Of a stretch of DNA of 64,000 nt, positions 1 through 64,000 are shown in pieces. Origin of the DNA: Stutzerimonas decontaminans (GTDB taxonomy: Bacteria > Pseudomonadota > Gammaproteobacteria > Pseudomonadales > Pseudomonadaceae); contig NZ_CP007509.1 in the NCBI RefSeq assembly GCF_000661915.1, forward strand, positions 3,919,501-3,983,500, in the 5' to 3' direction. How positions within the stretch are numbered: the first letter of the stretch is position 1; every line of letters starts with the position of its first letter. The notes under the pieces were generated by a model. It worked only from the letters and a program-made list of their open reading frames with translations. It made no database searches and was not told the origin of the DNA. Made by a program: the position numbers and the translations under genes.

Positions 1-228
1 GGCAAAAGTTTCGACCAGCTCGAAGCGTGCCTCGGAGGCGAACTGATCGATGGCGGCAGCGACCTTGGCATAGTCCAGGGCCTTGTCCAACTCATCATTC
101 TCGGCGGCGGGACGAATGTCCCAGCCCAGCGTCAGGTCCAAGTGCAGGCATTGTCGAATGCCACGCTCCCAGTCATACGCGCCAATTACCGTATCCACTT
201 CCAGGCCTTCGATGAAGACTGTGTCCAC
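1..228 (-). CDS. folB: Dihydroneopterin aldolase FolB (3' end outside window)
   Basis: FolB converts 7,8-dihydroneopterin to 6-hydroxymethyl-dihydropterin and glycolaldehyde in cytoplasmic folate synthesis. Reading the minus strand from 228 gives 76 open codons beginning [20 protein letters not shown], followed by the family's [21 protein letters not shown] and FELVET segments; these are typical of proteobacterial FolB. The start is GTG at 228-226, with AGGAG about eight bases upstream on the minus strand. The C-terminal third lies beyond position 1. It is divergent from plsY with about 75 bases between starts, the same neighbourhood (folB, plsY, tsaD) as in other pseudomonads. No defect is visible in the part present. 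Confidence 0.9.
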
Positions 229-303
229 GCAACGTTCTCCTGCGGCACGACAAGCTCGATACGCGCCGTTAGACTCAAGGGCTCCCTGCCCCGGATGGAT
301 TCC

Positions 304-873
304 ATGTTCTGGCTGCTGACATTGCTCGCGTACCTGATCGGCTCGCTGTCATTCGCCATACTGCTCAGCCGCCTGGCCGGAATGCCCGACCCGCGTGCCG
401 GCGGCTCCGGCAACCCCGGCGCCACCAATATGCTTCGTCTGGCAGGCAAGCGACTGGCGATCTGCACGTTGTTCGGCGATCTGCTCAAGGGCCTGCTGCC
501 CGTGCTGCTGGCCTCCGCGCTGGACATGTCCGTCCAGCAACAGGCCTGGATCGGTCTGGCAGCGGTCTGCGGCCACCTCTATCCGTTGTATTTCCGCTTC
601 CGCGGCGGCAAGGGTGTCGCCACTGCTGCCGGCACCCTGCTGGCGCTCTATCCACCGGCCGCCCTGCTAGCCATCGTCGCCTGGCTGCTGGTATTCCGCC
701 TGACCCGCACCAGCTCACTGGCCGCCCTTATCGCCCTGCCACTATGTCTGCCATTGCTGGCCTGGCAGCAACCCGGCGCGCTGCTGCCAATGAGCGTGCT
801 CGCCACACTGATCGTCTGGCGCCATCGCAGCAACGTGCGCGACCTGTTCGCCGGCCGGGAACGACATTTCTGA
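304..873 (+). CDS. plsY: Glycerol-3-phosphate acyltransferase PlsY
   Basis: PlsY is the inner-membrane enzyme that acylates glycerol-3-phosphate with acyl-phosphate, the first step of phospholipid synthesis. The 189-residue product is mostly hydrophobic with about five membrane spans. It carries the three family motifs: SGNPGATN near residue 37, [21 protein letters not shown] around residues 90-110, and a terminal GLIVWRHR-like segment read here as LIVWRHRSN. Length and C-terminus (RERHF) match Pseudomonas PlsY. I chose ATG 304 ([14 protein letters not shown]) because homologues begin there; an in-frame ATG at 295 would add three residues and the Shine-Dalgarno is weak for both. It converges on tsaD with 15 bases between stop codons. 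Confidence 0.93.
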
Positions 874-888
874 CCGCACTGGCGCTCA

Positions 889-1914
889 TCAGATCGCCGG
901 CAGTGTGTCCATCGACCAACGCGGCTGCACGCTGATCGCCGGACCATCATGCTGGCCGGCAAGCAGCCGTTGACAGCCAGCGTAGGCGATCATCGCGCCA
1001 TTGTCGGTGCAGAAACGTGGTCGCGCATAGAACACCTGGCCCTTGAGCTCGCCGAGCATCCGCTCCAGCGACTGGCGCAGCGACTGATTGGCGCTCACCC
1101 CTCCGGCGATCACCAGTGACTTCAGGCCGGTCTGCTTGAGCGCTCGGCGACACTTGATGGTCAGGGTTTCGACCACCGCCTGCTGAAATGCCAGCGCGAT
1201 GTCGCAGCGGGTCTGCTCGGATTCGTCACCCGCGGCGCGGCATTGCTGCCAGGTGTTGAGGGTGAATGTCTTCAGGCCGCTGAAACTGAAATCCAGGCCC
1301 GGCCGGTCGGTCATAGGTCGCGGAAAGACGAAGCGACCTGGAGTGCCCTGCTCGGCCAGGAGGGCGATTTCCGGCCCGCCGGGATAACGCAGGCCCATCA
1401 GCTTGGCGGTCTTGTCGAAGGCCTCGCCAGCGGCATCGTCCACCGACTCGCCGAGCAGCTCGTACTGGCCGATCCCATCCACGCGAACAAGCTGCGTATG
1501 ACCACCCGACACCAGCAAGGCGACGAACGGAAATTGCGGCGGCTGCGCTTCGAGCATCGGCGCCAACAGATGGCCTTCCATATGATGTACGCCGACAGCC
1601 GGCACACCCCAGGCCAATGCCAGCGCCTGGGCACAGGAGGCGCCAACCAGTAGCGCACCAACGAGCCCGGGGCCGGCCGTGTAGGCTACAGCATCGATCT
1701 GGCCAGCCTCGCGCCCCGCCTCCTCCAGCACTTGGCGAATCAGCGGCAGCATGCGTTTCACGTGATCGCGCGAGGCCAGCTCGGGCACCACGCCGCCGTA
1801 GACGCGATGCAGGTCAATCTGGCTGAATAGCGCGTCCGCCAGCAGGCCCTGTTCGCTGTCATACAACGCGACGCCGGTTTCATCACATGAAGTTTCCAGC
1901 CCTAGCACCAGCAT
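889..1914 (-). CDS. tsaD: tRNA N6-threonylcarbamoyladenosine transferase subunit TsaD
   Basis: TsaD, working with TsaB and TsaE, transfers the threonylcarbamoyl group to A37 of tRNAs that read ANN codons. The 341-residue protein has the ASKHA fold signatures: [16 protein letters not shown] at the N-terminus, the metal-binding HHMEGH motif, [20 protein letters not shown] and a late GGVSAN loop. I chose ATG 1914 ([12 protein letters not shown]) over an upstream in-frame ATG at 1953, since homologues start at the former. It is divergent from rpsU. Its substrates include both CAU-anticodon tRNAs in this window, which have A37 in the sequence CTCATAA, so the modification is relevant to the neighbouring intron. 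No truncation is seen. Confidence 0.95.
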
Positions 1915-2001
1915 GGGCACGACCCTTTCAAAGAAGCGAATGAAGCCGCGCATATTAATCGCCGGGGCCAGCGACCGACCAGCGCTTTTCGTTCAGGGGC
2001 T

Positions 2002-2030
2002 TTGCATTCCGCGCGGCAAGGCGTTAACAT
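2002..2030 (+). promoter_or_regulatory. Candidate sigma-70 promoter of rpsU-dnaG-rpoD
   Basis: TTGCAT at 2002-2007 and TAACAT at 2025-2030 are separated by 17 bases. The pair lies between the divergent tsaD and rpsU genes, about 80 bases before the rpsU start, where the operon promoter is expected. Assigned by eye only. Confidence 0.5.
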
Positions 2031-2110
2031 CCGCAACCCTTAAAACCAGCGTGCTCGCGATATTTGCCGAAGCGCGTTGTAACCGGTAAACAAGTGAAGG
2101 TACGTCCTGG

Positions 2111-2326
2111 ATGCCCAACGTTAAAGTCAAAGAGAACGAACCATTCGACGTAGCTCTGCGTCGCTTCAAGCGTTCTTGCGAAAAGGCCGGTGTTCTGGCC
2201 GAAGTCCGCAGCCGTGAGTTCTACGAGAAGCCTACTGCTGAGCGCAAGCGTAAAGCTGCTGCCGCAGTCAAGCGTCACGCCAAGAAAGTGCAGCGCGAGC
2301 AGCGCCGCAGCGTTCGCCTGTACTAA
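2111..2326 (+). CDS. rpsU: 30S ribosomal protein S21
   Basis: S21 is a small basic protein of the 30S subunit platform that helps base-pairing between mRNA leaders and 16S rRNA. The 71-residue product ([20 protein letters not shown]...) has the full family length, the conserved [17 protein letters not shown] core and a strongly basic C-terminal half ending RSVRLY. A GAAGG Shine-Dalgarno lies about ten bases before ATG 2111. It is the first gene of the rpsU-dnaG-rpoD operon and is separated from dnaG by two hairpins, as expected where S21 must be made in large excess over primase. Confidence 0.97.
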
Positions 2327-2349
2327 TCCAGTACAGCTGACGCCGCATC

Positions 2350-2373
2350 AAGCCCGGCTCAGGCCGGGCTTTG
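2350..2373 (+). terminator. Hairpin with T-tract after rpsU
   Basis: AGCCCGGC and GCCGGGCT form an eight-base stem around TCAG, followed by a short T run. It sits 24 bases after the rpsU stop and probably attenuates read-through into dnaG. Confidence 0.75.
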
Positions 2374-2385
2374 CATTGCATGCAT

Positions 2386-2424
2386 ACTCCGCTTCGCCAG
2401 CCGGCGAAAGGCCGGAGTTTTTTC
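2386..2424 (+). terminator. Second rpsU-dnaG intercistronic hairpin
   Basis: ACTCCG/CGGAGT and TTCGCC/GGCGAA arms form an interrupted stem followed by TTTTTT. Together with the preceding hairpin it makes a tandem attenuator before dnaG, or an RNA-processing site. Confidence 0.6.
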
Positions 2425-2464
2425 ATTTCTGGCCCATGCAATGCGAGCGTAATCTGACACCCCT

Positions 2465-4408
2465 ATGGCCGGCCTGATCCCGCAATCCTTCATCGATGAT
2501 TTGCTCAATCGCTCCGACATCGTCGAAGTGGTCGGCTCGCGCATCCAGCTGAAAAAGGCTGGCAAGAACTACAGCGCCCTCTGCCCTTTTCACAAAGAAA
2601 AGACACCTTCGTTCAGCGTCAGTCCTGACAAGCAGTTCTACTATTGCTTCGGCTGCGGCGCTGGCGGCAACGCGCTCGGCTTCGTTATGGACCACGACCA
2701 ACTGGATTTCCCCCAGGCGGTCGAGGAACTGGCCAAGCGCGCAGGAATGGAAGTCCCCCACGAGGAAAGCGGCCGCAAGCACAAGCCACGTCAACCAGTC
2801 GACTCGCCGCTCTACCCGCTGCTGGCTGCCGCCGCCGATTACTATCGCCAAGCCCTGAAGAGCCACCCGACCCGCAAATCAGCGGTGGAATACCTCAAGG
2901 GCCGCGGCCTGTCCGGCGTTATCGCGCGAGATTTCGGACTTGGCTTCGCGCCGCCCGGCTGGGACAACCTGATGAAGCATCTCGGTGGCGATGCACTGCA
3001 GCAGAAAGCCCTGATCGATGCCGGCCTGCTGATCGAGAACGCCGAGAACGGCAAACGCTACGACCGCTTCCGCGACCGCGTGATGTTTCCCATCCGCGAC
3101 AGCCGCGGCCGAGTCATTGCCTTTGGCGGCCGCGTCCTAGGCGACGACAAGCCCAAATACCTGAACTCGCCGGAAACCCCGGTATTCCACAAGGGCCAGG
3201 AACTCTACGGCCTCTACGAAGCCCGCCAGGCCAACCGCGACCTCGACGAAATCATGGTGGTCGAAGGCTACATGGATGTCATCGCCCTGGCCCAGCAAGG
3301 CTTGCGCAACGCCGTCGCCACCCTCGGCACCGCAACCAGCGAAGAACACCTCAAGCGGCTATTCCGCATAGTGCCCAGCGTGCTGTTCTGCTTCGACGGC
3401 GACGCCGCCGGACGCAAAGCCGCCTGGCGTGCATTGGAAGCCACGCTACCGAACCTGCAGGACGGCCGCCGCGCCCGCTTTCTGTTCCTGCCGGATGGCG
3501 AAGACCCTGACACACTGGTCCGCTCAGAGGGCACCGATGCATTTCGCGCGCGCATTCAGCAGCATTCGCAGCCGCTGGCCGACTATTTCTTCCAGCAGCT
3601 GAGCGATGAAGCCGATCCGCGGTCACTGGAAGGCAAGGCCCATTTAGCCACGCTCGCGGCGCCGCTCATCGAAAAGATTCCCGGCAGCAACCTGCGCGCC
3701 TTAATGCGCCAGCGCCTCGCCGAGATCACCGGGCTGAACGGTGAAGCCCTGCAACACATGGCAACCGCGCCCGCGCCGAACACCGGCAGCAGCACGCCCG
3801 AATATGACGACTCGGCCTACTACGACACCGGCGCGCACTACACTGAGACGGATTACTTCGAGCCTCCCGAAGCCGCGAAGCAACAACGCAGCACCAAGAA
3901 AGAATGGAAGAAAGACTGGAAAAAATCCGGACAACGGCCAGACTTCAAACCTCGCGCCCCCCGCACACCAGCAACAGTCGAGCCACCGACCCTGACTACC
4001 CTGCGCACCCTGCTGCACCATCCCGGGCTCGCGCAGAAAGTGGAAGATGTCAGTCATTTCGCAGCAGAAGACGATACATACGCGCAATTGCTTGTTGCCC
4101 TGCTCGGCACGCTGCAGAAGAACCCCAAGCTGCGCAGCCTGCAGCTGATCGCACGCTGGCACGGAACCGACCAAGGGCGACTTTTACGTGCACTTGCAGA
4201 GAAAGAATGGCTGATCTCTGCCGATAACCTTGAACAGCAGTTTTTCGACACCATTAATAGCCTTGCCACCCGACAGCGGGAACGCCGACTCGAAAGTCTG
4301 CTGCGCAAGGCTCGCCAAGGTGAACTCAGCGCAGAGGAAAAAGACCAACTGCGTAACCTATTGAGCCGTAACGCAATACCCGCAACACCGACCTCAACTG
4401 GCGCCTGA
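2465..4408 (+). CDS. dnaG: DNA primase DnaG
   Basis: DnaG lays down RNA primers at the replication fork and works with the DnaB helicase. The 647-residue protein shows the N-terminal CHC2 zinc motif (C40, H43, C61, C64), the catalytic RNAP-like core with YLNSPETPVFHKG, and a TOPRIM domain with the glutamate of VVEGYMDV (about E267) and the FDGDAAGRKA aspartates (about D311 and D313). A low-complexity linker rich in Tyr, Asp and Lys (about 425-500) joins the C-terminal helicase-binding domain. It is the middle gene of the macromolecular-synthesis operon, 138 bases after rpsU. The Shine-Dalgarno at ATG 2465 is poor, which fits the low copy number expected of primase. Confidence 0.96.
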   Translation: MAGLIPQSFIDDLLNRSDIVEVVGSRIQLKKAGKNYSALCPFHKEKTPSFSVSPDKQFYYCFGCGAGGNALGFVMDHDQLDFPQAVEELAKRAGMEVPHEESGRKHKPRQPVDSPLYPLLAAAADYYRQALKSHPTRKSAVEYLKGRGLSGVIARDFGLGFAPPGWDNLMKHLGGDALQQKALIDAGLLIENAENGKRYDRFRDRVMFPIRDSRGRVIAFGGRVLGDDKPKYLNSPETPVFHKGQELYGLYEARQANRDLDEIMVVEGYMDVIALAQQGLRNAVATLGTATSEEHLKRLFRIVPSVLFCFDGDAAGRKAAWRALEATLPNLQDGRRARFLFLPDGEDPDTLVRSEGTDAFRARIQQHSQPLADYFFQQLSDEADPRSLEGKAHLATLAAPLIEKIPGSNLRALMRQRLAEITGLNGEALQHMATAPAPNTGSSTPEYDDSAYYDTGAHYTETDYFEPPEAAKQQRSTKKEWKKDWKKSGQRPDFKPRAPRTPATVEPPTLTTLRTLLHHPGLAQKVEDVSHFAAEDDTYAQLLVALLGTLQKNPKLRSLQLIARWHGTDQGRLLRALAEKEWLISADNLEQQFFDTINSLATRQRERRLESLLRKARQGELSAEEKDQLRNLLSRNAIPATPTSTGA

Positions 4409-4475
4409 GGTCCTAGCTCAGCTATAATGCTCAGCTTGTTTTCAGCCCGCCAGAACCTTCAGTGGATAGGGTTAT

Positions 4476-6329
4476 ATGTCCGGAAAAGCGCAACAGCAGT
4501 CTCGCCTCAAAGAGTTGATCCAGCGTGGCCGTGAGCAGGGTTACCTGACTTACGCCGAGGTCAACGACCACCTACCGGAGGATATTTCCGATCCGGAACA
4601 GGTGGAAGACATCATTCGCATGATCAACGACATGGGCATCAATGTATTCGAGGTTGCCCCGGATGCCGATGCCCTGTTGTTGGCCGAAGCCGATACCGAT
4701 GAAGCCGCTGCCGAGGAGGCCGCGGCCGCACTCGCTGCGGTCGAAACCGACATCGGTCGCACTACCGACCCTGTGCGCATGTACATGCGCGAAATGGGCA
4801 CCGTTGAACTGCTGACCCGCGAAGGCGAGATCGAAATCGCCAAACGCATAGAGGAAGGCATTCGCGAAGTGATGAGCGCCATCGCTCACTTCCCCGGTAC
4901 CGTCGACAGCATCCTCGCAGACTACGAGCGTGTAACGACCGAAGGTGGCCGCCTGTCCGACATCCTCAGTGGTTACATCGACCCTGACGACGACGGTGCC
5001 GCCGCCCCTCAGGAAGTCGAACCTGAAGCCCCGCAGACCACCGCGAAAGCGGCAGCCGACGAGAAGGACGACGAGGACGAGGACGACTCCGACACCGAGG
5101 AAGAAGAAGGCGACGGCGGTCCCGACCCAGAGGTTGCACGCCTGCGTTTTGGCGCAGTCGCGGAGCAGCTGGAAAAGGCCAACAAGGCGCTGAAGAAGCA
5201 TGGTCGCGCCAGCCAGCAGGCCGTCGAGGAACTCGAAGCCCTCGCCATCCTGTTCATGCCAATCAAGCTCGTACCCAAGCAGTACGAAGCATTGGTCGAA
5301 CGCGTACGCAGTGCACTGGGCCAGATTCGCGCCCAGGAACGCGCCATCATGCAGCTATGCGTGCGTGACGCCCGCATGCCGCGCGCCGACTTCCTGCGTC
5401 AGTTCCCGAGTAACGAGACCAATCTCGACTGGGCCGAGCAGCTGGCCTCCGGCAAGGGCAAATATGCCGAAGCCATCGGCAACCGCAAGGAAGACATCCA
5501 GCGCTGCCAGCAGAAACTGATCGAGCTGGAACAGGAATGCGACCTGGCAATTGCCGACATCAAGGACATCAACCGTCGCATGTCCATCGGTGAGGCCAAG
5601 GCACGCCGGGCGAAGAAAGAGATGGTCGAGGCCAACCTGCGCCTGGTGATCTCCATCGCCAAGAAGTACACCAACCGCGGCCTGCAATTCCTCGACCTGA
5701 TTCAGGAAGGCAACATCGGCCTGATGAAGGCGGTAGACAAGTTCGAATACCGCCGCGGCTACAAGTTCTCGACCTACGCTACCTGGTGGATTCGCCAGGC
5801 GATCACTCGCTCCATTGCCGACCAGGCACGGACCATCCGTATCCCGGTGCATATGATCGAGACGATCAACAAGCTCAACCGCATCTCCCGTCAGATGCTG
5901 CAGGAAATGGGTCGCGAACCCACACCTGAGGAGCTTGGCGAGCGCATGGAAATGCCCGAGGACAAGATCCGCAAGGTGCTGAAGATCGCCAAAGAGCCGA
6001 TCTCCATGGAAACGCCAATCGGTGACGACGAAGACTCGCACCTGGGTGATTTCATCGAAGATTCGGCCATGCAGTCGCCGATCGATGTAGCCACCGTGGA
6101 AAGCCTCAAGGAAGCCACCCGCGAAGTCCTTTCCGGCCTAACGGCTCGTGAAGCCAAGGTACTGCGGATGCGCTTCGGCATCGACATGAATACCGACCAT
6201 ACCCTCGAGGAAGTCGGCAAACAGTTCGATGTCACCCGCGAGCGGATTCGTCAGATCGAAGCCAAGGCGCTGCGCAAGCTACGCCACCCGACGAGAAGCG
6301 AGCACCTGCGCTCCTTCCTTGACGAGTAA
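4476..6329 (+). CDS. rpoD: RNA polymerase primary sigma factor RpoD (sigma-70)
   Basis: RpoD directs core RNA polymerase to housekeeping promoters. The 617-residue protein has region 1.1 at the N-terminus, [18 protein letters not shown] (region 1.2), an acidic non-conserved insert rich in Asp and Glu at about 180-215, the region 2 segment [19 protein letters not shown] with the -10-recognition stretch [12 protein letters not shown], region 3, and the region 4 helix-turn-helix ending [27 protein letters not shown]-like element at 4423-4428 in the 67-base dnaG-rpoD gap could be an internal promoter, but no convincing -35 was found. A strong terminator follows. The gene is intact. Confidence 0.97.
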
Positions 6330-6333
6330 GACC

Positions 6334-6366
6334 AGAACCCCCGGCATGCCGGGGGTTCTTTTTTGT
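6334..6366 (+). terminator. Intrinsic terminator after rpoD
   Basis: AGAACCCCCGG and CCGGGGGTTCT form an 11-base perfect stem around CATG, followed by a T run. It ends the rpsU-dnaG-rpoD operon and insulates it from the tRNA promoter downstream. Confidence 0.92.
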
Positions 6367-6394
6367 GCTAATGGCTATCAAGCACCAGCTTCAA

Positions 6395-6424
6395 TTGGCG
6401 CAGCCGCTACACCGCCGGTATAAT
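6395..6424 (+). promoter_or_regulatory. Promoter of the split tRNA-Ile2 gene
   Basis: TTGGCG at 6395-6400 and a perfect TATAAT at 6419-6424 have an 18-base spacer. Mature tRNA position 1 is 6440, so the leader would be about 8-10 bases. The GC-rich stretch after the -10 resembles the discriminator of stringently controlled stable-RNA promoters. It probably drives the whole tRNA-intron transcript. Confidence 0.75.
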
Positions 6425-6464
6425 CCGCCGGCCTTCTGGGGGCCTATAGCTCAGTTGGTTAGAG

Positions 6465-6478
6465 CAGAGGACTCATAA
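6465..6478 (+). other. Intron-binding sites IBS2 and IBS1 in the 5' exon
   Basis: IBS2 is CAGAGGA (6465-6471) and IBS1 is CTCATAA (6472-6478), contiguous with the 5' splice site. Together they cover tRNA positions 25-38, that is, the 5' anticodon-stem strand and the whole anticodon loop. Confidence 0.85.
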
Positions 6479-6732
6479 GTGCGCCGTAAGATGGCGCAAC
6501 AACGTTGTGGTTAATAGCCACCTCCCTGTGACATCGGGAGTAAAACAGCGGCTTACCGGAGGGGGAAACCCCGTAAGGGAACAGAGCATGCCGTGAAAAG
6601 GCTTTCTGCGGTGGAATCTCACTACCAATAGAGAGAGTCAGTTAGTGCAGGTCATGGTCAAGGCTGTATTGCTTGAAGCCTAGGTGAAGTGTGGGTAGGT
6701 CGGCACCGGGGTGGCATGAGATTGACGCCACT

Positions 6733-6739
6733 TCCTTTG
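6733..6739 (+). other. EBS2 of the intron
   Basis: TCCTTTG pairs antiparallel with CAGAGGA (6465-6471): six Watson-Crick pairs and one G-U. The same seven bases start the 3' exon (9072-9078), so EBS2 copies the natural partner strand of the anticodon stem. Confidence 0.8.
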
Positions 6740-6742
6740 TGT

Positions 6743-6769
6743 GAGGGAAAACGATTATGAGTTTCCCTC
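6743..6769 (+). other. EBS1 hairpin loop of domain I with delta base
   Basis: GAGGGAAA (6743-6750) and TTTCCCTC (6762-6769) form an eight-base stem. Its loop shows TTATGAG (6755-6761), perfectly complementary to the anticodon loop CTCATAA. The base just 5' of EBS1, A6754, can pair with T9072, the first base of the 3' exon, as the delta-delta' contact of IIA introns. Confidence 0.9.
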
Positions 6770-6916
6770 AAGTCACTACAAAGGCACTAGCGCTAGTAGC
6801 GTGAAAAACAACCGAAAGGGCGACCTAAAACCTGAGCACGTTGTTGCGTTAACTGCGGGATCACCTAACGGGAGTAATCCCCATGGTGACGGAAGGTTCG
6901 TAGTACCTATTTGCAA

Positions 6917-6992
6917 GGGCCGGTAGCATAACGGTTAATGCAGCGGCCTCATAAGCCGTTGAGTGCGGGTTCGAATCCCGCCCGGCCCACCA
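6917..6992 (+). tRNA. Complete CAU-anticodon tRNA inside the group II intron (probable tRNA-Ile2)
   Basis: Seventy-six bases fold as a canonical tRNA: acceptor GGGCCGG/CCGGCCC (seven perfect pairs), D stem GCAT/ATGC with loop AACGGTTA, base A26, anticodon stem GCGGC/GCCGT (one G-U) around CTCATAA, a five-base variable loop, T stem GCGGG/CCCGC around TTCGAAT, A73 and encoded CCA. The anticodon CAT is at 6950-6952. C4-G69 and C5-G68 pairs favour TilS-type Ile2 over Met. D stem, anticodon stem and T stem differ clearly from the host tRNA, so it is not a simple duplication; a phage-like origin is possible but untested. It has no obvious promoter of its own and would be cut from the intron transcript by RNase P and 3' processing enzymes. 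Confidence 0.93.
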
Positions 6993-7116
6993 TCTTTCGA
7001 GGTGAGGGGCTGTGCCCGTCATCTATCGCCACCCTCCGCATATACGACCGGCTAATCCCCGGTGAAAGGGAAGGAACCTAGGATGTAACGCTTCTAGGAC
7101 GGTGGGGGTATGCGCG

Positions 7117-8967
7117 ATGCAAAATAAAAGCTTCACCAGAATAGAGGCAATCAGGAAGGCCAACGCCGACCCGACCTACGTGAATGATCGCATCTATCGA
7201 CTTATGTTCAAGGAAGACTTGTACATAGCCGCATACGAGAAGATCAAGAGCAAACCCGGAAATATGACAGCGGGTGCGGATGGTACAACCCTAGATGAAT
7301 TCTCGATCAGAACAATCAAGAACATCATCGAAAAGATGAAGAGCGAAAGCTTTTCATTCAGAGGTGCCAGAAAGGTTCTTATCCCCAAGGCAAACGGCAA
7401 AACCAGAGCACTATCGGTAGCGCCACCCACTGACAAGGTTGTGCAAGAGGTCATGAGAATGATCTTGGAAGCCATTTTCGAGCCCACGTTCAGTTCCAAC
7501 AGTCACGGGTTCAGGTCAGGGAGGAGTTGCCACACAGCTCTGAAGCAGATCCGGAAGAACTGGTCAGGAGTAACGTGGATCATCGAAGGAGACATTAAAG
7601 GCTGCTTCGACAATATCAACCACGAGAAACTAATCAGGGAACTGGCTAAGCGAATCACGGATGAGCGATTTATTAACCTTGTAAGGAAGGCGCTCAACGC
7701 GGGCTACTTCGAGGACGGGGCATTCTTCAGCGGTGATCTCGGGACGCCACAGGGAAGCATCATCTCCCCCATACTGGCGAACATCTTCCTGCATCAACTC
7801 GACCGCAAGGCCGAGAAGATCATCGAGGAAAACGAGATCGGCGAAGAGGATAAGAAAGCCTTGAACCCCGAGTACAGAAAGGTCGTGAAGAGAAGAGCCT
7901 ACCTCCAGAAAACTCTGGAACGGAAAGAAGGTACGGAACGAGAGGCTGCCATCGCCGAAATTCGAGCGTTGAACAACCAGTCCCTCACCATGTCCCCTAA
8001 TCTGATCACGAGTAATGGTTTCATCAGGGTTAAGTATGTCCGATACGCCGACGACTGGGTAATTGGGGTCAACGGGCCGAGGAAACTAGCTGAAACGATC
8101 CGCGCAGACATCGGAGACACTCTTTCCACAATGGGTCTCGAACTCAGCATGGAAAAGACACACATCCGTCATGCAAAGACCGAATCCGCAACCTTCCTAG
8201 GAACCACCTTCAGGGTCGGTTCCGCAACACCCAAGATCATGAAAGTCAGCCGTGGGGGTAGGATATTCAAGAAAAGGGTAGCTGGGTGGACTCCCCTGAT
8301 GTACGCGCCTATCGGCGAGATCATCAAGAGACTAAGCGCCAAAGGGTTTTGCGACCCCAAGGGCAACCCCACCGCGATCAAAAAATGGATATACCTGGAC
8401 GATACACAAATCGTTGAGCAAGTTGGAGCGGTATGGAGGGGGATCTGTAATTATTACTCCTTCGTTGACGGATTCGCGAAACTTTCAAGAATCCAGTTCA
8501 TTCTCCAACACGCAGTAGCTAAGACCTTGGCGGCCAAACATCGGTCGTCGCGTAGCAAGGTCTTCTCTAAACACGGTGCAAACCTTCGATTTAGGGTCAG
8601 AAATGAGGCTGGCGAAGTGGTTAAAACGGTGAGCTTCCCGCTTGTAAAATCGTGGAAATCATCGCCAGATAGGTTTAAAACGAACGAAGTTGACATCAAC
8701 TTCCTCGAACGCAACCTCAGGCTTCGAACGAGGTCTAAACTGGGATCACTATGCGTCATCTGCGGAAGTGGCGACCGTGTGGCCATGCACCACGTGAAAC
8801 ACATAAGGAAGCTGGGTAAAGAGGTAAAAGGGTTCAACCGGGTAATGGCAATCCTAAACAGAAAGCAAATACCGGTATGCCACGAATGCCACCACAAGAT
8901 ACACAGTGGGAAGTACGACGGCATCTCCCTCAACCAATTCGCCCTACCTCATGTGGCAGCGGCCTGA
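7117..8967 (+). CDS. Group II intron-encoded protein: reverse transcriptase, maturase, HNH endonuclease (LtrA-like)
   Basis: This 616-residue protein should assist splicing of its intron and copy it into DNA targets. In order: RT0-RT7 (about 20-370) with [11 protein letters not shown] (catalytic D159), [15 protein letters not shown] and the active-site box YADD (Y310-D313); domain X, the thumb/maturase, ending near [13 protein letters not shown] (about 441-453); then a DNA-binding region and a C-terminal HNH endonuclease with CVIC (C546, C549), MHHVKH (about 557-562) and CHECHHKIH (about 588-596). All key residues are present, so it looks active. I chose ATG 7117, eight bases after GGTGGGGG; GTG 7102 in frame is the alternative. 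It sits in intron domain IV, with domain V starting 11 bases after its stop. Confidence 0.95.
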
Positions 8968-8978
8968 TTACATCTGGA

Positions 8979-9012
8979 GAGCGCAGTGCTTGGAAACCTG
9001 CACGCTGCGTTC
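8979..9012 (+). other. Group II intron domain V
   Basis: A 34-base hairpin: GAGCGCAG (8979-8986) pairs with CTGCGTTC (9005-9012) through eight pairs, one of them G-U. It contains the catalytic AGC triad (8980-8982), a two-base CG bulge (9003-9004) and a purine-rich GGAAA apical loop. Its size and layout are those of an active ribozyme core, although the apical helix contains pyrimidine mismatches. Confidence 0.85.
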
Positions 9013-9014
9013 GG

Positions 9015-9069
9015 AGGAAGCCTGTTGGTCGCCTAACTCTGTGAGGAGAAGGTTCTGGCAGGCCATCCT
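9015..9069 (+). other. Group II intron domain VI with candidate branch-point A9065
   Basis: AGGA (9015-9018) pairs with TCCT (9066-9069), and GCCTGTTGG (9020-9028) with CTGGCAGGC (9055-9063) including G-U pairs. C9064 and A9065 stay bulged; A9065 is seven bases from the 3' splice site, the usual branch-point position. Confidence 0.7.
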
Positions 9070-9114
9070 ACTCCTTTGGTCCACGGTTCGAGTCCGTGTG
9101 GGCCCACCACCTTC

Positions 9115-9139
9115 AAAGCCGCGCATTGCGCGGCTTTTT
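9115..9139 (+). terminator. Terminator of the tRNA-Ile2/intron transcript
   Basis: AAAGCCGCGC and GCGCGGCTTT form a ten-base stem around ATT, followed by more T residues. It starts six bases after the encoded CCA of the 3' exon. Confidence 0.9.
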
Positions 9140-9340
9140 CGTTTATCTCCCACTGATCCGAGCCTTGAATCAGCTTGGCCTCTGCCTCCGGCCATGCGCT
9201 CGTAATCATGCCACCGTCATTAATAACCAAATCGCATATAAACAGCAGGAAAGGTTTCTGGACTCTCTAAGCTGACGTCTCTATCGTGCGCCGCGGGGTC
9301 CTTGTTTCGACCTGCCTACTCGCCACCCTTAAGGACGTCC

Positions 9341-11131
9341 ATGCTTCCAGAATCGCTGCCGCTGTTGTTCGTCTGCGCCTTGCTGATCTGGGTGTTGGTG
9401 GCGTTCGTAAGGGAGAGCTGGAGCCCGGATATCGTCGTGGCGATTGCTGTGGCGGTGCTGCTGGCGACGCAGTTGCTGACGCCCGGGGAAGTGCTCGGTG
9501 TGCTGTCCAACTCGGCGCCGGTCACCATTGCCTGCATGTTCATCATTTCCGCGGCACTCGAACGTACCGGCTGCATCGATGCGCTGGGCAATTGGCTCGG
9601 CAATCTGGTGGGCACCAGCCCTACGCGGGTGCTGTTCGGCCTGACGATCACTGCGCTGGTGATCTCTGCCTGCCTGAACAACACGCCGGTGGTGGCGATC
9701 CTTACCCCTGTGGCGATTTCGCTGGCCAAGCGCGCCGGCACCACGCCTTCCAAGCTGCTGATTCCGCTGTCGTACGCGACCATTCTCGGTGGCACGCTGA
9801 CGATGATCGGCACCTCGACCAACATCCTCGTCGATGGGGTGGCGCGCAAGGCGGGCCTGGAGCCGTTCGGCATGTTCGAGATCACCGGGGCGGGCTTGAT
9901 CATGGCCGCCGCGGGCATGGTCTACCTGCTGACCATCGGCAAGCATCTGCTGCCGGAACGCGACACGCTGTCCAAGCTGCTCGGCCCGCGCCTGGACCGC
10001 AACTTCATGACCGAGCTGCGCGTGCCGTCGAACTCGCCGGTGATCGGCAAGACCATCGCCGAGGCCAACCTCAACGGCGGCAGCGGCCTGCAGGTGTTAC
10101 AGGTGAACCGCGACACCCAGCTGTTCAGCCGCCCGGAGCATGACTTCACCCTCACCGCCGGCGACCTGCTGATGATTCACGGCCAGGTCAAGGACGTGGT
10201 GGAGCTGCGCGAAAGCGGTCACCTGACCTTCAACCGTGGCGACGCCTTCGAAACCATCAGCAGCGAAGACGTGATCCTGGCCGAGGCCATCGTCGGCCGC
10301 GGCTCGCGCTACAGCCACCGACCGATGCGCGATCTCGACCTTTCCGCGCGTTACGGCATCAGCGTGCTCGCGGTGCACCGGCAGGACGAGAATATCCAGG
10401 GCAACTTCGACGATTTCCAGCTGCAGTTCGGCGATGTGATGCTGGTCGAAGGCACGCCGGCGCAGATCAAGCGCTTCGCCGACAACGGCGAGCTGATCAG
10501 CCTCAACGCGGTGCAGGAACGCGCCTTCCGCCGCGACAAGGCGCCGATCGCGATCATCGCGACGCTGGCGGTCATGGTATTGGCGGCCTTCGGCGTGATG
10601 CCGATCGAAGGCCTGGCGATCATTGGTGCGGCGTCCGTATTGGCGACCCGCTGCCTGGACGTCGAAGACGCCTACAAGGCCGTCGACTGGAAGATCCTCA
10701 GCCTGATCTTCGGCATGCTGGCGATCAGCATCGCCATGGACAAGGTGGGTCTGGTGCAGCTGATCGTGCAGAACGTGACCACGCTTACGCCCTGGGCAGG
10801 CCCCTTGTTCATGCTTTCCTTCATCTATCTGCTTACTTCGCTGCTCACCGAGATGCTGTCGAACAACGCGGTGGCGGTACTGATCACCCCAATTGCCATC
10901 GGCCTAGCCCAGCAACTGGGTGTCGATCCGCGAGCGTTCGTTGTCGCGGTGATGTTCGCCGCCAGCGCGAGCTTCGCCACACCAATCGGCTATCAAACCA
11001 ACACCTTCGTCTACAACGCTGGTGGCTATCGCTTCGCCGACTTCCTTAAGGTCGGCATCCCGCTGAACCTATTGCTGTGGATGGTCGGAACCCTGGTGAT
11101 ACCGCTGTTCTGGCCCCTCACGCCACTTTGA
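9341..11131 (+). CDS. SLC13/DASS-type ion transporter with TrkA-C domains
   Basis: This is a 596-residue inner-membrane permease of the divalent anion:sodium symporter (SLC13/ArsB-like) superfamily, probably moving sulfate or a dicarboxylate; the substrate cannot be read from sequence. Two hydrophobic halves (about 1-195 and 400-596) flank a soluble region (about 210-385) with two RCK/TrkA-C-like repeats ([16 protein letters not shown] and [18 protein letters not shown]). The first half contains [16 protein letters not shown] and GTSTNI, the second [15 protein letters not shown] and [18 protein letters not shown], the paired NNTP/GTxTN-type ligand motifs of the family. ATG 9341 has AAGGA five bases upstream; an in-frame ATG at 9302 lacks a good site. 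It precedes metY, so sulfur supply is a reasonable but unproven role. Confidence 0.85.
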
Positions 11132-11222
11132 CAGCAAGGTTTGTCCTGAATCATTGACCGGGTTGGCGTTCAGTTTCATGCTCTGCGGCCTTTGCCCGAC
11201 GAACAAGAACAAGGAGCCCGTC

Positions 11223-12500
11223 ATGAAACTGGAAACCCTCGCCATCCACGCCGGCTATAGCCCCGACCCGACCACCAAAGCGGTGGCGGTGCCGATTTAC
11301 CAGACCACCTCCTACGCCTTCGACGACACCCAGCATGGTGCGGACTTGTTCGACCTGAAGGTGCCGGGCAACATCTATACGCGCATCATGAACCCCACCA
11401 CCGACGTGCTCGAGCAGCGCGTGGCGGCACTGGAAGGCGGCGTGGCGGCACTGGCCGTTGCCTCGGGAATGGCGGCGATTACCTACGCTATTCAGACCAT
11501 CGCTGAAGTCGGTGACAACATCGTATCGGTCGCCAAGCTCTACGGCGGTACCTACAACCTGTTCGCCCATACCCTGCCGCGCCAGGGCATCGAGGTGCGC
11601 TTCGCTGCCCATGACGACATCGCCGCGCTGGAGTCGCTGATCGACGAGCGCACCAAGGCGGTGTTCTGCGAATCCATCGGCAACCCAGCCGGTAACGTCA
11701 TCGACCTTGCCGCGCTGGCCGAAGCCGCGCACCGCCATGGCGTACCACTGATCGTCGACAACACCGTTGCCACACCGATGCTCTGCCGGCCGTTCGAGCA
11801 TGGCGCGGACATCGTGGTGCACTCGCTGACCAAGTACATGGGCGGCCACGGCACCAGCATCGGTGGCATCGTGGTCGACTCCGGCAAGTTCCCCTGGGCG
11901 CAGCACAAGGAGCGCTTCGCACTACTGAACACGCCCGATGTGTCCTATCACGGCGTCACCTACACCGAGGCATTCGGCCCCGCCGCATTCATCGGTCGCT
12001 GCCGCGTGGTGCCACTGCGCAACATGGGTGCGGCCATCTCGCCATTCAATTCGTTCCTGATCCTGCAGGGCCTGGAAACCCTGGCGCTGCGCATGGAACG
12101 CCACTGCGAGAATGCACTGAAAGTTGCCGAGTTCCTCCAATCGCATCCGCAAGTGGCCTGGGTGAAGTACGCCGGACTGCCGGATCACCCCGAACATGAG
12201 CTGGCGCGTCGCTACATGGGCGGCACCCCGGCATCGATCCTCTGCTTCGGTATCGAAGGTGGCATGGAAGCTGGCGCGCGTTTCATCGATGCGCTCAAGC
12301 TGGTGGTGCGCCTGGTCAATATCGGCGACGCCAAGTCTCTGGCCTGCCACCCGGCCAGCACCACGCATCGCCAGCTGAATGCCGAGGAGCTGGCCCGGGC
12401 CGGTGTATCGCAGGATCTGATCCGGCTGTCCGTCGGCATCGAGCACATCGACGACATCCTTGCCGACCTGGCCCAGGCACTGAGCGCATCCAAGGGTTGA
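11223..12500 (+). CDS. metY: O-acetyl-L-homoserine sulfhydrylase MetY
   Basis: MetY is a PLP-dependent enzyme of the Cys/Met metabolism family that makes homocysteine from O-acetylhomoserine and sulfide. The 425-residue length equals that of Pseudomonas MetY. Visible signatures are the N-terminal [15 protein letters not shown], the phosphate-binding [22 protein letters not shown] region split around residues 52-73, the SGMAAITYA loop, and the PLP lysine K204 in [11 protein letters not shown]. The AAGGAG Shine-Dalgarno ends about six bases before ATG 11223; upstream in-frame ATG 11154 is less likely. The preceding transporter is 91 bases upstream. A sister enzyme such as O-succinylhomoserine sulfhydrylase (MetZ) is the main alternative, but the length and long insert favour MetY. 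Confidence 0.9.
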
Positions 12501-12527
12501 GGCAATCCGCGGCTTGATATCCGCGAG

Positions 12528-12566
12528 CGAGGCTCCACATTATCGGCATACCGCCGTGGAGCCTCG
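12528..12566 (+). promoter_or_regulatory. Hairpin that sequesters the trxC ribosome-binding site
   Basis: CGAGGCTCCAC (12528-12538) and GTGGAGCCTCG (12556-12566) form a perfect 11-base stem around a 17-base loop. The likely Shine-Dalgarno GTGGAG (12556-12561), seven bases before ATG 12569, lies in the 3' arm, so the folded mRNA should block translation. It has no T-tract. Confidence 0.6.
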
Positions 12567-12568
12567 TC

Positions 12569-13006
12569 ATGACCGAATCGCTGATCGTCCCCTGCGCGCA
12601 CTGCGCCAGTCTCAATCGCATCCCCACCGACCGGCTGCAAGACGCGCCGCGCTGCGGTCGTTGCAAGGCCGAGGCACTGCCGAACGCACCGTTCGACCTG
12701 CAGCAGAGCCAGTTCGCCAACCAGATCAAGGGTGACCTGCCACTGTTGGTGGATGTCTGGGCCAGCTGGTGCGGGCCGTGCCGCAGTTTCGCCCCGACCT
12801 TTGCTCAAGCCGCCAGCCAACTGCAAGGCCGCTGCCGCCTGGCCAAGCTCGACAGCGAAGCCAATGCGCAACTGTCGGCGCAACTCGGCATCCGCTCGAT
12901 TCCCAGCCTGATCCTGTTTCGCAACGGCCGCGAGGTCGCCCGCCAGAGCGGTGCGATGCCGCTGCCGCAACTCATGTCGTGGCTGGCGCAGCAGGGCATC
13001 AGCTAG
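12569..13006 (+). CDS. trxC: Thioredoxin 2 (TrxC), zinc-binding
   Basis: TrxC is a cytoplasmic thiol-disulfide reductant, usually induced by oxidative stress. The 145-residue protein begins with a zinc-ribbon formed by C9, C12, C29 and C32 (CAHC and CGRC), then a full thioredoxin domain with the active site WASWCGPC (C68 and C71), the conserved cis-proline segment RSIPSLILF and a terminal helix. Length and the N-terminal zinc motif distinguish it from TrxA, which is also present at 62646-62972 without that motif. It follows metY by 68 bases, a gap filled by a strong hairpin that covers the ribosome-binding site, so expression is probably controlled at translation. Confidence 0.93.
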   Translation: MTESLIVPCAHCASLNRIPTDRLQDAPRCGRCKAEALPNAPFDLQQSQFANQIKGDLPLLVDVWASWCGPCRSFAPTFAQAASQLQGRCRLAKLDSEANAQLSAQLGIRSIPSLILFRNGREVARQSGAMPLPQLMSWLAQQGIS

Positions 13007-13089
13007 ACACAAACCGCTCGATGACAACCGAAACGCAGGCAAGTTCCTAACGTATTTGCGACCTCCCATCAGGATATGTATCGCAATGT

Positions 13090-13118
13090 TTGCCTAGCGT
13101 TAATGGCACTTGGATAAT
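13090..13118 (+). promoter_or_regulatory. Candidate promoter of the aryl polyene cluster
   Basis: TTGCCT at 13090-13095 and GATAAT at 13113-13118 with a TG just before the -10 and a 17-base spacer. It is the best sigma-70-like match in the 195-base gap before the first APE gene and would give a leader of about 75 bases. Confidence 0.5.
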
Positions 13119-13163
13119 GCGCGCACTTTTCGAGCGGCATTTCCAATGCAAGCATTACACGGA

Positions 13164-13173
13164 CGTCTAGACG
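13164..13173. promoter_or_regulatory. Ten-base palindrome in the APE leader
   Basis: CGTCTAGACG is a perfect palindrome inside GGACGTCTAGACGCCGG, about 45 bases after the candidate -10 and 28 bases before the first APE gene. It could be an operator; its binding protein is unknown. Confidence 0.35.
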
Positions 13174-13201
13174 CCGGTCTCGCCATGAGAGCCGCGCGAG
13201 C

Positions 13202-13927
13202 ATGAACACGACACGCTTCGACATCGACCATTGGCAGGCCTGGGCCCCGGGTCGTGCCTGCCAGGCCGACTGGTTGCGCTGGGCGAGTACCAGCCAGTGG
13301 TCGGATGACCCCGAAGCGCAACCGGATGTGTCCTTTCTGCCAGCAATGCAGCGCCGCCGCCTGAGCCGTCTGGCGCGGATGGTGTATGCCGTTGCTTACC
13401 CGTTGGCAGAAGGTCGACCGCCGATGCCGCTGGTGTACGCATCGCGGCACGGCGAAACCACGCGCAATTTCGCCCTGCTCAGCGATCTGGCGAACCAGCA
13501 GCCGCTGTCGCCGACTCAGTTCAGTCTGTCCGTGCACAACGCCATCGTCGGACTCTGGTCGATTTTCCAAGGCGACCCCAGTGAGATGACGGCTATCGCG
13601 GCAGAGGGCGATGGGCTGGAACACGCCGTAATTGAGGCCAGCCTGCTGCTGAACGAAGGCGCGCCCGCCGTGATGCTGGTGATAGCAGAAGAAACTCCGC
13701 CCGAGGCATATCGCCCATGGATCGACGGCACCGGCATGCCCTATGCGCTGGCGCTGCGACTGACCGCCGGTGACCGCTGGCAGCTGCAACTGCAGCCAGG
13801 CGATGACACCGCGCGGCAACAGCCGCAGCCCCATGCCCTGCAGCTCATCCGGGCGCTGCTCACCGAGCATTCCCAATTCACGCATCAATGGAAGACGCGC
13901 AGATGGAATTGGCAGCGGACTCGCTAA
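13202..13927 (+). CDS. apeC: Aryl polyene ketosynthase-like chain length factor (ApeC-type)
   Basis: The 241-residue protein belongs to the short beta-ketoacyl synthase-like family of APE clusters (Ketoacyl-synt_2 type). It keeps the N-terminal thiolase-like half (MPLVYASRHGETTRN, SLSVHNAIVGLWSI, VMLVIAEE) but lacks a catalytic Cys-His-His set. In characterised APE systems ApeC pairs with the true ketosynthase ApeO as a chain-length factor, and I infer the same here. It is the first gene of the cluster, preceded by a candidate promoter and a palindrome, and its 3' end overlaps the next reading frame. Codon use is like the rest of the GC-rich cluster. The start ATG 13202 has only a weak Shine-Dalgarno (GAGAGCC region). 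Confidence 0.8.
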   Translation: MNTTRFDIDHWQAWAPGRACQADWLRWASTSQWSDDPEAQPDVSFLPAMQRRRLSRLARMVYAVAYPLAEGRPPMPLVYASRHGETTRNFALLSDLANQQPLSPTQFSLSVHNAIVGLWSIFQGDPSEMTAIAAEGDGLEHAVIEASLLLNEGAPAVMLVIAEETPPEAYRPWIDGTGMPYALALRLTAGDRWQLQLQPGDDTARQQPQPHALQLIRALLTEHSQFTHQWKTRRWNWQRTR

Positions 13928-14712
13928 AGCGGCCCAACGCGCCCTGGCTATGGCGCCTCGTCGCCACCGGCCTGTCGTTCGTTCTGTTCGGCATTGGCGG
14001 TCTTTGCCTGCGGCTGATCGTATTCCCGCTGCTTTCGCTGCTCCCGGGCGATGCGGACACGCATCGTCGCCGGGCGCGGCAGACAGTCAGCCGGCTGTTC
14101 TGGTTGTTCGTGCAGTTCATGTACCGCAGCGGTGTGCTGACCTATGAGGTCGAGGGTGCCGAACGGCTCGGTCGCCCGGGGCAATTGATCATCGCTAATC
14201 ACCCATCGCTCATCGACGTCGTCGTGCTGATTGCGTTGATTCGCGACGCCAACTGCGTGGTCAAGCAGAGCCTGTGGGACAACCCCTTTACCCGCGGCCC
14301 GATCCGCGCCGCCCAGTACATCAGCAACAATGGCAGTGCCGAAATGCTCGACGAAGCGGCTGAAGCCCTGCAGCAAGGCCAGACGCTGATCATCTTTCCC
14401 GAGGGCACCCGCACCACTCCAGGCCAGCCGCCTGAATTCCACCGCGGTGCGGCAGCCATCGCCCTGCGCGGCGCGCGGCTGGTAACACCGGTGGTGATCA
14501 GTGTGACACCCACTACCCTGACCAAGGCCGAACCCTGGTATCGCATCCCCTCGCGGCGCTTTCACTTTCATCTACGCGTTGGCGTCGATATCGACCCACA
14601 GACATTCGCCGCCCTAGGCGCAGCGCCAATCGCCTCGCGACGACTCAACGACCATCTGCACCGGCACTTCATAAAGGAGCTCGCATTCGATGAGCCAACA
14701 ATTACAACGTGA
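13903..14712 (+). CDS. apeD: Lysophospholipid acyltransferase-family protein (ApeD-type)
   Basis: This 269-residue membrane-associated PlsC-like acyltransferase has two N-terminal hydrophobic segments and the LPLAT motifs: ANHPSLID for the H-X4-D catalytic pair (near residue 97) and the later FPEGTRTTPG substrate-binding block. In APE clusters ApeD is thought to attach the polyene or a fatty acyl chain to the lipid anchor; the exact acceptor is unknown. I chose ATG 13903 because GGAAG lies eight bases upstream; ATG 13888 in frame would add five residues. It overlaps apeC upstream and the first acyl carrier protein downstream by 23 bases, which indicates translational coupling. Confidence 0.85.
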   Translation: MELAADSLKRPNAPWLWRLVATGLSFVLFGIGGLCLRLIVFPLLSLLPGDADTHRRRARQTVSRLFWLFVQFMYRSGVLTYEVEGAERLGRPGQLIIANHPSLIDVVVLIALIRDANCVVKQSLWDNPFTRGPIRAAQYISNNGSAEMLDEAAEALQQGQTLIIFPEGTRTTPGQPPEFHRGAAAIALRGARLVTPVVISVTPTTLTKAEPWYRIPSRRFHFHLRVGVDIDPQTFAALGAAPIASRRLNDHLHRHFIKELAFDEPTITT

Positions 14713-14956
14713 AATCAAACAACTGATCATCGACGCTCTGGGTCTTGAAGACCTTGGTCCGGATGACATCGTCGCCGACCAGCCATTGTTCGGCGAAGGC
14801 CTTGGCCTCGACTCGGTGGACGCCCTGGAACTAGGTCTGGCGATCCAGAAGCGCTTCGGCATCAAGATCGACGCCGACGCCAAGGACACCCGCAAGCATT
14901 TCGCCAGCGTCGACAGCCTGGCAGCCTTCGTCAGCGCCAGCCGCGCCATCGCCTGA
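14690..14956 (+). CDS. apeE: Acyl carrier protein ApeE-type
   Basis: This 88-residue acyl carrier protein carries growing chains of the aryl polyene synthase on a phosphopantetheine arm. The attachment serine is S42 in LGLDSVDALELG, within the four-helix ACP fold. It overlaps the acyltransferase gene by 23 bases and is followed after 12 bases by a second ACP; paired ACPs are a hallmark of APE clusters, where one is thought to load the starter and the other to take part in elongation. Which of the two does which cannot be decided here. AAGGAGCTCG lies just before ATG 14690. Confidence 0.9.
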   Translation: MSQQLQREIKQLIIDALGLEDLGPDDIVADQPLFGEGLGLDSVDALELGLAIQKRFGIKIDADAKDTRKHFASVDSLAAFVSASRAIA

Positions 14957-14968
14957 GGAGCATCTGCC

Positions 14969-15226
14969 GTGAACAGCCGTAACGAGATTTTCCAGACCCT
15001 GCGCGACGCCCTGGTGGAACTGTTCGAACTCGAATCCGAGCGCATCACCCTCGAAGCCAATCTCTATCAGGACCTGGAAATCGACAGCATCGACGCTGTC
15101 GACCTGATCGACCATATCAAGCGCCAGACCGGCAAGAAGATCGCCGCCGAAGAATTCAAGACTGTGCGCACCGTCGGCGATGTGGTCGAGGCGGTTTACC
15201 GTCTAACCAACACGGAGACGGCCTGA
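14969..15226 (+). CDS. apeF: Acyl carrier protein ApeF-type
   Basis: The second ACP of the cluster has 85 residues, with phosphopantetheine serine S40 in the motif EIDSIDAVDLIDH and an acidic helix II as expected of an ACP. The start is GTG 14969, eight bases after AGGAG. It is closer to fatty-acid ACPs of the YQDLEIDSID type than its neighbour, so the two are not recent duplicates. It is likely to interact with the ApeO/ApeC ketosynthase pair and the ApeQ reductase encoded further down. Confidence 0.9.
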   Translation: MNSRNEIFQTLRDALVELFELESERITLEANLYQDLEIDSIDAVDLIDHIKRQTGKKIAAEEFKTVRTVGDVVEAVYRLTNTETA

Positions 15227-15292
15227 CAAGCGCCTCGGCGTCACCAACTGGATGACGTACAGCGCAACCCTCGGCATTTTCCGGATCATCTG

Positions 15293-15868
15293 ATGCTTAC
15301 ACGCTCTTCCAGCATCCCGGCCGGTATGGCCCGGATGGCGGGCTTCGCGCTGCTCCTTGCCGGGTTGGCGTATCCCTTTGCCGTCTATTTCGGCATTGAG
15401 CACCTCTCACCGCGCGTTTTCGCTGCGCTGCTCGGGGCGCTCTGGTGCGCGCGCTTACTGAGCAGCGGACGCTCTGCAAGCCGCTGGACGGCGGGCGTCG
15501 CGCTGCTGTTCTGCCTAGTGCTGGCGCTGCTCGACAACGCCATCCTGCTGCGCTGGTATCCGGTCCTGATCAACGCCGCCATGCTCGCGCTGTTCGCCGG
15601 TAGCCTGTTCGTCGGCATGCCGGTGATCGAGCGTCTGGCGCGGCTACAGGAGCCGGATCTACCGCCCTCGGGTGTGCGCTATACGCGGCAGGTGACCAGG
15701 GTCTGGGTAGGCTTCTTCATTTTCAACGGCTCGATTGCTACAGCGCTGACGCTTTGGGCGCCGCTGGCCTGGTGGACGCTGTACAACGGCCTGATCGCCT
15801 ACGGCCTGATGGGCCTGCTGTTCGCTGGTGAATGGCTGATACGTCAACGTGTCAGGAGTCGCCTGTGA
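15293..15868 (+). CDS. apeG: APE cluster integral membrane protein (ApeG / COG4648-type)
   Basis: A 191-residue protein with about five or six hydrophobic segments, including AGFALLLAGLAYPFAVYFGI, the region around residue 75 (VALLFCLVLALLDNAILL) and the last span before RQRVRSRL. It resembles the COG4648 membrane proteins found in APE and flexirubin-type loci next to the ACP genes. A biochemical function is not established; a scaffold for the synthase at the membrane is possible. ATG 15293 is the first plausible start after a 66-base gap. Its last four bases overlap the GTG start of the ligase gene. Confidence 0.75.
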   Translation: MLTRSSSIPAGMARMAGFALLLAGLAYPFAVYFGIEHLSPRVFAALLGALWCARLLSSGRSASRWTAGVALLFCLVLALLDNAILLRWYPVLINAAMLALFAGSLFVGMPVIERLARLQEPDLPPSGVRYTRQVTRVWVGFFIFNGSIATALTLWAPLAWWTLYNGLIAYGLMGLLFAGEWLIRQRVRSRL

Positions 15869-17541
15869 ACTGGATTGCAATGTGCGAACTCCTGGTGCAT
15901 AGCGGGTCGCGCCCGGTAACTACACATCCGGAGCTATCCTTCGGCGAACTGCAGCAGCAGGCGCTGCAACTGGCCGGCGGCCTGCAACAGCGCGGCTTAC
16001 AAACGCTCGCCGTGCACCTGGAAGATGCCGCGCAGCTGGCCATCGTCCTGCTCGGCGCCTGGCGTGCTGATGTACGCGTGCTGCTGCCTGCTGACCTGCA
16101 GCCGGCGAGCCGCGCGCGACTGAGCGCCCATGCAGAACTCTGGCTGACCGACCAGGCGGACGACCTGCACCTGACGGATCTGCTGGCGACCCCGCTCGCC
16201 GCAGCCGAGCTCGATCCCGACCTGCTCGGCCTTACGCTCTGCACCTCCGGCTCCAGTGGCGAGCCCAAGCTGATCGACAAGCGCCTGCACCAGCTCGCCA
16301 GCGAAGTCGAAGCGCTGGAGGCCCTGTGGGGCGCAGACCTTGGCGATTCCGCGGTGATCGGCAGCGTCGCCACACAGCACATCTACGGCCTGCTGTTTCG
16401 TGTGCTCTGGCCGCTGTGCGCCGGCCGTCCTTTTCTGCGCCGCGCCCTGCCGTTCGCCGAGGACATGCAGCTGGCCAGCCGCGAACAACAGGCGTTCTGC
16501 TGGGTGGCCAGCCCCGCCCTGCTCAAGCGCATGGGCGACAACCTCGACTGGCCAGCGCTGCGCCAGGTGCGCCGGGTGTTCTCCTCCGGAGGATCATTGC
16601 CGACCGAAGCCGCGGAGCTTCTACAACAGCGCCTTGGCCAGTGGCCTACGGAGATCTACGGCAGTTCGGAAACAGGCGGCATCGCCTGGCGCCAGGGCGG
16701 ACAACTGTGGCAGCCACTACCGGGCGTAAATCTGGGCGAAGACGATCAAGGTGCACTGCTAGTCGCCTCGCCTTGGTTGCCGCGCGGTCATGTCGAGCAG
16801 ACCGCCGATGCCGTGCAAATCGAACCGAACAATCGGTTCGTATTGCGAGGACGGCTCGATCGCATCGTCAAGCTGGAAGAAAAGCGCATCTCGCTGCCGA
16901 TGCTCGAATGCGCACTAGCCGAGCACCTCTGGGTCGGTGAGGCGCGCCTTGGCGTCATTCAGGACAACCGGGCCTATCTCGGCGCGCTGGTGGCACTGAG
17001 CGACGCCGGGATTTTCGCGCTGCGCAATCAGGGGCGACGCGCCATTACTCAGGCGCTGCGCAAGCACCTGATCGCCCACTGCGAGGCTCTGGCCCTACCA
17101 CGGCGCTGGCGGCTGGTGCGGGAGCTGCCGAGCAATGCTCAGGGCAAGCTGCCCCAGGCCGAACTCGATGCACTGCTGCAGACACCGCGTCCCCGGCAAC
17201 CAGAACGTCTGCAACTGCAGAGGCTGGACGATCACTGGCAGATCGAACTGGCAGTGCCATTGGATCTGGCCCACTTCAGCGGCCATTTTCCGCGCACACC
17301 GGTGCTGCCCGGCGTCGTCCAGATCGAGTGGGCAATGAGCCTTGCACGCGAACTGATCGGCGACTTGCCACCACGCTTCGGCGGCATGGAAGTGTTGAAA
17401 TTCCAACAGCTCGCCCGCCCCGGCGACCGGCTGCAGCTGAGCCTGCGATTCGACCATGAGCGCGGCAAGCTGTACTTCACCTACCACAACGACGGCAAGC
17501 CCTGCTCGTCCGGACGCATCCTGCTGGGAGCAAAGCCATGA
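15865..17541 (+). CDS. Fused acyl-ACP ligase and hot-dog dehydratase (ApeH-ApeI fusion)
   Basis: The 558-residue protein joins two activities. Residues about 1-440 form an AMP-forming ligase that would activate the aryl or acyl starter: core motif [44 protein letters not shown] and the C-terminal lysine region SNAQGKLP. From about residue 455 a FabA/FabZ-like hot-dog domain follows, with [20 protein letters not shown], the usual dehydratase signature with catalytic His. In the E. coli and Xenorhabdus APE systems these are separate proteins, ApeH and ApeI. The start GTG 15865 overlaps the previous stop and has AGGAG six bases upstream; upstream ATG 15832 is less likely. The stop overlaps the next ATG. 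Confidence 0.85.
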
Positions 17542-18359
17542 GCACCCTCAACGAGCTGCCACCCATGGCAGTTGCGCCCACTGCGACCGTAGTGGTTACA
17601 CCTCCCGCCCAGCCGGAGGAAGACTGGTTCAAGCCCTGCGCGGTGATTCCGGTCTACAACCACGAGCGCAGCCTGCCCGCTGTGGTCGCCGCGCTTCGGA
17701 CGGCGGATCTTCCCTGCGTGCTGGTGGACGACGGTTCCTCCCCAGCCGCGGCAACGGTCATCGACCGACTGGCGGAGCAAGACGGCGTCTTCCTGCTCCG
17801 CCATCCGCGCAACCAGGGCAAGGGCGGTGCGGTAATCAGCGGCCTGCGCGAGGCGCGGCGACTGGGCTTCAGCCATGCGCTGCAGGTCGACGCCGACGGC
17901 CAGCACGACCTGTCCGGTGTCGAGCTGTTCCTCGACCGCGCCAGCCAGGCGCCGGACGCGGTGATCTGCGGCTATCCGCGATACGACGCCAGCGTGCCCA
18001 AGGGGCGTCTGTATGCCCGCTACCTGACCCATGTCTGGGTCTGGATCAACACCCTGTCGCTGGCGATCCGCGACTCCATGTGCGGCTTCCGTGTCTACCC
18101 GCTGGAGCCGACGCTGGCGTTGCTCGACCGCGTGCGCTTGGGCCGGCGCATGGATTTCGACACCGAGATCCTGGTGCGTCTGCACTGGCAGCAGCAGCCG
18201 ATGGTCTGGCTACCGACGCGGGTGCATTACCCGGCCGATGGCGTCTCGCACTTCCGCCTCTGGTTGGACAATGCACTGATCTCCGCCATGCATGCCCGGC
18301 TGCTCTTCGGCATGCTGCTGCGCGCGCCAAAACTGCTTGCCCGGCGCCTGCAGCGATGA
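17538..18359 (+). CDS. Family 2 glycosyltransferase of the APE cluster (ApeJ-type, glycosyl half)
   Basis: A 273-residue GT-A fold glycosyltransferase, probably adding a sugar to the polyene or its lipid anchor. Visible are the nucleotide-binding start CAVIPVYNHERSLPAVVAAL, VLVDDGSSP, the metal-binding DXD in QVDADGQHD and the acceptor-side RRMDFDTEILVRLHW. It resembles the dolichyl-phosphate-mannose-synthase-like group in these clusters. ATG 17538 overlaps the ligase stop by four bases, and its own stop overlaps the start of the acyltransferase. In E. coli-type clusters a glycosyltransferase is often fused to an acyltransferase; here they are two adjacent, coupled genes. Confidence 0.85.
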   Translation: MSTLNELPPMAVAPTATVVVTPPAQPEEDWFKPCAVIPVYNHERSLPAVVAALRTADLPCVLVDDGSSPAAATVIDRLAEQDGVFLLRHPRNQGKGGAVISGLREARRLGFSHALQVDADGQHDLSGVELFLDRASQAPDAVICGYPRYDASVPKGRLYARYLTHVWVWINTLSLAIRDSMCGFRVYPLEPTLALLDRVRLGRRMDFDTEILVRLHWQQQPMVWLPTRVHYPADGVSHFRLWLDNALISAMHARLLFGMLLRAPKLLARRLQR

Positions 18360-19300
18360 GCGAAGCCCCGATACCCTCCCATTGGGCGGCGCAGCGCGAG
18401 CGGGGCAGTTTCGCGCTGATGCGCCTGACCGCCTGGGCGGTACGGGTCCTGGGTCGGCGCACCATGGCGCCGCTGCTGTATCTGATCGTGCTGTATTTCT
18501 ACCTCTTCGGCCGCAGCGCCCGGGACAGCGCGCGCGAGTATCAGGGCAACCTGGCGCGCTGGAGCCGTCGCGCCGAACTGCAGCCGAGCACGCGCTCGGT
18601 CTATCGCCAGTTCATGAGTTTCGCCGAAGCGCTGCTGGACAAGCTGGATGTCTGGAGCGGGCGCGTCGGGCGGGAACGCCTCGTGATCCACGATCCGGCC
18701 AACCTGCACGCCAGTCTCGCCGGGGCGCGCGGTCAGCTGCTGGTCGGCTCGCACCTGGGCAATCTGGAGATCTGCCGGGCACTGGCGGAAATGGGCGGTG
18801 AAGTACGGATGAACGTGCTGGTGCACACCCGTCACGCCGAGCAGTTCAATCGCCTGCTGAACCAGTCCGGCGCCGACAACCTGCGGCTGATCCAGGTCAG
18901 CGAGCTGGACCCGGCGACCATGCTGCAGCTGTCCCAGTGCCTGGAGCGCGGCGAATGGCTGGCCATTGCCGGTGATCGGGTGCCACTGCATGGCGGGCGC
19001 ACCGCCATGGCCGACTTCCTCGGTCAGCCAGCAGCCTTTCCCCAGGGCCCCTGGCTGCTCGCCGGCCTGCTGGAATGCCCGGTGAATCTGCTGTTCTGTC
19101 TCAAGCAGGACGAGCGCTTCCATGTGCATCTCGAGCCCTTCGCCGAACGCATCCGCTGGCGCCGCGCCGACCGCGACGCGGTGATCGCGCAGGCGGTGCA
19201 GCGCTACGCCGACCGCCTCGCCGCGCGCTGCCTGGAGGCCCCCCTGCAATGGTTCAACTTCTATCCCTTCTGGAACACACAGGACCCGCGTCGTGACTGA
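18356..19300 (+). CDS. LpxL/HtrB-like lipid acyltransferase
   Basis: This 314-residue protein of the lysophospholipid/lauroyl acyltransferase type has one N-terminal membrane anchor (APLLYLIVLYFYLFG), the histidine-containing motif LLVGSHLGNLEI in place of the usual NHxxxxD box, and GDRVPLHGGRTAMADFLGQ. It probably transfers an acyl group, perhaps the polyene itself, to a lipid or sugar at the inner membrane. ATG 18356 overlaps the glycosyltransferase stop (ATGA). Its 3' end overlaps the ammonia-lyase start by eight bases. This acyltransferase is distinct from the PlsC-like one at 13903. Confidence 0.8.
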   Translation: MSEAPIPSHWAAQRERGSFALMRLTAWAVRVLGRRTMAPLLYLIVLYFYLFGRSARDSAREYQGNLARWSRRAELQPSTRSVYRQFMSFAEALLDKLDVWSGRVGRERLVIHDPANLHASLAGARGQLLVGSHLGNLEICRALAEMGGEVRMNVLVHTRHAEQFNRLLNQSGADNLRLIQVSELDPATMLQLSQCLERGEWLAIAGDRVPLHGGRTAMADFLGQPAAFPQGPWLLAGLLECPVNLLFCLKQDERFHVHLEPFAERIRWRRADRDAVIAQAVQRYADRLAARCLEAPLQWFNFYPFWNTQDPRRD

Positions 19301-20825
19301 GCCCGTGATCTTTGGCGAAAACCTTCTGCGCATCGAGGACGTGCTGGCCGTGGCGCAGCGCCGGGCGCCGGCACGGCTGCAGGCGGACGAGGCCTTTCGC
19401 AGCCGCATAGCCCGCGGCGCGCAGTTTCTCGACACCCTGCTGGACCGCGAAGGCGTGATATACGGCGTCACCACCGGCTATGGCGACTCCTGCGTAGTGG
19501 CGGTGCCGCTGCATCAGGTGGAAGCGTTGCCGCAGCATCTGTTCACCTTTCATGGCTGCGGGCTGGGCAAGTTGCTGGACGCCGAAGCCACCCGTGCAGT
19601 GCTCGCCGCGCGCCTGCGTTCGCTTACCCATGGCATGTCCGGTGTACGCATCGAGCTGCTGGAACGCATGCAGGCATTTCTCGAGCACGACGTGCTGCCG
19701 CTGATTCCTGAGGAAGGCTCGGTTGGCGCCAGCGGCGACCTGACCCCACTGTCCTATGTCGCTGCCGCCCTCGCCGGCGAGCGCGAGGTGCTGTATCGCG
19801 GCGAGCGCCGCAGCGCCGCCGAAGTGCATCGCCAGCTCGGCTGGACACCCTTGACCCTGCGCCCCAAGGAGGCGCTGGCACTGATGAACGGCACCGCGGT
19901 GATGACCGGCCTCGCCTGCCTGGCCTATGCCCGTGCCGATTACCTGCTGCAGCTGGCGACCCGCATCACCGCGCTGAACGTGATCGCGCTACAAGGTAAC
20001 CCGGAGCATTTCGACGAGCGCCTGTTCGCCGCCAAGCCTCATCCTGGCCAGGCCCAGGTCGCCGCCTGGATTCGCCAGGACCTAGCCATCGACGCGCCCG
20101 CTGCGCCGCTGCATCGATTGCAGGACCGCTACTCCATCCGCTGCGCGCCCCATGTGCTCGGCGTGCTGGCCGACAGCCTGGGCCTGCTGCGCCAGTTCAT
20201 CGAAACCGAACTGAACAGCGCCAACGACAACCCGATCATCGATGCCGACAACGAGCGCGTACTGCACGGCGGACACTTCTACGGCGGGCATATCGCCTTC
20301 GCCATGGACAGCCTGAAGAATCTGGTGGCCAATGTCGCCGACCTGCTCGACCGCCAGCTCGCCCTGCTGGTCGACACACGCTACAACCACGGCCTGCCGA
20401 GCAACCTCTCCGGCGCGCCGGCCGCCACGGCGATGATCAACCATGGCTTCAAGGCGGTGCAGATCGGCACCAGCGCCTGGACTGCCGAGGCGCTGAAGAA
20501 CAGCATGCCGGCCAGCGTCTTCTCGCGCTCCACCGAATGCCACAACCAGGACAAGGTGAGCATGGGCACCATCGCCGCCCGCGACGCGCTGCGCAGCCTG
20601 GAGCTGAGCGAGCAGGTCGCCGCGGCCACGCTGCTCGCCGCCCAGCAGGGCGTCTGGCTGCGCCAGCGCCAGGAAGACGCGCGCCCGCTGCCCGCACCAC
20701 TGGCGGCCATGCACAGCGAACTGTCGGAGACCTTCCCGCCGCTGATCGAAGACCGCGCGCTGGAAGGCGAACTGCGCCTGTGTCTCGCGCAGATCCGCAA
20801 CCGGCACTGGAGGCTTTATGCGTAA
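19293..20825 (+). CDS. Aromatic amino acid ammonia-lyase (HAL/TAL/PAL family)
   Basis: This 510-residue lyase uses a self-formed MIO group to remove ammonia from an aromatic amino acid; here it would supply a cinnamate- or coumarate-type starter. The MIO triad is A146-S147-G148 in EGSVGASGDLTPLSYV, the catalytic tyrosine is Y57 in VIYGVTTGYG, and NSANDNPIID, YNHGLPSNLSG and QDKVSMGTIAARDA are the other family blocks. The selectivity position reads F86-H87 (LFTFHGCGLG), unlike the usual Ser-His of histidases, His-Leu of tyrosine lyases or Phe-Leu of PAL, so the substrate is open. The start is GTG 19293. Position within the APE cluster argues against histidine catabolism. Confidence 0.88.
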   Translation: MTEPVIFGENLLRIEDVLAVAQRRAPARLQADEAFRSRIARGAQFLDTLLDREGVIYGVTTGYGDSCVVAVPLHQVEALPQHLFTFHGCGLGKLLDAEATRAVLAARLRSLTHGMSGVRIELLERMQAFLEHDVLPLIPEEGSVGASGDLTPLSYVAAALAGEREVLYRGERRSAAEVHRQLGWTPLTLRPKEALALMNGTAVMTGLACLAYARADYLLQLATRITALNVIALQGNPEHFDERLFAAKPHPGQAQVAAWIRQDLAIDAPAAPLHRLQDRYSIRCAPHVLGVLADSLGLLRQFIETELNSANDNPIIDADNERVLHGGHFYGGHIAFAMDSLKNLVANVADLLDRQLALLVDTRYNHGLPSNLSGAPAATAMINHGFKAVQIGTSAWTAEALKNSMPASVFSRSTECHNQDKVSMGTIAARDALRSLELSEQVAAATLLAAQQGVWLRQRQEDARPLPAPLAAMHSELSETFPPLIEDRALEGELRLCLAQIRNRHWRLYA

Positions 20826-21243
20826 GGACGGCGTACTGCAGGCCGAGGTCGAGATGCTCGTGCCGTTCTTCGACGTCGACTCCTTGGACGTGGTCTGGCA
20901 CGGCCATTACGTCAAGTACTTCGAGGTCGCCCGCTGTGCGCTGCTCGAGCGTATCGGCCACAACTATCAGCAGATGCGCGACGCCGGCTATGCCTGGCCG
21001 ATCATCGACGTGCAGCTGCGCTACATGCGTGGCGCGCGCTTCAACCAGCGCATCGTGGTACGCGCCGACCTGGTGGAGTGGGAGAACCGCCTGAAGATCA
21101 ACTACCTGATCCGCGATGCCGAAACCGGCGAGCGCATGACCCGCGGCAGCACCGTGCAGGTCGCCGTGGAGATCGCCAGCCGCGAGATGCTGCTGGCCTC
21201 ACCACGAGTCTTCATCGACGCGGTGGAGCGCGCACTGGCATGA
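20818..21243 (+). CDS. apeK: 4HBT-type acyl thioesterase (ApeK-type)
   Basis: A 141-residue hot-dog thioesterase of the YbgC/4-hydroxybenzoyl-CoA group. The catalytic segment is VPFFDVDSLDVVWHGHYVKY with the acidic residue near position 20 and the WHGHYVKYFE block that is typical of the family. It probably releases or edits acyl chains on the ACPs. It overlaps the ammonia-lyase stop by eight bases, and its stop TGA overlaps ATG of the next gene. ApeK homologues occupy an equivalent role in characterised APE clusters. Confidence 0.85.
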   Translation: MRKDGVLQAEVEMLVPFFDVDSLDVVWHGHYVKYFEVARCALLERIGHNYQQMRDAGYAWPIIDVQLRYMRGARFNQRIVVRADLVEWENRLKINYLIRDAETGERMTRGSTVQVAVEIASREMLLASPRVFIDAVERALA

Positions 21244-21851
21244 CGCCGCTCTTCAAGAAATGGCTGGCCGCCGCCGTCCTGCTGATGGTCACCAGCGTCG
21301 CCATGGCGCAGCCCTTCGACCTGCCACAACTCGCCGAACAACTGAGCGGGCCGGCCGTGGTACGTGGCGACTTCATTCAGGAAAAGCACCTGAGAGCCTT
21401 GCCGCAGCCACTGACCAGTCACGGCCAGTTCGCCCTGTCCCGCGAACACGGCCTGCTCTGGCTGCTGCAACAGCCGATCCGCCAGGACTATCGCATCACG
21501 CCTCAGGGGATCGCGCGGCGCAGTGAGAATGGCTGGCAGGCGGTCGACCCGCAGGGCGGTTCAGCCCGACAGAACCAGCTGTTCCTCGCCGTGCTGAGCG
21601 GGGACACCAAGGCCCTGCAGCGCGACTTTCAACTCGAGCTGAGCGGTGCAGCCACGGCCTGGCGGTTGCAACTGACGCCACGCGGCGCGCTGCTCAAGCA
21701 GATCTTCGCTGACATCGAGATCCAAGGCGGCGAGACGGTGACTCAAATCGAGCTGCACGAAACCCAGGGTGATCGCACGCTGATCCGTCTGCTCGACAGC
21801 CAGACCGGCGTCGCCCTCACAGCCAGCGAGCAGCGCGATCTTGGCGACTGA
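21240..21851 (+). CDS. apeL: LolA-like periplasmic lipoprotein carrier (ApeL-type)
   Basis: A 203-residue exported protein with an N-terminal signal peptide (KKWLAAAVLLMVTSVAMA, cleavage likely after AMA at about residue 23) and a LolA-type beta domain: GDFIQEKHLRALPQPLTSHG and GLLWLLQQPIRQDYRITPQG. It is inferred to shuttle the polyene-lipid or a lipoprotein across the periplasm. ATG 21240 overlaps the thioesterase stop (ATGA), and its 3' end overlaps the exporter gene by 11 bases. It differs from the chromosomal LolA by its context and divergent sequence. Confidence 0.85.
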   Translation: MTPLFKKWLAAAVLLMVTSVAMAQPFDLPQLAEQLSGPAVVRGDFIQEKHLRALPQPLTSHGQFALSREHGLLWLLQQPIRQDYRITPQGIARRSENGWQAVDPQGGSARQNQLFLAVLSGDTKALQRDFQLELSGAATAWRLQLTPRGALLKQIFADIEIQGGETVTQIELHETQGDRTLIRLLDSQTGVALTASEQRDLGD

Positions 21852-24189
21852 GCGCCTGCAGACCCGGCGCTGGCTGGCCACCCTGTTCTGCCTGGCGCTG
21901 CTCGGTCTGCTGGCGCTGAGCGCCTGGCAATGGCGCGATGGTCCGCCGCTGAGTGCCAACCTGCTGCAGCTCCTGCCCAACGCGAGTCACGACGCGCTCG
22001 AAGGGCTGGCGACCGAGCGCATGCAGGTGCCGCTCAAGCACGACCTGATGCTGCTGATCCGGCATGACGACGAGCGTGAAGCCCAGCGCCTGACTGAAAG
22101 CCTGGCAGCCGAACTGCGTGGCAGCGGCCTGTTCGCCCAGGTGCGCGAGCGGGTACAGCCCGATCTGCCGGCGGTCGCGCGCCAGCTGCGCGAGCAGTCC
22201 CTCGGATTGCTTAGCGATACCGAGCGCCAGCAGCTCATCGAACATCCCGCGCGGTTCGTCCAGCAGCGTGTCGAGCGCCTCTACGACCCGTTCGCCGCCA
22301 GCCCGCTGCCGCTCGAACAGGACTGGTTCGGCATCGCCGGCCTGGCCCTGCAACAGTTGCCGCAGCTGGGCACCCTTCGCACCGGTGGCGATGGCCGTCT
22401 GATTGCCGAGCACGCCGGCCAGCGCTGGGCCGTCGTGCACGCGCGCGCGCAGGGCGATGCGTTCGATGAGCGCCTGCCGCAACAGGTAGCCACACTCGTC
22501 GAGACCGCCCGCAGTGCTGTCGAAACCGCCGGCGGCGAACTGCTCGCTGCCGGCGGTGTACTGCATGCCGCCCATGGTCAACGCTCGGCCCGCGCTGAGG
22601 CGAGCCTGATCGGCAGCCTGTCGCTGGGTGCCACGCTGCTGCTGTTACTCTGGCTGTTCCGCACGCCGCGCATCCTCCTCGCCGCGTTGCCGGTACTGGT
22701 CGGTGCGCTGGCGGGGGCGGCCGCCTGCGTCGCGCTGTTCGGCCAGATGCACGTACTGACGCTGGTGCTCGGCGCCAGCCTGATCGGCGTCAGCCTGGAT
22801 TTCCCGCTGCACTACCTGTCCAAGAGCTGGACGCTGCAGCCTTGGCACGGCCGGCGCGCACTTCGTCTGATCCTGCCCGGGCTGGCGCTGGCCCTGTTGA
22901 CCAACCTGATCGGCTACCTGGCGCTGGCCTTCACGCCCTTCCCGGCGCTGACCCAGGTGGCGGTGTTCTCCGCCGCCGGGCTGCTCGGCGCCTTCCTCTG
23001 CACCACCTGCCTGCTGCCGCTGCTGTTCAATGGTCGCCTGCAACCCTGGCCCCGCCCATTGGGTTGGGCGCAGCGCTGGCTGCAGCTGCGCCAGGCCCTG
23101 CTTGCACGCATCGGCTCGCCCTGGCTGCTGGCGGTGTTCGGACTGTTCTGCCTGGGCGGCGTGCTGCAGCTGTCATTCGAGGACGACCTGCGCCAGTGGG
23201 TCAGCCGCGCACCGGTACTGCAGCAGCAAGCCGAGCGTATCGGTACGATCACCGGCTTCCGGCCCACCAGCCAATACCTCCTCGTGCGCGCCGCCGATGC
23301 CGGCGCGCTGCTCGAACGCCAGGCCGAGCTCAGCCGCCGCCTGTCCGACCTGCAGGCCGAGCAACGCCTGGGCGGGCACCTCGCCCTGAGCCAGCTGGTT
23401 GCACCGACTGCCGAACAAACCCGCCTGCGCGCCGCCCTGGCGCAACTGCTCGCAGCCAGCCAGCCGCTCGCCGCGCTGGGCGCCGCGACGAATAACCTGC
23501 ATGCCGAAATCGAGCGCCTGCAGGCACAGCCACCGGTGACCATCGAGGCGGCGCTGGCAGGCCCGTTGGGCGAGCCCTGGCGTGCACTCTGGCTCGGCGC
23601 GCAGAACGACGGCGTCGCCGGGCTGATCAGCCTGCAGGGCCTGCGCGACGGAGCCGCCCTGGAACACATCGCTGAAGACGTGCCCGGCACGACACTGGTC
23701 GACCAGCCGGCCCGTCTCAACCAGCTGTTTGCCGCGACCAAGCTGCAGGCCGGCGAACTCAAGCTGCTCGCCAGCCTGCTGATCTTTGCCCTGCTCTGCT
23801 TTCCCTTCGGCCCGGGCGGCGCCCTGCGTTGCCTAGCCGTGCCGCTGCTGGCCGCCCTGGCGAGCTTGGCCAGTCTCGGCTGGCTCGGTCAGCCGCTGAC
23901 GCTGTTCGGCCTGTTCGGCCTGTTGCTGGTCACCGCGATCGGCGTGGATTACGCCATTCTGATGCGCGAGCAGGTCGGCGGCGCCGCGGTCAGCCTGGTC
24001 GGCACCCTGCTGGCGGCCACCACCACCTGGCTGTCGTTCGGCCTGCTGGCCGTGTCCAGCACGCCGGCGGTGAGCAACTTCGGCCTCACCGTCAGCCTCG
24101 GGCTGGCATTCAGTTTCTTCCTGGCCCCCTGGGCCATCCATCAGCAAGACACACCAGCACAGGCAGGGAGGCCGTATGGCGCCGCTTGA
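21841..24189 (+). CDS. apeM: MMPL/RND-family exporter (ApeM-type)
   Basis: A 782-residue inner-membrane exporter with 12 expected spans: one at the N-terminus (LATLFCLALLGLLALSAW), a periplasmic loop to about residue 250, five more spans, a second span-loop unit starting near residue 425 (WLLAVFGLFCLGGVL), and a terminal set. FGLFGLLLVTAIGVDYAILM carries the charged GxxxDY motif of the proton pathway in RND/MMPL pumps. It probably moves the aryl polyene lipid out of the inner membrane, in partnership with the LolA-like protein. The start TTG 21841 is the only in-frame option that keeps the first span; the Shine-Dalgarno is weak. It overlaps neighbours at both ends. Confidence 0.85.
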   Translation: MATERLQTRRWLATLFCLALLGLLALSAWQWRDGPPLSANLLQLLPNASHDALEGLATERMQVPLKHDLMLLIRHDDEREAQRLTESLAAELRGSGLFAQVRERVQPDLPAVARQLREQSLGLLSDTERQQLIEHPARFVQQRVERLYDPFAASPLPLEQDWFGIAGLALQQLPQLGTLRTGGDGRLIAEHAGQRWAVVHARAQGDAFDERLPQQVATLVETARSAVETAGGELLAAGGVLHAAHGQRSARAEASLIGSLSLGATLLLLLWLFRTPRILLAALPVLVGALAGAAACVALFGQMHVLTLVLGASLIGVSLDFPLHYLSKSWTLQPWHGRRALRLILPGLALALLTNLIGYLALAFTPFPALTQVAVFSAAGLLGAFLCTTCLLPLLFNGRLQPWPRPLGWAQRWLQLRQALLARIGSPWLLAVFGLFCLGGVLQLSFEDDLRQWVSRAPVLQQQAERIGTITGFRPTSQYLLVRAADAGALLERQAELSRRLSDLQAEQRLGGHLALSQLVAPTAEQTRLRAALAQLLAASQPLAALGAATNNLHAEIERLQAQPPVTIEAALAGPLGEPWRALWLGAQNDGVAGLISLQGLRDGAALEHIAEDVPGTTLVDQPARLNQLFAATKLQAGELKLLASLLIFALLCFPFGPGGALRCLAVPLLAALASLASLGWLGQPLTLFGLFGLLLVTAIGVDYAILMREQVGGAAVSLVGTLLAATTTWLSFGLLAVSSTPAVSNFGLTVSLGLAFSFFLAPWAIHQQDTPAQAGRPYGAA

Positions 24190-25426
24190 GACGCAACACC
24201 GTGAAGTCGTGATCATCGGAGCCGGCCCGTCCGGCGCAATCGCCGGCGCGCTGCTCAAGCGCCAGGGCCACGACGTGCTGATCGTCGAACGACAGCGCTT
24301 TCCGCGCTTCTCCATCGGCGAGAGCCTGCTTTCGCACTGTCTGGACTTCATCGAGGAAGCCGGGATGCTCGAGGCGGTGCGCGCGGCGGGGTTCCAGACC
24401 AAGCACGGCGCGGCCTTCGGCTGGGGTGAGCGCTACACGGAATTCGATTTCCGCGACAAGTTCACCGCCGGCCATGGCAGCACCTATCAGGTCCAGCGCG
24501 CGGACTTCGACAAGCTGCTGGCCGACCAGGCCGAGCTACAGGGCGTGGAAATCCGCTACGAGGAAGAAGTCACCGCGGTGGATTTCAGCGGCGCGCAGCC
24601 CTGGCTGCAGATTCGTCGGGCCGATGGCAGCGAATACCGCGTCGATGCCGCCTTCGTGCTCGATGCCAGCGGCTATGGCCGGGTACTGCCGCAGCTGCTG
24701 GACCTGGAAGCGCCGTCGGGCTTCCCGGTGCGCCGGGCGATCTTCACCCATATCGAGGACCGCATCGACGATCCGCGCTTCGACCGCGAGAAGATCCTCA
24801 TCACCACCCATCCCGAGCTGCGGGACGTCTGGTACTGGACCATTCCCTTCAGCAACGGCCGCTGCTCGCTGGGCGTGGTCGCCAGTGCCGAGCGCTACGA
24901 AGGCCGGCCGGTGAACCTCGATGCCTGCCTGCGCGAGTTCGTCCAGGAGGCACCGAACCTTAGGCGCATTCTCGCAAATGCCGAATGGGATACCCCGGCG
25001 CGACTGATCGGCGGTTACTCGGCCAACGTCAAGAGCCTGCACGGTCCAGGCTTCGCCCTGCTGGGCAACGCCGCCGAGTTCCTCGACCCGGTGTTCTCCT
25101 CCGGCGTGACCATCGCCATGCGCTCGGCGCACATGGCCGCCGCCGTGCTGCATCGCCAGCTGAGCGGCGAACCGGTGGATTGGGAGCGCGAGTTCGCCGC
25201 GCCGCTCAAGCGCGGCGTCGATACCTTCCGGACCTACGTGGAGGGTTGGTACGATTGCAGCTTCCAGGACGTGATCTACTACGAACACGCCCAGCCGGAG
25301 ATCCGCCGGATGATCAGCTCGATCCTCGCCGGCTATGCCTGGGACGAAAAGAACCCCTATGTCGCCGAACCCAAACGCCGCTTGCGCGTCCTGGCCGAAC
25401 TCTGCTCGGCCGGTGCCGACGCGTGA
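24176..25426 (+). CDS. Flavin-dependent halogenase-like monooxygenase
   Basis: A 416-residue FAD enzyme of the tryptophan/phenol halogenase superfamily. The Rossmann motif is IIGAGPSGAIAG (G15-G20), the segment RFSIGESLL follows, and VWYWTIPF holds a WxWxIP motif (W219-P224), which in this superfamily marks halogenases and stops ordinary monooxygenation. K76 in TKHGAAFGWG is a candidate for the halide-handling lysine. I infer that it may halogenate the aryl head group; xanthomonadin clusters also have a halogenase, with bromine as product. A simple oxidoreductase role remains possible. ATG 24176 overlaps the exporter by 14 bases, with AGGGAGG upstream. Confidence 0.82.
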   Translation: MAPLETQHREVVIIGAGPSGAIAGALLKRQGHDVLIVERQRFPRFSIGESLLSHCLDFIEEAGMLEAVRAAGFQTKHGAAFGWGERYTEFDFRDKFTAGHGSTYQVQRADFDKLLADQAELQGVEIRYEEEVTAVDFSGAQPWLQIRRADGSEYRVDAAFVLDASGYGRVLPQLLDLEAPSGFPVRRAIFTHIEDRIDDPRFDREKILITTHPELRDVWYWTIPFSNGRCSLGVVASAERYEGRPVNLDACLREFVQEAPNLRRILANAEWDTPARLIGGYSANVKSLHGPGFALLGNAAEFLDPVFSSGVTIAMRSAHMAAAVLHRQLSGEPVDWEREFAAPLKRGVDTFRTYVEGWYDCSFQDVIYYEHAQPEIRRMISSILAGYAWDEKNPYVAEPKRRLRVLAELCSAGADA

Positions 25427-25436
25427 GCGCGCGGCG

Positions 25437-25943
25437 ATGAGGCGACTCCTGCTGGGCCTGTGTCTGGTCTTGCTGGCCGGTTGCGCGGCGCGCCTGCCGC
25501 TGCCTGCCAGCACACCCGCATTGCAGGTACCGCTGCAGCTGCATGTGCAACGCCAGGGCAGCGAGCCGGCCGATTGGTTGCTGGTGATCCAGCGCGAAGG
25601 GACGTCGCTGCGCTGGTCGCTGCTCGACCCGCTGGGCATTCCACTGGCGCGGCAGCAGTTGCGCGCCGGCGCCTGGCAGGCTGATGGGCTGCTGCGACCC
25701 AATCCGGAGGCGCGCGAGCTGTTCGCCGCCCTGCTGTTCGCCCTGACCGACCGCGACCAGCTGGCCGCGCTGTATGGCGCCGCGGCCGAACAGCTAGGTG
25801 CTGGCGAGCGCCGGCTGCGTCAGGGCGACGACCTGCGCTGGCAGGTTCGCTATCGCGCGGCACAGAGCTTCGAACTCGACGTAGCGCCAGGGCTGACCTA
25901 TCGTGTCGCCCCCTTGCCCGACTCGACCGGAAGCCAACGATGA
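25437..25943 (+). CDS. APE cluster outer-membrane lipoprotein (DUF3261-type)
   Basis: A 168-residue lipoprotein: the signal peptide MRRLLLGLCLVLLAGCA ends with lipobox LAGC and acylated C16, with no Asp at +2, so outer-membrane sorting is expected. The mature part (LVIQREGTSLRWSLLDPLG, LTDRDQLAALYG) matches the DUF3261 proteins that accompany LolA-like and MMPL genes in APE loci. Its function is unproven; a LolB-like receptor for the polyene is the natural guess. It starts 10 bases after the halogenase-like gene and its stop overlaps the ketosynthase ATG. Confidence 0.8.
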   Translation: MRRLLLGLCLVLLAGCAARLPLPASTPALQVPLQLHVQRQGSEPADWLLVIQREGTSLRWSLLDPLGIPLARQQLRAGAWQADGLLRPNPEARELFAALLFALTDRDQLAALYGAAAEQLGAGERRLRQGDDLRWQVRYRAAQSFELDVAPGLTYRVAPLPDSTGSQR

Positions 25944-27133
25944 CCGCCTACCTCGACGCCCTTGGCGTGATCTGCGCGCTTGGCAGTGGCAAGGCCGAGG
26001 TGGCCCTACGGCTGTTCGCCGGCGACACCTCCGGCATGCAGCCCCATACCCAGCCGGTCGCCGGTCGACGCTTACCGGTGGGCGCGGTCCGCTCAGCGTT
26101 GCCGGCATTGCCTGATGACGATCCGCGCCATGCCACCCGCAACAACCAGCTGCTGCTGGCCGCTGCACTGGAGATCGAAGGCGATATTCGCCAGGCCATC
26201 GCCCGCCACGGCCGGCATCGCATCGGTGTGGTCCTGGGCACCAGTACCACCGGCATCCAAGAGGCCGCGCAAGGTATCGCCGGTCTGCTGCAAAACGACG
26301 CCTTTCCACCCGACTATCACTACGGGCACCAGGAACTGGCGGCGCCGGCGAGTTTTCTCGGCGAATGGCTGCAACTGGCCGGCCCCTGCTATGCCATCTC
26401 CACCGCCTGCACCTCCAGCGCCCGCGCCCTGCTCAGCGCTAAACGCTTGCTCGATGCTGGCCTCTGCGATGCGGTGCTGTGCGGCGGTGTCGACAGCCTG
26501 AGCGACCTGACCCTGCAAGGCTTCACCGCGCTGGAAGCCACCAGCGAGTCGCTGTGCAATCCCTTCTCGCGCAACCGCAACGGCATCAACATCGGTGAAG
26601 CGGCGGCGCTGTTTCTGATGACCCGCGAGCCCGGTAATGGCGCCATCGCCCTGCTAGGCGGCGGCGCCAGTTCCGACGCCTACCATATCTCCGCCCCCGA
26701 ACCACAGGGCCGCGGCGCGCTGGCCGCCATGCGCCAGGCACTGGCCACTGCCGACTGCACGCCCGAACAGATCGACTACGTCAACCTGCACGGCACCGCC
26801 ACCGCGCACAACGACGCCATGGAAAGCCTGGCCGTCGCCACGCTGTTTCCCCAGGGCGTCGCCTGCTCTTCGAGCAAGCCGCTGACCGGCCATACCCTCG
26901 GCGCCGCCGGCGCGCTGGAGGCGGCATTCTGCTGGCTGGCGCTGTCGCGCTTCAACGCCGACCAGCAGCTGCCACCGCACCGCTGGGACGGCCAGCCGGA
27001 CCCGGACCTGCCGCCGCTGCGCCTGGTCACGGCCGAGCTGCGGATGGATAGAGCCGCGCCGCGACGGCTGATGAGCAACTCCTTCGCCTTCGGTGGCAAC
27101 AATATCAGCCTGATCCTGGGAGACGCGCCGTGA
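25940..27133 (+). CDS. apeO: Beta-ketoacyl synthase (ApeO-type)
   Basis: A 397-residue condensing enzyme with the full catalytic triad: C157 in ISTACTSSARAL, H284 in NLHGTATAHND and H318 in LTGHTLGAAGALE. It performs decarboxylative condensation of malonyl-ACP with the growing aryl polyene, probably as a heterodimer with the Cys-less ApeC-type partner at 13202. The ATG overlaps the lipoprotein stop by four bases, and the stop overlaps the GTG of the dehydratase gene. It differs from the second full ketosynthase at 28307, so two elongation or initiation activities are encoded. Confidence 0.9.
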   Translation: MTAYLDALGVICALGSGKAEVALRLFAGDTSGMQPHTQPVAGRRLPVGAVRSALPALPDDDPRHATRNNQLLLAAALEIEGDIRQAIARHGRHRIGVVLGTSTTGIQEAAQGIAGLLQNDAFPPDYHYGHQELAAPASFLGEWLQLAGPCYAISTACTSSARALLSAKRLLDAGLCDAVLCGGVDSLSDLTLQGFTALEATSESLCNPFSRNRNGINIGEAAALFLMTREPGNGAIALLGGGASSDAYHISAPEPQGRGALAAMRQALATADCTPEQIDYVNLHGTATAHNDAMESLAVATLFPQGVACSSSKPLTGHTLGAAGALEAAFCWLALSRFNADQQLPPHRWDGQPDPDLPPLRLVTAELRMDRAAPRRLMSNSFAFGGNNISLILGDAP

Positions 27134-27582
27134 TCGATTGGCCCCTCGCCGAACTGCTACCCCACGCTGGCGACATGATCCTGCTCGACGCTGTCGAGCG
27201 CTTCGATGAAGACAGCGTGGACGCTCACCTGCTGGTACGCGCCGACGGCCTGCTCAGCGCGGCCGACGGCAGCCTGCCGGCCTGGGTCGGTGTCGAGATC
27301 ATGGCGCAAAGCGTCGCGGCCTTCGCCGGCTGCCATGCACGCCAGGCCGGCGAGCCGGTCGCCCTCGGCTTCCTGCTCGGTACGCGCAACTACCAGTGCA
27401 ATGTCGAAACCTTCCCGGTCGGCGCCCGGCTACGCGTCCGTGCCACCCGGTCGCTGCAGGACGACAACGGCATGGGCGTCTTCGAATGTCATCTCGACGG
27501 CCCCGGCATCCATGCCGAAGCGCGTCTGAACGTGTTCCGCCCGCCCGAAGTGGCGAGCTACCTACAAGAGTCTGCCCCATGA
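27130..27582 (+). CDS. apeP: 3-hydroxyacyl-ACP dehydratase-like hot-dog protein (ApeP-type)
   Basis: A 150-residue single hot-dog protein of the FabA/FabZ group. It starts at GTG 27130 and shows LLPHAGDMILLDAV with the histidine at the catalytic position, followed by WVGVEIMAQSVAAFAGCHA, the central helix with the acidic residue. In characterised APE systems ApeP associates with ApeI to dehydrate 3-hydroxyacyl-ACP; here its partner would be the C-terminal domain of the fused ligase-dehydratase. The gene overlaps both neighbours by four bases. Confidence 0.85.
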   Translation: MIDWPLAELLPHAGDMILLDAVERFDEDSVDAHLLVRADGLLSAADGSLPAWVGVEIMAQSVAAFAGCHARQAGEPVALGFLLGTRNYQCNVETFPVGARLRVRATRSLQDDNGMGVFECHLDGPGIHAEARLNVFRPPEVASYLQESAP

Positions 27583-28307
27583 GTGAAACCGTCCTCGTCA
27601 CCGGCTCCAGCCGCGGCATTGGCCGCGCCATCGCGCTGCGCCTGGCCCGTGCCGGCCATGACATCGTGCTGCACTGCCGCTCACGCCGCGACCAGGCCGA
27701 AGCGGTCCAGGCCGAAATACAGGGGATGGGTCGCAGCGCACGCATCCTGCAGTTCGATATCGCCGACCGTGCCGCCTGCCGTCACGAGTTGGAAGCCGAT
27801 GTCGAAACCCATGGTGCCTATTACGGCGTGGTCTGCAACGCTGGTCTGACCCGCGACGGTGCCTTCCCGGCGCTGAGCGACGACGACTGGGATCAGGTGC
27901 TGCGCACCAACCTGGACGGCTTCTACAACGTGCTGCACCCCCTGACCATGCCGATGATTCGCCGTCGCCAGCCGGGGCGAATCGTCTGCATCACCTCCGT
28001 ATCTGGCCTGATCGGCAACCGCGGCCAGGTCAACTACAGCGCGTCCAAGGCCGGCGTCATCGGCGCCGCGAAAGCGCTGGCGGTGGAGCTGGGCAAGCGC
28101 AGAATCACCGTCAACTGCGTTGCGCCGGGGTTGATCGATACCGAGATGCTCGACGCCGAACTGCCCATCGAAGAAATGCTGAAGATGGTTCCGGCACAGC
28201 GCATGGGCACGCCGGAAGAGGTCGCCGGTGCGGTTAATTTCCTCATGTCCGCCGAGGCGGCATATATCACCCGGCAGGTCATCGCCGTCAACGGAGGGCT
28301 GTGCTGA
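27579..28307 (+). CDS. apeQ: 3-ketoacyl-ACP reductase (ApeQ-type, FabG family)
   Basis: A 242-residue short-chain dehydrogenase that reduces 3-ketoacyl-ACP with NADPH in the polyene elongation cycle. Signatures are the cofactor motif TGSSRGIG (about 9-16), NAG at 87-89, and the S140-Y153-K157 catalytic set in ITSVSGLIGNRGQVNYSASK. The C-terminal VIAVNGGLC matches FabG-like proteins. ATG 27579 overlaps the dehydratase stop, and its TGA overlaps the next ATG (TGATG). Membership in this cluster separates it from the housekeeping FabG. Confidence 0.9.
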   Translation: MSETVLVTGSSRGIGRAIALRLARAGHDIVLHCRSRRDQAEAVQAEIQGMGRSARILQFDIADRAACRHELEADVETHGAYYGVVCNAGLTRDGAFPALSDDDWDQVLRTNLDGFYNVLHPLTMPMIRRRQPGRIVCITSVSGLIGNRGQVNYSASKAGVIGAAKALAVELGKRRITVNCVAPGLIDTEMLDAELPIEEMLKMVPAQRMGTPEEVAGAVNFLMSAEAAYITRQVIAVNGGLC

Positions 28308-29539
28308 TGAGCGGCAGACGTGTGGTCGTCACCGGCATGGCTGGCATTACCTCGCTGGGCAGCGACTGGGCAAGCATCGAGGCCAATTTCAGCGCCAACC
28401 GCAGCGGTATTCGCCGCATGCATGAATGGGATCGCTTCACCGAGCTGAACACCCGCCTGGCGGGTCCTGTGGATGATTTCGCCGTGCCGACGCACTGGAC
28501 GCGCAAGCAGCTGCGCAGCATGGGCCGCGTGTCGCGGCTGTCGGTGCTGGCCGCCGTGCGGGCACTGGCCGATGCCGGCCTGCTAGACGATGCTTCGATC
28601 CGCGATGGTCGCATGGGCGTCGCTTGCGGCTCCTCCACCGGCAGCACCGAAGAAATCAAGGCCTTCGGCAATATGCTGCTGAACTCGGTGGCCGATGGGC
28701 TCAATGCCAACTCCTATATCCGCATGATGCCGCACACCACGGCGGCCAACATCAGCATCTTCTTCGGCCTCACTGGCCGGGTAATCCCCACCTCCAGCGC
28801 CTGTACCAGTGGCAGCCAGGGCATCGGCTACGCCTACGAGGCGATCAAGTTCGGCCGCTTGCCGCTGATGCTCGCCGGCGGCGCCGAGGAGCTGTGCGCC
28901 ACCGAGGCCATGGTCTTCGATGCCCTCTATGCCACCAGCCTGAAGAACGACGCACCGCATACTTCGCCGCGCCCCTACGACAGCGGCCGTGATGGACTGG
29001 TGATCGGCGAAGGCGCCGGCATGCTGGTGCTTGAGGAGCTGGAACACGCACTGGCGCGCGGTGCGACGATCCACGCCGAGCTGGTCGGCTTCGGCAGTAA
29101 TGCCGACGGCCAACACGCGACCAAACCCGAGCAGCTGACCATGCGCCGGGCCATGGAGCTGGCCCTGGAAGATGCCGGCCTCACACCGGCTGCCATCGGC
29201 TACGTCAATGGCCACGGCACCGCCACCGAGCAGGGCGACATCGCCGAAACCCAGGCGACCCAGGCGCTGTTCAGCAACAGCATGCCGATCAGCTCGCAGA
29301 AGTCTTTCCTCGGCCACACACTGGGCGCGTGCGGGGCGCTGGAGTCCTGGTTCAGCATCGAGATGATGAACCGCGACCACTACATCCACACGCTCAACTT
29401 GGACGACGTCGACCCGCGCTGCGGCGAACTCGACTACCTGCGGGGTGCGCCGCGTGCCATGCAGCATGAATACGTCATGAACAACAATTTCGCCTTTGGC
29501 GGGATCAACACTTCGCTCATCTTCCGCCGCTGGGCCTGA
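28307..29539 (+). CDS. apeR: Beta-ketoacyl synthase (ApeR-type, FabF-like)
   Basis: The second full ketosynthase of the cluster, 410 residues, with C166 in TSSACTSGSQGIGYA, H303 in NGHGTATEQGDIAE and H337 in FLGHTLGACGALESW. It is FabF-like and would either start or finish chain building; ApeR in Xenorhabdus is the stand-alone ketosynthase beside the ApeO-ApeC pair. ATG 28307 is chosen because GGAGG lies about ten bases upstream and it gives a TGATG junction; GTG 28301 in frame is possible. It is the last biosynthetic gene of the tightly overlapping run. Confidence 0.88.
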   Translation: MSGRRVVVTGMAGITSLGSDWASIEANFSANRSGIRRMHEWDRFTELNTRLAGPVDDFAVPTHWTRKQLRSMGRVSRLSVLAAVRALADAGLLDDASIRDGRMGVACGSSTGSTEEIKAFGNMLLNSVADGLNANSYIRMMPHTTAANISIFFGLTGRVIPTSSACTSGSQGIGYAYEAIKFGRLPLMLAGGAEELCATEAMVFDALYATSLKNDAPHTSPRPYDSGRDGLVIGEGAGMLVLEELEHALARGATIHAELVGFGSNADGQHATKPEQLTMRRAMELALEDAGLTPAAIGYVNGHGTATEQGDIAETQATQALFSNSMPISSQKSFLGHTLGACGALESWFSIEMMNRDHYIHTLNLDDVDPRCGELDYLRGAPRAMQHEYVMNNNFAFGGINTSLIFRRWA

Positions 29540-29572
29540 GCGCTTTACTCACCACACCGCAAGGAAAAGCAG

Positions 29573-30013
29573 ATGAAAACAACCGCATGGATCGGCGCTG
29601 CACTAGCGCTTCTGGCTGTACCCGGTATCAGCCAAGCCCGCGACACCACTCACTACCTGCCTTTTGACGCCGTTGTAGCCGAAGCCACCCAAGCCGGCCG
29701 CCTGGACGGCAGCGTCAAGTTCTACCTGGCCGGCAAGACGCCGGGCAATGCCAAGGTCGTGCGTAGCGGTGTTACCACCAGCAAGAAGACCAACGCCTTC
29801 AACAAGACCGACGAAGGCGCCTGCAGCTGGGCCCTGCAATCGGCGCTGATCGCCATGCAGCAAGCCGCCAAGGCCGCCGGCGCCAATGCGGTGGTGAACA
29901 TCGCCAGCAACTACAAGCACGTCGAGTACAAGGACAGCGCCAAGTACGAATGCCATGCCGGTGCCATCATGGCTGGCGTCGCGATCAAAGGCGATCTGGC
30001 AGACGTCAAGTAA
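29573..30013 (+). CDS. Small exported protein at the end of the APE cluster
   Basis: A 146-residue protein with a clear signal peptide (IGAALALLAVPGISQA, cleavage near residue 22). The mature part has DEGACSWALQSALIAMQQAA and GANAVVNIASNYKHVEY, and two cysteines (about 82 and 125) that could form a disulfide. Relatives in APE loci are often mislabelled as excinuclease ATPase subunits; nothing here resembles UvrA. The GANAVVNI segment is reminiscent of YbjQ-like proteins, but this is weak. It follows apeR by 33 bases with AAGGAAA before the ATG and probably ends the operon. Its function is unknown. Confidence 0.75.
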   Translation: MKTTAWIGAALALLAVPGISQARDTTHYLPFDAVVAEATQAGRLDGSVKFYLAGKTPGNAKVVRSGVTTSKKTNAFNKTDEGACSWALQSALIAMQQAAKAAGANAVVNIASNYKHVEYKDSAKYECHAGAIMAGVAIKGDLADVK

Positions 30014-30094
30014 GCGCCACAGACGGATGCGTCGGTGCAGGCCTCCGCCACTTCAATCGCTGCGCGATAGCCTACTGGAACGATTGGCGGCGCC

Positions 30095-30125
30095 GTCGAG
30101 TCCACTGAACATCAGTGAACTCGAC
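30095..30125 (+). promoter_or_regulatory. Hairpin directly before the ribosome-binding site of the next small gene
   Basis: GTCGAGT (30095-30101) pairs with ACTCGAC (30119-30125) and ACTGA (30104-30108) with TCAGT (30112-30116), around an ACA loop and a two-base internal mismatch. The AGGAG Shine-Dalgarno (30126-30130) abuts it. It lacks a T-tract, so translation or mRNA stability control is likelier than termination. Confidence 0.5.
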
Positions 30126-30136
30126 AGGAGCCCACC

Positions 30137-30427
30137 ATGTTCGGCAAGCCCTCGCATACCTTCGAAATCAACTACATCTACCAGAACGACCCACGCGCCG
30201 AGACCTACGACGCCGATGTCGACAGCCTGTCCCAGGGCGAAGCCGCGCGCCACCTCATCCAGTTGCACAATGCAGATGCCGAGAACAGCCTGGTGATGCC
30301 GAAGGCCGATGCCGACGAGGCGCGACTGCTGGAACAGGCCGAGGTCATGGGCATCACCGACATCCGCGTCACCCGTGTTCCGAAACAGGAAAAGGGCGAA
30401 ACGCCCGCTCATTACAAGCAGCCCTGA
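30137..30427 (+). CDS. Hypothetical protein of 96 residues
   Basis: I do not recognise this family with certainty. The product is soluble and charged, with MFGKPSHTFEINYIYQNDP at the start, a middle segment with many Ala, Asp and Glu residues (GEAARHLIQLHNADAENSL) and a basic-acidic tail. It has no signal peptide or membrane span. A good AGGAG lies six bases before ATG 30137, and a hairpin abuts that site, which together support real translation. It lies between the APE cluster and a convergent LysR gene, so it may be a separate unit. Confidence 0.7.
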   Translation: MFGKPSHTFEINYIYQNDPRAETYDADVDSLSQGEAARHLIQLHNADAENSLVMPKADADEARLLEQAEVMGITDIRVTRVPKQEKGETPAHYKQP

Positions 30428-30448
30428 ACCACCGTTGCGGTTACAGCG

Positions 30449-31348
30449 TTAACGCTGGCTCAGCGCCTCGCGCGTCACCAGATCCATGAAGGCCTGCGCC
30501 AGGGGCGACTGCTCCTGGCGGCGTTTGACCAGCCACACGGCCGTGGTGGCATCCTGATCCGACAGGGTGCGAAAGCGTACTCCGTCGATACGGATACGGC
30601 GAAACGATGCTGGCAGCACCGACACCCCCAGTCCCGCCGCGACCAGTCCGATGATGGTCAGCGCCTCGTTCGCTTCTTGGGCGATGCGCGGGCTGAATCC
30701 CGCCTGCCGCGCCAGGTTCAGCAACTGGTCGTAGAGCCCGGTGCCGTAGCTGCGCGGAAAGAACACGAAGGGTTCATCAGCCAGCTCCGCCAGCGCCAGG
30801 CCCTCCTCCCCAGCTTCGGCAAGCGGATGCCCCGTATGCATCAGCGCGACTAGTGGCTCGCTGAACAGCTCGACGGTTTGCAGGCCCGGCGGCAAGGCAA
30901 AGGGACGGATCATGCCGACCTGCAGCGTCTCGTCCTGCACCGCGTCGATCACCTGCTTGCTGGTCATCTCCTGCAGCGCAAGGTGCACCGCTGGGAAGGC
31001 CTGGCGAAAGGCCAGAATCGCCCGCGGCAGAATTGACGTAAAGGGCGCTGACGAGGTGAAGCCGACCTGCAACTCGCCGATCTCACCCTGCTCGGCACGC
31101 CGCACCACATCGACCGACTTGTCCACCTGAGCCAGCGTGCGCCGGGTCTCGTCGAGAAACAGCCGCCCCGCGTCGGTCAAAGAAACCCGGCGGTTGGTGC
31201 GATCGAACAGGCGCACGCCCAGTTCCTGTTCAAGGGCCTGGATCTGCTGGCTAAGCGGCGGCTGAGAGATGCGCAGCAGTTCGGCTGCTCGACCGAAGTG
31301 CAGCTCTTCGGCCACTGCCACGAAATAGCGTAGATGTCTCAGTTCCAC
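30449..31348 (-). CDS. LysR-family transcriptional regulator
   Basis: A 299-residue LysR-type regulator: an N-terminal winged helix (VELRHLRYFVAVAEELHF, the helix-turn-helix AAELLRISQPPLSQQIQALE and FDRTNRRVSLTDAG) and a periplasmic-binding-like effector domain (VGFTSSAPFTSILPRAIL and later blocks). I start it at GTG 31348 because homologues begin M-ELRHLRYF and GGAG lies five bases upstream; an upstream ATG at 31414 would add 22 untypical residues. It is divergent from the MFS gene at 31538 and probably controls it from the shared 189-base gap. The effector is unknown. Confidence 0.9.
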   Translation of the reverse strand: MELRHLRYFVAVAEELHFGRAAELLRISQPPLSQQIQALEQELGVRLFDRTNRRVSLTDAGRLFLDETRRTLAQVDKSVDVVRRAEQGEIGELQVGFTSSAPFTSILPRAILAFRQAFPAVHLALQEMTSKQVIDAVQDETLQVGMIRPFALPPGLQTVELFSEPLVALMHTGHPLAEAGEEGLALAELADEPFVFFPRSYGTGLYDQLLNLARQAGFSPRIAQEANEALTIIGLVAAGLGVSVLPASFRRIRIDGVRFRTLSDQDATTAVWLVKRRQEQSPLAQAFMDLVTREALSQR

Positions 31349-31400
31349 GTGCGCTCCAAACGATTCGTAAAACATATCAATAAGGTCGAATAATATATTG

Positions 31401-31425
31401 GATAGCTTAAACAAAGCTTCCTATC
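31401..31425. promoter_or_regulatory. Candidate LysR-type operator
   Basis: GATAG (31401-31405) and CTATC (31421-31425) form an outer dyad and CTT/AAG an inner one, within a AT-rich stretch of the lysR-MFS gap. The size and symmetry suit a LysR-type recognition site (T-N11-A class). Assigned by eye. Confidence 0.4.
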
Positions 31426-31537
31426 ATTTCGCCCATAAACCCGAACAACAGCAGTCGCGCCCCTTGATCGAAAAGGGATCACAGGCGTAACGGGCTGCTT
31501 TTGGCCGGAAAAAGCGAATCGGACAGAGGTCTCCATC

Positions 31538-32803
31538 GTGAGCAGTACGCACGGCGCCAGTGGCGCGTCAGCAGAGATACCTGCGCCTGGCGCGCCCATC
31601 AGCCATACCGAGAAAGGCACGCAGCGCTTCGCGCGCACTGCCCTGGCCCTGTTCGCTGGCGGCTTCGCCACCTTCGCCCTGCTGTACTGCGTGCAGCCGA
31701 TGATGCCCATGCTGTCGCAGGCGTTCGGTATCAACGCAGCGCAGAGCAGCCTGATCCTTTCGCTCTCGACCCTGACACTGGCCGTCGGATTGCTGATCAC
31801 CGGACCGATCTCCGATGCCATCGGCCGCAAGCAGGTGCTGGTCGTCTCCCTGCTCGCTGCCGCCATGTTCACCGTCGGCAGTGCACTCGCACCCAGCTGG
31901 GAAGGCGTACTGCTGATGCGCGCGCTGGTCGGCTTGGCGCTCAGCGGGGTGGCTGCGGTGGCCATGACCTACTTGAGCGAAGAGATCCACCCGCACCACC
32001 TCGGCCTGGCGATGGGGCTGTATATCGGCGGCAATGCCATCGGCGGCATGAGCGGACGCTTGCTGAGCGGCGTGCTGGTGGACTACCTGTCGTGGCACAG
32101 CGTGCTCGGAGTGATGGGCGGTCTGGCGCTACTGGCGGCGCTGTTGCTCTGGCGCTTCCTGCCGGAGTCGCGGCACTTCCACCCACGCCCGTTGCGCCTA
32201 CGCGGCTTGCTGCAGGGCTACACGCTGCATTTTCGCGATGCCGTCCTGCCGTGGCTGTTCCTGCAGGGGTTCCTGCTGATGGGCAGCTTCGTCACGCTGT
32301 ACAACTACATCGGCTATCGGCTGATTGCCGAGCCGTTCCACCTCAGCCAGACCATGATCGGCCTGCTGGCGGTGCTCTATCTGTCGGGCATCTACAGTTC
32401 GGCACAGGTGGGGGCGCTCGCCGATCGCTTCGGCCGTCGCCGGGTGTTCTGGCTGGTAATCGCCCTCATGTTGGCAGGCGTGGCCCTGACCCTGTTCGAC
32501 CGACTGCCGCTGGTACTGCTGGGCATGCTGCTGTTCACCTTCGGTTTCTTTGGCGCCCATTCGGTGGCCAGCAGCTGGATCGGCCGCCGCGCGCAACAGG
32601 CTCGCGGCCAGGCGTCGTCGCTCTATCTGTTCAGCTACTACCTGGGCTCGAGCATCGCCGGCACGCTGGGCGGGGTCTTCTGGCACGCTGCCGGCTGGGA
32701 CGGCGTAGGTCTGTTCATCGCCTCGCTGTTGCTGATCGCCCTCGCTGTAGCCCTGCACCTAGCGCGCCTGCGCCCACTGCCGGAGCCGCAAGCGGCTCAC
32801 TGA
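31538..32803 (+). CDS. Major facilitator superfamily efflux transporter (YnfM-like)
   Basis: A 421-residue permease with 12 hydrophobic segments. Visible are the loop 2-3 motif GPISDAIGRKQVLV (family motif A) and its counterpart GALADRFGRRRVFW between spans 8 and 9. The hydrophilic N-terminus of about 30 residues precedes ARTALALFAGGFATFALLY. It resembles YnfM and arabinose-efflux-like drug exporters. The start is GTG 31538 with AGAGG eight to nine bases upstream. It is divergent from a LysR regulator, which is the usual arrangement for regulated efflux. Its substrate is unknown. Confidence 0.88.
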   Translation: MSSTHGASGASAEIPAPGAPISHTEKGTQRFARTALALFAGGFATFALLYCVQPMMPMLSQAFGINAAQSSLILSLSTLTLAVGLLITGPISDAIGRKQVLVVSLLAAAMFTVGSALAPSWEGVLLMRALVGLALSGVAAVAMTYLSEEIHPHHLGLAMGLYIGGNAIGGMSGRLLSGVLVDYLSWHSVLGVMGGLALLAALLLWRFLPESRHFHPRPLRLRGLLQGYTLHFRDAVLPWLFLQGFLLMGSFVTLYNYIGYRLIAEPFHLSQTMIGLLAVLYLSGIYSSAQVGALADRFGRRRVFWLVIALMLAGVALTLFDRLPLVLLGMLLFTFGFFGAHSVASSWIGRRAQQARGQASSLYLFSYYLGSSIAGTLGGVFWHAAGWDGVGLFIASLLLIALAVALHLARLRPLPEPQAAH

Positions 32804-32814
32804 GCCGGTAAAGC

Positions 32815-32842
32815 AAAACGCCCCGCAAATGCGGGGCGTTTT
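32815..32842. terminator. Bidirectional terminator between MFS gene and hemE
   Basis: AAAACGCCCCGC and GCGGGGCGTTTT form a 12-base stem around AAAT. With T residues on the 3' side in both orientations it can end both convergent transcripts. Confidence 0.9.
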
Positions 32843-32860
32843 CCTGGAGCCGCTGGCAAA

Positions 32861-33925
32861 TCAGCCGTGGTACTGCGCCGACAGCTCGTGGACCGACTCG
32901 ATGAAGGCGCCGGCATGAGCGGGATCGACTTCCGGCGTGATGCCGTGGCCCAGGTTGAACACGTGGCCTTCGCCATGGCCGAAACTGGCCAGAATGCGCG
33001 CCACCTCCGCGCGGATGGCATCGGGCTTGGCATAGAGCACGCTCGGGTCCATGTTGCCCTGCAGTGCGACCTTGCCGCCGACGCGGCGGCGTGCCTCGCC
33101 GATATCGCAGGTCCAGTCCAGCCCCAGCGCTTCGACGCCCGAGTCGGCCATCGATTCCAGCCAGAGGCCGCCGCCCTTGGTGAACATGATGACCGGCACG
33201 CGGCGGCCGTCATGTTCGCGAATCAGGCCATCGACGATCTTGCGCATGTAGGCCAGGGAGAACTCCTGATAGGCCGCGGCCGACAGGCTGCCACCCCAGG
33301 AATCGAAGATCTGCACCGCCTGGGCACCGGCGAGGATCTGGCCATTGAGGTAGCTGGTGACCGACTGCGCCAGCTTGTCCAGCAGGGCGTGCATCGCCTG
33401 CGGGTTCTCGTAGAGCATCGCCTTGGACTTGCGGAAATCCTTCGACGAGCCGCCCTCGACCATGTAGGTCGCCAGGGTCCAGGGGCTGCCGGAGAACCCG
33501 ATCAGCGGCACGCGGCCATTGAGTTCACGGCGAATGGTACGCACTGCGTCCATCACATAGCCCAGGTCCTTCTCCGGATCGGGAATCGGCAGCGCCTCGA
33601 TGTCCGCAGCGGTGCTCACCACCTTCTTGAAGCGCGGTCCCTCGCCGGTCTCGAAGTACAGCCCCAAACCCATGGCGTCCGGCACGGTGAGGATGTCGGA
33701 GAAGAGGATCGCGGCATCCAGCGGATAGCGATCCAGCGGCTGCAGCGTCACCTCGCAAGCGAGTTCGGGATTCATGCACAGGCTCATGAAGTCACCGGCC
33801 TTGGCGCGGCTGGCCCGGTACTCGGGCAGATAGCGGCCGGCCTGGCGCATCATCCACACCGGGGTGACGTCGACAGGCTGCTTGAGCAGGGCACGAAGGA
33901 AGCGGTCGTTCTTCAAGGCGGTCAT
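32861..33925 (-). CDS. hemE: Uroporphyrinogen decarboxylase HemE
   Basis: HemE removes four carboxyl groups from uroporphyrinogen III to give coproporphyrinogen III in haem synthesis. The 354-residue protein has the N-terminal signature [16 protein letters not shown], the catalytic aspartate region [49 protein letters not shown] and [13 protein letters not shown] near the end. ATG 33925 ([10 protein letters not shown]) is the homologous start; an ATG at 34000 upstream would add 25 untypical residues. It lies after gltD on the same strand, but a terminator separates them. Cytoplasmic and intact. Confidence 0.96.
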
Positions 33926-33969
33926 GGCAGGGTTCCAGCGTAAAAGTGCCGTGCATTGTCGCAAAGCAG

Positions 33970-33998
33970 AAAAAAAAAGGCACGGCGAGCGCCGTGCC
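33970..33998 (-). terminator. Terminator of gltBD
   Basis: On the minus strand GGCACGGC and GCCGTGCC form an eight-base stem (33979-33998), followed by nine T residues (33978-33970). It lies downstream of gltD. Confidence 0.9.
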
Positions 33999-34064
33999 AT
34001 TTAGCTATGGGCTTGATTCAAATCAGGCCACTCCGGGCGCCCTTCGATGCCCGGCAACGCCCGA

Positions 34065-35534
<1,470 letters not shown>

Positions 35535-35544
35535 TCAGGGTGAG

Positions 35545-35573
35545 CAGCGGCCCCGCGTTGGCTGGGGCCGCTG
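35545..35573 (-). other. gltB-gltD intercistronic hairpin
   Basis: CAGCGGCCCC (35545-35554) and GGGGCCGCTG (35564-35573) form a ten-base stem without a T-tract on the minus strand. It may protect the upstream mRNA end or tune the ratio of the two subunits. Confidence 0.55.
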
Positions 35574-35590
35574 CCTGAAGCGGCTTATTG

Positions 35591-38500
35591 TTATTGCGGG
35601 TTGGCCCGGGTGCTCGAAAGCAGCGAAGCCAGGTTGGCCGCCTTGGGCTTGACCAGCCAGAACCGACGCAGGTAGTCGTCGAGATTATCCAGCAGTTCAG
35701 CCCCCCACTCACTGGCGGTTTCAGCAACGTATTCGCGCAGCACGTCCTGCAGATGGCTGCGATAGGCTTCCATCGCCTCGCCGGTGATGCGCTGCAGGTT
35801 GACCAGTTCATTGTTCACGCGATCAACGAAGCTGTTATCCATATCCAGCACATAGGCGAAACCACCGGTCATGCCCGAACCGAAGTTGTGTCCGGTCTTG
35901 CCGAGCACGCAGACGAAGCCACCGGTCATGTACTCGCAGCAATGGTCGCCAGTGCCCTCGACCACCGCATGGGCGCCAGAGTTGCGCACCGCGAAACGCT
36001 CGCCCGCGGTACCTGCAGCGAACAGCTTGCCGCCGGTAGCGCCGTATAGGCAGGTGTTGCCAATGATCGCCGAATCCTGGGACCGATAGCTGGCGCCCTG
36101 CGGCGGCGTGACCACCAGCTTGCCGCCGGTCATACCCTTGCCGACGTAATCGTTGGCATCGCCTTCTAGGTACAGATTGAGACCACCGGCGTTCCAGACG
36201 CCGAAGCTCTGGCCGGCAGTACCCTTGAAGCGGAAGGTGATCGGCGCGCCAGCCATGCCCTGGTTACCATGCTGACGAGCGATCTCGCCAGAAACACGGG
36301 CACCAATGGAGCGGTCGCAGTTGCAGATCTCCAGCTCGAACTCGCCACCGCTCTTGGTATCGACGGCGCCTTTGGCCAGCTTGACCATCTCTTCGGCCAG
36401 CAGGCCCTGGTCAAAGGGCGGGTTTTTCTCGACCAGACAGAACTGCGGCTTGTCGGCCGGGATGTTGCTGCTTCCAAGCAGCGGCGACAGATCGAGATTG
36501 TTTTGCTTGGCCGTTTCGCCTGGCAGCAGCTCGAGCAGATCGGTGCGGCCGATCAGCTCGCCGAGGCTGCGCACGCCCAGCTTGGCCAGCCACTCACGGG
36601 TTTCCTCGGCTACGAACTGGAAGAAGTTGACTACCATGTCGACCGTGCCGATGAAGTGATCCTTGCGCAGCTGCTCGTTCTGCGTGGCAACGCCAGTTGC
36701 GCAGTTGTTCAGGTGACAGATGCGCAGGTATTTGCAGCCCAGGGCGATCATCGGCGCGGTACCGAAGCCGAAGCTCTCGGCGCCCAGGATCGCAGCCTTG
36801 ATCACATCGAGGCCGGTCTTCAGGCCGCCATCGGTCTGCACCCGGACCTTGCCGCGCAGGTCGTTGCCGCGCAGGGTCTGGTGGGTTTCGGCGAGGCCGA
36901 GCTCCCACGGCGAACCGGCGTAACGGATCGAGGTAAGCGGCGAAGCACCGGTACCGCCGTCGTAGCCGGAGATGGTGATCAGGTCGGCGTAGGCCTTGGC
37001 CACACCTGCGGCGATGGTGCCGACACCCGGCTCAGCCACCAGCTTGACCGAAACCAGCGCCTGCGGGTTGACCTGCTTGAGGTCGAAGATCAGCTGCGCC
37101 AGATCCTCGATGGAGTAGATGTCATGGTGCGGCGGTGGGGAGATCAGCGTCACGCCCGGTACTGCGTAACGCAGCCGCGCGATCAGGCCGTTGACCTTGC
37201 CACCGGGCAGCTGGCCGCCCTCACCAGGCTTGGCACCCTGGGCGACCTTGATCTGCAGCACCTCAGCATTGACCAGGTATTCCGGCGTGACGCCGAAGCG
37301 ACCAGTCGCGACCTGCTTGATCTTCGAACTGCGCTCGGTGCCGTAACGGGCCGGATCTTCACCGCCCTCACCGGAGTTCGAACGAGCACCGATGCGATTC
37401 ATCGCCGCAGCGATGGCTTCGTGGGCTTCCGGCGACAGGGCGCCCAACGAGATTCCGGCGGAGTCGAAGCGCTTGAGGATCGCATCCAGCGGCTCGACCT
37501 CTTCCAGGGCCAGCGGCTGGTCAGCCACCTTGACCTTGAGCAGGTCGCGTAGCATGGCCACCGGACGCTGGTCGACCAGCGCGGTGTACTCCTTGAAGCG
37601 GCTGTAATCACCGCTCTGAACCGCCATCTGCAGCGCACTCACCACGTCAGGGTTGTAGGCGTGGTACTCACCGCCGTAGACGAACTTCAACAGGCCACCC
37701 TGCTGAATCGGCTTGCGGCTGCTCCAGGCTTCGGCGGCCAGCGCCTTCTGTTCGGCCTCGAGATCCTCGAAGCGCGCGCCCTTGATACGGCTGGCGACGC
37801 CACGGAAGCTGAGCTCGACGACTTCGTCGGACAGGCCGACTGCTTCGAACAGCTGCGCACCGCGGTAGGAGGCGATGGTCGAGATGCCCATCTTGGAGAT
37901 GATTTTCATCAGCCCCTTGGAGATGCCCTTGCGATAGTGCTTGAACACCTCGTAGAGGTCGCCCAGCACTTCGCCAGTGCGAATCAAGTCACCCAGCACC
38001 TCGAAGGCAAGGAACGGGTAGACCGCAGTCGCGCCGAAGCCGATCAGCACCGCGAAGTGGTGCGGATCACGGGCGGTGGCGGTTTCCACCAGGATATTGC
38101 AGCTGCAGCGCAGGCCAGTTTCGACCAGGCGGTGGTGAACCGCACCCACAGCCAGCGAAGCATGCACCGGCAGCTTGCCCGGGGCGATATGACGATCGCT
38201 GAGTACCAGCAGGACCTTGCCGCCGCGTACGGCTTCCTCGGCCTGGTCGGCAATATTGCGAATCGCCGCCTCGAGGCCGATGGTTTCGTCGTAATTTAGG
38301 TCGATGACCAGACGCTCGAAACCCGGACGCTCCAGGTGCATGATCGTGCGCCACTTCGCCGGTGAAATCACCGGCGTGGTCAGAATCGCGCGGTTGGCGT
38401 GCTCGGCAGTTTCCTCGAAGACATTGCGCTCGGCACCCAGGCAGGTTTCCAGCGACATGACGATGGCTTCGCGCAGCGGGTCGATCGGAGGGTTGGTGAC

Positions 38501-40039
38501 CTGCGCGAACTGCTGACGGAAGTAGTCGTAGGGCGAGCGCACGCGACGCGACAGCACCGCCATCGGCGTATCGTCACCCATCGAGCCGACCGCTTCCTGG
38601 CCCTGCTCGGCCAGCGGGCGCAGCACCTGATCACGCTCCTCGAAGGTGACCTGGTACATCTTCATGTACTGCTTGAGCTGGTCGGCATCGTAGAAGGCCG
38701 AGCCGTGATCGTTGTCGTCCAGGGTCGACTGGATGCGCAGGGCGTTCTGGCGCAGCCACTTCTTGTAGGGCTGCTGGGCCTTCAGGCGGTTATCGATGTC
38801 ATCGGTGTGCAGCACCTTGCCGGTGTGGGTATCAACGGCGAGGATCTGCCCCGGACCGACGCGGCCCTTGGCCAGGACGTCTTCCGGCTTGTAATCCCAG
38901 ACGCCAACTTCGGAGGCGAGGGTGATGTAGCCGTTCTTGGTGGTCACCCAGCGCGCCGGGCGCAGGCCGTTGCGGTCGAGCAGGCAGACTGCATGGCGAC
39001 CGTCGGTCAACACCACGCCAGCCGGGCCATCCCAGGGCTCCATGTGCATGGAGTTGAATTCATAGAACGCCCGCAGATCGGGGTCCATGGTCTCGACGTT
39101 CTGCCACGCCGGCGGAATGATCATACGCAGGCCACGGAACAGATCCATTCCGCCGGTGACCAAGAGCTCAAGCATGTTGTCCATGCTGGAGGAGTCCGAG
39201 CCGGTGCGATTGATCAGCGGTGACAGGCTTTCCAGATCAGGCAGCAACTCGTTGGCGAATTTCAGGCGACGCGCCTGTGCCCAATTGCGGTTGCCGGTGA
39301 TGGTGTTGATTTCGCCGTTGTGGGCAAGAAAGCGGAACGGCTGAGCCAGCCGCCACTGCGGCATGGTGTTGGTGGAGAAGCGCTGGTGGAACACGCAGAT
39401 GGCCGTCGCGAGGCGCTCATCACCCAAGTCCGGGTAGAACTGCGCCAAGTCGGCGGGCATCATCAGACCTTTGTAGATGATGTCCTTGTCGGAGAGACTG
39501 CAGACGTAGAAGGCGCTGTCGTCAGCGAGAGCGACTTCGGCGCGGCGCCGCGCGAAGAAAAGCTTGATACCGAACTCGCGCTCGCCCAGCCCATCGCCGG
39601 AGACGAACACCTGCTCGATTCGCGGCAGCCGCTCGAGGGCCAGCTGGCCCAGCACGCTGGTATCGATCGGCACTTCACGCCAGCCAACCAGAGTCAAGCC
39701 TTGCGCGACGATCTCTTCGCTCAGTCGAGCACGGGCGTGATCCGCCTTGCTGGCGTCCGGATCCAGAAAGATCATCCCAACGGCATACTGCATCGGCAGC
39801 TCGGCACCGAAATGCTCCAACGCTTTGGCGCGCAGGAAGGCATCGGGCTTCTGCATCAGCAGACCGCAGCCGTCGCCAGTTTTTCCATCGGCGTTGATGC
39901 CGCCGCGGTGAGTCATGCAGGTCAGGGACTGAATGGCAGTCTTTAGCAGGTGATGGCTTGCCTCGCCCTGCATGTGGGCAATCAGGCCGAAGCCGCAGTT
40001 ATCCTTGAACTCTTCAGGACGAAACAGACCTGCTCTCAT
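35591..40039 (-). CDS. gltB: Glutamate synthase large subunit GltB
   Basis: GltB hydrolyses glutamine and channels ammonia to 2-oxoglutarate. The 1482-residue protein begins [18 protein letters not shown]; the N-terminal propeptide would be removed to expose the catalytic Cys (C14 here). It has the class II amidotransferase domain ([16 protein letters not shown]), the central domain, the FMN/3Fe-4S synthase domain ([43 protein letters not shown]) and the C-terminal beta-helix with repeated G-rich strands. ATG 40039 has GGAG five bases upstream; a GTG two codons earlier is possible. It is first in the gltBD operon and is preceded by an inverted repeat. Confidence 0.96.
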
Positions 40040-40081
40040 AGGCACTCCACCAGCTAAATGCGTTGTAAATCAACCCCTTAT

Positions 40082-40106
40082 TGACGGGCAGAAAATCACC
40101 CCGTCA
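40082..40106. promoter_or_regulatory. Inverted repeat in the gltB leader
   Basis: TGACGGG (40082-40088) and CCCGTCA (40100-40106) form a seven-base inverted repeat around 11 bases, about 45 bases before the gltB start. It may be an operator or a leader hairpin; no family assignment is possible. Confidence 0.4.
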
Positions 40107-40171
40107 TTCACGTGGGCAAAAGGGGGAGCAGTTTACAAATCCCGCTAGATCGGCACAATTTATTTTTGCAA

Positions 40172-40206
40172 GCCCCAAAAAGGTGCATTGCGCACTTTTT
40201 TGGGGC
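40172..40206. terminator. Terminator after damX
   Basis: GCCCCAAAAA and TTTTTTGGGGC enclose a GTGC/GCAC inner stem. On the minus strand it lies ten bases after the damX stop and ends the pil-aro-damX transcript ahead of gltB. Confidence 0.75.
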
Positions 40207-40215
40207 ACTTTAATG

Positions 40216-41769
40216 CTACGGCTGTTTCATTTCCTGCTGAATGCTCGCCAGGCTTCGCACCCAAGGCTTGCCAGCCTGCAGCGAAGCGGGCAACGACTTG
40301 ACCGCTGCAACCGCAGCAGCACGACTCGCGAAATTGCCGTACGTGACGACATAGAGCGGCTTACCTTCGTGCGTCTTGGCAAAATATCGGTAGTTACCAC
40401 CATGCTGTTGAACGAGTGCCTGGGCATTCTTTTCGACGCGCGTACCCAGGATCTGAACCAGATAGTTGCTCCCCGGCTGGCTCGCATACCACGCGCCATG
40501 ACCCGAGCTCGCAGCTGGCGCCGCAGGCACCGGAGCGCGCTCAGCGACACTCGGTCGCACGGGCGGCGCCACAGGAGCAGGAGCAACAGCCGGCGGCGCA
40601 GGAGCTGGCTGAATACGTTCCACCGGTGCTGGTGCTGGCGCTGGTGCTGGTGCTGGTGCTGGTGCTGGTGCTGGTGCTGGTATCGTTGGGTCGTTCGAGC
40701 CTGGGAAGGAAGCCTCGCCGTCGTCTTCGTTACCGGCCGCCGCCGCAAGCGGCTCGCGGATCACCGGCTGGGCAGCGCCCCCCAACGGCAGCGACAGAGG
40801 ACGGTCTTGTCCATCGAACTCGATGGCAGTCTGACGATCCTGAGACGAGGAGCCATCACCCGGCGCGTTATCGAGTGGCAAATTCGTGACGGCCGGAGCA
40901 GCTGGAGGCTGACTGTCGCCGCCACGCAGCGCCAGGAAACCAACCGCGACAACCGCAATGACTGCAGCAGCCGCCAGCAAATGTTTTTTGGGCAGCGGTA
41001 ACATGATCCCGCTCGCCTTGCGACGGCCGCGGCGGCTTTGTATCGCAGCAAGCAGCTCGTCGCGCGCCACCTGATTGATCGAACCAGGCCAGCCGCCAGA
41101 CTGCTCATGGATGCGGACAATTTGCTCGTCACTTAAGCACTCGATACCGCTGCCGGCACCCTCGAGACGCAACGCAAGGTATTCCCGCGTTTCGTCTTCC
41201 TCGTACGGCTGCAGCGCGATGGCGTGATAGCGCTCTTCGCCCTCGCTCAAAGCTTCAAGGCGCCCGGCCAGCGCGGACTCGCCAAACAGGAAGATATGCG
41301 GGCGCGCCTCGGGGCTGCCCGCAGCCAGGCGCAGCAAGGTTTCAACCGCGGCGCCGGTCAAACATTCGGCATCATCCACCAGCAGATAGACTTCCTGCCC
41401 GGTGAGGGCCAGCTGGGTCACTTGCGCCATGACCCCATCGAAATCCGCAGCAGGACTGTTTAATGCCTGTGCGATCTGCACGAGCAAGGCACTAGCATCC
41501 ATTGTGCCCTGCGGTGTAATGACCACGCTCTGTACCGACTGCTTGTTGCTGCTGGCCACAAGAGCCTGACGCAGGAGCGTCTTGCCACTGCCTTCCGGCC
41601 CGGTCACCAACAGCAACAACTGGCTGTACCGTGCCAGATGATGAAGCTGCCCAAGCACCGGCTTGCGTTGGGCAGGGAAGAACTTGAAGCCGGGAACGCG
41701 AGCGGCGAATGGATCATGGCTGAAGCCATAGTGATTCAGAAACGCGTCGTCCGCAGACAAACTGGTCAT
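40216..41769 (-). CDS. damX: Cell-division SPOR protein DamX with AAA ATPase domain
   Basis: The 517-residue protein has an N-terminal AAA/ExeA-like ATPase domain (HYGFSHDPFAARVPGFKFF, Walker A VTGPEGSGKTLL, Walker B VYLLVDDAEC), a membrane span near residue 265 (KKHLLAAAAVIAVVAVGFLAL), a long Pro/Ala-rich periplasmic linker and a C-terminal SPOR domain (YLVQILGTRVEKNAQALVQ) that binds denuded septal peptidoglycan. The linker holds a pure Pro-Ala run encoded by a hexamer repeat at 40625-40680. It is last in the pilMNOPQ-aroKB-damX run, 10 bases after aroB. The order aroK-aroB-damX is widely conserved. The start ATG 41769 is unambiguous. Confidence 0.92.
   Translation of the reverse strand: MTSLSADDAFLNHYGFSHDPFAARVPGFKFFPAQRKPVLGQLHHLARYSQLLLLVTGPEGSGKTLLRQALVASSNKQSVQSVVITPQGTMDASALLVQIAQALNSPAADFDGVMAQVTQLALTGQEVYLLVDDAECLTGAAVETLLRLAAGSPEARPHIFLFGESALAGRLEALSEGEERYHAIALQPYEEDETREYLALRLEGAGSGIECLSDEQIVRIHEQSGGWPGSINQVARDELLAAIQSRRGRRKASGIMLPLPKKHLLAAAAVIAVVAVGFLALRGGDSQPPAAPAVTNLPLDNAPGDGSSSQDRQTAIEFDGQDRPLSLPLGGAAQPVIREPLAAAAGNEDDGEASFPGSNDPTIPAPAPAPAPAPAPAPAPAPVERIQPAPAPPAVAPAPVAPPVRPSVAERAPVPAAPAASSGHGAWYASQPGSNYLVQILGTRVEKNAQALVQQHGGNYRYFAKTHEGKPLYVVTYGNFASRAAAVAAVKSLPASLQAGKPWVRSLASIQQEMKQP
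40625..40680. repeat. Hexamer tandem repeat in damX
   Basis: Nine copies of GGTGCT (one reads GGCGCT) plus two bases. On the coding strand this is a Pro-Ala run in the DamX linker. Six-base units keep the frame, so slippage would change only linker length. Confidence 0.9.
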
Positions 41770-41779
41770 GGAAATCTTC

Positions 41780-42883
41780 TTATGCTCCCAAATGTTCGGT
41801 CATTGCACCGTAATCGGCGCTCAAGGTGGCCTCTAGCACGTCGTACGGAAAGTCGCCGGTCACAACCGCCTCGCCGATCTGTCGCAACAGGACAAGACGC
41901 AGCCGGCCATCCAAAACCTTCTTATCGACGGCCATGTGCTTAAGGAACTCCTGTGGCTTCATCTGCGCAGGGGGAACCACGGGCAAAGCCGCGCGGCGCA
42001 GCAGCCGAATAGCGCGGTCACGCTCCGGCGGGCTAATCCAGCCAAGCTGACATGACATCTCTAATGCCATCACGGTTCCCGCCGAGACTGCCTCACCATG
42101 CAGCCACACGCCGTAGCCCATATGCGTCTCGATCGCATGGCCGAAAGTGTGACCCAAATTGAGAATCGCCCGCACCCCGGACTCGCGCTCGTCGGCATTC
42201 ACAACCTTGGCCTTTGCAGCACAGGAACGATGAATTGACTCGGTCAGCGCCGCCGAATCCAGCGCCCGAATCCTATCGATATTTCTCTCAAGCCAGCCAA
42301 GGAACGGCTCGTCGCAGATCAACCCGTATTTGATGACCTCTGCAAGGCCCGCCGACAGCTCGCGCGGCGGCAGGGTTGCCAGAGTCGTCGTATCAATAAT
42401 GACCGCGCGTGGCTGATAGAAGGCACCGATCATATTCTTGCCTAACGGGTGGTTGATGCCCGTCTTGCCGCCTACCGAGGAGTCAACCTGCGACAACAAT
42501 GTGGTTGGCATCTGAATGAAATCGACGCCGCGCTGATAGCTAGCCGCCGCGTAACCTGCCATATCACCGATAACGCCACCACCCAACGCGATCACCGTGG
42601 TGTTGCGGTCATGCCTGGCACCGAGTAACGCATCGAAGATGAGCTGCAGAGTCTGCCAATTCTTGTGCTCCTCCCCATCGGGGAGAATCACCGGAGTAAC
42701 GGCGTAGCCGGAAAGCGTCTGGGTCAGCCGATCAAGATATAGCGGCGCAACGGTCTCATTAGTGACTATTGCCACCTGACGACCCCGAATCCGGTCAGCA
42801 AGAAGCTCGGCGCGATCAATCAACCGCTCACCAATATGGATGGGATAGCTACGCTCGCCGAGATCGACCTGAAGAGTCTGCAT
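41780..42883 (-). CDS. aroB: 3-dehydroquinate synthase AroB
   Basis: AroB converts DAHP to 3-dehydroquinate, step two of the shikimate pathway, using NAD and a divalent metal. The 367-residue protein has the NAD motif [20 protein letters not shown], the [19 protein letters not shown] block, and the metal ligands in [20 protein letters not shown] and [14 protein letters not shown] 42883 begins [18 protein letters not shown] as in other pseudomonads. It follows aroK by 23 bases and precedes damX by 10, so all three are probably co-transcribed. Confidence 0.96.
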
Positions 42884-42906
42884 GGTGCCCCCAACAATAA
42901 AGGGGC

Positions 42907-43452
42907 TTAGGATAGCGCAGATTCATCCAAGCTTTCACGGGGCGGCAGCGAGGCAAGCCTGTCGAGAATCTCCATAACCACCAGTCTCGGCGGGCGCTCG
43001 TCAGTCTCGATGATGATGTCCGCAATTGAACGATACAAAGGATCGCGAACGGACATAAGAGCGGTCAGAACGCTGCGCGGGTCGCTAGCCTGCAATAGCG
43101 GCCGGTTGCGATCACGAGAAGTACGCTCAAGCTGCTGATCGACCGATGTACACAGATAGATGACACGGCCGCCCGCACGAAGCGCCTGTCGATTGTCCTC
43201 CCGCAACACCGCACCACCACCAGTGGCAAGCACTACGCCCTCGAGCTTACACATATCTGCGATTGCCGCGCGTTCACGCTCGCGAAAGCCGGCCTCCCCT
43301 TCGACATCAAAAATCAGAGGAATGCTGGCTCCGGTCCGCTGCTCGATCTCCTTGTCGGAGTCCTTGAACGGCAGACGCAATTCTTTGGCAAGCAAACGCC
43401 CGATGGTGCTTTTTCCAGCTCCCATCGGGCCTACGAGGATCAAATTGTGCAA
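42907..43452 (-). CDS. aroK: Shikimate kinase AroK
   Basis: AroK phosphorylates shikimate with ATP. The 181-residue protein has Walker [14 protein letters not shown] (about 6-18), the shikimate-binding [22 protein letters not shown] and ATGGGAV segments, and the lid RNRPLL. The start is TTG 43452 (read as Met: [11 protein letters not shown]), a rare start that gives the family length; no ATG is available nearby. It begins four bases after the pilQ stop, which ties aromatic synthesis to the type IV pilus operon. The weak start codon may keep expression low. Confidence 0.94.
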
Positions 43453-43456
43453 ACGA

Positions 43457-45577
43457 TTATTGGCCTACTGCGACCGCTCTATAGTTGAGGATTCTAGGCG
43501 TCAGAAAGACCAGAAGCTCGGATTTTTTATCCTCAACGATATCCCGGCGGAACAAACGACCCACGAAAGGAACATCACCCAAGAACGGGACTTTCTCGAT
43601 GCTGCTGATCTGACTGTTGGAGAATACACCACCGATGACGATTGTTTCTCCATCCGTCACGAGCACCTTGGCATTGACTTCATTCTTGTTGATTGGCGGC
43701 ACGCCATTCAGGGCGTTAGCGAAATCAGGAGCATCCTTGGTGACCTTGACCTCCATGATGATGCGGTTGTCGGGTGTTATCTGCGGAGTCACTTCAAGCG
43801 ACAGAGCTGCCTCCTTGAACGAGGTCGACGTCGCACCGCTTGAGCTTGCCTCCTGATATGGAATCTCCGACCCTTTAAGGATCTTGGCTGTTTCTTTATC
43901 CGCGGTTACGACCTTCGGCTGAGAAACAATCTCTCCATTTCCTGTCTTTTCCATTGCAGACAGCTGAAGATCCAAGATGCCGTAGTCCGATACGTACCCA
44001 ATCCCTATACCAGCAGTACTATTCGCAACACCCAGGTCGACAAATGGAACCGGGGCTAAAGCATCCTTTAAGGTGAAGTTACCGACCTTGTCAGTACCAG
44101 GCAAACCCGCTCGCCCGGTATCTTCGTCAACACCGATCGCGCCATCCTTACCGTAGAAGCCCCAATTATCATTGGTATAGCTGCCACCCCAACGCACTCC
44201 AAGCGCCTTGTCGTACCCAACGTTAGCCTCGACGATCCTCGCCTCGATCATCACCTGCCTTACCGGAATATCCAGCTGAGCTACGATCCGGCGGAGCTCA
44301 TCGAGCCGCTCTTGCGTCTGATAAGCAATGATATTGTTCGTCCGATCATCAACCGCAATCGAGCCGCGATCCTCTGCGACCGCATTGGCACTAGTCACCG
44401 ATTGAAACAACCGAGCAATATCTGCCGCCTTGGCATAATTGACCTGTACAACCTCCCGACGCAGCGGGGCGAGCTCGGCAATCTGGCGTTGCGATTCCAG
44501 CTCCTGCCGCTCACGAGCAGCGATCTCGTCGGCCGGGGCGACTAGCAGCACATTGCCAACCTGCCGTTTGTCCAACCCCTTGGTTTTCAATACCAGATCA
44601 AGGGCCTGATCCCAGGGCACATTCTGTAGTCGCAGTGTGATATTGCCACTGACTGTGTCGCTCGCTACCAAGTTCAGATCAGTGAAGTCAGCGATCAGCT
44701 GCAGCACAGAACGAACATCGATGTCTTGAAAGTTAAGCGAGAGCTTTTCGCCTGAATAGGCGAAACGGTCAGCCTTGCGCTTGTCCGCTTCATCCTCGGC
44801 TAGAGGCTTAACGCTGATCGTCAGCTTATTATCAGTTTGATAAGCCAAGTAGTCATAGCGCCCTGTCGGCTCGATTGCAATGCTGGTCTTATCTGCCTGC
44901 GCAGTGGCATCGACGAACCGTACGGGTGTAGCAAAATCCTGAACGTCGAGGCGAACCCGCAGAGACTCGGGCAGCTGCGTCTTGTCGAAAATGACGCGAA
45001 TCTTGCCGCCCTGCTCTTCAATGGTAGGACTTATCGAAGGGTCAGACAGGCTGATAACCACATTACCAGCACCATCATCACCACGACGAAAATCAATATT
45101 CTCGACCGCCTTACCAACCAGTGCAGATTTTGCAGGCGCTGAGACTACTGAGGGAGCTACAGCCGCTGCTGAAGAAACCGCAGAACTGCCAGCCCCCCCA
45201 CTCTCGCCCAGCACTACAAACAGATTATTGCCATCTACTCGCGTGGAGTAAGGCACAAGAGAGGTCAAGTTGACTATGAGCCGTGTGCGCCCTTGAGCCT
45301 CAACAACGGTTACGCTTCGCGCGTTGCCAACTCCAAGCTCGCGATTCTTAGCCCCGAGGTTGTTCGAGACACCAGGAAGATCGAGCGCGATGCGCGCAGG
45401 CTGGTCCAACGTGTATCCACGCGGCGACGCAACCGGCTCGTCAAAAGCGAGTTTCAGCTCGACGCGATCGCCAGGCAGCGCCGCAACATCAAGAGCATTA
45501 AGTTTGGCCGCCAGCAGAGCAGGCGAGAGAAATGCCGCCAGCAGAGCAACGCCTAGGCGTGAAAGGGTAGTGTTCAT
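43457..45577 (-). CDS. pilQ: Type IV pilus secretin PilQ
   Basis: PilQ forms the outer-membrane channel for type IV pili. The 706-residue protein has a signal peptide ([19 protein letters not shown]), two AMIN domains that bind peptidoglycan (about 25-270), N0 and N1 domains ([39 protein letters not shown]) and the secretin domain with [24 protein letters not shown] split around residue 425, and [15 protein letters not shown] near the end. I start at ATG 45577 with GGAAG six bases upstream, preferring it to ATG 45616. It is the last of the five pil genes and is followed by aroK after four bases. Confidence 0.95.
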
Positions 45578-45630
45578 AAATTGCTTCCGTTGTGCAGACC
45601 GGTAAAGGTTTTCCATGCTTTTGCCCCGCG

Positions 45631-46158
45631 CTAGGCGCGCTCTTTCAAAGTCAGACTGCGCGGGCGTTCAAGCCACCCACCCTCTCCATCAGGAACGATT
45701 TCCACTACATCCACCCCGGCTTCGCTTATTTCAACTATGCGGCCGTGGTTACGTCCCAGATAGTCACCGATCTTGACTCGATGAACGCCATCCCCGCCTT
45801 TGATCAACGCGTATCGCCCTCCCCCATTGGTTAGCGTACCGACCATGGTGAAGTTCTCGATATTGAAACCTTCAAGGAACTGCTTGACACGCGACTCATC
45901 GGGCTTGATGTCCTTCGACCCCCTTTGCCGCTGCGCCAGATCGAGCTTAACTGGCGGCTGGAACGGATGACGCAGGGCTGCCGCGCTATAGGTAAAGGCC
46001 TCATAAGGTATAAATGCAGGAAGCGGCTCGATTGTGCCTTTCGGCTTAGCCCTAACTTCATCCAAGTATCGCTGCAGATCGCTGAAGTCTGCATTGCCCC
46101 CGCAGCCCGTAAGGACCGCCAAGCTTAAACCCAGCGCAGTGAGTCGCCCCCCCTTCAT
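45631..46158 (-). CDS. pilP: Type IV pilus inner-membrane lipoprotein PilP
   Basis: A 175-residue lipoprotein with the lipobox VLTGC (C19) and Gly after the cysteine. The C-terminal HR domain (TMVGTLTNGGGRYALIKGGDG, VKIGDYLGRNHGRI) contacts the PilQ N0 domain, linking the inner-membrane PilNO complex to the secretin. It overlaps pilO by four bases and precedes pilQ by 53 bases. Length and domain order are standard. Confidence 0.94.
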   Translation of the reverse strand: MKGGRLTALGLSLAVLTGCGGNADFSDLQRYLDEVRAKPKGTIEPLPAFIPYEAFTYSAAALRHPFQPPVKLDLAQRQRGSKDIKPDESRVKQFLEGFNIENFTMVGTLTNGGGRYALIKGGDGVHRVKIGDYLGRNHGRIVEISEAGVDVVEIVPDGEGGWLERPRSLTLKERA

Positions 46159-46778
46159 TTCTGCAGCCCCTTGTCGTTATAGCGGTAAGTCTTGGCAACG
46201 ATGCTCATCCGCAACTTCGATGTCGTGTCATTCTTCTCCGGGATGATCTCGAAATCATGCAGCGTAACGATTCGAGGAAGGCTCGAAACACCGCTAACAA
46301 AGGTAGCCAAATCGTGATAACCACCTACGACTTTTATATTTATCGGCAACTCGATGTAAAACTGCTGCGCAACCTCTGGCTGGAGTTTTATTTCCTCAAA
46401 CTCCAAGCCACTACCCAAGCCCGTACGGGTAATGTCCTCCAGTAGACCAGGAACCTCGGTATCACTGGGCAACTGCCGGAGCAACGCACCGAAGGAAGTT
46501 TCCATCTCTGCCATCTGGTCTTTATAGGCTTCTAAATTAGCCGCCTGAAATGCCTTGGTTGAAAACTGCTGTTTTAGCGTTACTTCCTGAGCTTGCTGCT
46601 GCTCCAACTGGATCTGCATGTCTTGCAAATGGAAGTAATAACCCAGACCGAGCACCGCCGCGAGCAAAAAGGCACCTGCTATGAACTTGACCGGACCGGG
46701 CCAAGATCCAAGATTATTTAAATCGAGATCCGCAAAATCGACCTTACGAAGACTATCTAACGATTCAGCCAGGCTCAT
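46155..46778 (-). CDS. pilO: Type IV pilus alignment protein PilO
   Basis: A 207-residue bitopic inner-membrane protein: a short cytoplasmic part, one membrane span (FIAGAFLLAAVLGLGYYF, about 30-48), a coiled coil (about 50-95) and a ferredoxin-like periplasmic domain with ELPINIKVVGGYHDLATFV. It dimerises with PilN and aligns the secretin with the motor complex. It overlaps pilN and pilP by four bases on each side, which indicates translational coupling and fixed stoichiometry. Confidence 0.94.
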   Translation of the reverse strand: MSLAESLDSLRKVDFADLDLNNLGSWPGPVKFIAGAFLLAAVLGLGYYFHLQDMQIQLEQQQAQEVTLKQQFSTKAFQAANLEAYKDQMAEMETSFGALLRQLPSDTEVPGLLEDITRTGLGSGLEFEEIKLQPEVAQQFYIELPINIKVVGGYHDLATFVSGVSSLPRIVTLHDFEIIPEKNDTTSKLRMSIVAKTYRYNDKGLQK

Positions 46779-47346
46779 GGCTTTGCTCCTTCCGTGGCAA
46801 CGACCGGCTGCGTCTGCTGCACCGTCAACTGGAACACGTTCTCCTGATCTACGGCGCCCGCAGTGACAGCCTTAACCTCATTCAGATTGGGCGACTGGAG
46901 CCAGTCGGAGCTATCAAGATTGCGCATGAGATTTGAAACACGGTTGTTGGACTCGGCAGCCCCAACGATCGCGATGTTCTTTCCGTTCATTTTAAGCGAC
47001 GTGAAATAAACACCGTCCGGCAAGGTTCTGACGAGCTGATCGAAGACGCGACCAATAATTGGCCGATTTCCTTGGAGATCCTGAATGATCTTCATTCGCT
47101 CCAAGAGCTGCTGCCTACGCTCTTTCAACTCCTTGATCTCTTTAATGCGCGCATCAAGGACCGCGATCTCTTTCTTGACGAACTCGTTACGGGCATTTTG
47201 ATGCTCAATAGCCCCCTGAAAATAACGGTCACCAAGGAAAACCAGGCCCACGGCCACAACCAGCACGCCGACAAGAGAGGCGAGAAAACGCTGCTTTCGC
47301 TCTTCGCGTAGCTGTTCACGCCACGGAAGTAAATTGATCTGCGCCA

Positions 47347-47347
<1 letters not shown>
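46775..47347 (-). CDS. pilN: Type IV pilus alignment protein PilN
   Basis: A 190-residue bitopic protein that begins with the conserved INLLPWRE motif (residues 4-11), by which its cytoplasmic tail binds PilM. A membrane span (FLASLVGVLVVAVGLVFLG) is followed by a coiled coil (about 50-95) and the periplasmic domain (LPDGVYFTSLKMNGKNIAI). It overlaps pilM by one base and pilO by four. All features are standard for the family. Confidence 0.95.
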
Positions 47348-48438
<1,091 letters not shown>

Positions 48439-48517
48439 TTACGGATTAATTATGTTTATCCACATTAGATAACAGCCTTGACAGAAGCGCAAATGGCTAC
48501 CTGGCAAAAAAAGCGCA

Positions 48518-48523
48518 TATAAT
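48518..48523 (+). promoter_or_regulatory. Candidate -10 element of ponA
   Basis: TATAAT within GCATATAATG, about 70 bases before the ponA start. No convincing -35 lies 16-18 bases upstream, so only the -10 is proposed. Confidence 0.35.
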
Positions 48524-48591
48524 GTGAACGGTTTTCCCTTTCAGCATCGCCGCCGCTCCTCCCCCCAAAATCCTGGATTCCAAGAACCCCG

Positions 48592-51009
48592 ATGCGTTTT
48601 TTGAAATTTCTTCTCTGGTCGTGCTTCGCAGTTTTTTGCGCCCTGTTGCTCAGCGTCAGCGGTGCATTTCTCTACCTCAGCCCCAACCTGCCTTCGGTCG
48701 ACTCGCTTCGCAGCATACAGCTGCAGATTCCGCTGCGGGTCTACAGCGCCGATGACAAGCTGATTGCGGAGTTCGGCGAGATGCGACGCTCGCCTATTCG
48801 TTTCGAAGAAATCCCCCAAGAATTCATCCAGGCGCTACTTGCCGCAGAGGATGACAATTTCGCCAATCATTATGGCGTCGACATAACCGGCCTGATGCGC
48901 GCTGCCACGCAATTATTGAAAAGCGGACAGATTCAGACCGGCGGCAGCACGATCACCATGCAGGTGGCAAAGAACTACTTCCTCACCAGCGAACGCAGCT
49001 TCTCGCGCAAGATCAATGAAATTCTGCTGGCCCTGCAGATCGAGCGCGAGCTCAGTAAAAACGAGATCCTTGAGCTGTACGTCAACAAGATTTACCTAGG
49101 CAATCGGGCCTATGGGATCGAGGCGGCCTCCCAGGTGTATTACGGCAAGCCCATCGCCGAACTAAGCATCGCACAACTCGCCATGATCGCGGGCTTGCCG
49201 AAGGCACCCTCGGCCTTTAACCCATTGGTCAACCCAAGCCGCAGCAAGGAACGCCGTGATTGGATTCTGGGCCGAATGTACAGACTTGGCTCACTCGATG
49301 ACTTAGCTTATCGGCAGGCGCTGGCCGAACCTGAGACCGCCCGCTATCACGGCGCCGCACCTGAACTGGATGCGTCCTATATAGCCGAGATGGCCCGAGC
49401 CGAGATGGTCGGCCGGTTCGGTAGCGCGGCGTACACCGATGGCTTCAGGGTGCATACCACAGTGTCCAGCGAGCGGCAGATAGCGGCTAACGCTGCACTT
49501 AACAGCGGCCTTATCGAATACGACCAACGACACGGCTATCGCGGGCCCGAGGCTCGCCTCGCTGAGCTACCCCGCGATAGCTGGATGCAGGAGCTTGCCA
49601 AGTACAGAGGCTTGGGCGGCTTACAACCTGCCGTAGTTACGCAAGTCGAGAACAGCGGCATCCTTGTTCTCACCCGCGACGGCAAAGAGCAGCCCGTGAG
49701 TTGGGAGAGCATGAAATGGGCCCGCCCATTCCTGGGCGTCAATAGCATGGGGCCCAGGCCCCAACGCCCTGCGGACGTGGTGAAGGTTGGCGATATCGTG
49801 CGCATTCGTTGGCAGGAAGAGACCGCTGCGTTCAGCCAAGTCCCGCTGGCACAAGCAGCCTTGGTCTCCCTTGACCCGCAAGACGGATCGATCGAAGCAC
49901 TGGCGGGTGGCTTCTCCTTTGGCCAAAGCAACTACAACCGCGCCATCCAAGCCAAGCGTCAGCCCGGCTCGAGCTTCAAGCCCTTCATTTATAGCGCGGC
50001 ACTGGACGCGGGCTACACCGCAGCGAGCCTGGTCAACGACTCCCCCATCGTTTTTGTTGAGCAGGGCATGGATCGAATCTGGCGCCCCAAGAATGACAAC
50101 AATACCTTTCTCGGACCGATCCGCATGCGGGAGGCATTGTACAAATCGAGAAACCTGGTTTCGATCCGCCTGCTGCAGACGATGGGTATCGATCATACGG
50201 TCGACTACATCAGCCGCTTCGGCTTCAACCCGCAAGACCTGCCTCGCAACCTATCACTGGCGCTGGGCACGGCCACGCTGACACCAATGGAAATTGCCAC
50301 CGGCTGGACGACCTTCGCTAACGGTGGCTACAAGATCGAGCCGTACCTTATTCAAAGGATCGAAGATCGGGAGGGCAATCTGGTCTTTGAAGCCAACCCG
50401 GCACGGGTCCCGCAACGCGATGCCCAGCATGCAGAGGCCGATGCCGCGCCCGCAAGTCATGTATCTGGCGCAGACGAATCGACAGAGACGGAGCCGCGAC
50501 TCGCCGAGCAAGTGCTGGACGAGCGCACTGCCTACATCATGACCAGCATGCTGCAGGACGTTATCAAACGCGGCACAGGCCGTCGTGCGCTGGCCATGGG
50601 CCGAAATGACATCGCCGGTAAGACCGGCACTACCAACGACTCCATAGACAGCTGGTTCTCCGGCTATAACGCTGACATTGTTACCACGGTGTGGGCGGGC
50701 TTCGATCAGCCGCAAAGCCTTGGTCGCAACGAGTATGGCGGCACGGTCGCGCTGCCGATCTGGATGAGCTACATGAGTGCCGTACTCAAGGACACCCCCG
50801 AGCATCCACCGGCGGAACCGGACGGGCTGCTCAAACTGCGCATTGACCCGGTCAGCGGCCGGGCGGCGACGCCGAGCACGCCCGACGCCTATTTCGAGGT
50901 GTTCAAAAGCGAAGATTCGCCGCCCCCGATGGGCGAGTTCGACCCTGGCTACCAAGCGCCCGGCAGCCCACTGCCCGCTGATGAAGCAGCACCGCTCGAC
51001 CTGTTCTGA
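48592..51009 (+). CDS. ponA: Penicillin-binding protein 1A (bifunctional transglycosylase/transpeptidase)
   Basis: This class A PBP polymerises and cross-links peptidoglycan. The 805-residue protein has a membrane anchor (FLLWSCFAVFCALLLSVSGAFLY split around residues 5-27), a GT51 domain with LLAAEDDNFANHYGVD (catalytic Glu), GGSTITMQVAKNYFL and KNEILELYVNKIYLGNRAYG, an OB-like insert, and the transpeptidase domain with SxxK in PGSSFKPF, SRN in YKSRNLVS and KTGTTND. It is divergent from pilM, as in other pseudomonads, and ends at a strong terminator. Both active sites are complete. Confidence 0.95.
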   Translation: MRFLKFLLWSCFAVFCALLLSVSGAFLYLSPNLPSVDSLRSIQLQIPLRVYSADDKLIAEFGEMRRSPIRFEEIPQEFIQALLAAEDDNFANHYGVDITGLMRAATQLLKSGQIQTGGSTITMQVAKNYFLTSERSFSRKINEILLALQIERELSKNEILELYVNKIYLGNRAYGIEAASQVYYGKPIAELSIAQLAMIAGLPKAPSAFNPLVNPSRSKERRDWILGRMYRLGSLDDLAYRQALAEPETARYHGAAPELDASYIAEMARAEMVGRFGSAAYTDGFRVHTTVSSERQIAANAALNSGLIEYDQRHGYRGPEARLAELPRDSWMQELAKYRGLGGLQPAVVTQVENSGILVLTRDGKEQPVSWESMKWARPFLGVNSMGPRPQRPADVVKVGDIVRIRWQEETAAFSQVPLAQAALVSLDPQDGSIEALAGGFSFGQSNYNRAIQAKRQPGSSFKPFIYSAALDAGYTAASLVNDSPIVFVEQGMDRIWRPKNDNNTFLGPIRMREALYKSRNLVSIRLLQTMGIDHTVDYISRFGFNPQDLPRNLSLALGTATLTPMEIATGWTTFANGGYKIEPYLIQRIEDREGNLVFEANPARVPQRDAQHAEADAAPASHVSGADESTETEPRLAEQVLDERTAYIMTSMLQDVIKRGTGRRALAMGRNDIAGKTGTTNDSIDSWFSGYNADIVTTVWAGFDQPQSLGRNEYGGTVALPIWMSYMSAVLKDTPEHPPAEPDGLLKLRIDPVSGRAATPSTPDAYFEVFKSEDSPPPMGEFDPGYQAPGSPLPADEAAPLDLF

Positions 51010-51034
51010 TTGCCGAAGCATTTTTCGAGGAACA

Positions 51035-51060
51035 AAAAACCCCGCCTAGGCGGGGTTTCT
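51035..51060. terminator. Bidirectional terminator between ponA and maeB
   Basis: AAACCCCGCC and GGCGGGGTTT form a ten-base stem around TA, with A and T runs on either side. It serves the convergent ponA and maeB genes. Confidence 0.9.
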
Positions 51061-51076
51061 GTTTATTCAATGACGA

Positions 51077-52345
51077 TCAGCCGTTGAATACGTCGTGTAC
51101 CGACTGCAGCGGGTAGTGCGAGGGGTAAGGCAGCGTCGCCACACCGCTTTCGATCGCCGCCTTGGCGACAGCATCAGATACCAGCGTGATCAAGCGCGGA
51201 TCCATCGGTTTCGGGATGATGTACTCGCGCCCGAACTCCAGGCTATCCACTCCATAAGCAGCTGCCACTTCAGCCGGCACTGGCAACTTAGCGAGCTCAC
51301 GCAGCGCATTGGCGGCGGCGATCTTCATTTCCTCGTTGATGCGCTTGGCACGAACGTCCAGCGCACCGCGGAAGATGAACGGGAAGCCGAGCACATTATT
51401 GACCTGGTTCGGATAGTCCGAACGACCGGTGGCCATGATGACATCGGAGCGCGTTGCATGTGCGAGCTCAGGGCTGATTTCCGGATCAGGATTGGAACAG
51501 GCGAAGACCACCGGATTGGCTGCCATGCGCTTTAGACCCTCAGCGCTCAGCAGGTTGGCGCCTGACAGGCCGACGAAAACGTCGGCGCCTTCGAGGGCGT
51601 CGTCCAGCGTGCGCTTGTCGGTCTCATGAGCGAATACAGCCTTGTACTGATTCAGATCGTCACGACCAGCGTGGATCACGCCCTTGCGGTCGATCATGAA
51701 GATGTTCTCGATCTTTGCTCCCATGCTGACCAGCAGCTTCATGCACGACGTCGCAGCCGCACCGGCGCCGAGGCAGACAATCTTGGCCTGCTCAAGCGTC
51801 TTGCCGGCGATTTCCAGCGCGTTCAGCATGCCTGCCGCTGTGACGATGGCCGTTCCATGCTGATCATCATGGAAAACTGGAATGTCGCACTGCTCGATCA
51901 ATGCACGTTCGATCTCGAAGCACTCGGGTGCCTTGATGTCCTCAAGGTTGATACCACCGAAGGTGATGGAGATGCGTTTGACGGTATCGATGAAAGCCTG
52001 AGGGCTTTCGGCATCGACTTCGATGTCGAATACGTCGACGCCGGCGAATCGCTTGAACAGCACGCCCTTGCCTTCCATCACCGGCTTGGATGCCAGAGGA
52101 CCGAGGTTACCCAGGCCCAGAATAGCGGTGCCATCGGAGATAACCGCAACCAGGTTGCCTTTACCTGTGTAACGGTAAGCCAGCTCCGCATCGCGAGCGA
52201 TCTCACGAACAGGCTCGGCGACGCCCGGACTGTAGGCCAGGGACAGGTCACGAGCGGTGGCGGTGGGCTTGGTCAGCTCGACGCTCAGTTTTCCCGGACG
52301 GGGTTGGGCATGGTATTCGAGCGCGGCAGTTTTCAGGTCAGTCAT
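51077..52345 (-). CDS. Malic enzyme (short, malic-domain only)
   Basis: A 422-residue malate dehydrogenase (decarboxylating) that makes pyruvate and NAD(P)H from malate. It has the N-terminal malic domain ([35 protein letters not shown] with the substrate lysine and metal residues nearby, [11 protein letters not shown]) and an NAD-binding domain ([17 protein letters not shown]). It lacks the phosphotransacetylase-like C-terminal half of E. coli MaeB (about 760 residues), as in other pseudomonads that carry a short form here. Cofactor preference cannot be read. The ATG has GGAAA upstream. It is convergent with ponA. Confidence 0.93.
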
Positions 52346-52498
52346 GTGGCATTTCCGCTTATTTTACTGGGACAGACAGGCGGTCGAGCATACGCCAAGA
52401 ACAAGCGGACTCACAAGCCAGTCGCCAAGCAGACTGTCAAGCCCGAGCCAGTAAGACTTTCCGGGTAGATGGAGCCCGGTCAGCAATCAGGAAATCGC

Positions 52499-53293
52499 TC
52501 AGCGAGACAGGCCCAGCATGGCCGGATGGGTAACGCGCAACATCCAGCGAGCCCGGCTCGAGCCAGCCCGCCCACGACGATCAACCACCCAGCCTCGCGG
52601 CTCAAGTCGCTGCCCCGCGAGGGCATCCAGTGCGCGAAGATCGAATGCTTCGAACGCCTGGGGCGGAATATGCACCACCAGCGGCCCGTCCATTTCCAGC
52701 CAATAACCGCCGCGATTGCGCTCGACCCGCTCGACTTTGGCAGCGATCAGCGTGAAGCCGCCCTGCCTCAGCGACTGCGGCGAGCGTGGCGTCAGCTTGC
52801 GCCAGATGCCAAGACGATCCTGTCGGCCCTGCTGCTCTGCTCGCTGATGACAGCCTACCAATGCCGTGTTCGGCGCAATGGCGACCATAAAGCCGAGACC
52901 TTCAGCGAGCAGCGCAGCCTCAAGGTTGCGACCTCGGGCGTCGTAGGCATGGGCCAGGGTACGCCCGTAGCGGTCCTGGCGCTCGCGCCCCATAACCAGC
53001 CCCACCCGCCCATCACTGGCCTTCACCAGTGCCTGCAGCCGCCGCTGCGCCGCTATGGCATAGGGCTCCGCGCTGCGACCGTCACGACCCAGCTCCGGCG
53101 TGTTGATACCGATCAGGCGGACGTTGCGCCCATCGACCAAGCGCAGCGTGTCACCATCTACTACTCGCGCGACCTCCACCGTAGGCAAGCGCCCAGGCGA
53201 TGGGCAAAAAGCCAGCGCTTGAACTTGCCAGAAGACGGAAACGAAAAAGGCGCCCACCAGGGACGCCTTTTTTATGTGCTCGGAAAACCTCAT
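52499..53293 (-). CDS. Secreted thermonuclease-like protein (SNase domain)
   Basis: A 264-residue protein with a signal peptide (ASLVGAFFVSVFWQVQALA, cleavage near residue 27) and a staphylococcal-nuclease-like OB domain: VARVVDGDTLRLVDGRNVRLIG in two blocks, INTPELGRDG, and RERQDRYGRTLAHAYD with the catalytic Arg/Glu pattern. A C-terminal extension (about 170-264) is of unknown role. I chose ATG 53293; upstream in-frame starts would run through rpmE. Its first codons coincide with the rpmE terminator hairpin (53244-53273), so its transcription is likely limited. Pseudomonads have a nuclease gene at this site beside rpmE. Confidence 0.85.
   Translation of the reverse strand: MRFSEHIKKASLVGAFFVSVFWQVQALAFCPSPGRLPTVEVARVVDGDTLRLVDGRNVRLIGINTPELGRDGRSAEPYAIAAQRRLQALVKASDGRVGLVMGRERQDRYGRTLAHAYDARGRNLEAALLAEGLGFMVAIAPNTALVGCHQRAEQQGRQDRLGIWRKLTPRSPQSLRQGGFTLIAAKVERVERNRGGYWLEMDGPLVVHIPPQAFEAFDLRALDALAGQRLEPRGWVVDRRGRAGSSRARWMLRVTHPAMLGLSR
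53244..53273 (-). terminator. rpmE terminator that lies inside the nuclease coding sequence
   Basis: AAAAAAGGCG and CGCC followed by TTTTT (minus strand) form a terminator-like hairpin around an 11-base loop. It falls about 40 bases after the rpmE stop and within codons of the nuclease signal peptide (IKKASLVGAFF). Confidence 0.7.
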
Positions 53294-53313
53294 CGGATTC
53301 CCAGTACGCCAGC

Positions 53314-53526
53314 TTACTTGGCGCCGAACACACCGAAACGCTGTTTGAAGCGATCGATACGGCCGCCGGTATCCAGCACCTTCTGCTTGCCGGTGTAGAA
53401 CGGGTGGCACTCGGAGCACACGTCGAGGCTCAGGTTCTTGCCCAGCGTGGAGCGGGTCTTGATGACGTTGCCACAGCTGCAGGTGGCCTCGATTTCGACG
53501 TAATTAGGATGGATATCGGCTTTCAT
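53314..53526 (-). CDS. rpmE: 50S ribosomal protein L31 (zinc-binding form)
   Basis: L31 is a 70-residue protein of the 50S subunit that bridges to the 30S. It begins [20 protein letters not shown] and has the four-cysteine zinc site (CSC near residues 16-18, then CSEC at about 37-40), which defines the zinc-dependent form; a zinc-free paralogue is often encoded elsewhere and used when zinc is scarce. ATG 53526 is the homologous start; an in-frame ATG at 53556 adds ten untypical residues. It is divergent from priA, an arrangement known from other gammaproteobacteria. Confidence 0.96.
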
Positions 53527-53722
53527 GGTGAATCCTCTAGGATTGTGTGCCGCCACCCGACCCTATGTCGAGTACCGCACGAAGTAGGGCGCGAATCATA
53601 CCAGAGCGCTAGGGTGATGCAAGCACAGGCGACCGGTGTGCAGCCCCGGAGCGGATGCGCTTATCGCCGGCAGCGGACGTTACGATCGTTTACCATCGCC
53701 GCTCACTGCCAAGGATCATCGC

Positions 53723-55945
53723 GTGTCTTCCAGCATTCTCCGCCTGGCGCTGCCCTCGCCCCTGCGCCGCCTGTTCGATTACTTGCCGCCGATTGGCATC
53801 GCGCGCGCCGCCCTGCTACCGGGCATGCGTCTGCGCGTACCGTTCGGCAGGCGCGAAGTGATCGGCATTCTGGTGGAGGTAACTGACCAGAGCGAGGTGC
53901 CGATGGAGAAGCTCAAGCCTGCTCTGGAACTGCTGGATAGCAAACCGCCCCTACCTGCCCCACTGTTCAAGCTTTGCCTGTGGACCGCGCAGTATTATCA
54001 GCACAGTCTTGGTGACACCCTCAGCTGGGCGCTGCCGGTGCTGCTGCGCCAGGGCGAACCCGCGGAGGCGCGCCAGGAGCGCTACTGGCGTTTGGTCGAT
54101 GGCGCGAGCCCTGACGATCCGCGGTTGGCTCGTGCACCCAGGCAGCGCGAAGCGCTGAAGGCCATCGCCCAGCATGCCCACGGCTTGCCGCATGCACTGC
54201 TCAGCAAGTTGCAGTTGAACAAGGACAGCCTCGACCTGCTGCTGGAAAAGGGCTTGGTGCGTATAGAGTCCCGCCGCAGCAGACCGTCGCGCGAGCACAG
54301 CGGGAGCTGGCTGCTGCAGGCCGAGCTGACACTCAACGCGCAGCAACGTGCAGCGTTCGAGGCCGTCAACGCCGGCCTTGGTGGTTTTCAGGCGTTCCTT
54401 CTGGCGGGCGTGACCGGCAGCGGCAAGACAGAAGTCTATCTGCAGCTGATCCATCGCGTGCTCGAGGCTGGCAAGCAGGCGCTGGTGCTGATCCCGGAGA
54501 TCAACCTCGGACCGCAGACGCTCGCCCGCTTCGAACAGCGCTTCAACGCACGGATCGCCCTGCTGCACTCCAATGTCAACGACCGTGAGCGGCTCGATGC
54601 CTGGCTCGCGGCCCGCGACGGCGAAGCTGACATCATCATCGGCACCCGCTCGGCGCTGTTCACGCCGATGAAGAATCCGGGACTGATCATCATCGACGAG
54701 GAGCACGACGCCTCCTATAAACAGCAGGAGGGCCTGCGCTATCACGCCCGCGACCTGGCCCTGCTGCGCGCACGCCAGGAAAATCTGCCGATCTTGCTCG
54801 GTTCCGCCACGCCGTCACTGGAAAGCCTGCACAACGCCCACAGCGGGCGCTACGCATTGCTCAAACTGACGCAACGCGCCGGCAACGCCCAGTCACCGCG
54901 ATTCATGCGCCTGGATGTGAAGAGTCGCCCACTGGATGCCGGCATTTCCGGCCCACTGCAACAGGCCATCGGCCAAACGCTTGCGGCCGGCCAACAGGTG
55001 CTGGTCTACCTCAACCGGCGCGGCTTCGCCCCCACCCTGCTCTGCCACGACTGCGGCTGGCTCAGCCAATGCCCGCGTTGCGACGCACGAATGACGTTGC
55101 ACCAACGCCACAACGAACTGCGCTGCCACCATTGCGGCCATGTCGAACGGCCCCCGCGCAATTGCCCGGACTGCGGGAAGGTGGACCTGCGCCCAGTGGG
55201 TGCCGGAACGGAACGTGCCGAGGAGCGCCTGGGCATCCTCTTTCCGGACTATCCGGTGCTGCGCATCGACCGTGACAGCACCGCACGCAAGGGTGCGATG
55301 GAGCAGATGATCGGCACCATCAACCGCGGCGAGCCCTGCCTGCTGGTCGGCACGCAGATGCTCGCCAAGGGCCACCATTTTCCGCGCGTCACGCTGGTGG
55401 CAATTCTCGATGCAGACGGAGGACTGTTTTCCGCGGACTTTCGCGCCAGCGAACGCATGGCCCAGCTCATCGTCCAGGTCGCCGGACGTGCTGGGCGGGC
55501 GGATGAACCGGGCAAGGTGATCATCCAGACGCACCTGGCCGACCACCCTCTGCTGGTACAGCTAACCGAGCAGGGCTACTTCGCCTTTGCCGAGCAGGCG
55601 CTGTCCGAACGCCGTGCAGCGGGGCTGCCACCTTTCAGCCATCTGGCGCTGCTACGCGCGGAAGCACAGAAACCCGGGCAGGCCGAAGCCTTCCTTGATG
55701 ATGCCTGCAGCCTTGCCGAACAGCTGCTCGAGCAACTGCAACTCAACGGAGTCGAACTGCTCGGTCCGATACCTGCTCCGATGGAGCGGCGTGCCGGGCG
55801 CTATCGGGCTCAGTTGCTGTTGCAGGGCAACGCCAGGGCGTCCCTGCACCGCCTGATGGGCGCCTGGGTGCCCATGCTCGAACAGCTACCCGGTGGCCGC
55901 GCCGTACGCTGGAGTGTGGATGTCGATCCGATCGATCTGTTCTGA
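53723..55945 (+). CDS. priA: Primosomal replication restart helicase PriA
   Basis: PriA reloads the replisome at collapsed forks. The 740-residue protein has the N-terminal 3' DNA-binding domain, a superfamily 2 helicase core with Walker A GVTGSGKTEVYL, the DEEH box IIDEEHDASYKQQ, GSATPSLES and QVAGRAGRADEPG, and an eight-cysteine zinc region (LLCHDCGWLSQCPRC and CHHCGH...CPDCG). The start GTG 53723 has AAGGA seven bases upstream and gives the family N-terminus (SSSILRLALPSPL). It is divergent from rpmE and precedes argS by 113 bases that hold a promoter. Confidence 0.95.
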   Translation: MSSSILRLALPSPLRRLFDYLPPIGIARAALLPGMRLRVPFGRREVIGILVEVTDQSEVPMEKLKPALELLDSKPPLPAPLFKLCLWTAQYYQHSLGDTLSWALPVLLRQGEPAEARQERYWRLVDGASPDDPRLARAPRQREALKAIAQHAHGLPHALLSKLQLNKDSLDLLLEKGLVRIESRRSRPSREHSGSWLLQAELTLNAQQRAAFEAVNAGLGGFQAFLLAGVTGSGKTEVYLQLIHRVLEAGKQALVLIPEINLGPQTLARFEQRFNARIALLHSNVNDRERLDAWLAARDGEADIIIGTRSALFTPMKNPGLIIIDEEHDASYKQQEGLRYHARDLALLRARQENLPILLGSATPSLESLHNAHSGRYALLKLTQRAGNAQSPRFMRLDVKSRPLDAGISGPLQQAIGQTLAAGQQVLVYLNRRGFAPTLLCHDCGWLSQCPRCDARMTLHQRHNELRCHHCGHVERPPRNCPDCGKVDLRPVGAGTERAEERLGILFPDYPVLRIDRDSTARKGAMEQMIGTINRGEPCLLVGTQMLAKGHHFPRVTLVAILDADGGLFSADFRASERMAQLIVQVAGRAGRADEPGKVIIQTHLADHPLLVQLTEQGYFAFAEQALSERRAAGLPPFSHLALLRAEAQKPGQAEAFLDDACSLAEQLLEQLQLNGVELLGPIPAPMERRAGRYRAQLLLQGNARASLHRLMGAWVPMLEQLPGGRAVRWSVDVDPIDLF

Positions 55946-55991
55946 CCAGGACTCGAAATGTCGACTTTTCCGGTACTAAGCGCCACGCAGC

Positions 55992-56021
55992 TTGAAGCGA
56001 GCCCCTTTGCGCCCCGATAAT
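55992..56021 (+). promoter_or_regulatory. Candidate argS promoter
   Basis: TTGAAG at 55992-55997 and GATAAT at 56016-56021 with an 18-base spacer, 37 bases before the argS start. Confidence 0.5.
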
Positions 56022-56058
56022 GCCGGGTTTTCGCGCACTCTTGCGGACCGAGCCGACC

Positions 56059-57798
56059 ATGAAAGACAGCATTCGCCACCTGATCCAGCAAGCCCTTGTT
56101 CGTCTGACTAGCGAAGGCGTGCTGCCCGAAGGGCTGACACCTGCTATCCAGGTGGAAAACACCAAGGACAAGAGTCACGGTGATTTCGCCAGCAATATCG
56201 CCCTCATGCTGGCCAAACCGGCCGGCCTGAAGCCGCGCGACCTGGCCGAGAAGTTGATCGCCGCGCTGCCGCAGGATGCGCAGGTCAGCAAAGTGGAAAT
56301 CGCCGGGCCGGGCTTTCTGAATTTTTTCCAGAACAGCGCCGCACTCGCCGAGCGCCTCGAGACGGCCCTGGCCGACCCACAACTTGCGGTACGCAAGGTC
56401 AACGCCACGCAGCGCGTGGTGATCGATCTGTCGTCGCCGAACCTCGCCAAGGAGATGCACGTCGGCCATCTGCGCTCGACCATCATCGGCGATGCGGTCG
56501 GCCGCGTGCTGGAATTCCTCGGCGACGAGGTGATCCGGCAGAACCATGTCGGCGACTGGGGCACCCAGTTCGGCATGCTACTGGCCTACCTCGAGGAAAA
56601 GCCGGCCGCCGCGGAAAGCGAGCTGTCCGACCTGGAACAGTTCTATCGCGCCGCCAAACAGCGTTTCGACGAGTCCGCCGAGTTCGCCGACCGCGCCCGC
56701 GAACTGGTGGTCAAGCTGCAAGCCGGGGACGCACAGTGCCTAAGCCTGTGGGCGCGCTTCAACGACATATCCCTGTCGCACTGCCAGAAGATCTACGATC
56801 GCCTCAACGTCAAACTGACTCCTGCCGACGTGAAGGGTGAAAGCGCCTATAACGCTGAGCTGGCAGGCATCGTCGATGCGCTGCGCGAGAAGGGACTGCT
56901 CACCGAGGACAACGGCGCCCAATGCGTTTTCCTCGACGAATTCAAGAACGCCGAAGGCAATCCGTTGCCGGTAATCGTGCAAAAGGCCGGCGGCGGTTAT
57001 CTCTATGCCACCACCGACCTGGCCGCCATGCGTTACCGCAGCCAGGTCCTGCATGCCGACCGCGCACTGTACTTCGTCGATCAGCGCCAGGCGCTGCACT
57101 TCCAGATGGCCTTCGAAGTGGCGCGCCGCGCCGGCTTCGTTCATGAAGGCATGCAACTGGAGCACATGGGCTTCGGCACCATGAACGGCGCCGACGGTCG
57201 CCCATTCAAGACTCGCGATGGCGGCACGGTGAAGCTGATCGACCTACTCGACGAAGCCGAGCAGCGCGCTTACGCCTTGGTTAAAGGCAAGAATCCGGAC
57301 CTCGACGAAACCGAGCTGCGCCAGATCGCCCGCGCCGTTGGTATCAGCGCAGTCAAATACGCCGACCTGTCCAAGCACCGCACCAGCGATTACCGCTTCA
57401 ACTTCGAGCTGATGCTGAGCTTCGAAGGCAACACCGCACCTTATCTGCTGTACGCCTACACCCGCGTGGCCAGTGTGTTCCGCAAGCTGGGTCAAGGCAT
57501 CGACGAGATCAGCGGGCAGATTCAGCTGCAGGCCGACCAAGAGCTCGCCCTGGCTGCCAAGCTCGCGCAGTTCGGCGAGGTGCTCAACAGCGTTGGCGAA
57601 AAAGGCGAACCGCACCTACTGTGCGCGTACCTGTACGATCTGGCCGGGTTGTTCTCCAGCTTCTACGAACACTGCCCCATTCTCAGTGCCGAGCAGGAGG
57701 AACAGAAGCAGAGCCGTCTGCGCCTGGCCGCCCTGACCGGCAAGACCCTCAAGCAGGGCCTGGAACTTCTTGGCCTGGAAACTCTGGAGCGCATGTAA
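56059..57798 (+). CDS. argS: Arginyl-tRNA synthetase
   Basis: ArgS charges tRNA-Arg. The 579-residue class I synthetase has the N-terminal Add1 domain ([20 protein letters not shown]), the HIGH-type signature in [15 protein letters not shown], a Rossmann core, [18 protein letters not shown] in place of a canonical KMSKS, and the DALR anticodon-binding domain ([18 protein letters not shown]). ATG 56059 ([13 protein letters not shown]) is the homologous start; ATG 56020 adds 13 untypical residues. The next gene begins directly after its stop (TAAGTG), so they are co-transcribed. Confidence 0.96.
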
Positions 57799-58464
57799 GT
57801 GGCTGCAAGGAAGAAAGCCGCGCCCAAGCGGGGCGCCAGCCGTTATCAGGCGCCAGCCAAACAGGCCGTGCCGGGCTGGGTCTGGCTGGTCTGCGGCCTG
57901 GTGATCGGCGGCTTCATCATGTTTTTGATGAGCCTCGAGCCAGGCGGCGAAGAGGTCAAACGCACCAAGGAAGCCCCCAAGACGGCGATAAAGGAGCAGC
58001 CCAAGCGCACACCGACCAGCGAACAGCCGCCACGTCCGAAGTATGACTTCTATACGCTGCTGCCCGAGTCGGAAGTGATTCTGCCGCCGGAAGCCAAGCA
58101 GCCGGAGCCGCCCGCCAAGCCGGTAACGCCTGAGGAAGCGGCAAAGATCGACGAAGCCCGCGCGCAGGCCGCACTCAACGGCCAGGTGCCGCCGCCACCG
58201 CCCACCGTGGCCAAGGCACCGGTCACCCAATTCTTCCTGCAGGCCGGCTCGTTCCGCCAGCAGGCGGAGGCCGATCGGGTACGCGCGCAAATCATCCTGC
58301 TTGGCCAGGATGTGCGCGTGGAAAGCGTCAAGGTGCGCGACGAGCCCTGGTATCGCGTACTGGTCGGGCCCTTCGGCAGTCGCGAGCAACTGAACGCCGC
58401 GCAGAAGACGCTGGCCGCCAGCGGTTACAAGAATCTGCTGCTGCAACAGCGGCAAACGCGCTGA
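57799..58464 (+). CDS. FtsN-like SPOR-domain protein
   Basis: A 221-residue bitopic protein: a basic N-terminus (ARKKAAPKRGASRY), one membrane span (WVWLVCGLVIGGFIMFLM, about 27-45), a Pro/Glu/Lys-rich periplasmic linker, and a C-terminal SPOR domain (FFLQAGSFRQQAEADRVRAQ, PWYRVLVGPFGSREQLNAAQ). It resembles FtsN and the pseudomonad gene that follows argS. It probably acts in septal peptidoglycan remodelling. The start GTG 57799 directly follows the argS stop. The expected next genes hslVU are not here, and a terminator follows. Confidence 0.88.
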   Translation: MAARKKAAPKRGASRYQAPAKQAVPGWVWLVCGLVIGGFIMFLMSLEPGGEEVKRTKEAPKTAIKEQPKRTPTSEQPPRPKYDFYTLLPESEVILPPEAKQPEPPAKPVTPEEAAKIDEARAQAALNGQVPPPPPTVAKAPVTQFFLQAGSFRQQAEADRVRAQIILLGQDVRVESVKVRDEPWYRVLVGPFGSREQLNAAQKTLAASGYKNLLLQQRQTR

Positions 58465-58468
58465 ACGA

Positions 58469-58496
58469 AAAACGCCGGGTTTCGACCCGGCGTTTT
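58469..58496. terminator. Terminator after the SPOR gene
   Basis: AAAACGCCGGGT and ACCCGGCGTTTT form a 12-base stem around TTCG, with T residues after. It can serve both the SPOR gene and the convergent reductase gene. Confidence 0.92.
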
Positions 58497-58521
58497 CTTT
58501 ATCGCAGAAAGCCAACCTGTA

Positions 58522-59493
58522 TCAGGCTTCACGCGGTGCGTAGGCGAAGACGTCCGCGCGCATCTGATGCGGGTCCATCCCTGCCTCCACCAGCGCATCC
58601 AGCGTGCCATAGACCATCGACGGCGAACCGCTGGCATAGATATGCAGCGGTTTGAGATCGCTGAAATCCTCACGGATCGCTTCGTGCAGCAGGCCGCAGC
58701 GCCCCTCCCAACCGCAGACATCGCTGACCACCCGATGCAGGTGCAAATTGCTCATGCCCTGCCACTCGTCCCAATGCGGCAGCTGGTAGAAGTCTTCCGG
58801 CCGCCGAACTCCCCAGTACAGATGCACCGGATGGACAAAGCCGGCGGCGCGGCAATATTCGATCAGGCTGTGCATCTGCGCCATGCCGGTGCCAGCGGCG
58901 ATCAGCACCAGCGGGCCGTCCGGCAGCTCGGCCAGGTGCGTATCGCCGAAGGGCATTTGGATCCGGGCAAAGCCCTGTCGCCGCAGGAACGCCAGTAGCT
59001 CGATAGCGGACTCCTCGCGAGCCAGCACATGCAGCTCGAGCTCTCGACCACTGCCGGGCGCCGAGGCGAGGGAAAACGCCGACCACTCGCCATCCTCCCG
59101 TTGCAGCAACAGGTACTGGCCGGCGTGATAGCGCGGCTGTCGGCCGGCAGGCAGACGCAGACGCAGGCGCACTACATCGCCGCCGACCTCTTCGTAGCCG
59201 CTCAGCTGGCAGCTCAGCTCGCGCACTGGCAGTTCGCCGGGCGCCAGCACGCCATCCCAGAGCAGCACGCAGTCTTCCAGCGGCTCGGCCAAGCAGGCGA
59301 GCAGCTCGCCGTGATCGCGCACTTCGCCGGCCTGCCGCACACGTCCTTCGACCAACAGCGAAGCGCAGATATGGCAATTGCCGTTGCGACAGCTCTGCGG
59401 GCATTCGTAGCCCAGACGCCGGGCGGCGTCGAGGAATCGTTCGCCGGGCCGCACGTCGAGCACGGCGCCGGATGGCTGCAAGGTAACTTTCAT
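58522..59493 (-). CDS. Ferredoxin-NAD(P)H flavin reductase-like protein
   Basis: A 323-residue electron-transfer protein: an N-terminal plant-type [2Fe-2S] domain (CPQSCRNGNCHICAS with a fourth Cys in LLACLAEPL), then an FAD-binding domain (AGQYLLLQREDGEWSAFSLASAP, split) and an NAD-binding domain (LVLIAAGTGMAQMHSLI, LYWGVRRPEDFY). It is often annotated as a CDP-6-deoxy-glucoseen reductase, a name I do not support from context. It is next to ubiD, where E. coli has the flavin reductase gene fre, so a flavin-reducing role is plausible. I start at ATG 59493; GTG 59499 is two codons upstream. Confidence 0.85.
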   Translation of the reverse strand: MKVTLQPSGAVLDVRPGERFLDAARRLGYECPQSCRNGNCHICASLLVEGRVRQAGEVRDHGELLACLAEPLEDCVLLWDGVLAPGELPVRELSCQLSGYEEVGGDVVRLRLRLPAGRQPRYHAGQYLLLQREDGEWSAFSLASAPGSGRELELHVLAREESAIELLAFLRRQGFARIQMPFGDTHLAELPDGPLVLIAAGTGMAQMHSLIEYCRAAGFVHPVHLYWGVRRPEDFYQLPHWDEWQGMSNLHLHRVVSDVCGWEGRCGLLHEAIREDFSDLKPLHIYASGSPSMVYGTLDALVEAGMDPHQMRADVFAYAPREA

Positions 59494-59566
59494 GTGCACG
59501 TCTTATCAGTGAACGGGATGACCCGCCAAGGCTTCGGGCGGGCTCGGGCCCGCCTCTTCGGTTATG

Positions 59567-61033
59567 TCAGTCGATACCCAGCTGCGACCAGAGTTCATCG
59601 ACCCGCTGCTTCACCGCCGAATCCTGGACGATGGCTCGCCCCCACTCGCGGTTAGTCTCGCCCGGCCATTTGTGGGTGGCATCCAGGCCCATCTTCGAGC
59701 CCAGCCCTGAGATTGGCGAGGCGAAATCCAGATAGTCGATCGGTGTATTGTCGATCATCACCGTGTCGCGTTTGGGATCCATGCGCGTGGTGATGGCCCA
59801 GATCACGTCGTTCCAGTCGCGGGCATTGATGTCGTCATCGGTGACGATGACGAACTTGGTGTACATGAACTGGCGCAGGAAGCTCCACACCCCCAGCATG
59901 ACCCGCTTGGCGTGACCGGGATACTGCTTCTTCATCGTCACCACAGCCATACGGTAGGAGCAGCCTTCCGGCGGCAGATAGAAGTCGACGATTTCCGGGA
60001 ACTGCTTCTGCAGGATCGGCACGAACACCTCGTTCAGCGCCACGCCGAGAATCGCCGGCTCGTCTGGCGGTCGACCGGTATAGGTGCTGTGGTAGATCGG
60101 ATTCTTGCGATGGGTAATGCGCTCGACCGTGAACACCGGAAAACGGTCGACCTCGTTGTAGTAGCCGGTATGGTCGCCGTAAGGCCCCTCGTCGGCCATC
60201 TCGCCCGGATGGATATGCCCCTCGAGGACGATTTCCGCGTACGCCGGCACCTGCAGACCGGAGCCGATCGCCTTGACCAGTTCGGTGCGCGAGCCACGCA
60301 AAAGACCGGCGAAGGCATATTCGGAGAGCGTATCGGGTACCGGCGTGACCGCGCCGAGAATCGTCGCCGGATCGGCACCCAGGGCCACTGCCACCGGATA
60401 CGGGCGATCCGGGTACTTCTCGCACCACTCACGAAAATCCAGCGCCCCGCCGCGATGGCTGAGCCAGCGCATGATCACTTTATTGCGACCGATAACCTGC
60501 TGGCGGTAGATGCCGAGGTTCTGCCGTTCCTTGTTCGGCCCCTTGGTGATGGTCAGGCCCCAGGTGATCAGCGGCGCCGCGTCACCCGGCCAGCAGTGCT
60601 GTACGGGGATTGTCCCCAGGTCGACGTCATCGCCTTCGATGATCACTTCCTGGCAGGGCGCATCCTTGAGCACCTTGGGTGCCATGCTGATGACCTTCTT
60701 GTAGATCGGCAGCTTGCTCCAGGCATCCTTCAGCCCCTTCGGTGGCTCCGGCTCCTTGAGGAACGCCAACAGCTTGCCGATCTCACGCAGTTCGGAGACG
60801 TCTTCCGCGCCCATGCCGAGGGCAACCCGCTGTGGCGTGCCAAACAGGTTGCCGAGCACCGGCATGTCGAAACCGGTAGGGTTTTCGAACAACAGCGCCG
60901 GGCCTTGCTTGCGCAGCGTTCGGTCGCAGATTTCGGTCATTTCCAGAACAGGAGAAACGGCGGCGGTAACGCGCTTGAGCTCACCACGTTTTTCCAGGCC
61001 GCTGATAAAGTCGCGCAGATCGCGATACTGCAT
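59567..61033 (-). CDS. ubiD: 4-hydroxy-3-polyprenylbenzoate decarboxylase UbiD
   Basis: UbiD decarboxylates the polyprenyl-hydroxybenzoate intermediate of ubiquinone synthesis with prenylated FMN from UbiX. The 488-residue protein has [18 protein letters not shown] for cofactor and metal binding, [21 protein letters not shown] with the catalytic glutamates and the late [21 protein letters not shown] block, each quoted in part. ATG 61033 ([11 protein letters not shown]) has GAGG upstream and is the homologous start. It lies between rho and the flavin reductase gene on the same strand; rho has its own terminator. Confidence 0.95.
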
Positions 61034-61112
61034 GCTTGAGCCTCGCATGGGCCGGCAGGTCGGGGCGCAAAGTTTAGCGCCCGCGTCGGGTTTTCCAAAA
61101 CCTGCAGACAGA

Positions 61113-61137
61113 CAAAGGCCGGGTTTCCCCGGCCTTG
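61113..61137 (-). terminator. Terminator of rho
   Basis: AAGGCCGGG and CCCGGCCTT form a nine-base stem around a short loop, with TTTG on the minus-strand 3' side. It lies 19 bases after the rho stop. Confidence 0.75.
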
Positions 61138-61155
61138 TTGGCAACGACGAGTCGC

Positions 61156-62415
61156 TTACTTACGCTTCATGGACATGAAGAATTCGTCGTTGGTCTTGGT
61201 GTCCTTGAGCTTGTCGAGCAGGAACTCGATGGCGGCGCTCTCGTCCATCGGGTGCAGCAGCTTGCGCAGAATCCAGATGCGCTGCAGCTCTTCTTCGCTG
61301 GTCAGCAGCTCTTCGCGACGAGTACCCGAACGGTTGATGTTGATGGCCGGGAATACGCGCTTCTCAGCGATGCGGCGATCGAGCTGAAGCTCGAGGTTGC
61401 CGGTGCCCTTGAATTCCTCGTAGATCACCTCGTCCATCTTCGAGCCGGTTTCCACCAGCGCGGTGGCGAGAATGGTCAGCGAACCGCCTTCCTCGATGTT
61501 GCGGGCGGCACCGAAGAAACGCTTGGGCTTCTCCAGGGCGTGGGCATCGACACCACCAGTGAGCACTTTGCCGGAGCTTGGAATCACGGTGTTGTAGGCA
61601 CGCGCCAGACGGGTGATGGAGTCGAGCAGGATGACCACGTCCTTCTTGTGCTCGACCAGGCGCTTGGCCTTCTCGATGACCATTTCGGCAACCTGCACGT
61701 GACGGGTTGGCGGCTCGTCGAAGGTCGAGGCGACCACTTCGCCGCGCACGGTGCGCTGCATCTCGGTCACTTCTTCCGGGCGCTCGTCGATCAGCAGGAC
61801 GATCAGGTGGCATTCGGGATTGTTGCGGGTGATGTTGCTGGCGATGTTCTGCAGCATGATCGTCTTGCCCGCTTTCGGCGGTGCGACGATCAGGCCACGC
61901 TGGCCCTTGCCGATCGGCGCACAGAGGTCAATCACGCGACCAGTGAGGTCTTCGGTGGAACCGTTGCCGGCTTCCATCTTCAGACGCTGGTTGGCGAACA
62001 GCGGCGTCAGGTTCTCGAAGAGAATCTTGTTCTTCGCGTTCTCCGGTCGGTCGTAGTTGATCGAGTCGACCTTGAGCAGGGCGAAGTAGCGCTCGCCTTC
62101 CTTGGGAGGGCGAATTTTGCCGATGATGGTGTCACCGGTGCGCAGGTTGAAGCGACGAATCTGGCTCGGCGAGACATAGATGTCGTCCGGGCCCGCCAGA
62201 TACGAGGAATCCGCGGAGCGCAGGAAGCCGAAGCCGTCCTGGAGAATCTCCAGCACGCCATCACCGGAGATTTCCTCGCCGCTTTTAGCGTGCTTCTTGA
62301 GCAGGGAGAAAATCACGTCCTGCTTGCGCGAACGGGCCATGTTGTCGATGCCCATCTGTTCGGCCATTTCCAGCAGTTCGGTGATGGGCTTTTGCTTGAG
62401 TTCAGTCAGATTCAT
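61156..62415 (-). CDS. rho: Transcription termination factor Rho
   Basis: Rho is the hexameric RNA helicase that ends transcription. The 419-residue protein has the N-terminal helix bundle ([20 protein letters not shown]), the RNA-binding cold-shock-like domain with GFGFLRS, Walker [16 protein letters not shown], Walker [17 protein letters not shown], the Q loop and the R loop near [12 protein letters not shown]. Length and ending (FFMSMKRK) match other Rho proteins exactly. It lies downstream of trxA on the same strand with a 230-base gap, which may hold an autoregulated leader. Confidence 0.97.
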
Positions 62416-62596
62416 AGAAAGAGTCAGGAAGGATGTAGAAAGCGATTAGCTTGAGAAGCCGCGCAGCAAGAGACGAACAGGTTCGTTGTGCTTTATGAGG
62501 CTGAAGTGCGTCGGCGACGGCGTGCAGAGGGCGACGGAAGAATGCGTCGCGAGGCCGAATTTAGCACCGCGCAGACGAAGCGTCCACCCTGCCGAT

Positions 62597-62626
62597 AAAA
62601 AAAGCCCCCGCGTCTGCGGGGGCTTT
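62597..62626 (-). terminator. Terminator of trxA
   Basis: AAAGCCCCCGC and GCGGGGGCTTT form an 11-base stem around GTCT; on the minus strand a long T run follows. It separates trxA from rho. Confidence 0.93.
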
Positions 62627-62645
62627 GCAAGGAACGACGGCGAAC

Positions 62646-62972
62646 TCAGATGTTGCTGTCGAGGAACGCTGCCAGCTGCGACTTGGACAGCGCGCCGACC
62701 TTGGTGGCCTCGACGTTGCCGTTCTTGAACAGCATCAGCGTCGGAATACCACGCACGCCATACTTGGGCGGGGTCTCCTGGTTTTCGTCGATATTGAGTT
62801 TGCAAACCTTCAGACGGCCTTCGTAGTCCTTGGCGATCTCGTCGAGTACCGGCGCGATCATCTTGCAGGGGCCACACCATTCAGCCCAGTAGTCGACCAG
62901 TACGGGACCGTCGGCCTGGAGGACGTCCTGCTCGAAACTGCTGTCGCTGACATTGTTGATGTATTCGCTCAT
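62646..62972 (-). CDS. trxA: Thioredoxin 1 (TrxA)
   Basis: The main cytoplasmic thioredoxin, 108 residues, with the active site [10 protein letters not shown] (C33 and C36), the buried aspartate region VLVDYWAEW and the cis-proline loop [12 protein letters not shown] 62972 ([13 protein letters not shown]) is the homologous start, preferred to an in-frame ATG at 63065. It is located upstream of rho and divergent from ppx, a conserved group in gammaproteobacteria. It differs from TrxC at 12569 by the lack of the N-terminal zinc motif. Confidence 0.97.
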
Positions 62973-63186
62973 GGATTTTCTCCAGGGTCGGAACGGAAAG
63001 GTCGCCATCATAGCCCTACTGGGAGCGGACCGAAAGCCGCAGACCCGCCAGCGAGCGACGAGCACCCGCTCCTGGCCGCGAGGTGCGGCGACGACTGCGT
63101 TGGCGGATGGAGATGATCATGTCAGGATGTCGGGGTTTTGCATCGAGACCGCCTAATGCGCCAGAACACCGCTGAGACCTTTCCCA

Positions 63187-64000
63187 TGATCGCCGCCCTG
63201 GATCTGGGCTCGAACAGTTTTCATATGGTGCTCGCCCGCACCGCCAACGGCGAAATGCGCATCCTCGAACGCCTCGGCGAAAAGGTCCAGCTGGCCGCAG
63301 GCATCGACGACAATCGCCTGCTCGACGAAGCTGCCATGCAGCGCGGACTGGACTGCCTGCGGCGCTTCGCCCAACTGGTCAATCATCTGCCGCAGGGCGC
63401 CGTGCGTATTGTCGGCACCAACGCCCTACGCGAAGCACGCAATCGCGCCACGTTCATTCGTCGCGCCGAAGAGATCGTCAATCATCAGGTCGAAGTCATC
63501 TCCGGCCGTGAAGAGGCCCGCCTGATCTACCTCGGCGTATCGCACACCATTCCCGCTAGCCAGGGTCGCCGCCTGGTCGCAGACATCGGCGGTGGCAGCA
63601 CCGAATTCATCATTGGCGAAGGCTTCGAGTCGCAACTGCGCGAAAGCCTGCAGATGGGCTGCGTGAGCTACACCCAACGTTTCTTCCGTGACGGCAAGAT
63701 CACCCCGGCACGCTATGCCCAGGCTTACACCGCGGCACGGGTCGAGCTGATGGGAATCGAGCATGGCCTGCGCCGGCTTGGCTGGCAGGAATCCATCGGC
63801 GCGTCCGGTACCATCCGTGCCGTAGGGCTGGCCATCAAGAGCGGCGGTTTTGGCAGTGGCGAGGTCAACGTCGAAGGGCTGGGCTGGCTCAAACGCAAGC
63901 TGTTCAAGCTCGGCGACGTAGAGAAGATCGACATCGACGGCGTCAAGCCGGACCGCCGCGGCGTGTTTCCGGCGGGCCTGGCGATTCTTGAGGCGATCTT
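63187..64000 (+). CDS. ppx: Exopolyphosphatase Ppx/GppA (3' end outside window)
   Basis: Ppx removes terminal phosphates from polyphosphate; the close relative GppA hydrolyses pppGpp. The 271 codons present run open to the window end and contain the ASKHA motifs [58 protein letters not shown] and [11 protein letters not shown]. The start ATG 63187 is chosen because the upstream ATG at 63156 is in another frame and an in-frame stop lies at 63154. The trxA-ppx divergence matches other pseudomonads, which favours Ppx. The C-terminal HD-like half is outside the window. Confidence 0.92.

Follow-up and report, generated by a model that had tools for sequence, protein, structure and literature searches.

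A group II intron interrupting a tRNA-Ile2 gene carries a tRNA with the same anticodon

In Stutzerimonas decontaminans the gene of tRNA-Ile2(CAU) is split by a group II intron, and inside this intron lies a second, complete tRNA with the anticodon CAU. The question raised by this locus is why an intron that breaks a tRNA gene should carry a tRNA matching the broken one. It was addressed by an analysis of the window (the whole stretch of 64,000 nucleotides) and by a survey of loci encoding related reverse transcriptases (RTs). We consider it likely that a mobile group II intron reading the anticodon loop carries a same-anticodon backup tRNA that covers the isoacceptor it disrupts.

All features of the locus are on the forward strand. 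The 5' exon (6440-6478) contains nucleotides 1-38 (tRNA numbering) of the host tRNA-Ile2(CAU), the 3' exon (9072-9109) contains its second half with the CCA, and between them lies the intron of 2593 nt (6479-9071), starting with GTGCG and ending with AC. The insertion point follows the 39th base, where the anticodon loop ends, and separates nucleotides 38 and 39 of the tRNA numbering. The joined exons (77 nt) are identical to the uninterrupted tRNA-Ile2 in 27 of the 28 congeneric loci read; the remaining one has the 5' half of tRNA-Ile2 only, followed by other DNA. The empty site is thus known from congeners, the insertion is precise, and the joined site has no duplicated tRNA end. A promoter-like site, TTGGCG-18-TATAAT (6395-6424), is found 15 nt upstream of the host tRNA by pattern match only, with 3 such sites observed vs 1.6 expected; its TATAAT is retained in the three congeners displayed. 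Downstream of the host tRNA, a terminator-like stem with a T run (9115-9137) is likewise a pattern match (4 found vs 3.3 expected) retained in the three congeners displayed. The ORF adjoining the host tRNA on the 5' side (4476-6329) looks like rpoD, as named by eye.

The element has the 5' GUGYG and 3' AY ends and the domains 5 and 6 (D5/D6; 8977-9071, RF00029, 50.5 bits) of a group II intron, the A at position -7 from its 3' end being the likely branch point. The intron-encoded protein (7117-8967; ATG 7117 is the likely start, the frame being open from GTG 7102) contains reverse transcriptase (YADD), maturase and HNH domains, and scores 278.7 bits against the NCBIfam group II RT model, below the cut-off of 300. 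Judged by these signatures, the element is a complete mobile-type group II intron in a tRNA gene. No integrase or att sites of a tRNA-targeting integrative element were found; the long ORF of the intron (7102-8967) encodes the RT/maturase/HNH protein. Other Rfam matches in the window are asponA (48569-48861, reverse strand, 129.6 bits) and Pseudomon-Rho (62458-62559, reverse strand, 74.8 bits).

The carried tRNA was detected by ARAGORN exactly at 6917-6992 and by Rfam (RF00005, 75.7 bits with the gathering score of 29), which makes it the third best among 59 tRNA matches of the genome (range 52 to 78.5 bits). The 76-base CAU cloverleaf of the sequence-only reading was recovered by a covariance-model scan, with its seven acceptor pairs, the loop CTCATAA and the encoded CCA. 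The stems differ from those of the host tRNA, as had been noticed (55 of 75 aligned positions match). The tRNA alone has a predicted fold of -36.1 kcal/mol (z = -3.1). A fold that includes the intron flanks retains the acceptor, anticodon and T stems, the whole 246-nt stretch having z = -1.1, and in the predicted fold of 6870-7115 the tRNA lies inside the end loop of a stem. An alignment of 11 intron 5' regions places it between the end of domain 1 and a D3-like block, where the tRNA-less relatives have a short stretch; with the domains assigned by eye, this position would correspond to domain 2 (D2). ARAGORN also reported a tmRNA at 6697-6992, which was taken as spurious since it ends on the carried tRNA and Rfam reports no tmRNA. 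A warning for annotation follows from the same program, which calls the carried tRNA a tRNA-Met and misses the split host.

According to PMC12514573, C4-G69 and C5-G68 are identity elements for the TilS of E. coli, and the 3-70 pair and the D-loop matter for that of Burkholderia. The carried tRNA has a sound CAU cloverleaf with C4-G69 and C5-G68, the two pairs already pointed out by the sequence-only reading, and G3-C70. Acceptor pairs 2-5 are invariant across four CAU carried tRNAs, and a tilS gene is present in the genome. Its other CAU tRNAs are one elongator Met and fMet genes (three fMet places by loop pattern; the inventory covers all of the 59 places but one of 87 nt). AUA makes up 38 of 15,395 codons in the 29 mechanical ORFs of the window, which means that the Ile2 isoacceptor is used, provided that these ORFs are genuine. 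By these sequence features the structure of the carried tRNA is sound, its anticodon is CAU and its acceptor pairs are of the Ile2 type.

How the intron finds its target is suggested by its exon-binding sites. EBS1 (TTATGAG, 6755-6761) is complementary to the whole anticodon loop CTCATAA, with all seven EBS1-IBS1 pairs formed in the window. Among 20 tRNA-hosted introns EBS1 pairs with the anticodon loop at 7/7 positions in 18 (G-U allowed) and at 6/7 in two (L089 and L090); the EBS1 segment lies in domain 1 near intron position 280 (274-314; 249 in L090). Given this complementarity, the address of the intron is the anticodon loop.

The survey comprised 101 loci with a related RT, some near-identical and others distant (down to 26% identity). 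They came from genome contigs (80 kept of 158), viral contigs (16), four plasmid records and the window; of the plasmid matches, H1, H2, H42, H44, H47 and H48 were fetched, and L182 and L183 proved to be loci L084 and L115 again. Hosts were called by joining the flanks at candidate intron ends and scanning the joined sequence for a tRNA. A carried tRNA together with a readable host was found in 17 loci. In all 17, the carried anticodon equals that of the host, the host is split after nucleotide 38, the carried tRNA is on the sense strand of the intron, and the joined host exons give a sound tRNA. These carriers are related loci, not 17 independent events. They cover six isoacceptors: Ile2-CAU (the window, L086 from Pseudomonas fragi and L089 from Massilia), Ser-UGA (L094, L095, L096, L098, L101, L108, L111, L114 and L117), Leu-UAA (L084 and L115), Leu-UAG (L184 from plasmid pPL1 of Pseudomonas silesiensis), Arg-CCU (L104) and Val-CAC (L110 from Ktedonosporobacter rubrisoli). 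Two loci were kept out of the carrier counts: L113 from Cupriavidus, which has a CAU tRNA and an unreadable host, and L185, where a CAU tRNA follows a broken intron. In the latter (plasmid of Microvirga lotononidis) this tRNA (3057-3132) is located just 3' of an intron RT devoid of its 5' part, and its acceptor, GGGGGTG, is unlike the Ile2-like GGGCC. One Massilia genome (G768) contains two different carrier introns, L089 in Ile2 and L096 in Ser-UGA. The intron of L184 (592-4628) shares its part of the plasmid with a number of tRNA genes (Pro, Ser, Leu, CAU and Thr), and a carrier can therefore also occupy a tRNA gene that may not be essential.

A carried tRNA is not obligatory, since three tRNA-hosted relatives have no intact one: none was found in L088 (Psychrobacter, Ile2) and L090 (Thiomargarita, Thr-UGU), and L087 (Marinobacter, Ile2) has just a 5' tRNA remnant at the same place. 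With wide boundary limits, the other 80 loci comprised 69 in which joining the flanks produced no tRNA, 10 for which no boundaries were obtained, and the carrier L110. Among these 69, L109 was set apart, having a decayed tRNA half and a tRNA-Val just outside D6, and ARAGORN detected no tRNA inside the remaining 68 introns. The association of tRNA host and tRNA cargo yields a Fisher value of 1.4e-13 on the counts obtained with narrower limits (16/3 vs 0/55) and with related loci treated as independent. Genome samples yielded no new carriers: the 3 found among 398 genomes of the family were those of the window, L084 and L115, and the single one among 369 genomes of the class was that of the window. 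A search of E. coli DNA gave zero matches, viral scans with two other RTs found zero, and the 6 relatives listed from phage records all have identity below 60%. An apparent Burkholderia relative of the carried tRNA is a tRNA(CAU) just 3' of an rpoD-like gene (named by eye); it was rejected as a carrier, no related RT being present in the two loci fetched.

The position of the carried tRNA varies: it is 5' of the RT, just after the RT stop (seven Ser introns and L184) or between two D5/D6 elements (L110). In L094, L096, L104, L115 and L084 it lies 5' of the RT at a distance like that in the window, and is assumed to be in D2 there as well. Its structure is retained. Each carried tRNA scored has at least 54.7 bits, the Ser and Leu ones keep long variable arms, and the acceptor start GGGCC is present with its partners in all four CAU ones that have Ile2-type letters. 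For the four CAU tRNAs, 98.8% of cells are paired, with 9 of 21 pairs changed on both sides, and in seven distinct Ser tRNAs 100% are paired, with 15 of 25 pairs so changed. None of 500 shuffles attained these pairing values, in a test that is inflated when rows are related; for the count of further pair types in the CAU set, 132 of 500 shuffles attained the observed value. The carried tRNAs of the window and of P. fragi differ at five of 76 positions, which form two compensated stem pairs and one T-loop base.

An origin of the carried tRNA as a copy of its host was rejected for most carriers, with identity of 63-83% over 16 pairs (69/73 in L110). Among L095, L098 and L111, the carried Ser tRNAs agree at 89-90 of 90 positions and the hosts at only 75-79 of 89 (for L095 and L111, 90/90 and 79/89, respectively), which indicates that the tRNA travels with the intron. 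In the RT tree, separate well-supported groups of carriers are formed by the window and L086, L089 and L113, L094 and L096, L084 and L115, and L109 and L110; the seven Ser introns with the tRNA after the RT form one more. L104 falls among Chloroflexota introns without tRNA, L184 stands alone, the Ile2/Thr group as a whole is weakly supported (84/88), and some carrier lineages adjoin tRNA-less relatives. As the positions of the carried tRNA differ, even within Ser-UGA, several captures are the simplest reading, and tRNA capture was probably repeated. Pseudomonas sp. FeN3W contains two intron copies, 99.7% identical and each with the same tRNA, which can be taken as an indirect sign of mobility. 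Its chromosomal copy lies 3' of a tRNA-Leu half whose 3' half is ~45 kb away, a layout resembling the result of an island inserting between the two. On the same chromosome (L224), from the intron end at 3422 to ~3900, there is an apparent second tRNA-Leu(UAA), split in the anticodon loop by a few hundred bases; this is perhaps a group I intron on an island, and Rfam named nothing there.

In all 17 carriers, host and carried tRNA have different stem strands upstream of the loop. In the window, a candidate EBS2, TCCTTTGT (6733-6740), would form 8/8 pairs (two of them G-U) with the host anticodon-stem strand GCAGAGGA vs 6/8 with GCAGCGGC of the carried tRNA. Candidates of at least 6 nt were found in only three more carriers, where they pair with the host and carried stems at 8/8 and 5/8 (L104), 7/7 and 4/7 (L108), and 6/6 and 5/6 positions (L086), respectively. 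No such EBS2 was found in the remaining carriers, L110 included, and in L114 the carried stem pairs with the best candidate as well as the host stem does. At nucleotide 39 the two tRNAs are unlike in just 7 of 17 carriers. A general target resistance through EBS2 or IBS3, tried on all 17, is clear in few; judging from these pairings, the carried tRNA likely resists targeting in a few carriers.

In the Val case, L110, the halves of the host tRNA are 4270 bases apart (3704-7973), and an intact tRNA-Val(CAC) (7612-7684) lies between two different D5/D6 elements, with TTGACA and TATAGT boxes upstream of it (by eye). The two tRNAs differ at 4 of 73 positions, which are the two base pairs flanking the loop: C-G/G-C of the host are swapped to G-C/C-G in the carried tRNA, at the insertion site. 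Small as it is, such a swap leaves the tRNA fold intact and changes the insertion site. In the sister locus L109 (Ktedonobacterales, low-coverage MAG) an intact tRNA-Val(CAC) (7427-7498) is located just after D6, and the upstream tRNA half has CGC in place of the expected CAC and looks decayed.

We then considered whether the cells have other copies of the attacked tRNA. In whole-genome pattern searches, intact tRNAs of the host kind were found only inside the introns for 15 of 15 pairs of genome and isoacceptor with a readable host, namely the genomes of the window, P. fragi and Massilia (Ile2), nine Ser genomes, that of L115, FeN3W (two copies) and that of L104; L110 and L184 were left out of this count. 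The patterns need exact loop and T-loop letters, several genomes are drafts, and ARAGORN cross-checks were made for some of them. No second intact Ile2 gene was found by this search in the genome of the window. An apparent second Ile2 in Massilia (L193) is a 3' half only; it lies ~12 kb from the Massilia intron, as integrative elements leave. The Cupriavidus genome of L113 has a second intact CAU tRNA with the GGGCC acceptor, and the Thr pattern for L090 gave no match. If these tRNA types are normally single-copy, the absence of further copies is in part a property of the target. L115 is the strongest natural example of dependence on a carried tRNA: its RT is frameshifted near residues 62-101 (draft sequence), the carried tRNA is intact, and it is the only intact Leu-UAA found in the genome by pattern search; a sequencing error or help in trans are possible. 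In the draft genomes of L087 and L088 the loop pattern found no intact Ile2, and splicing alone seems enough there. Together with the perfect tRNA-Ile2 formed by the joined exons of the window, this runs against the claim of the sequence-only reading that the carried tRNA replaces its host. Its rescue part is favoured by the sound Ile2-type tRNA and the same-anticodon rule, and is weakened by the three relatives lacking an intact carried tRNA.

The reading we prefer rests on the anatomy of the locus, the same-anticodon rule, the occurrence in several lineages and positions, the structural conservation and the lack of other intact copies by pattern; its best form is that a matched backup tRNA would make insertion into a single-copy tRNA gene survivable. 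The intron would recognize tRNA genes via EBS1, the complement of the anticodon loop, and insert into one of them between nucleotides 38 and 39, usually where the cell has no other gene of that kind. It would bring a tRNA with the same anticodon and a different anticodon stem. A single transcript from the host tRNA promoter could yield the carried tRNA after RNase P cleavage and 3' trimming and, if the intron splices, the repaired host tRNA as well. The tRNA lies in a peripheral, dispensable part of the intron; D2 and D4 are peripheral in group II introns, and cutting the tRNA out thus need not stop splicing. Whenever splicing is slow, fails or has been lost, the carried tRNA may supply the isoacceptor; owing to its altered stem it should be a poorer target. 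We infer its expression, processing and charging, along with rescue and target resistance. Addiction, also suggested by the sequence-only reading, would need decayed exons, since precise loss of the intron would restore the host tRNA, and the exons of the window are intact.

Three other explanations were weighed against the backup. The intron may splice well and the host tRNA do the work, with the carried tRNA being functional and a redundant extra that benefits dosage or transfer. The sound joined exons of all 17 carriers, those of the window matching the gene of congeners, agree with this, as do L087 and L088, which seem to live by splicing alone. It leaves unexplained, however, the restriction of carried tRNAs to introns with a tRNA host and their unfailing match with that host, and it fits poorly with the frameshifted RT of L115 and with the decayed-looking host half of L109 next to its intact tRNA-Val(CAC); we regard it as unlikely. 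The tRNA could instead act within the intron RNA as a decoy or regulator: its loop has the letters of IBS1, is thereby complementary to EBS1, and could pair with EBS1 and tune splicing or reinsertion. A mere mimic of the loop could do without the acceptor stem, T arm, long variable arm and Ile2-type acceptor pairs, yet these are all retained, and the position of the carried tRNA varies between lineages, which makes this a very improbable role. Finally, the sequence-only reading allowed for a chance passenger, a tRNA captured by accident. The three tRNA-hosted relatives without an intact carried tRNA are all that speaks for it; it was rejected by the same-anticodon match in every readable carrier, across six isoacceptors and several positions, and is hardly credible.

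The backup reading admits a stronger version, in which a scattered intron family with the anticodon loop as its address has repeatedly captured a recoded, target-resistant tRNA of the attacked isoacceptor. Each such intron would be a natural target-plus-rescue element, breaking a single-copy gene and becoming its only intact source. We see this version as having an even chance of being right, and the Val case would be its cleanest example.

Several known systems resemble the locus in part. The window intron is like mobile bacterial group II introns (RT/maturase/HNH) in its ends, D5/D6, protein, EBS1-IBS1 pairing and insertion without target duplication; unlike them, it has a tRNA gene as host, an EBS1 that reads the anticodon loop, and a tRNA with the anticodon of the host. 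Plastid group II introns interrupt tRNA genes near the anticodon, as here; to our knowledge they carry no second tRNA, trnK carrying only a maturase. There are also integrative elements with tRNA genes as insertion sites, which restore the tRNA or supply one. The logic of repairing or replacing the tRNA target is shared, but these elements use an integrase and att sites, whereas the long ORF of the window intron is a reverse transcriptase. Group I introns also interrupt bacterial tRNA genes; they are another class of ribozyme, and the parts of the sources available to us mention no carried tRNA for them. The statement of the sequence-only reading that no group II intron with such cargo had been described agrees with searches of the open-licence PMC literature, a part of the whole literature (subscription papers and bioRxiv are mostly outside it), which turned up no description of a tRNA-carrying group II intron, the available parts of PMC8919778, PMC4853749 and PMC12514573 included.

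The usual view is that mobile introns persist in essential genes only by splicing. If the backup reading is true, mobile introns would have in the matched spare tRNA a second means of persistence that does not depend on splicing, which would account for the ability of a selfish ribozyme to attack single-copy tRNA genes. It would open to test the change of target by anticodon-reading introns, the capture of tRNAs into D2 or D4, and the possibility that an essential tRNA comes to have such an intron as its only source.
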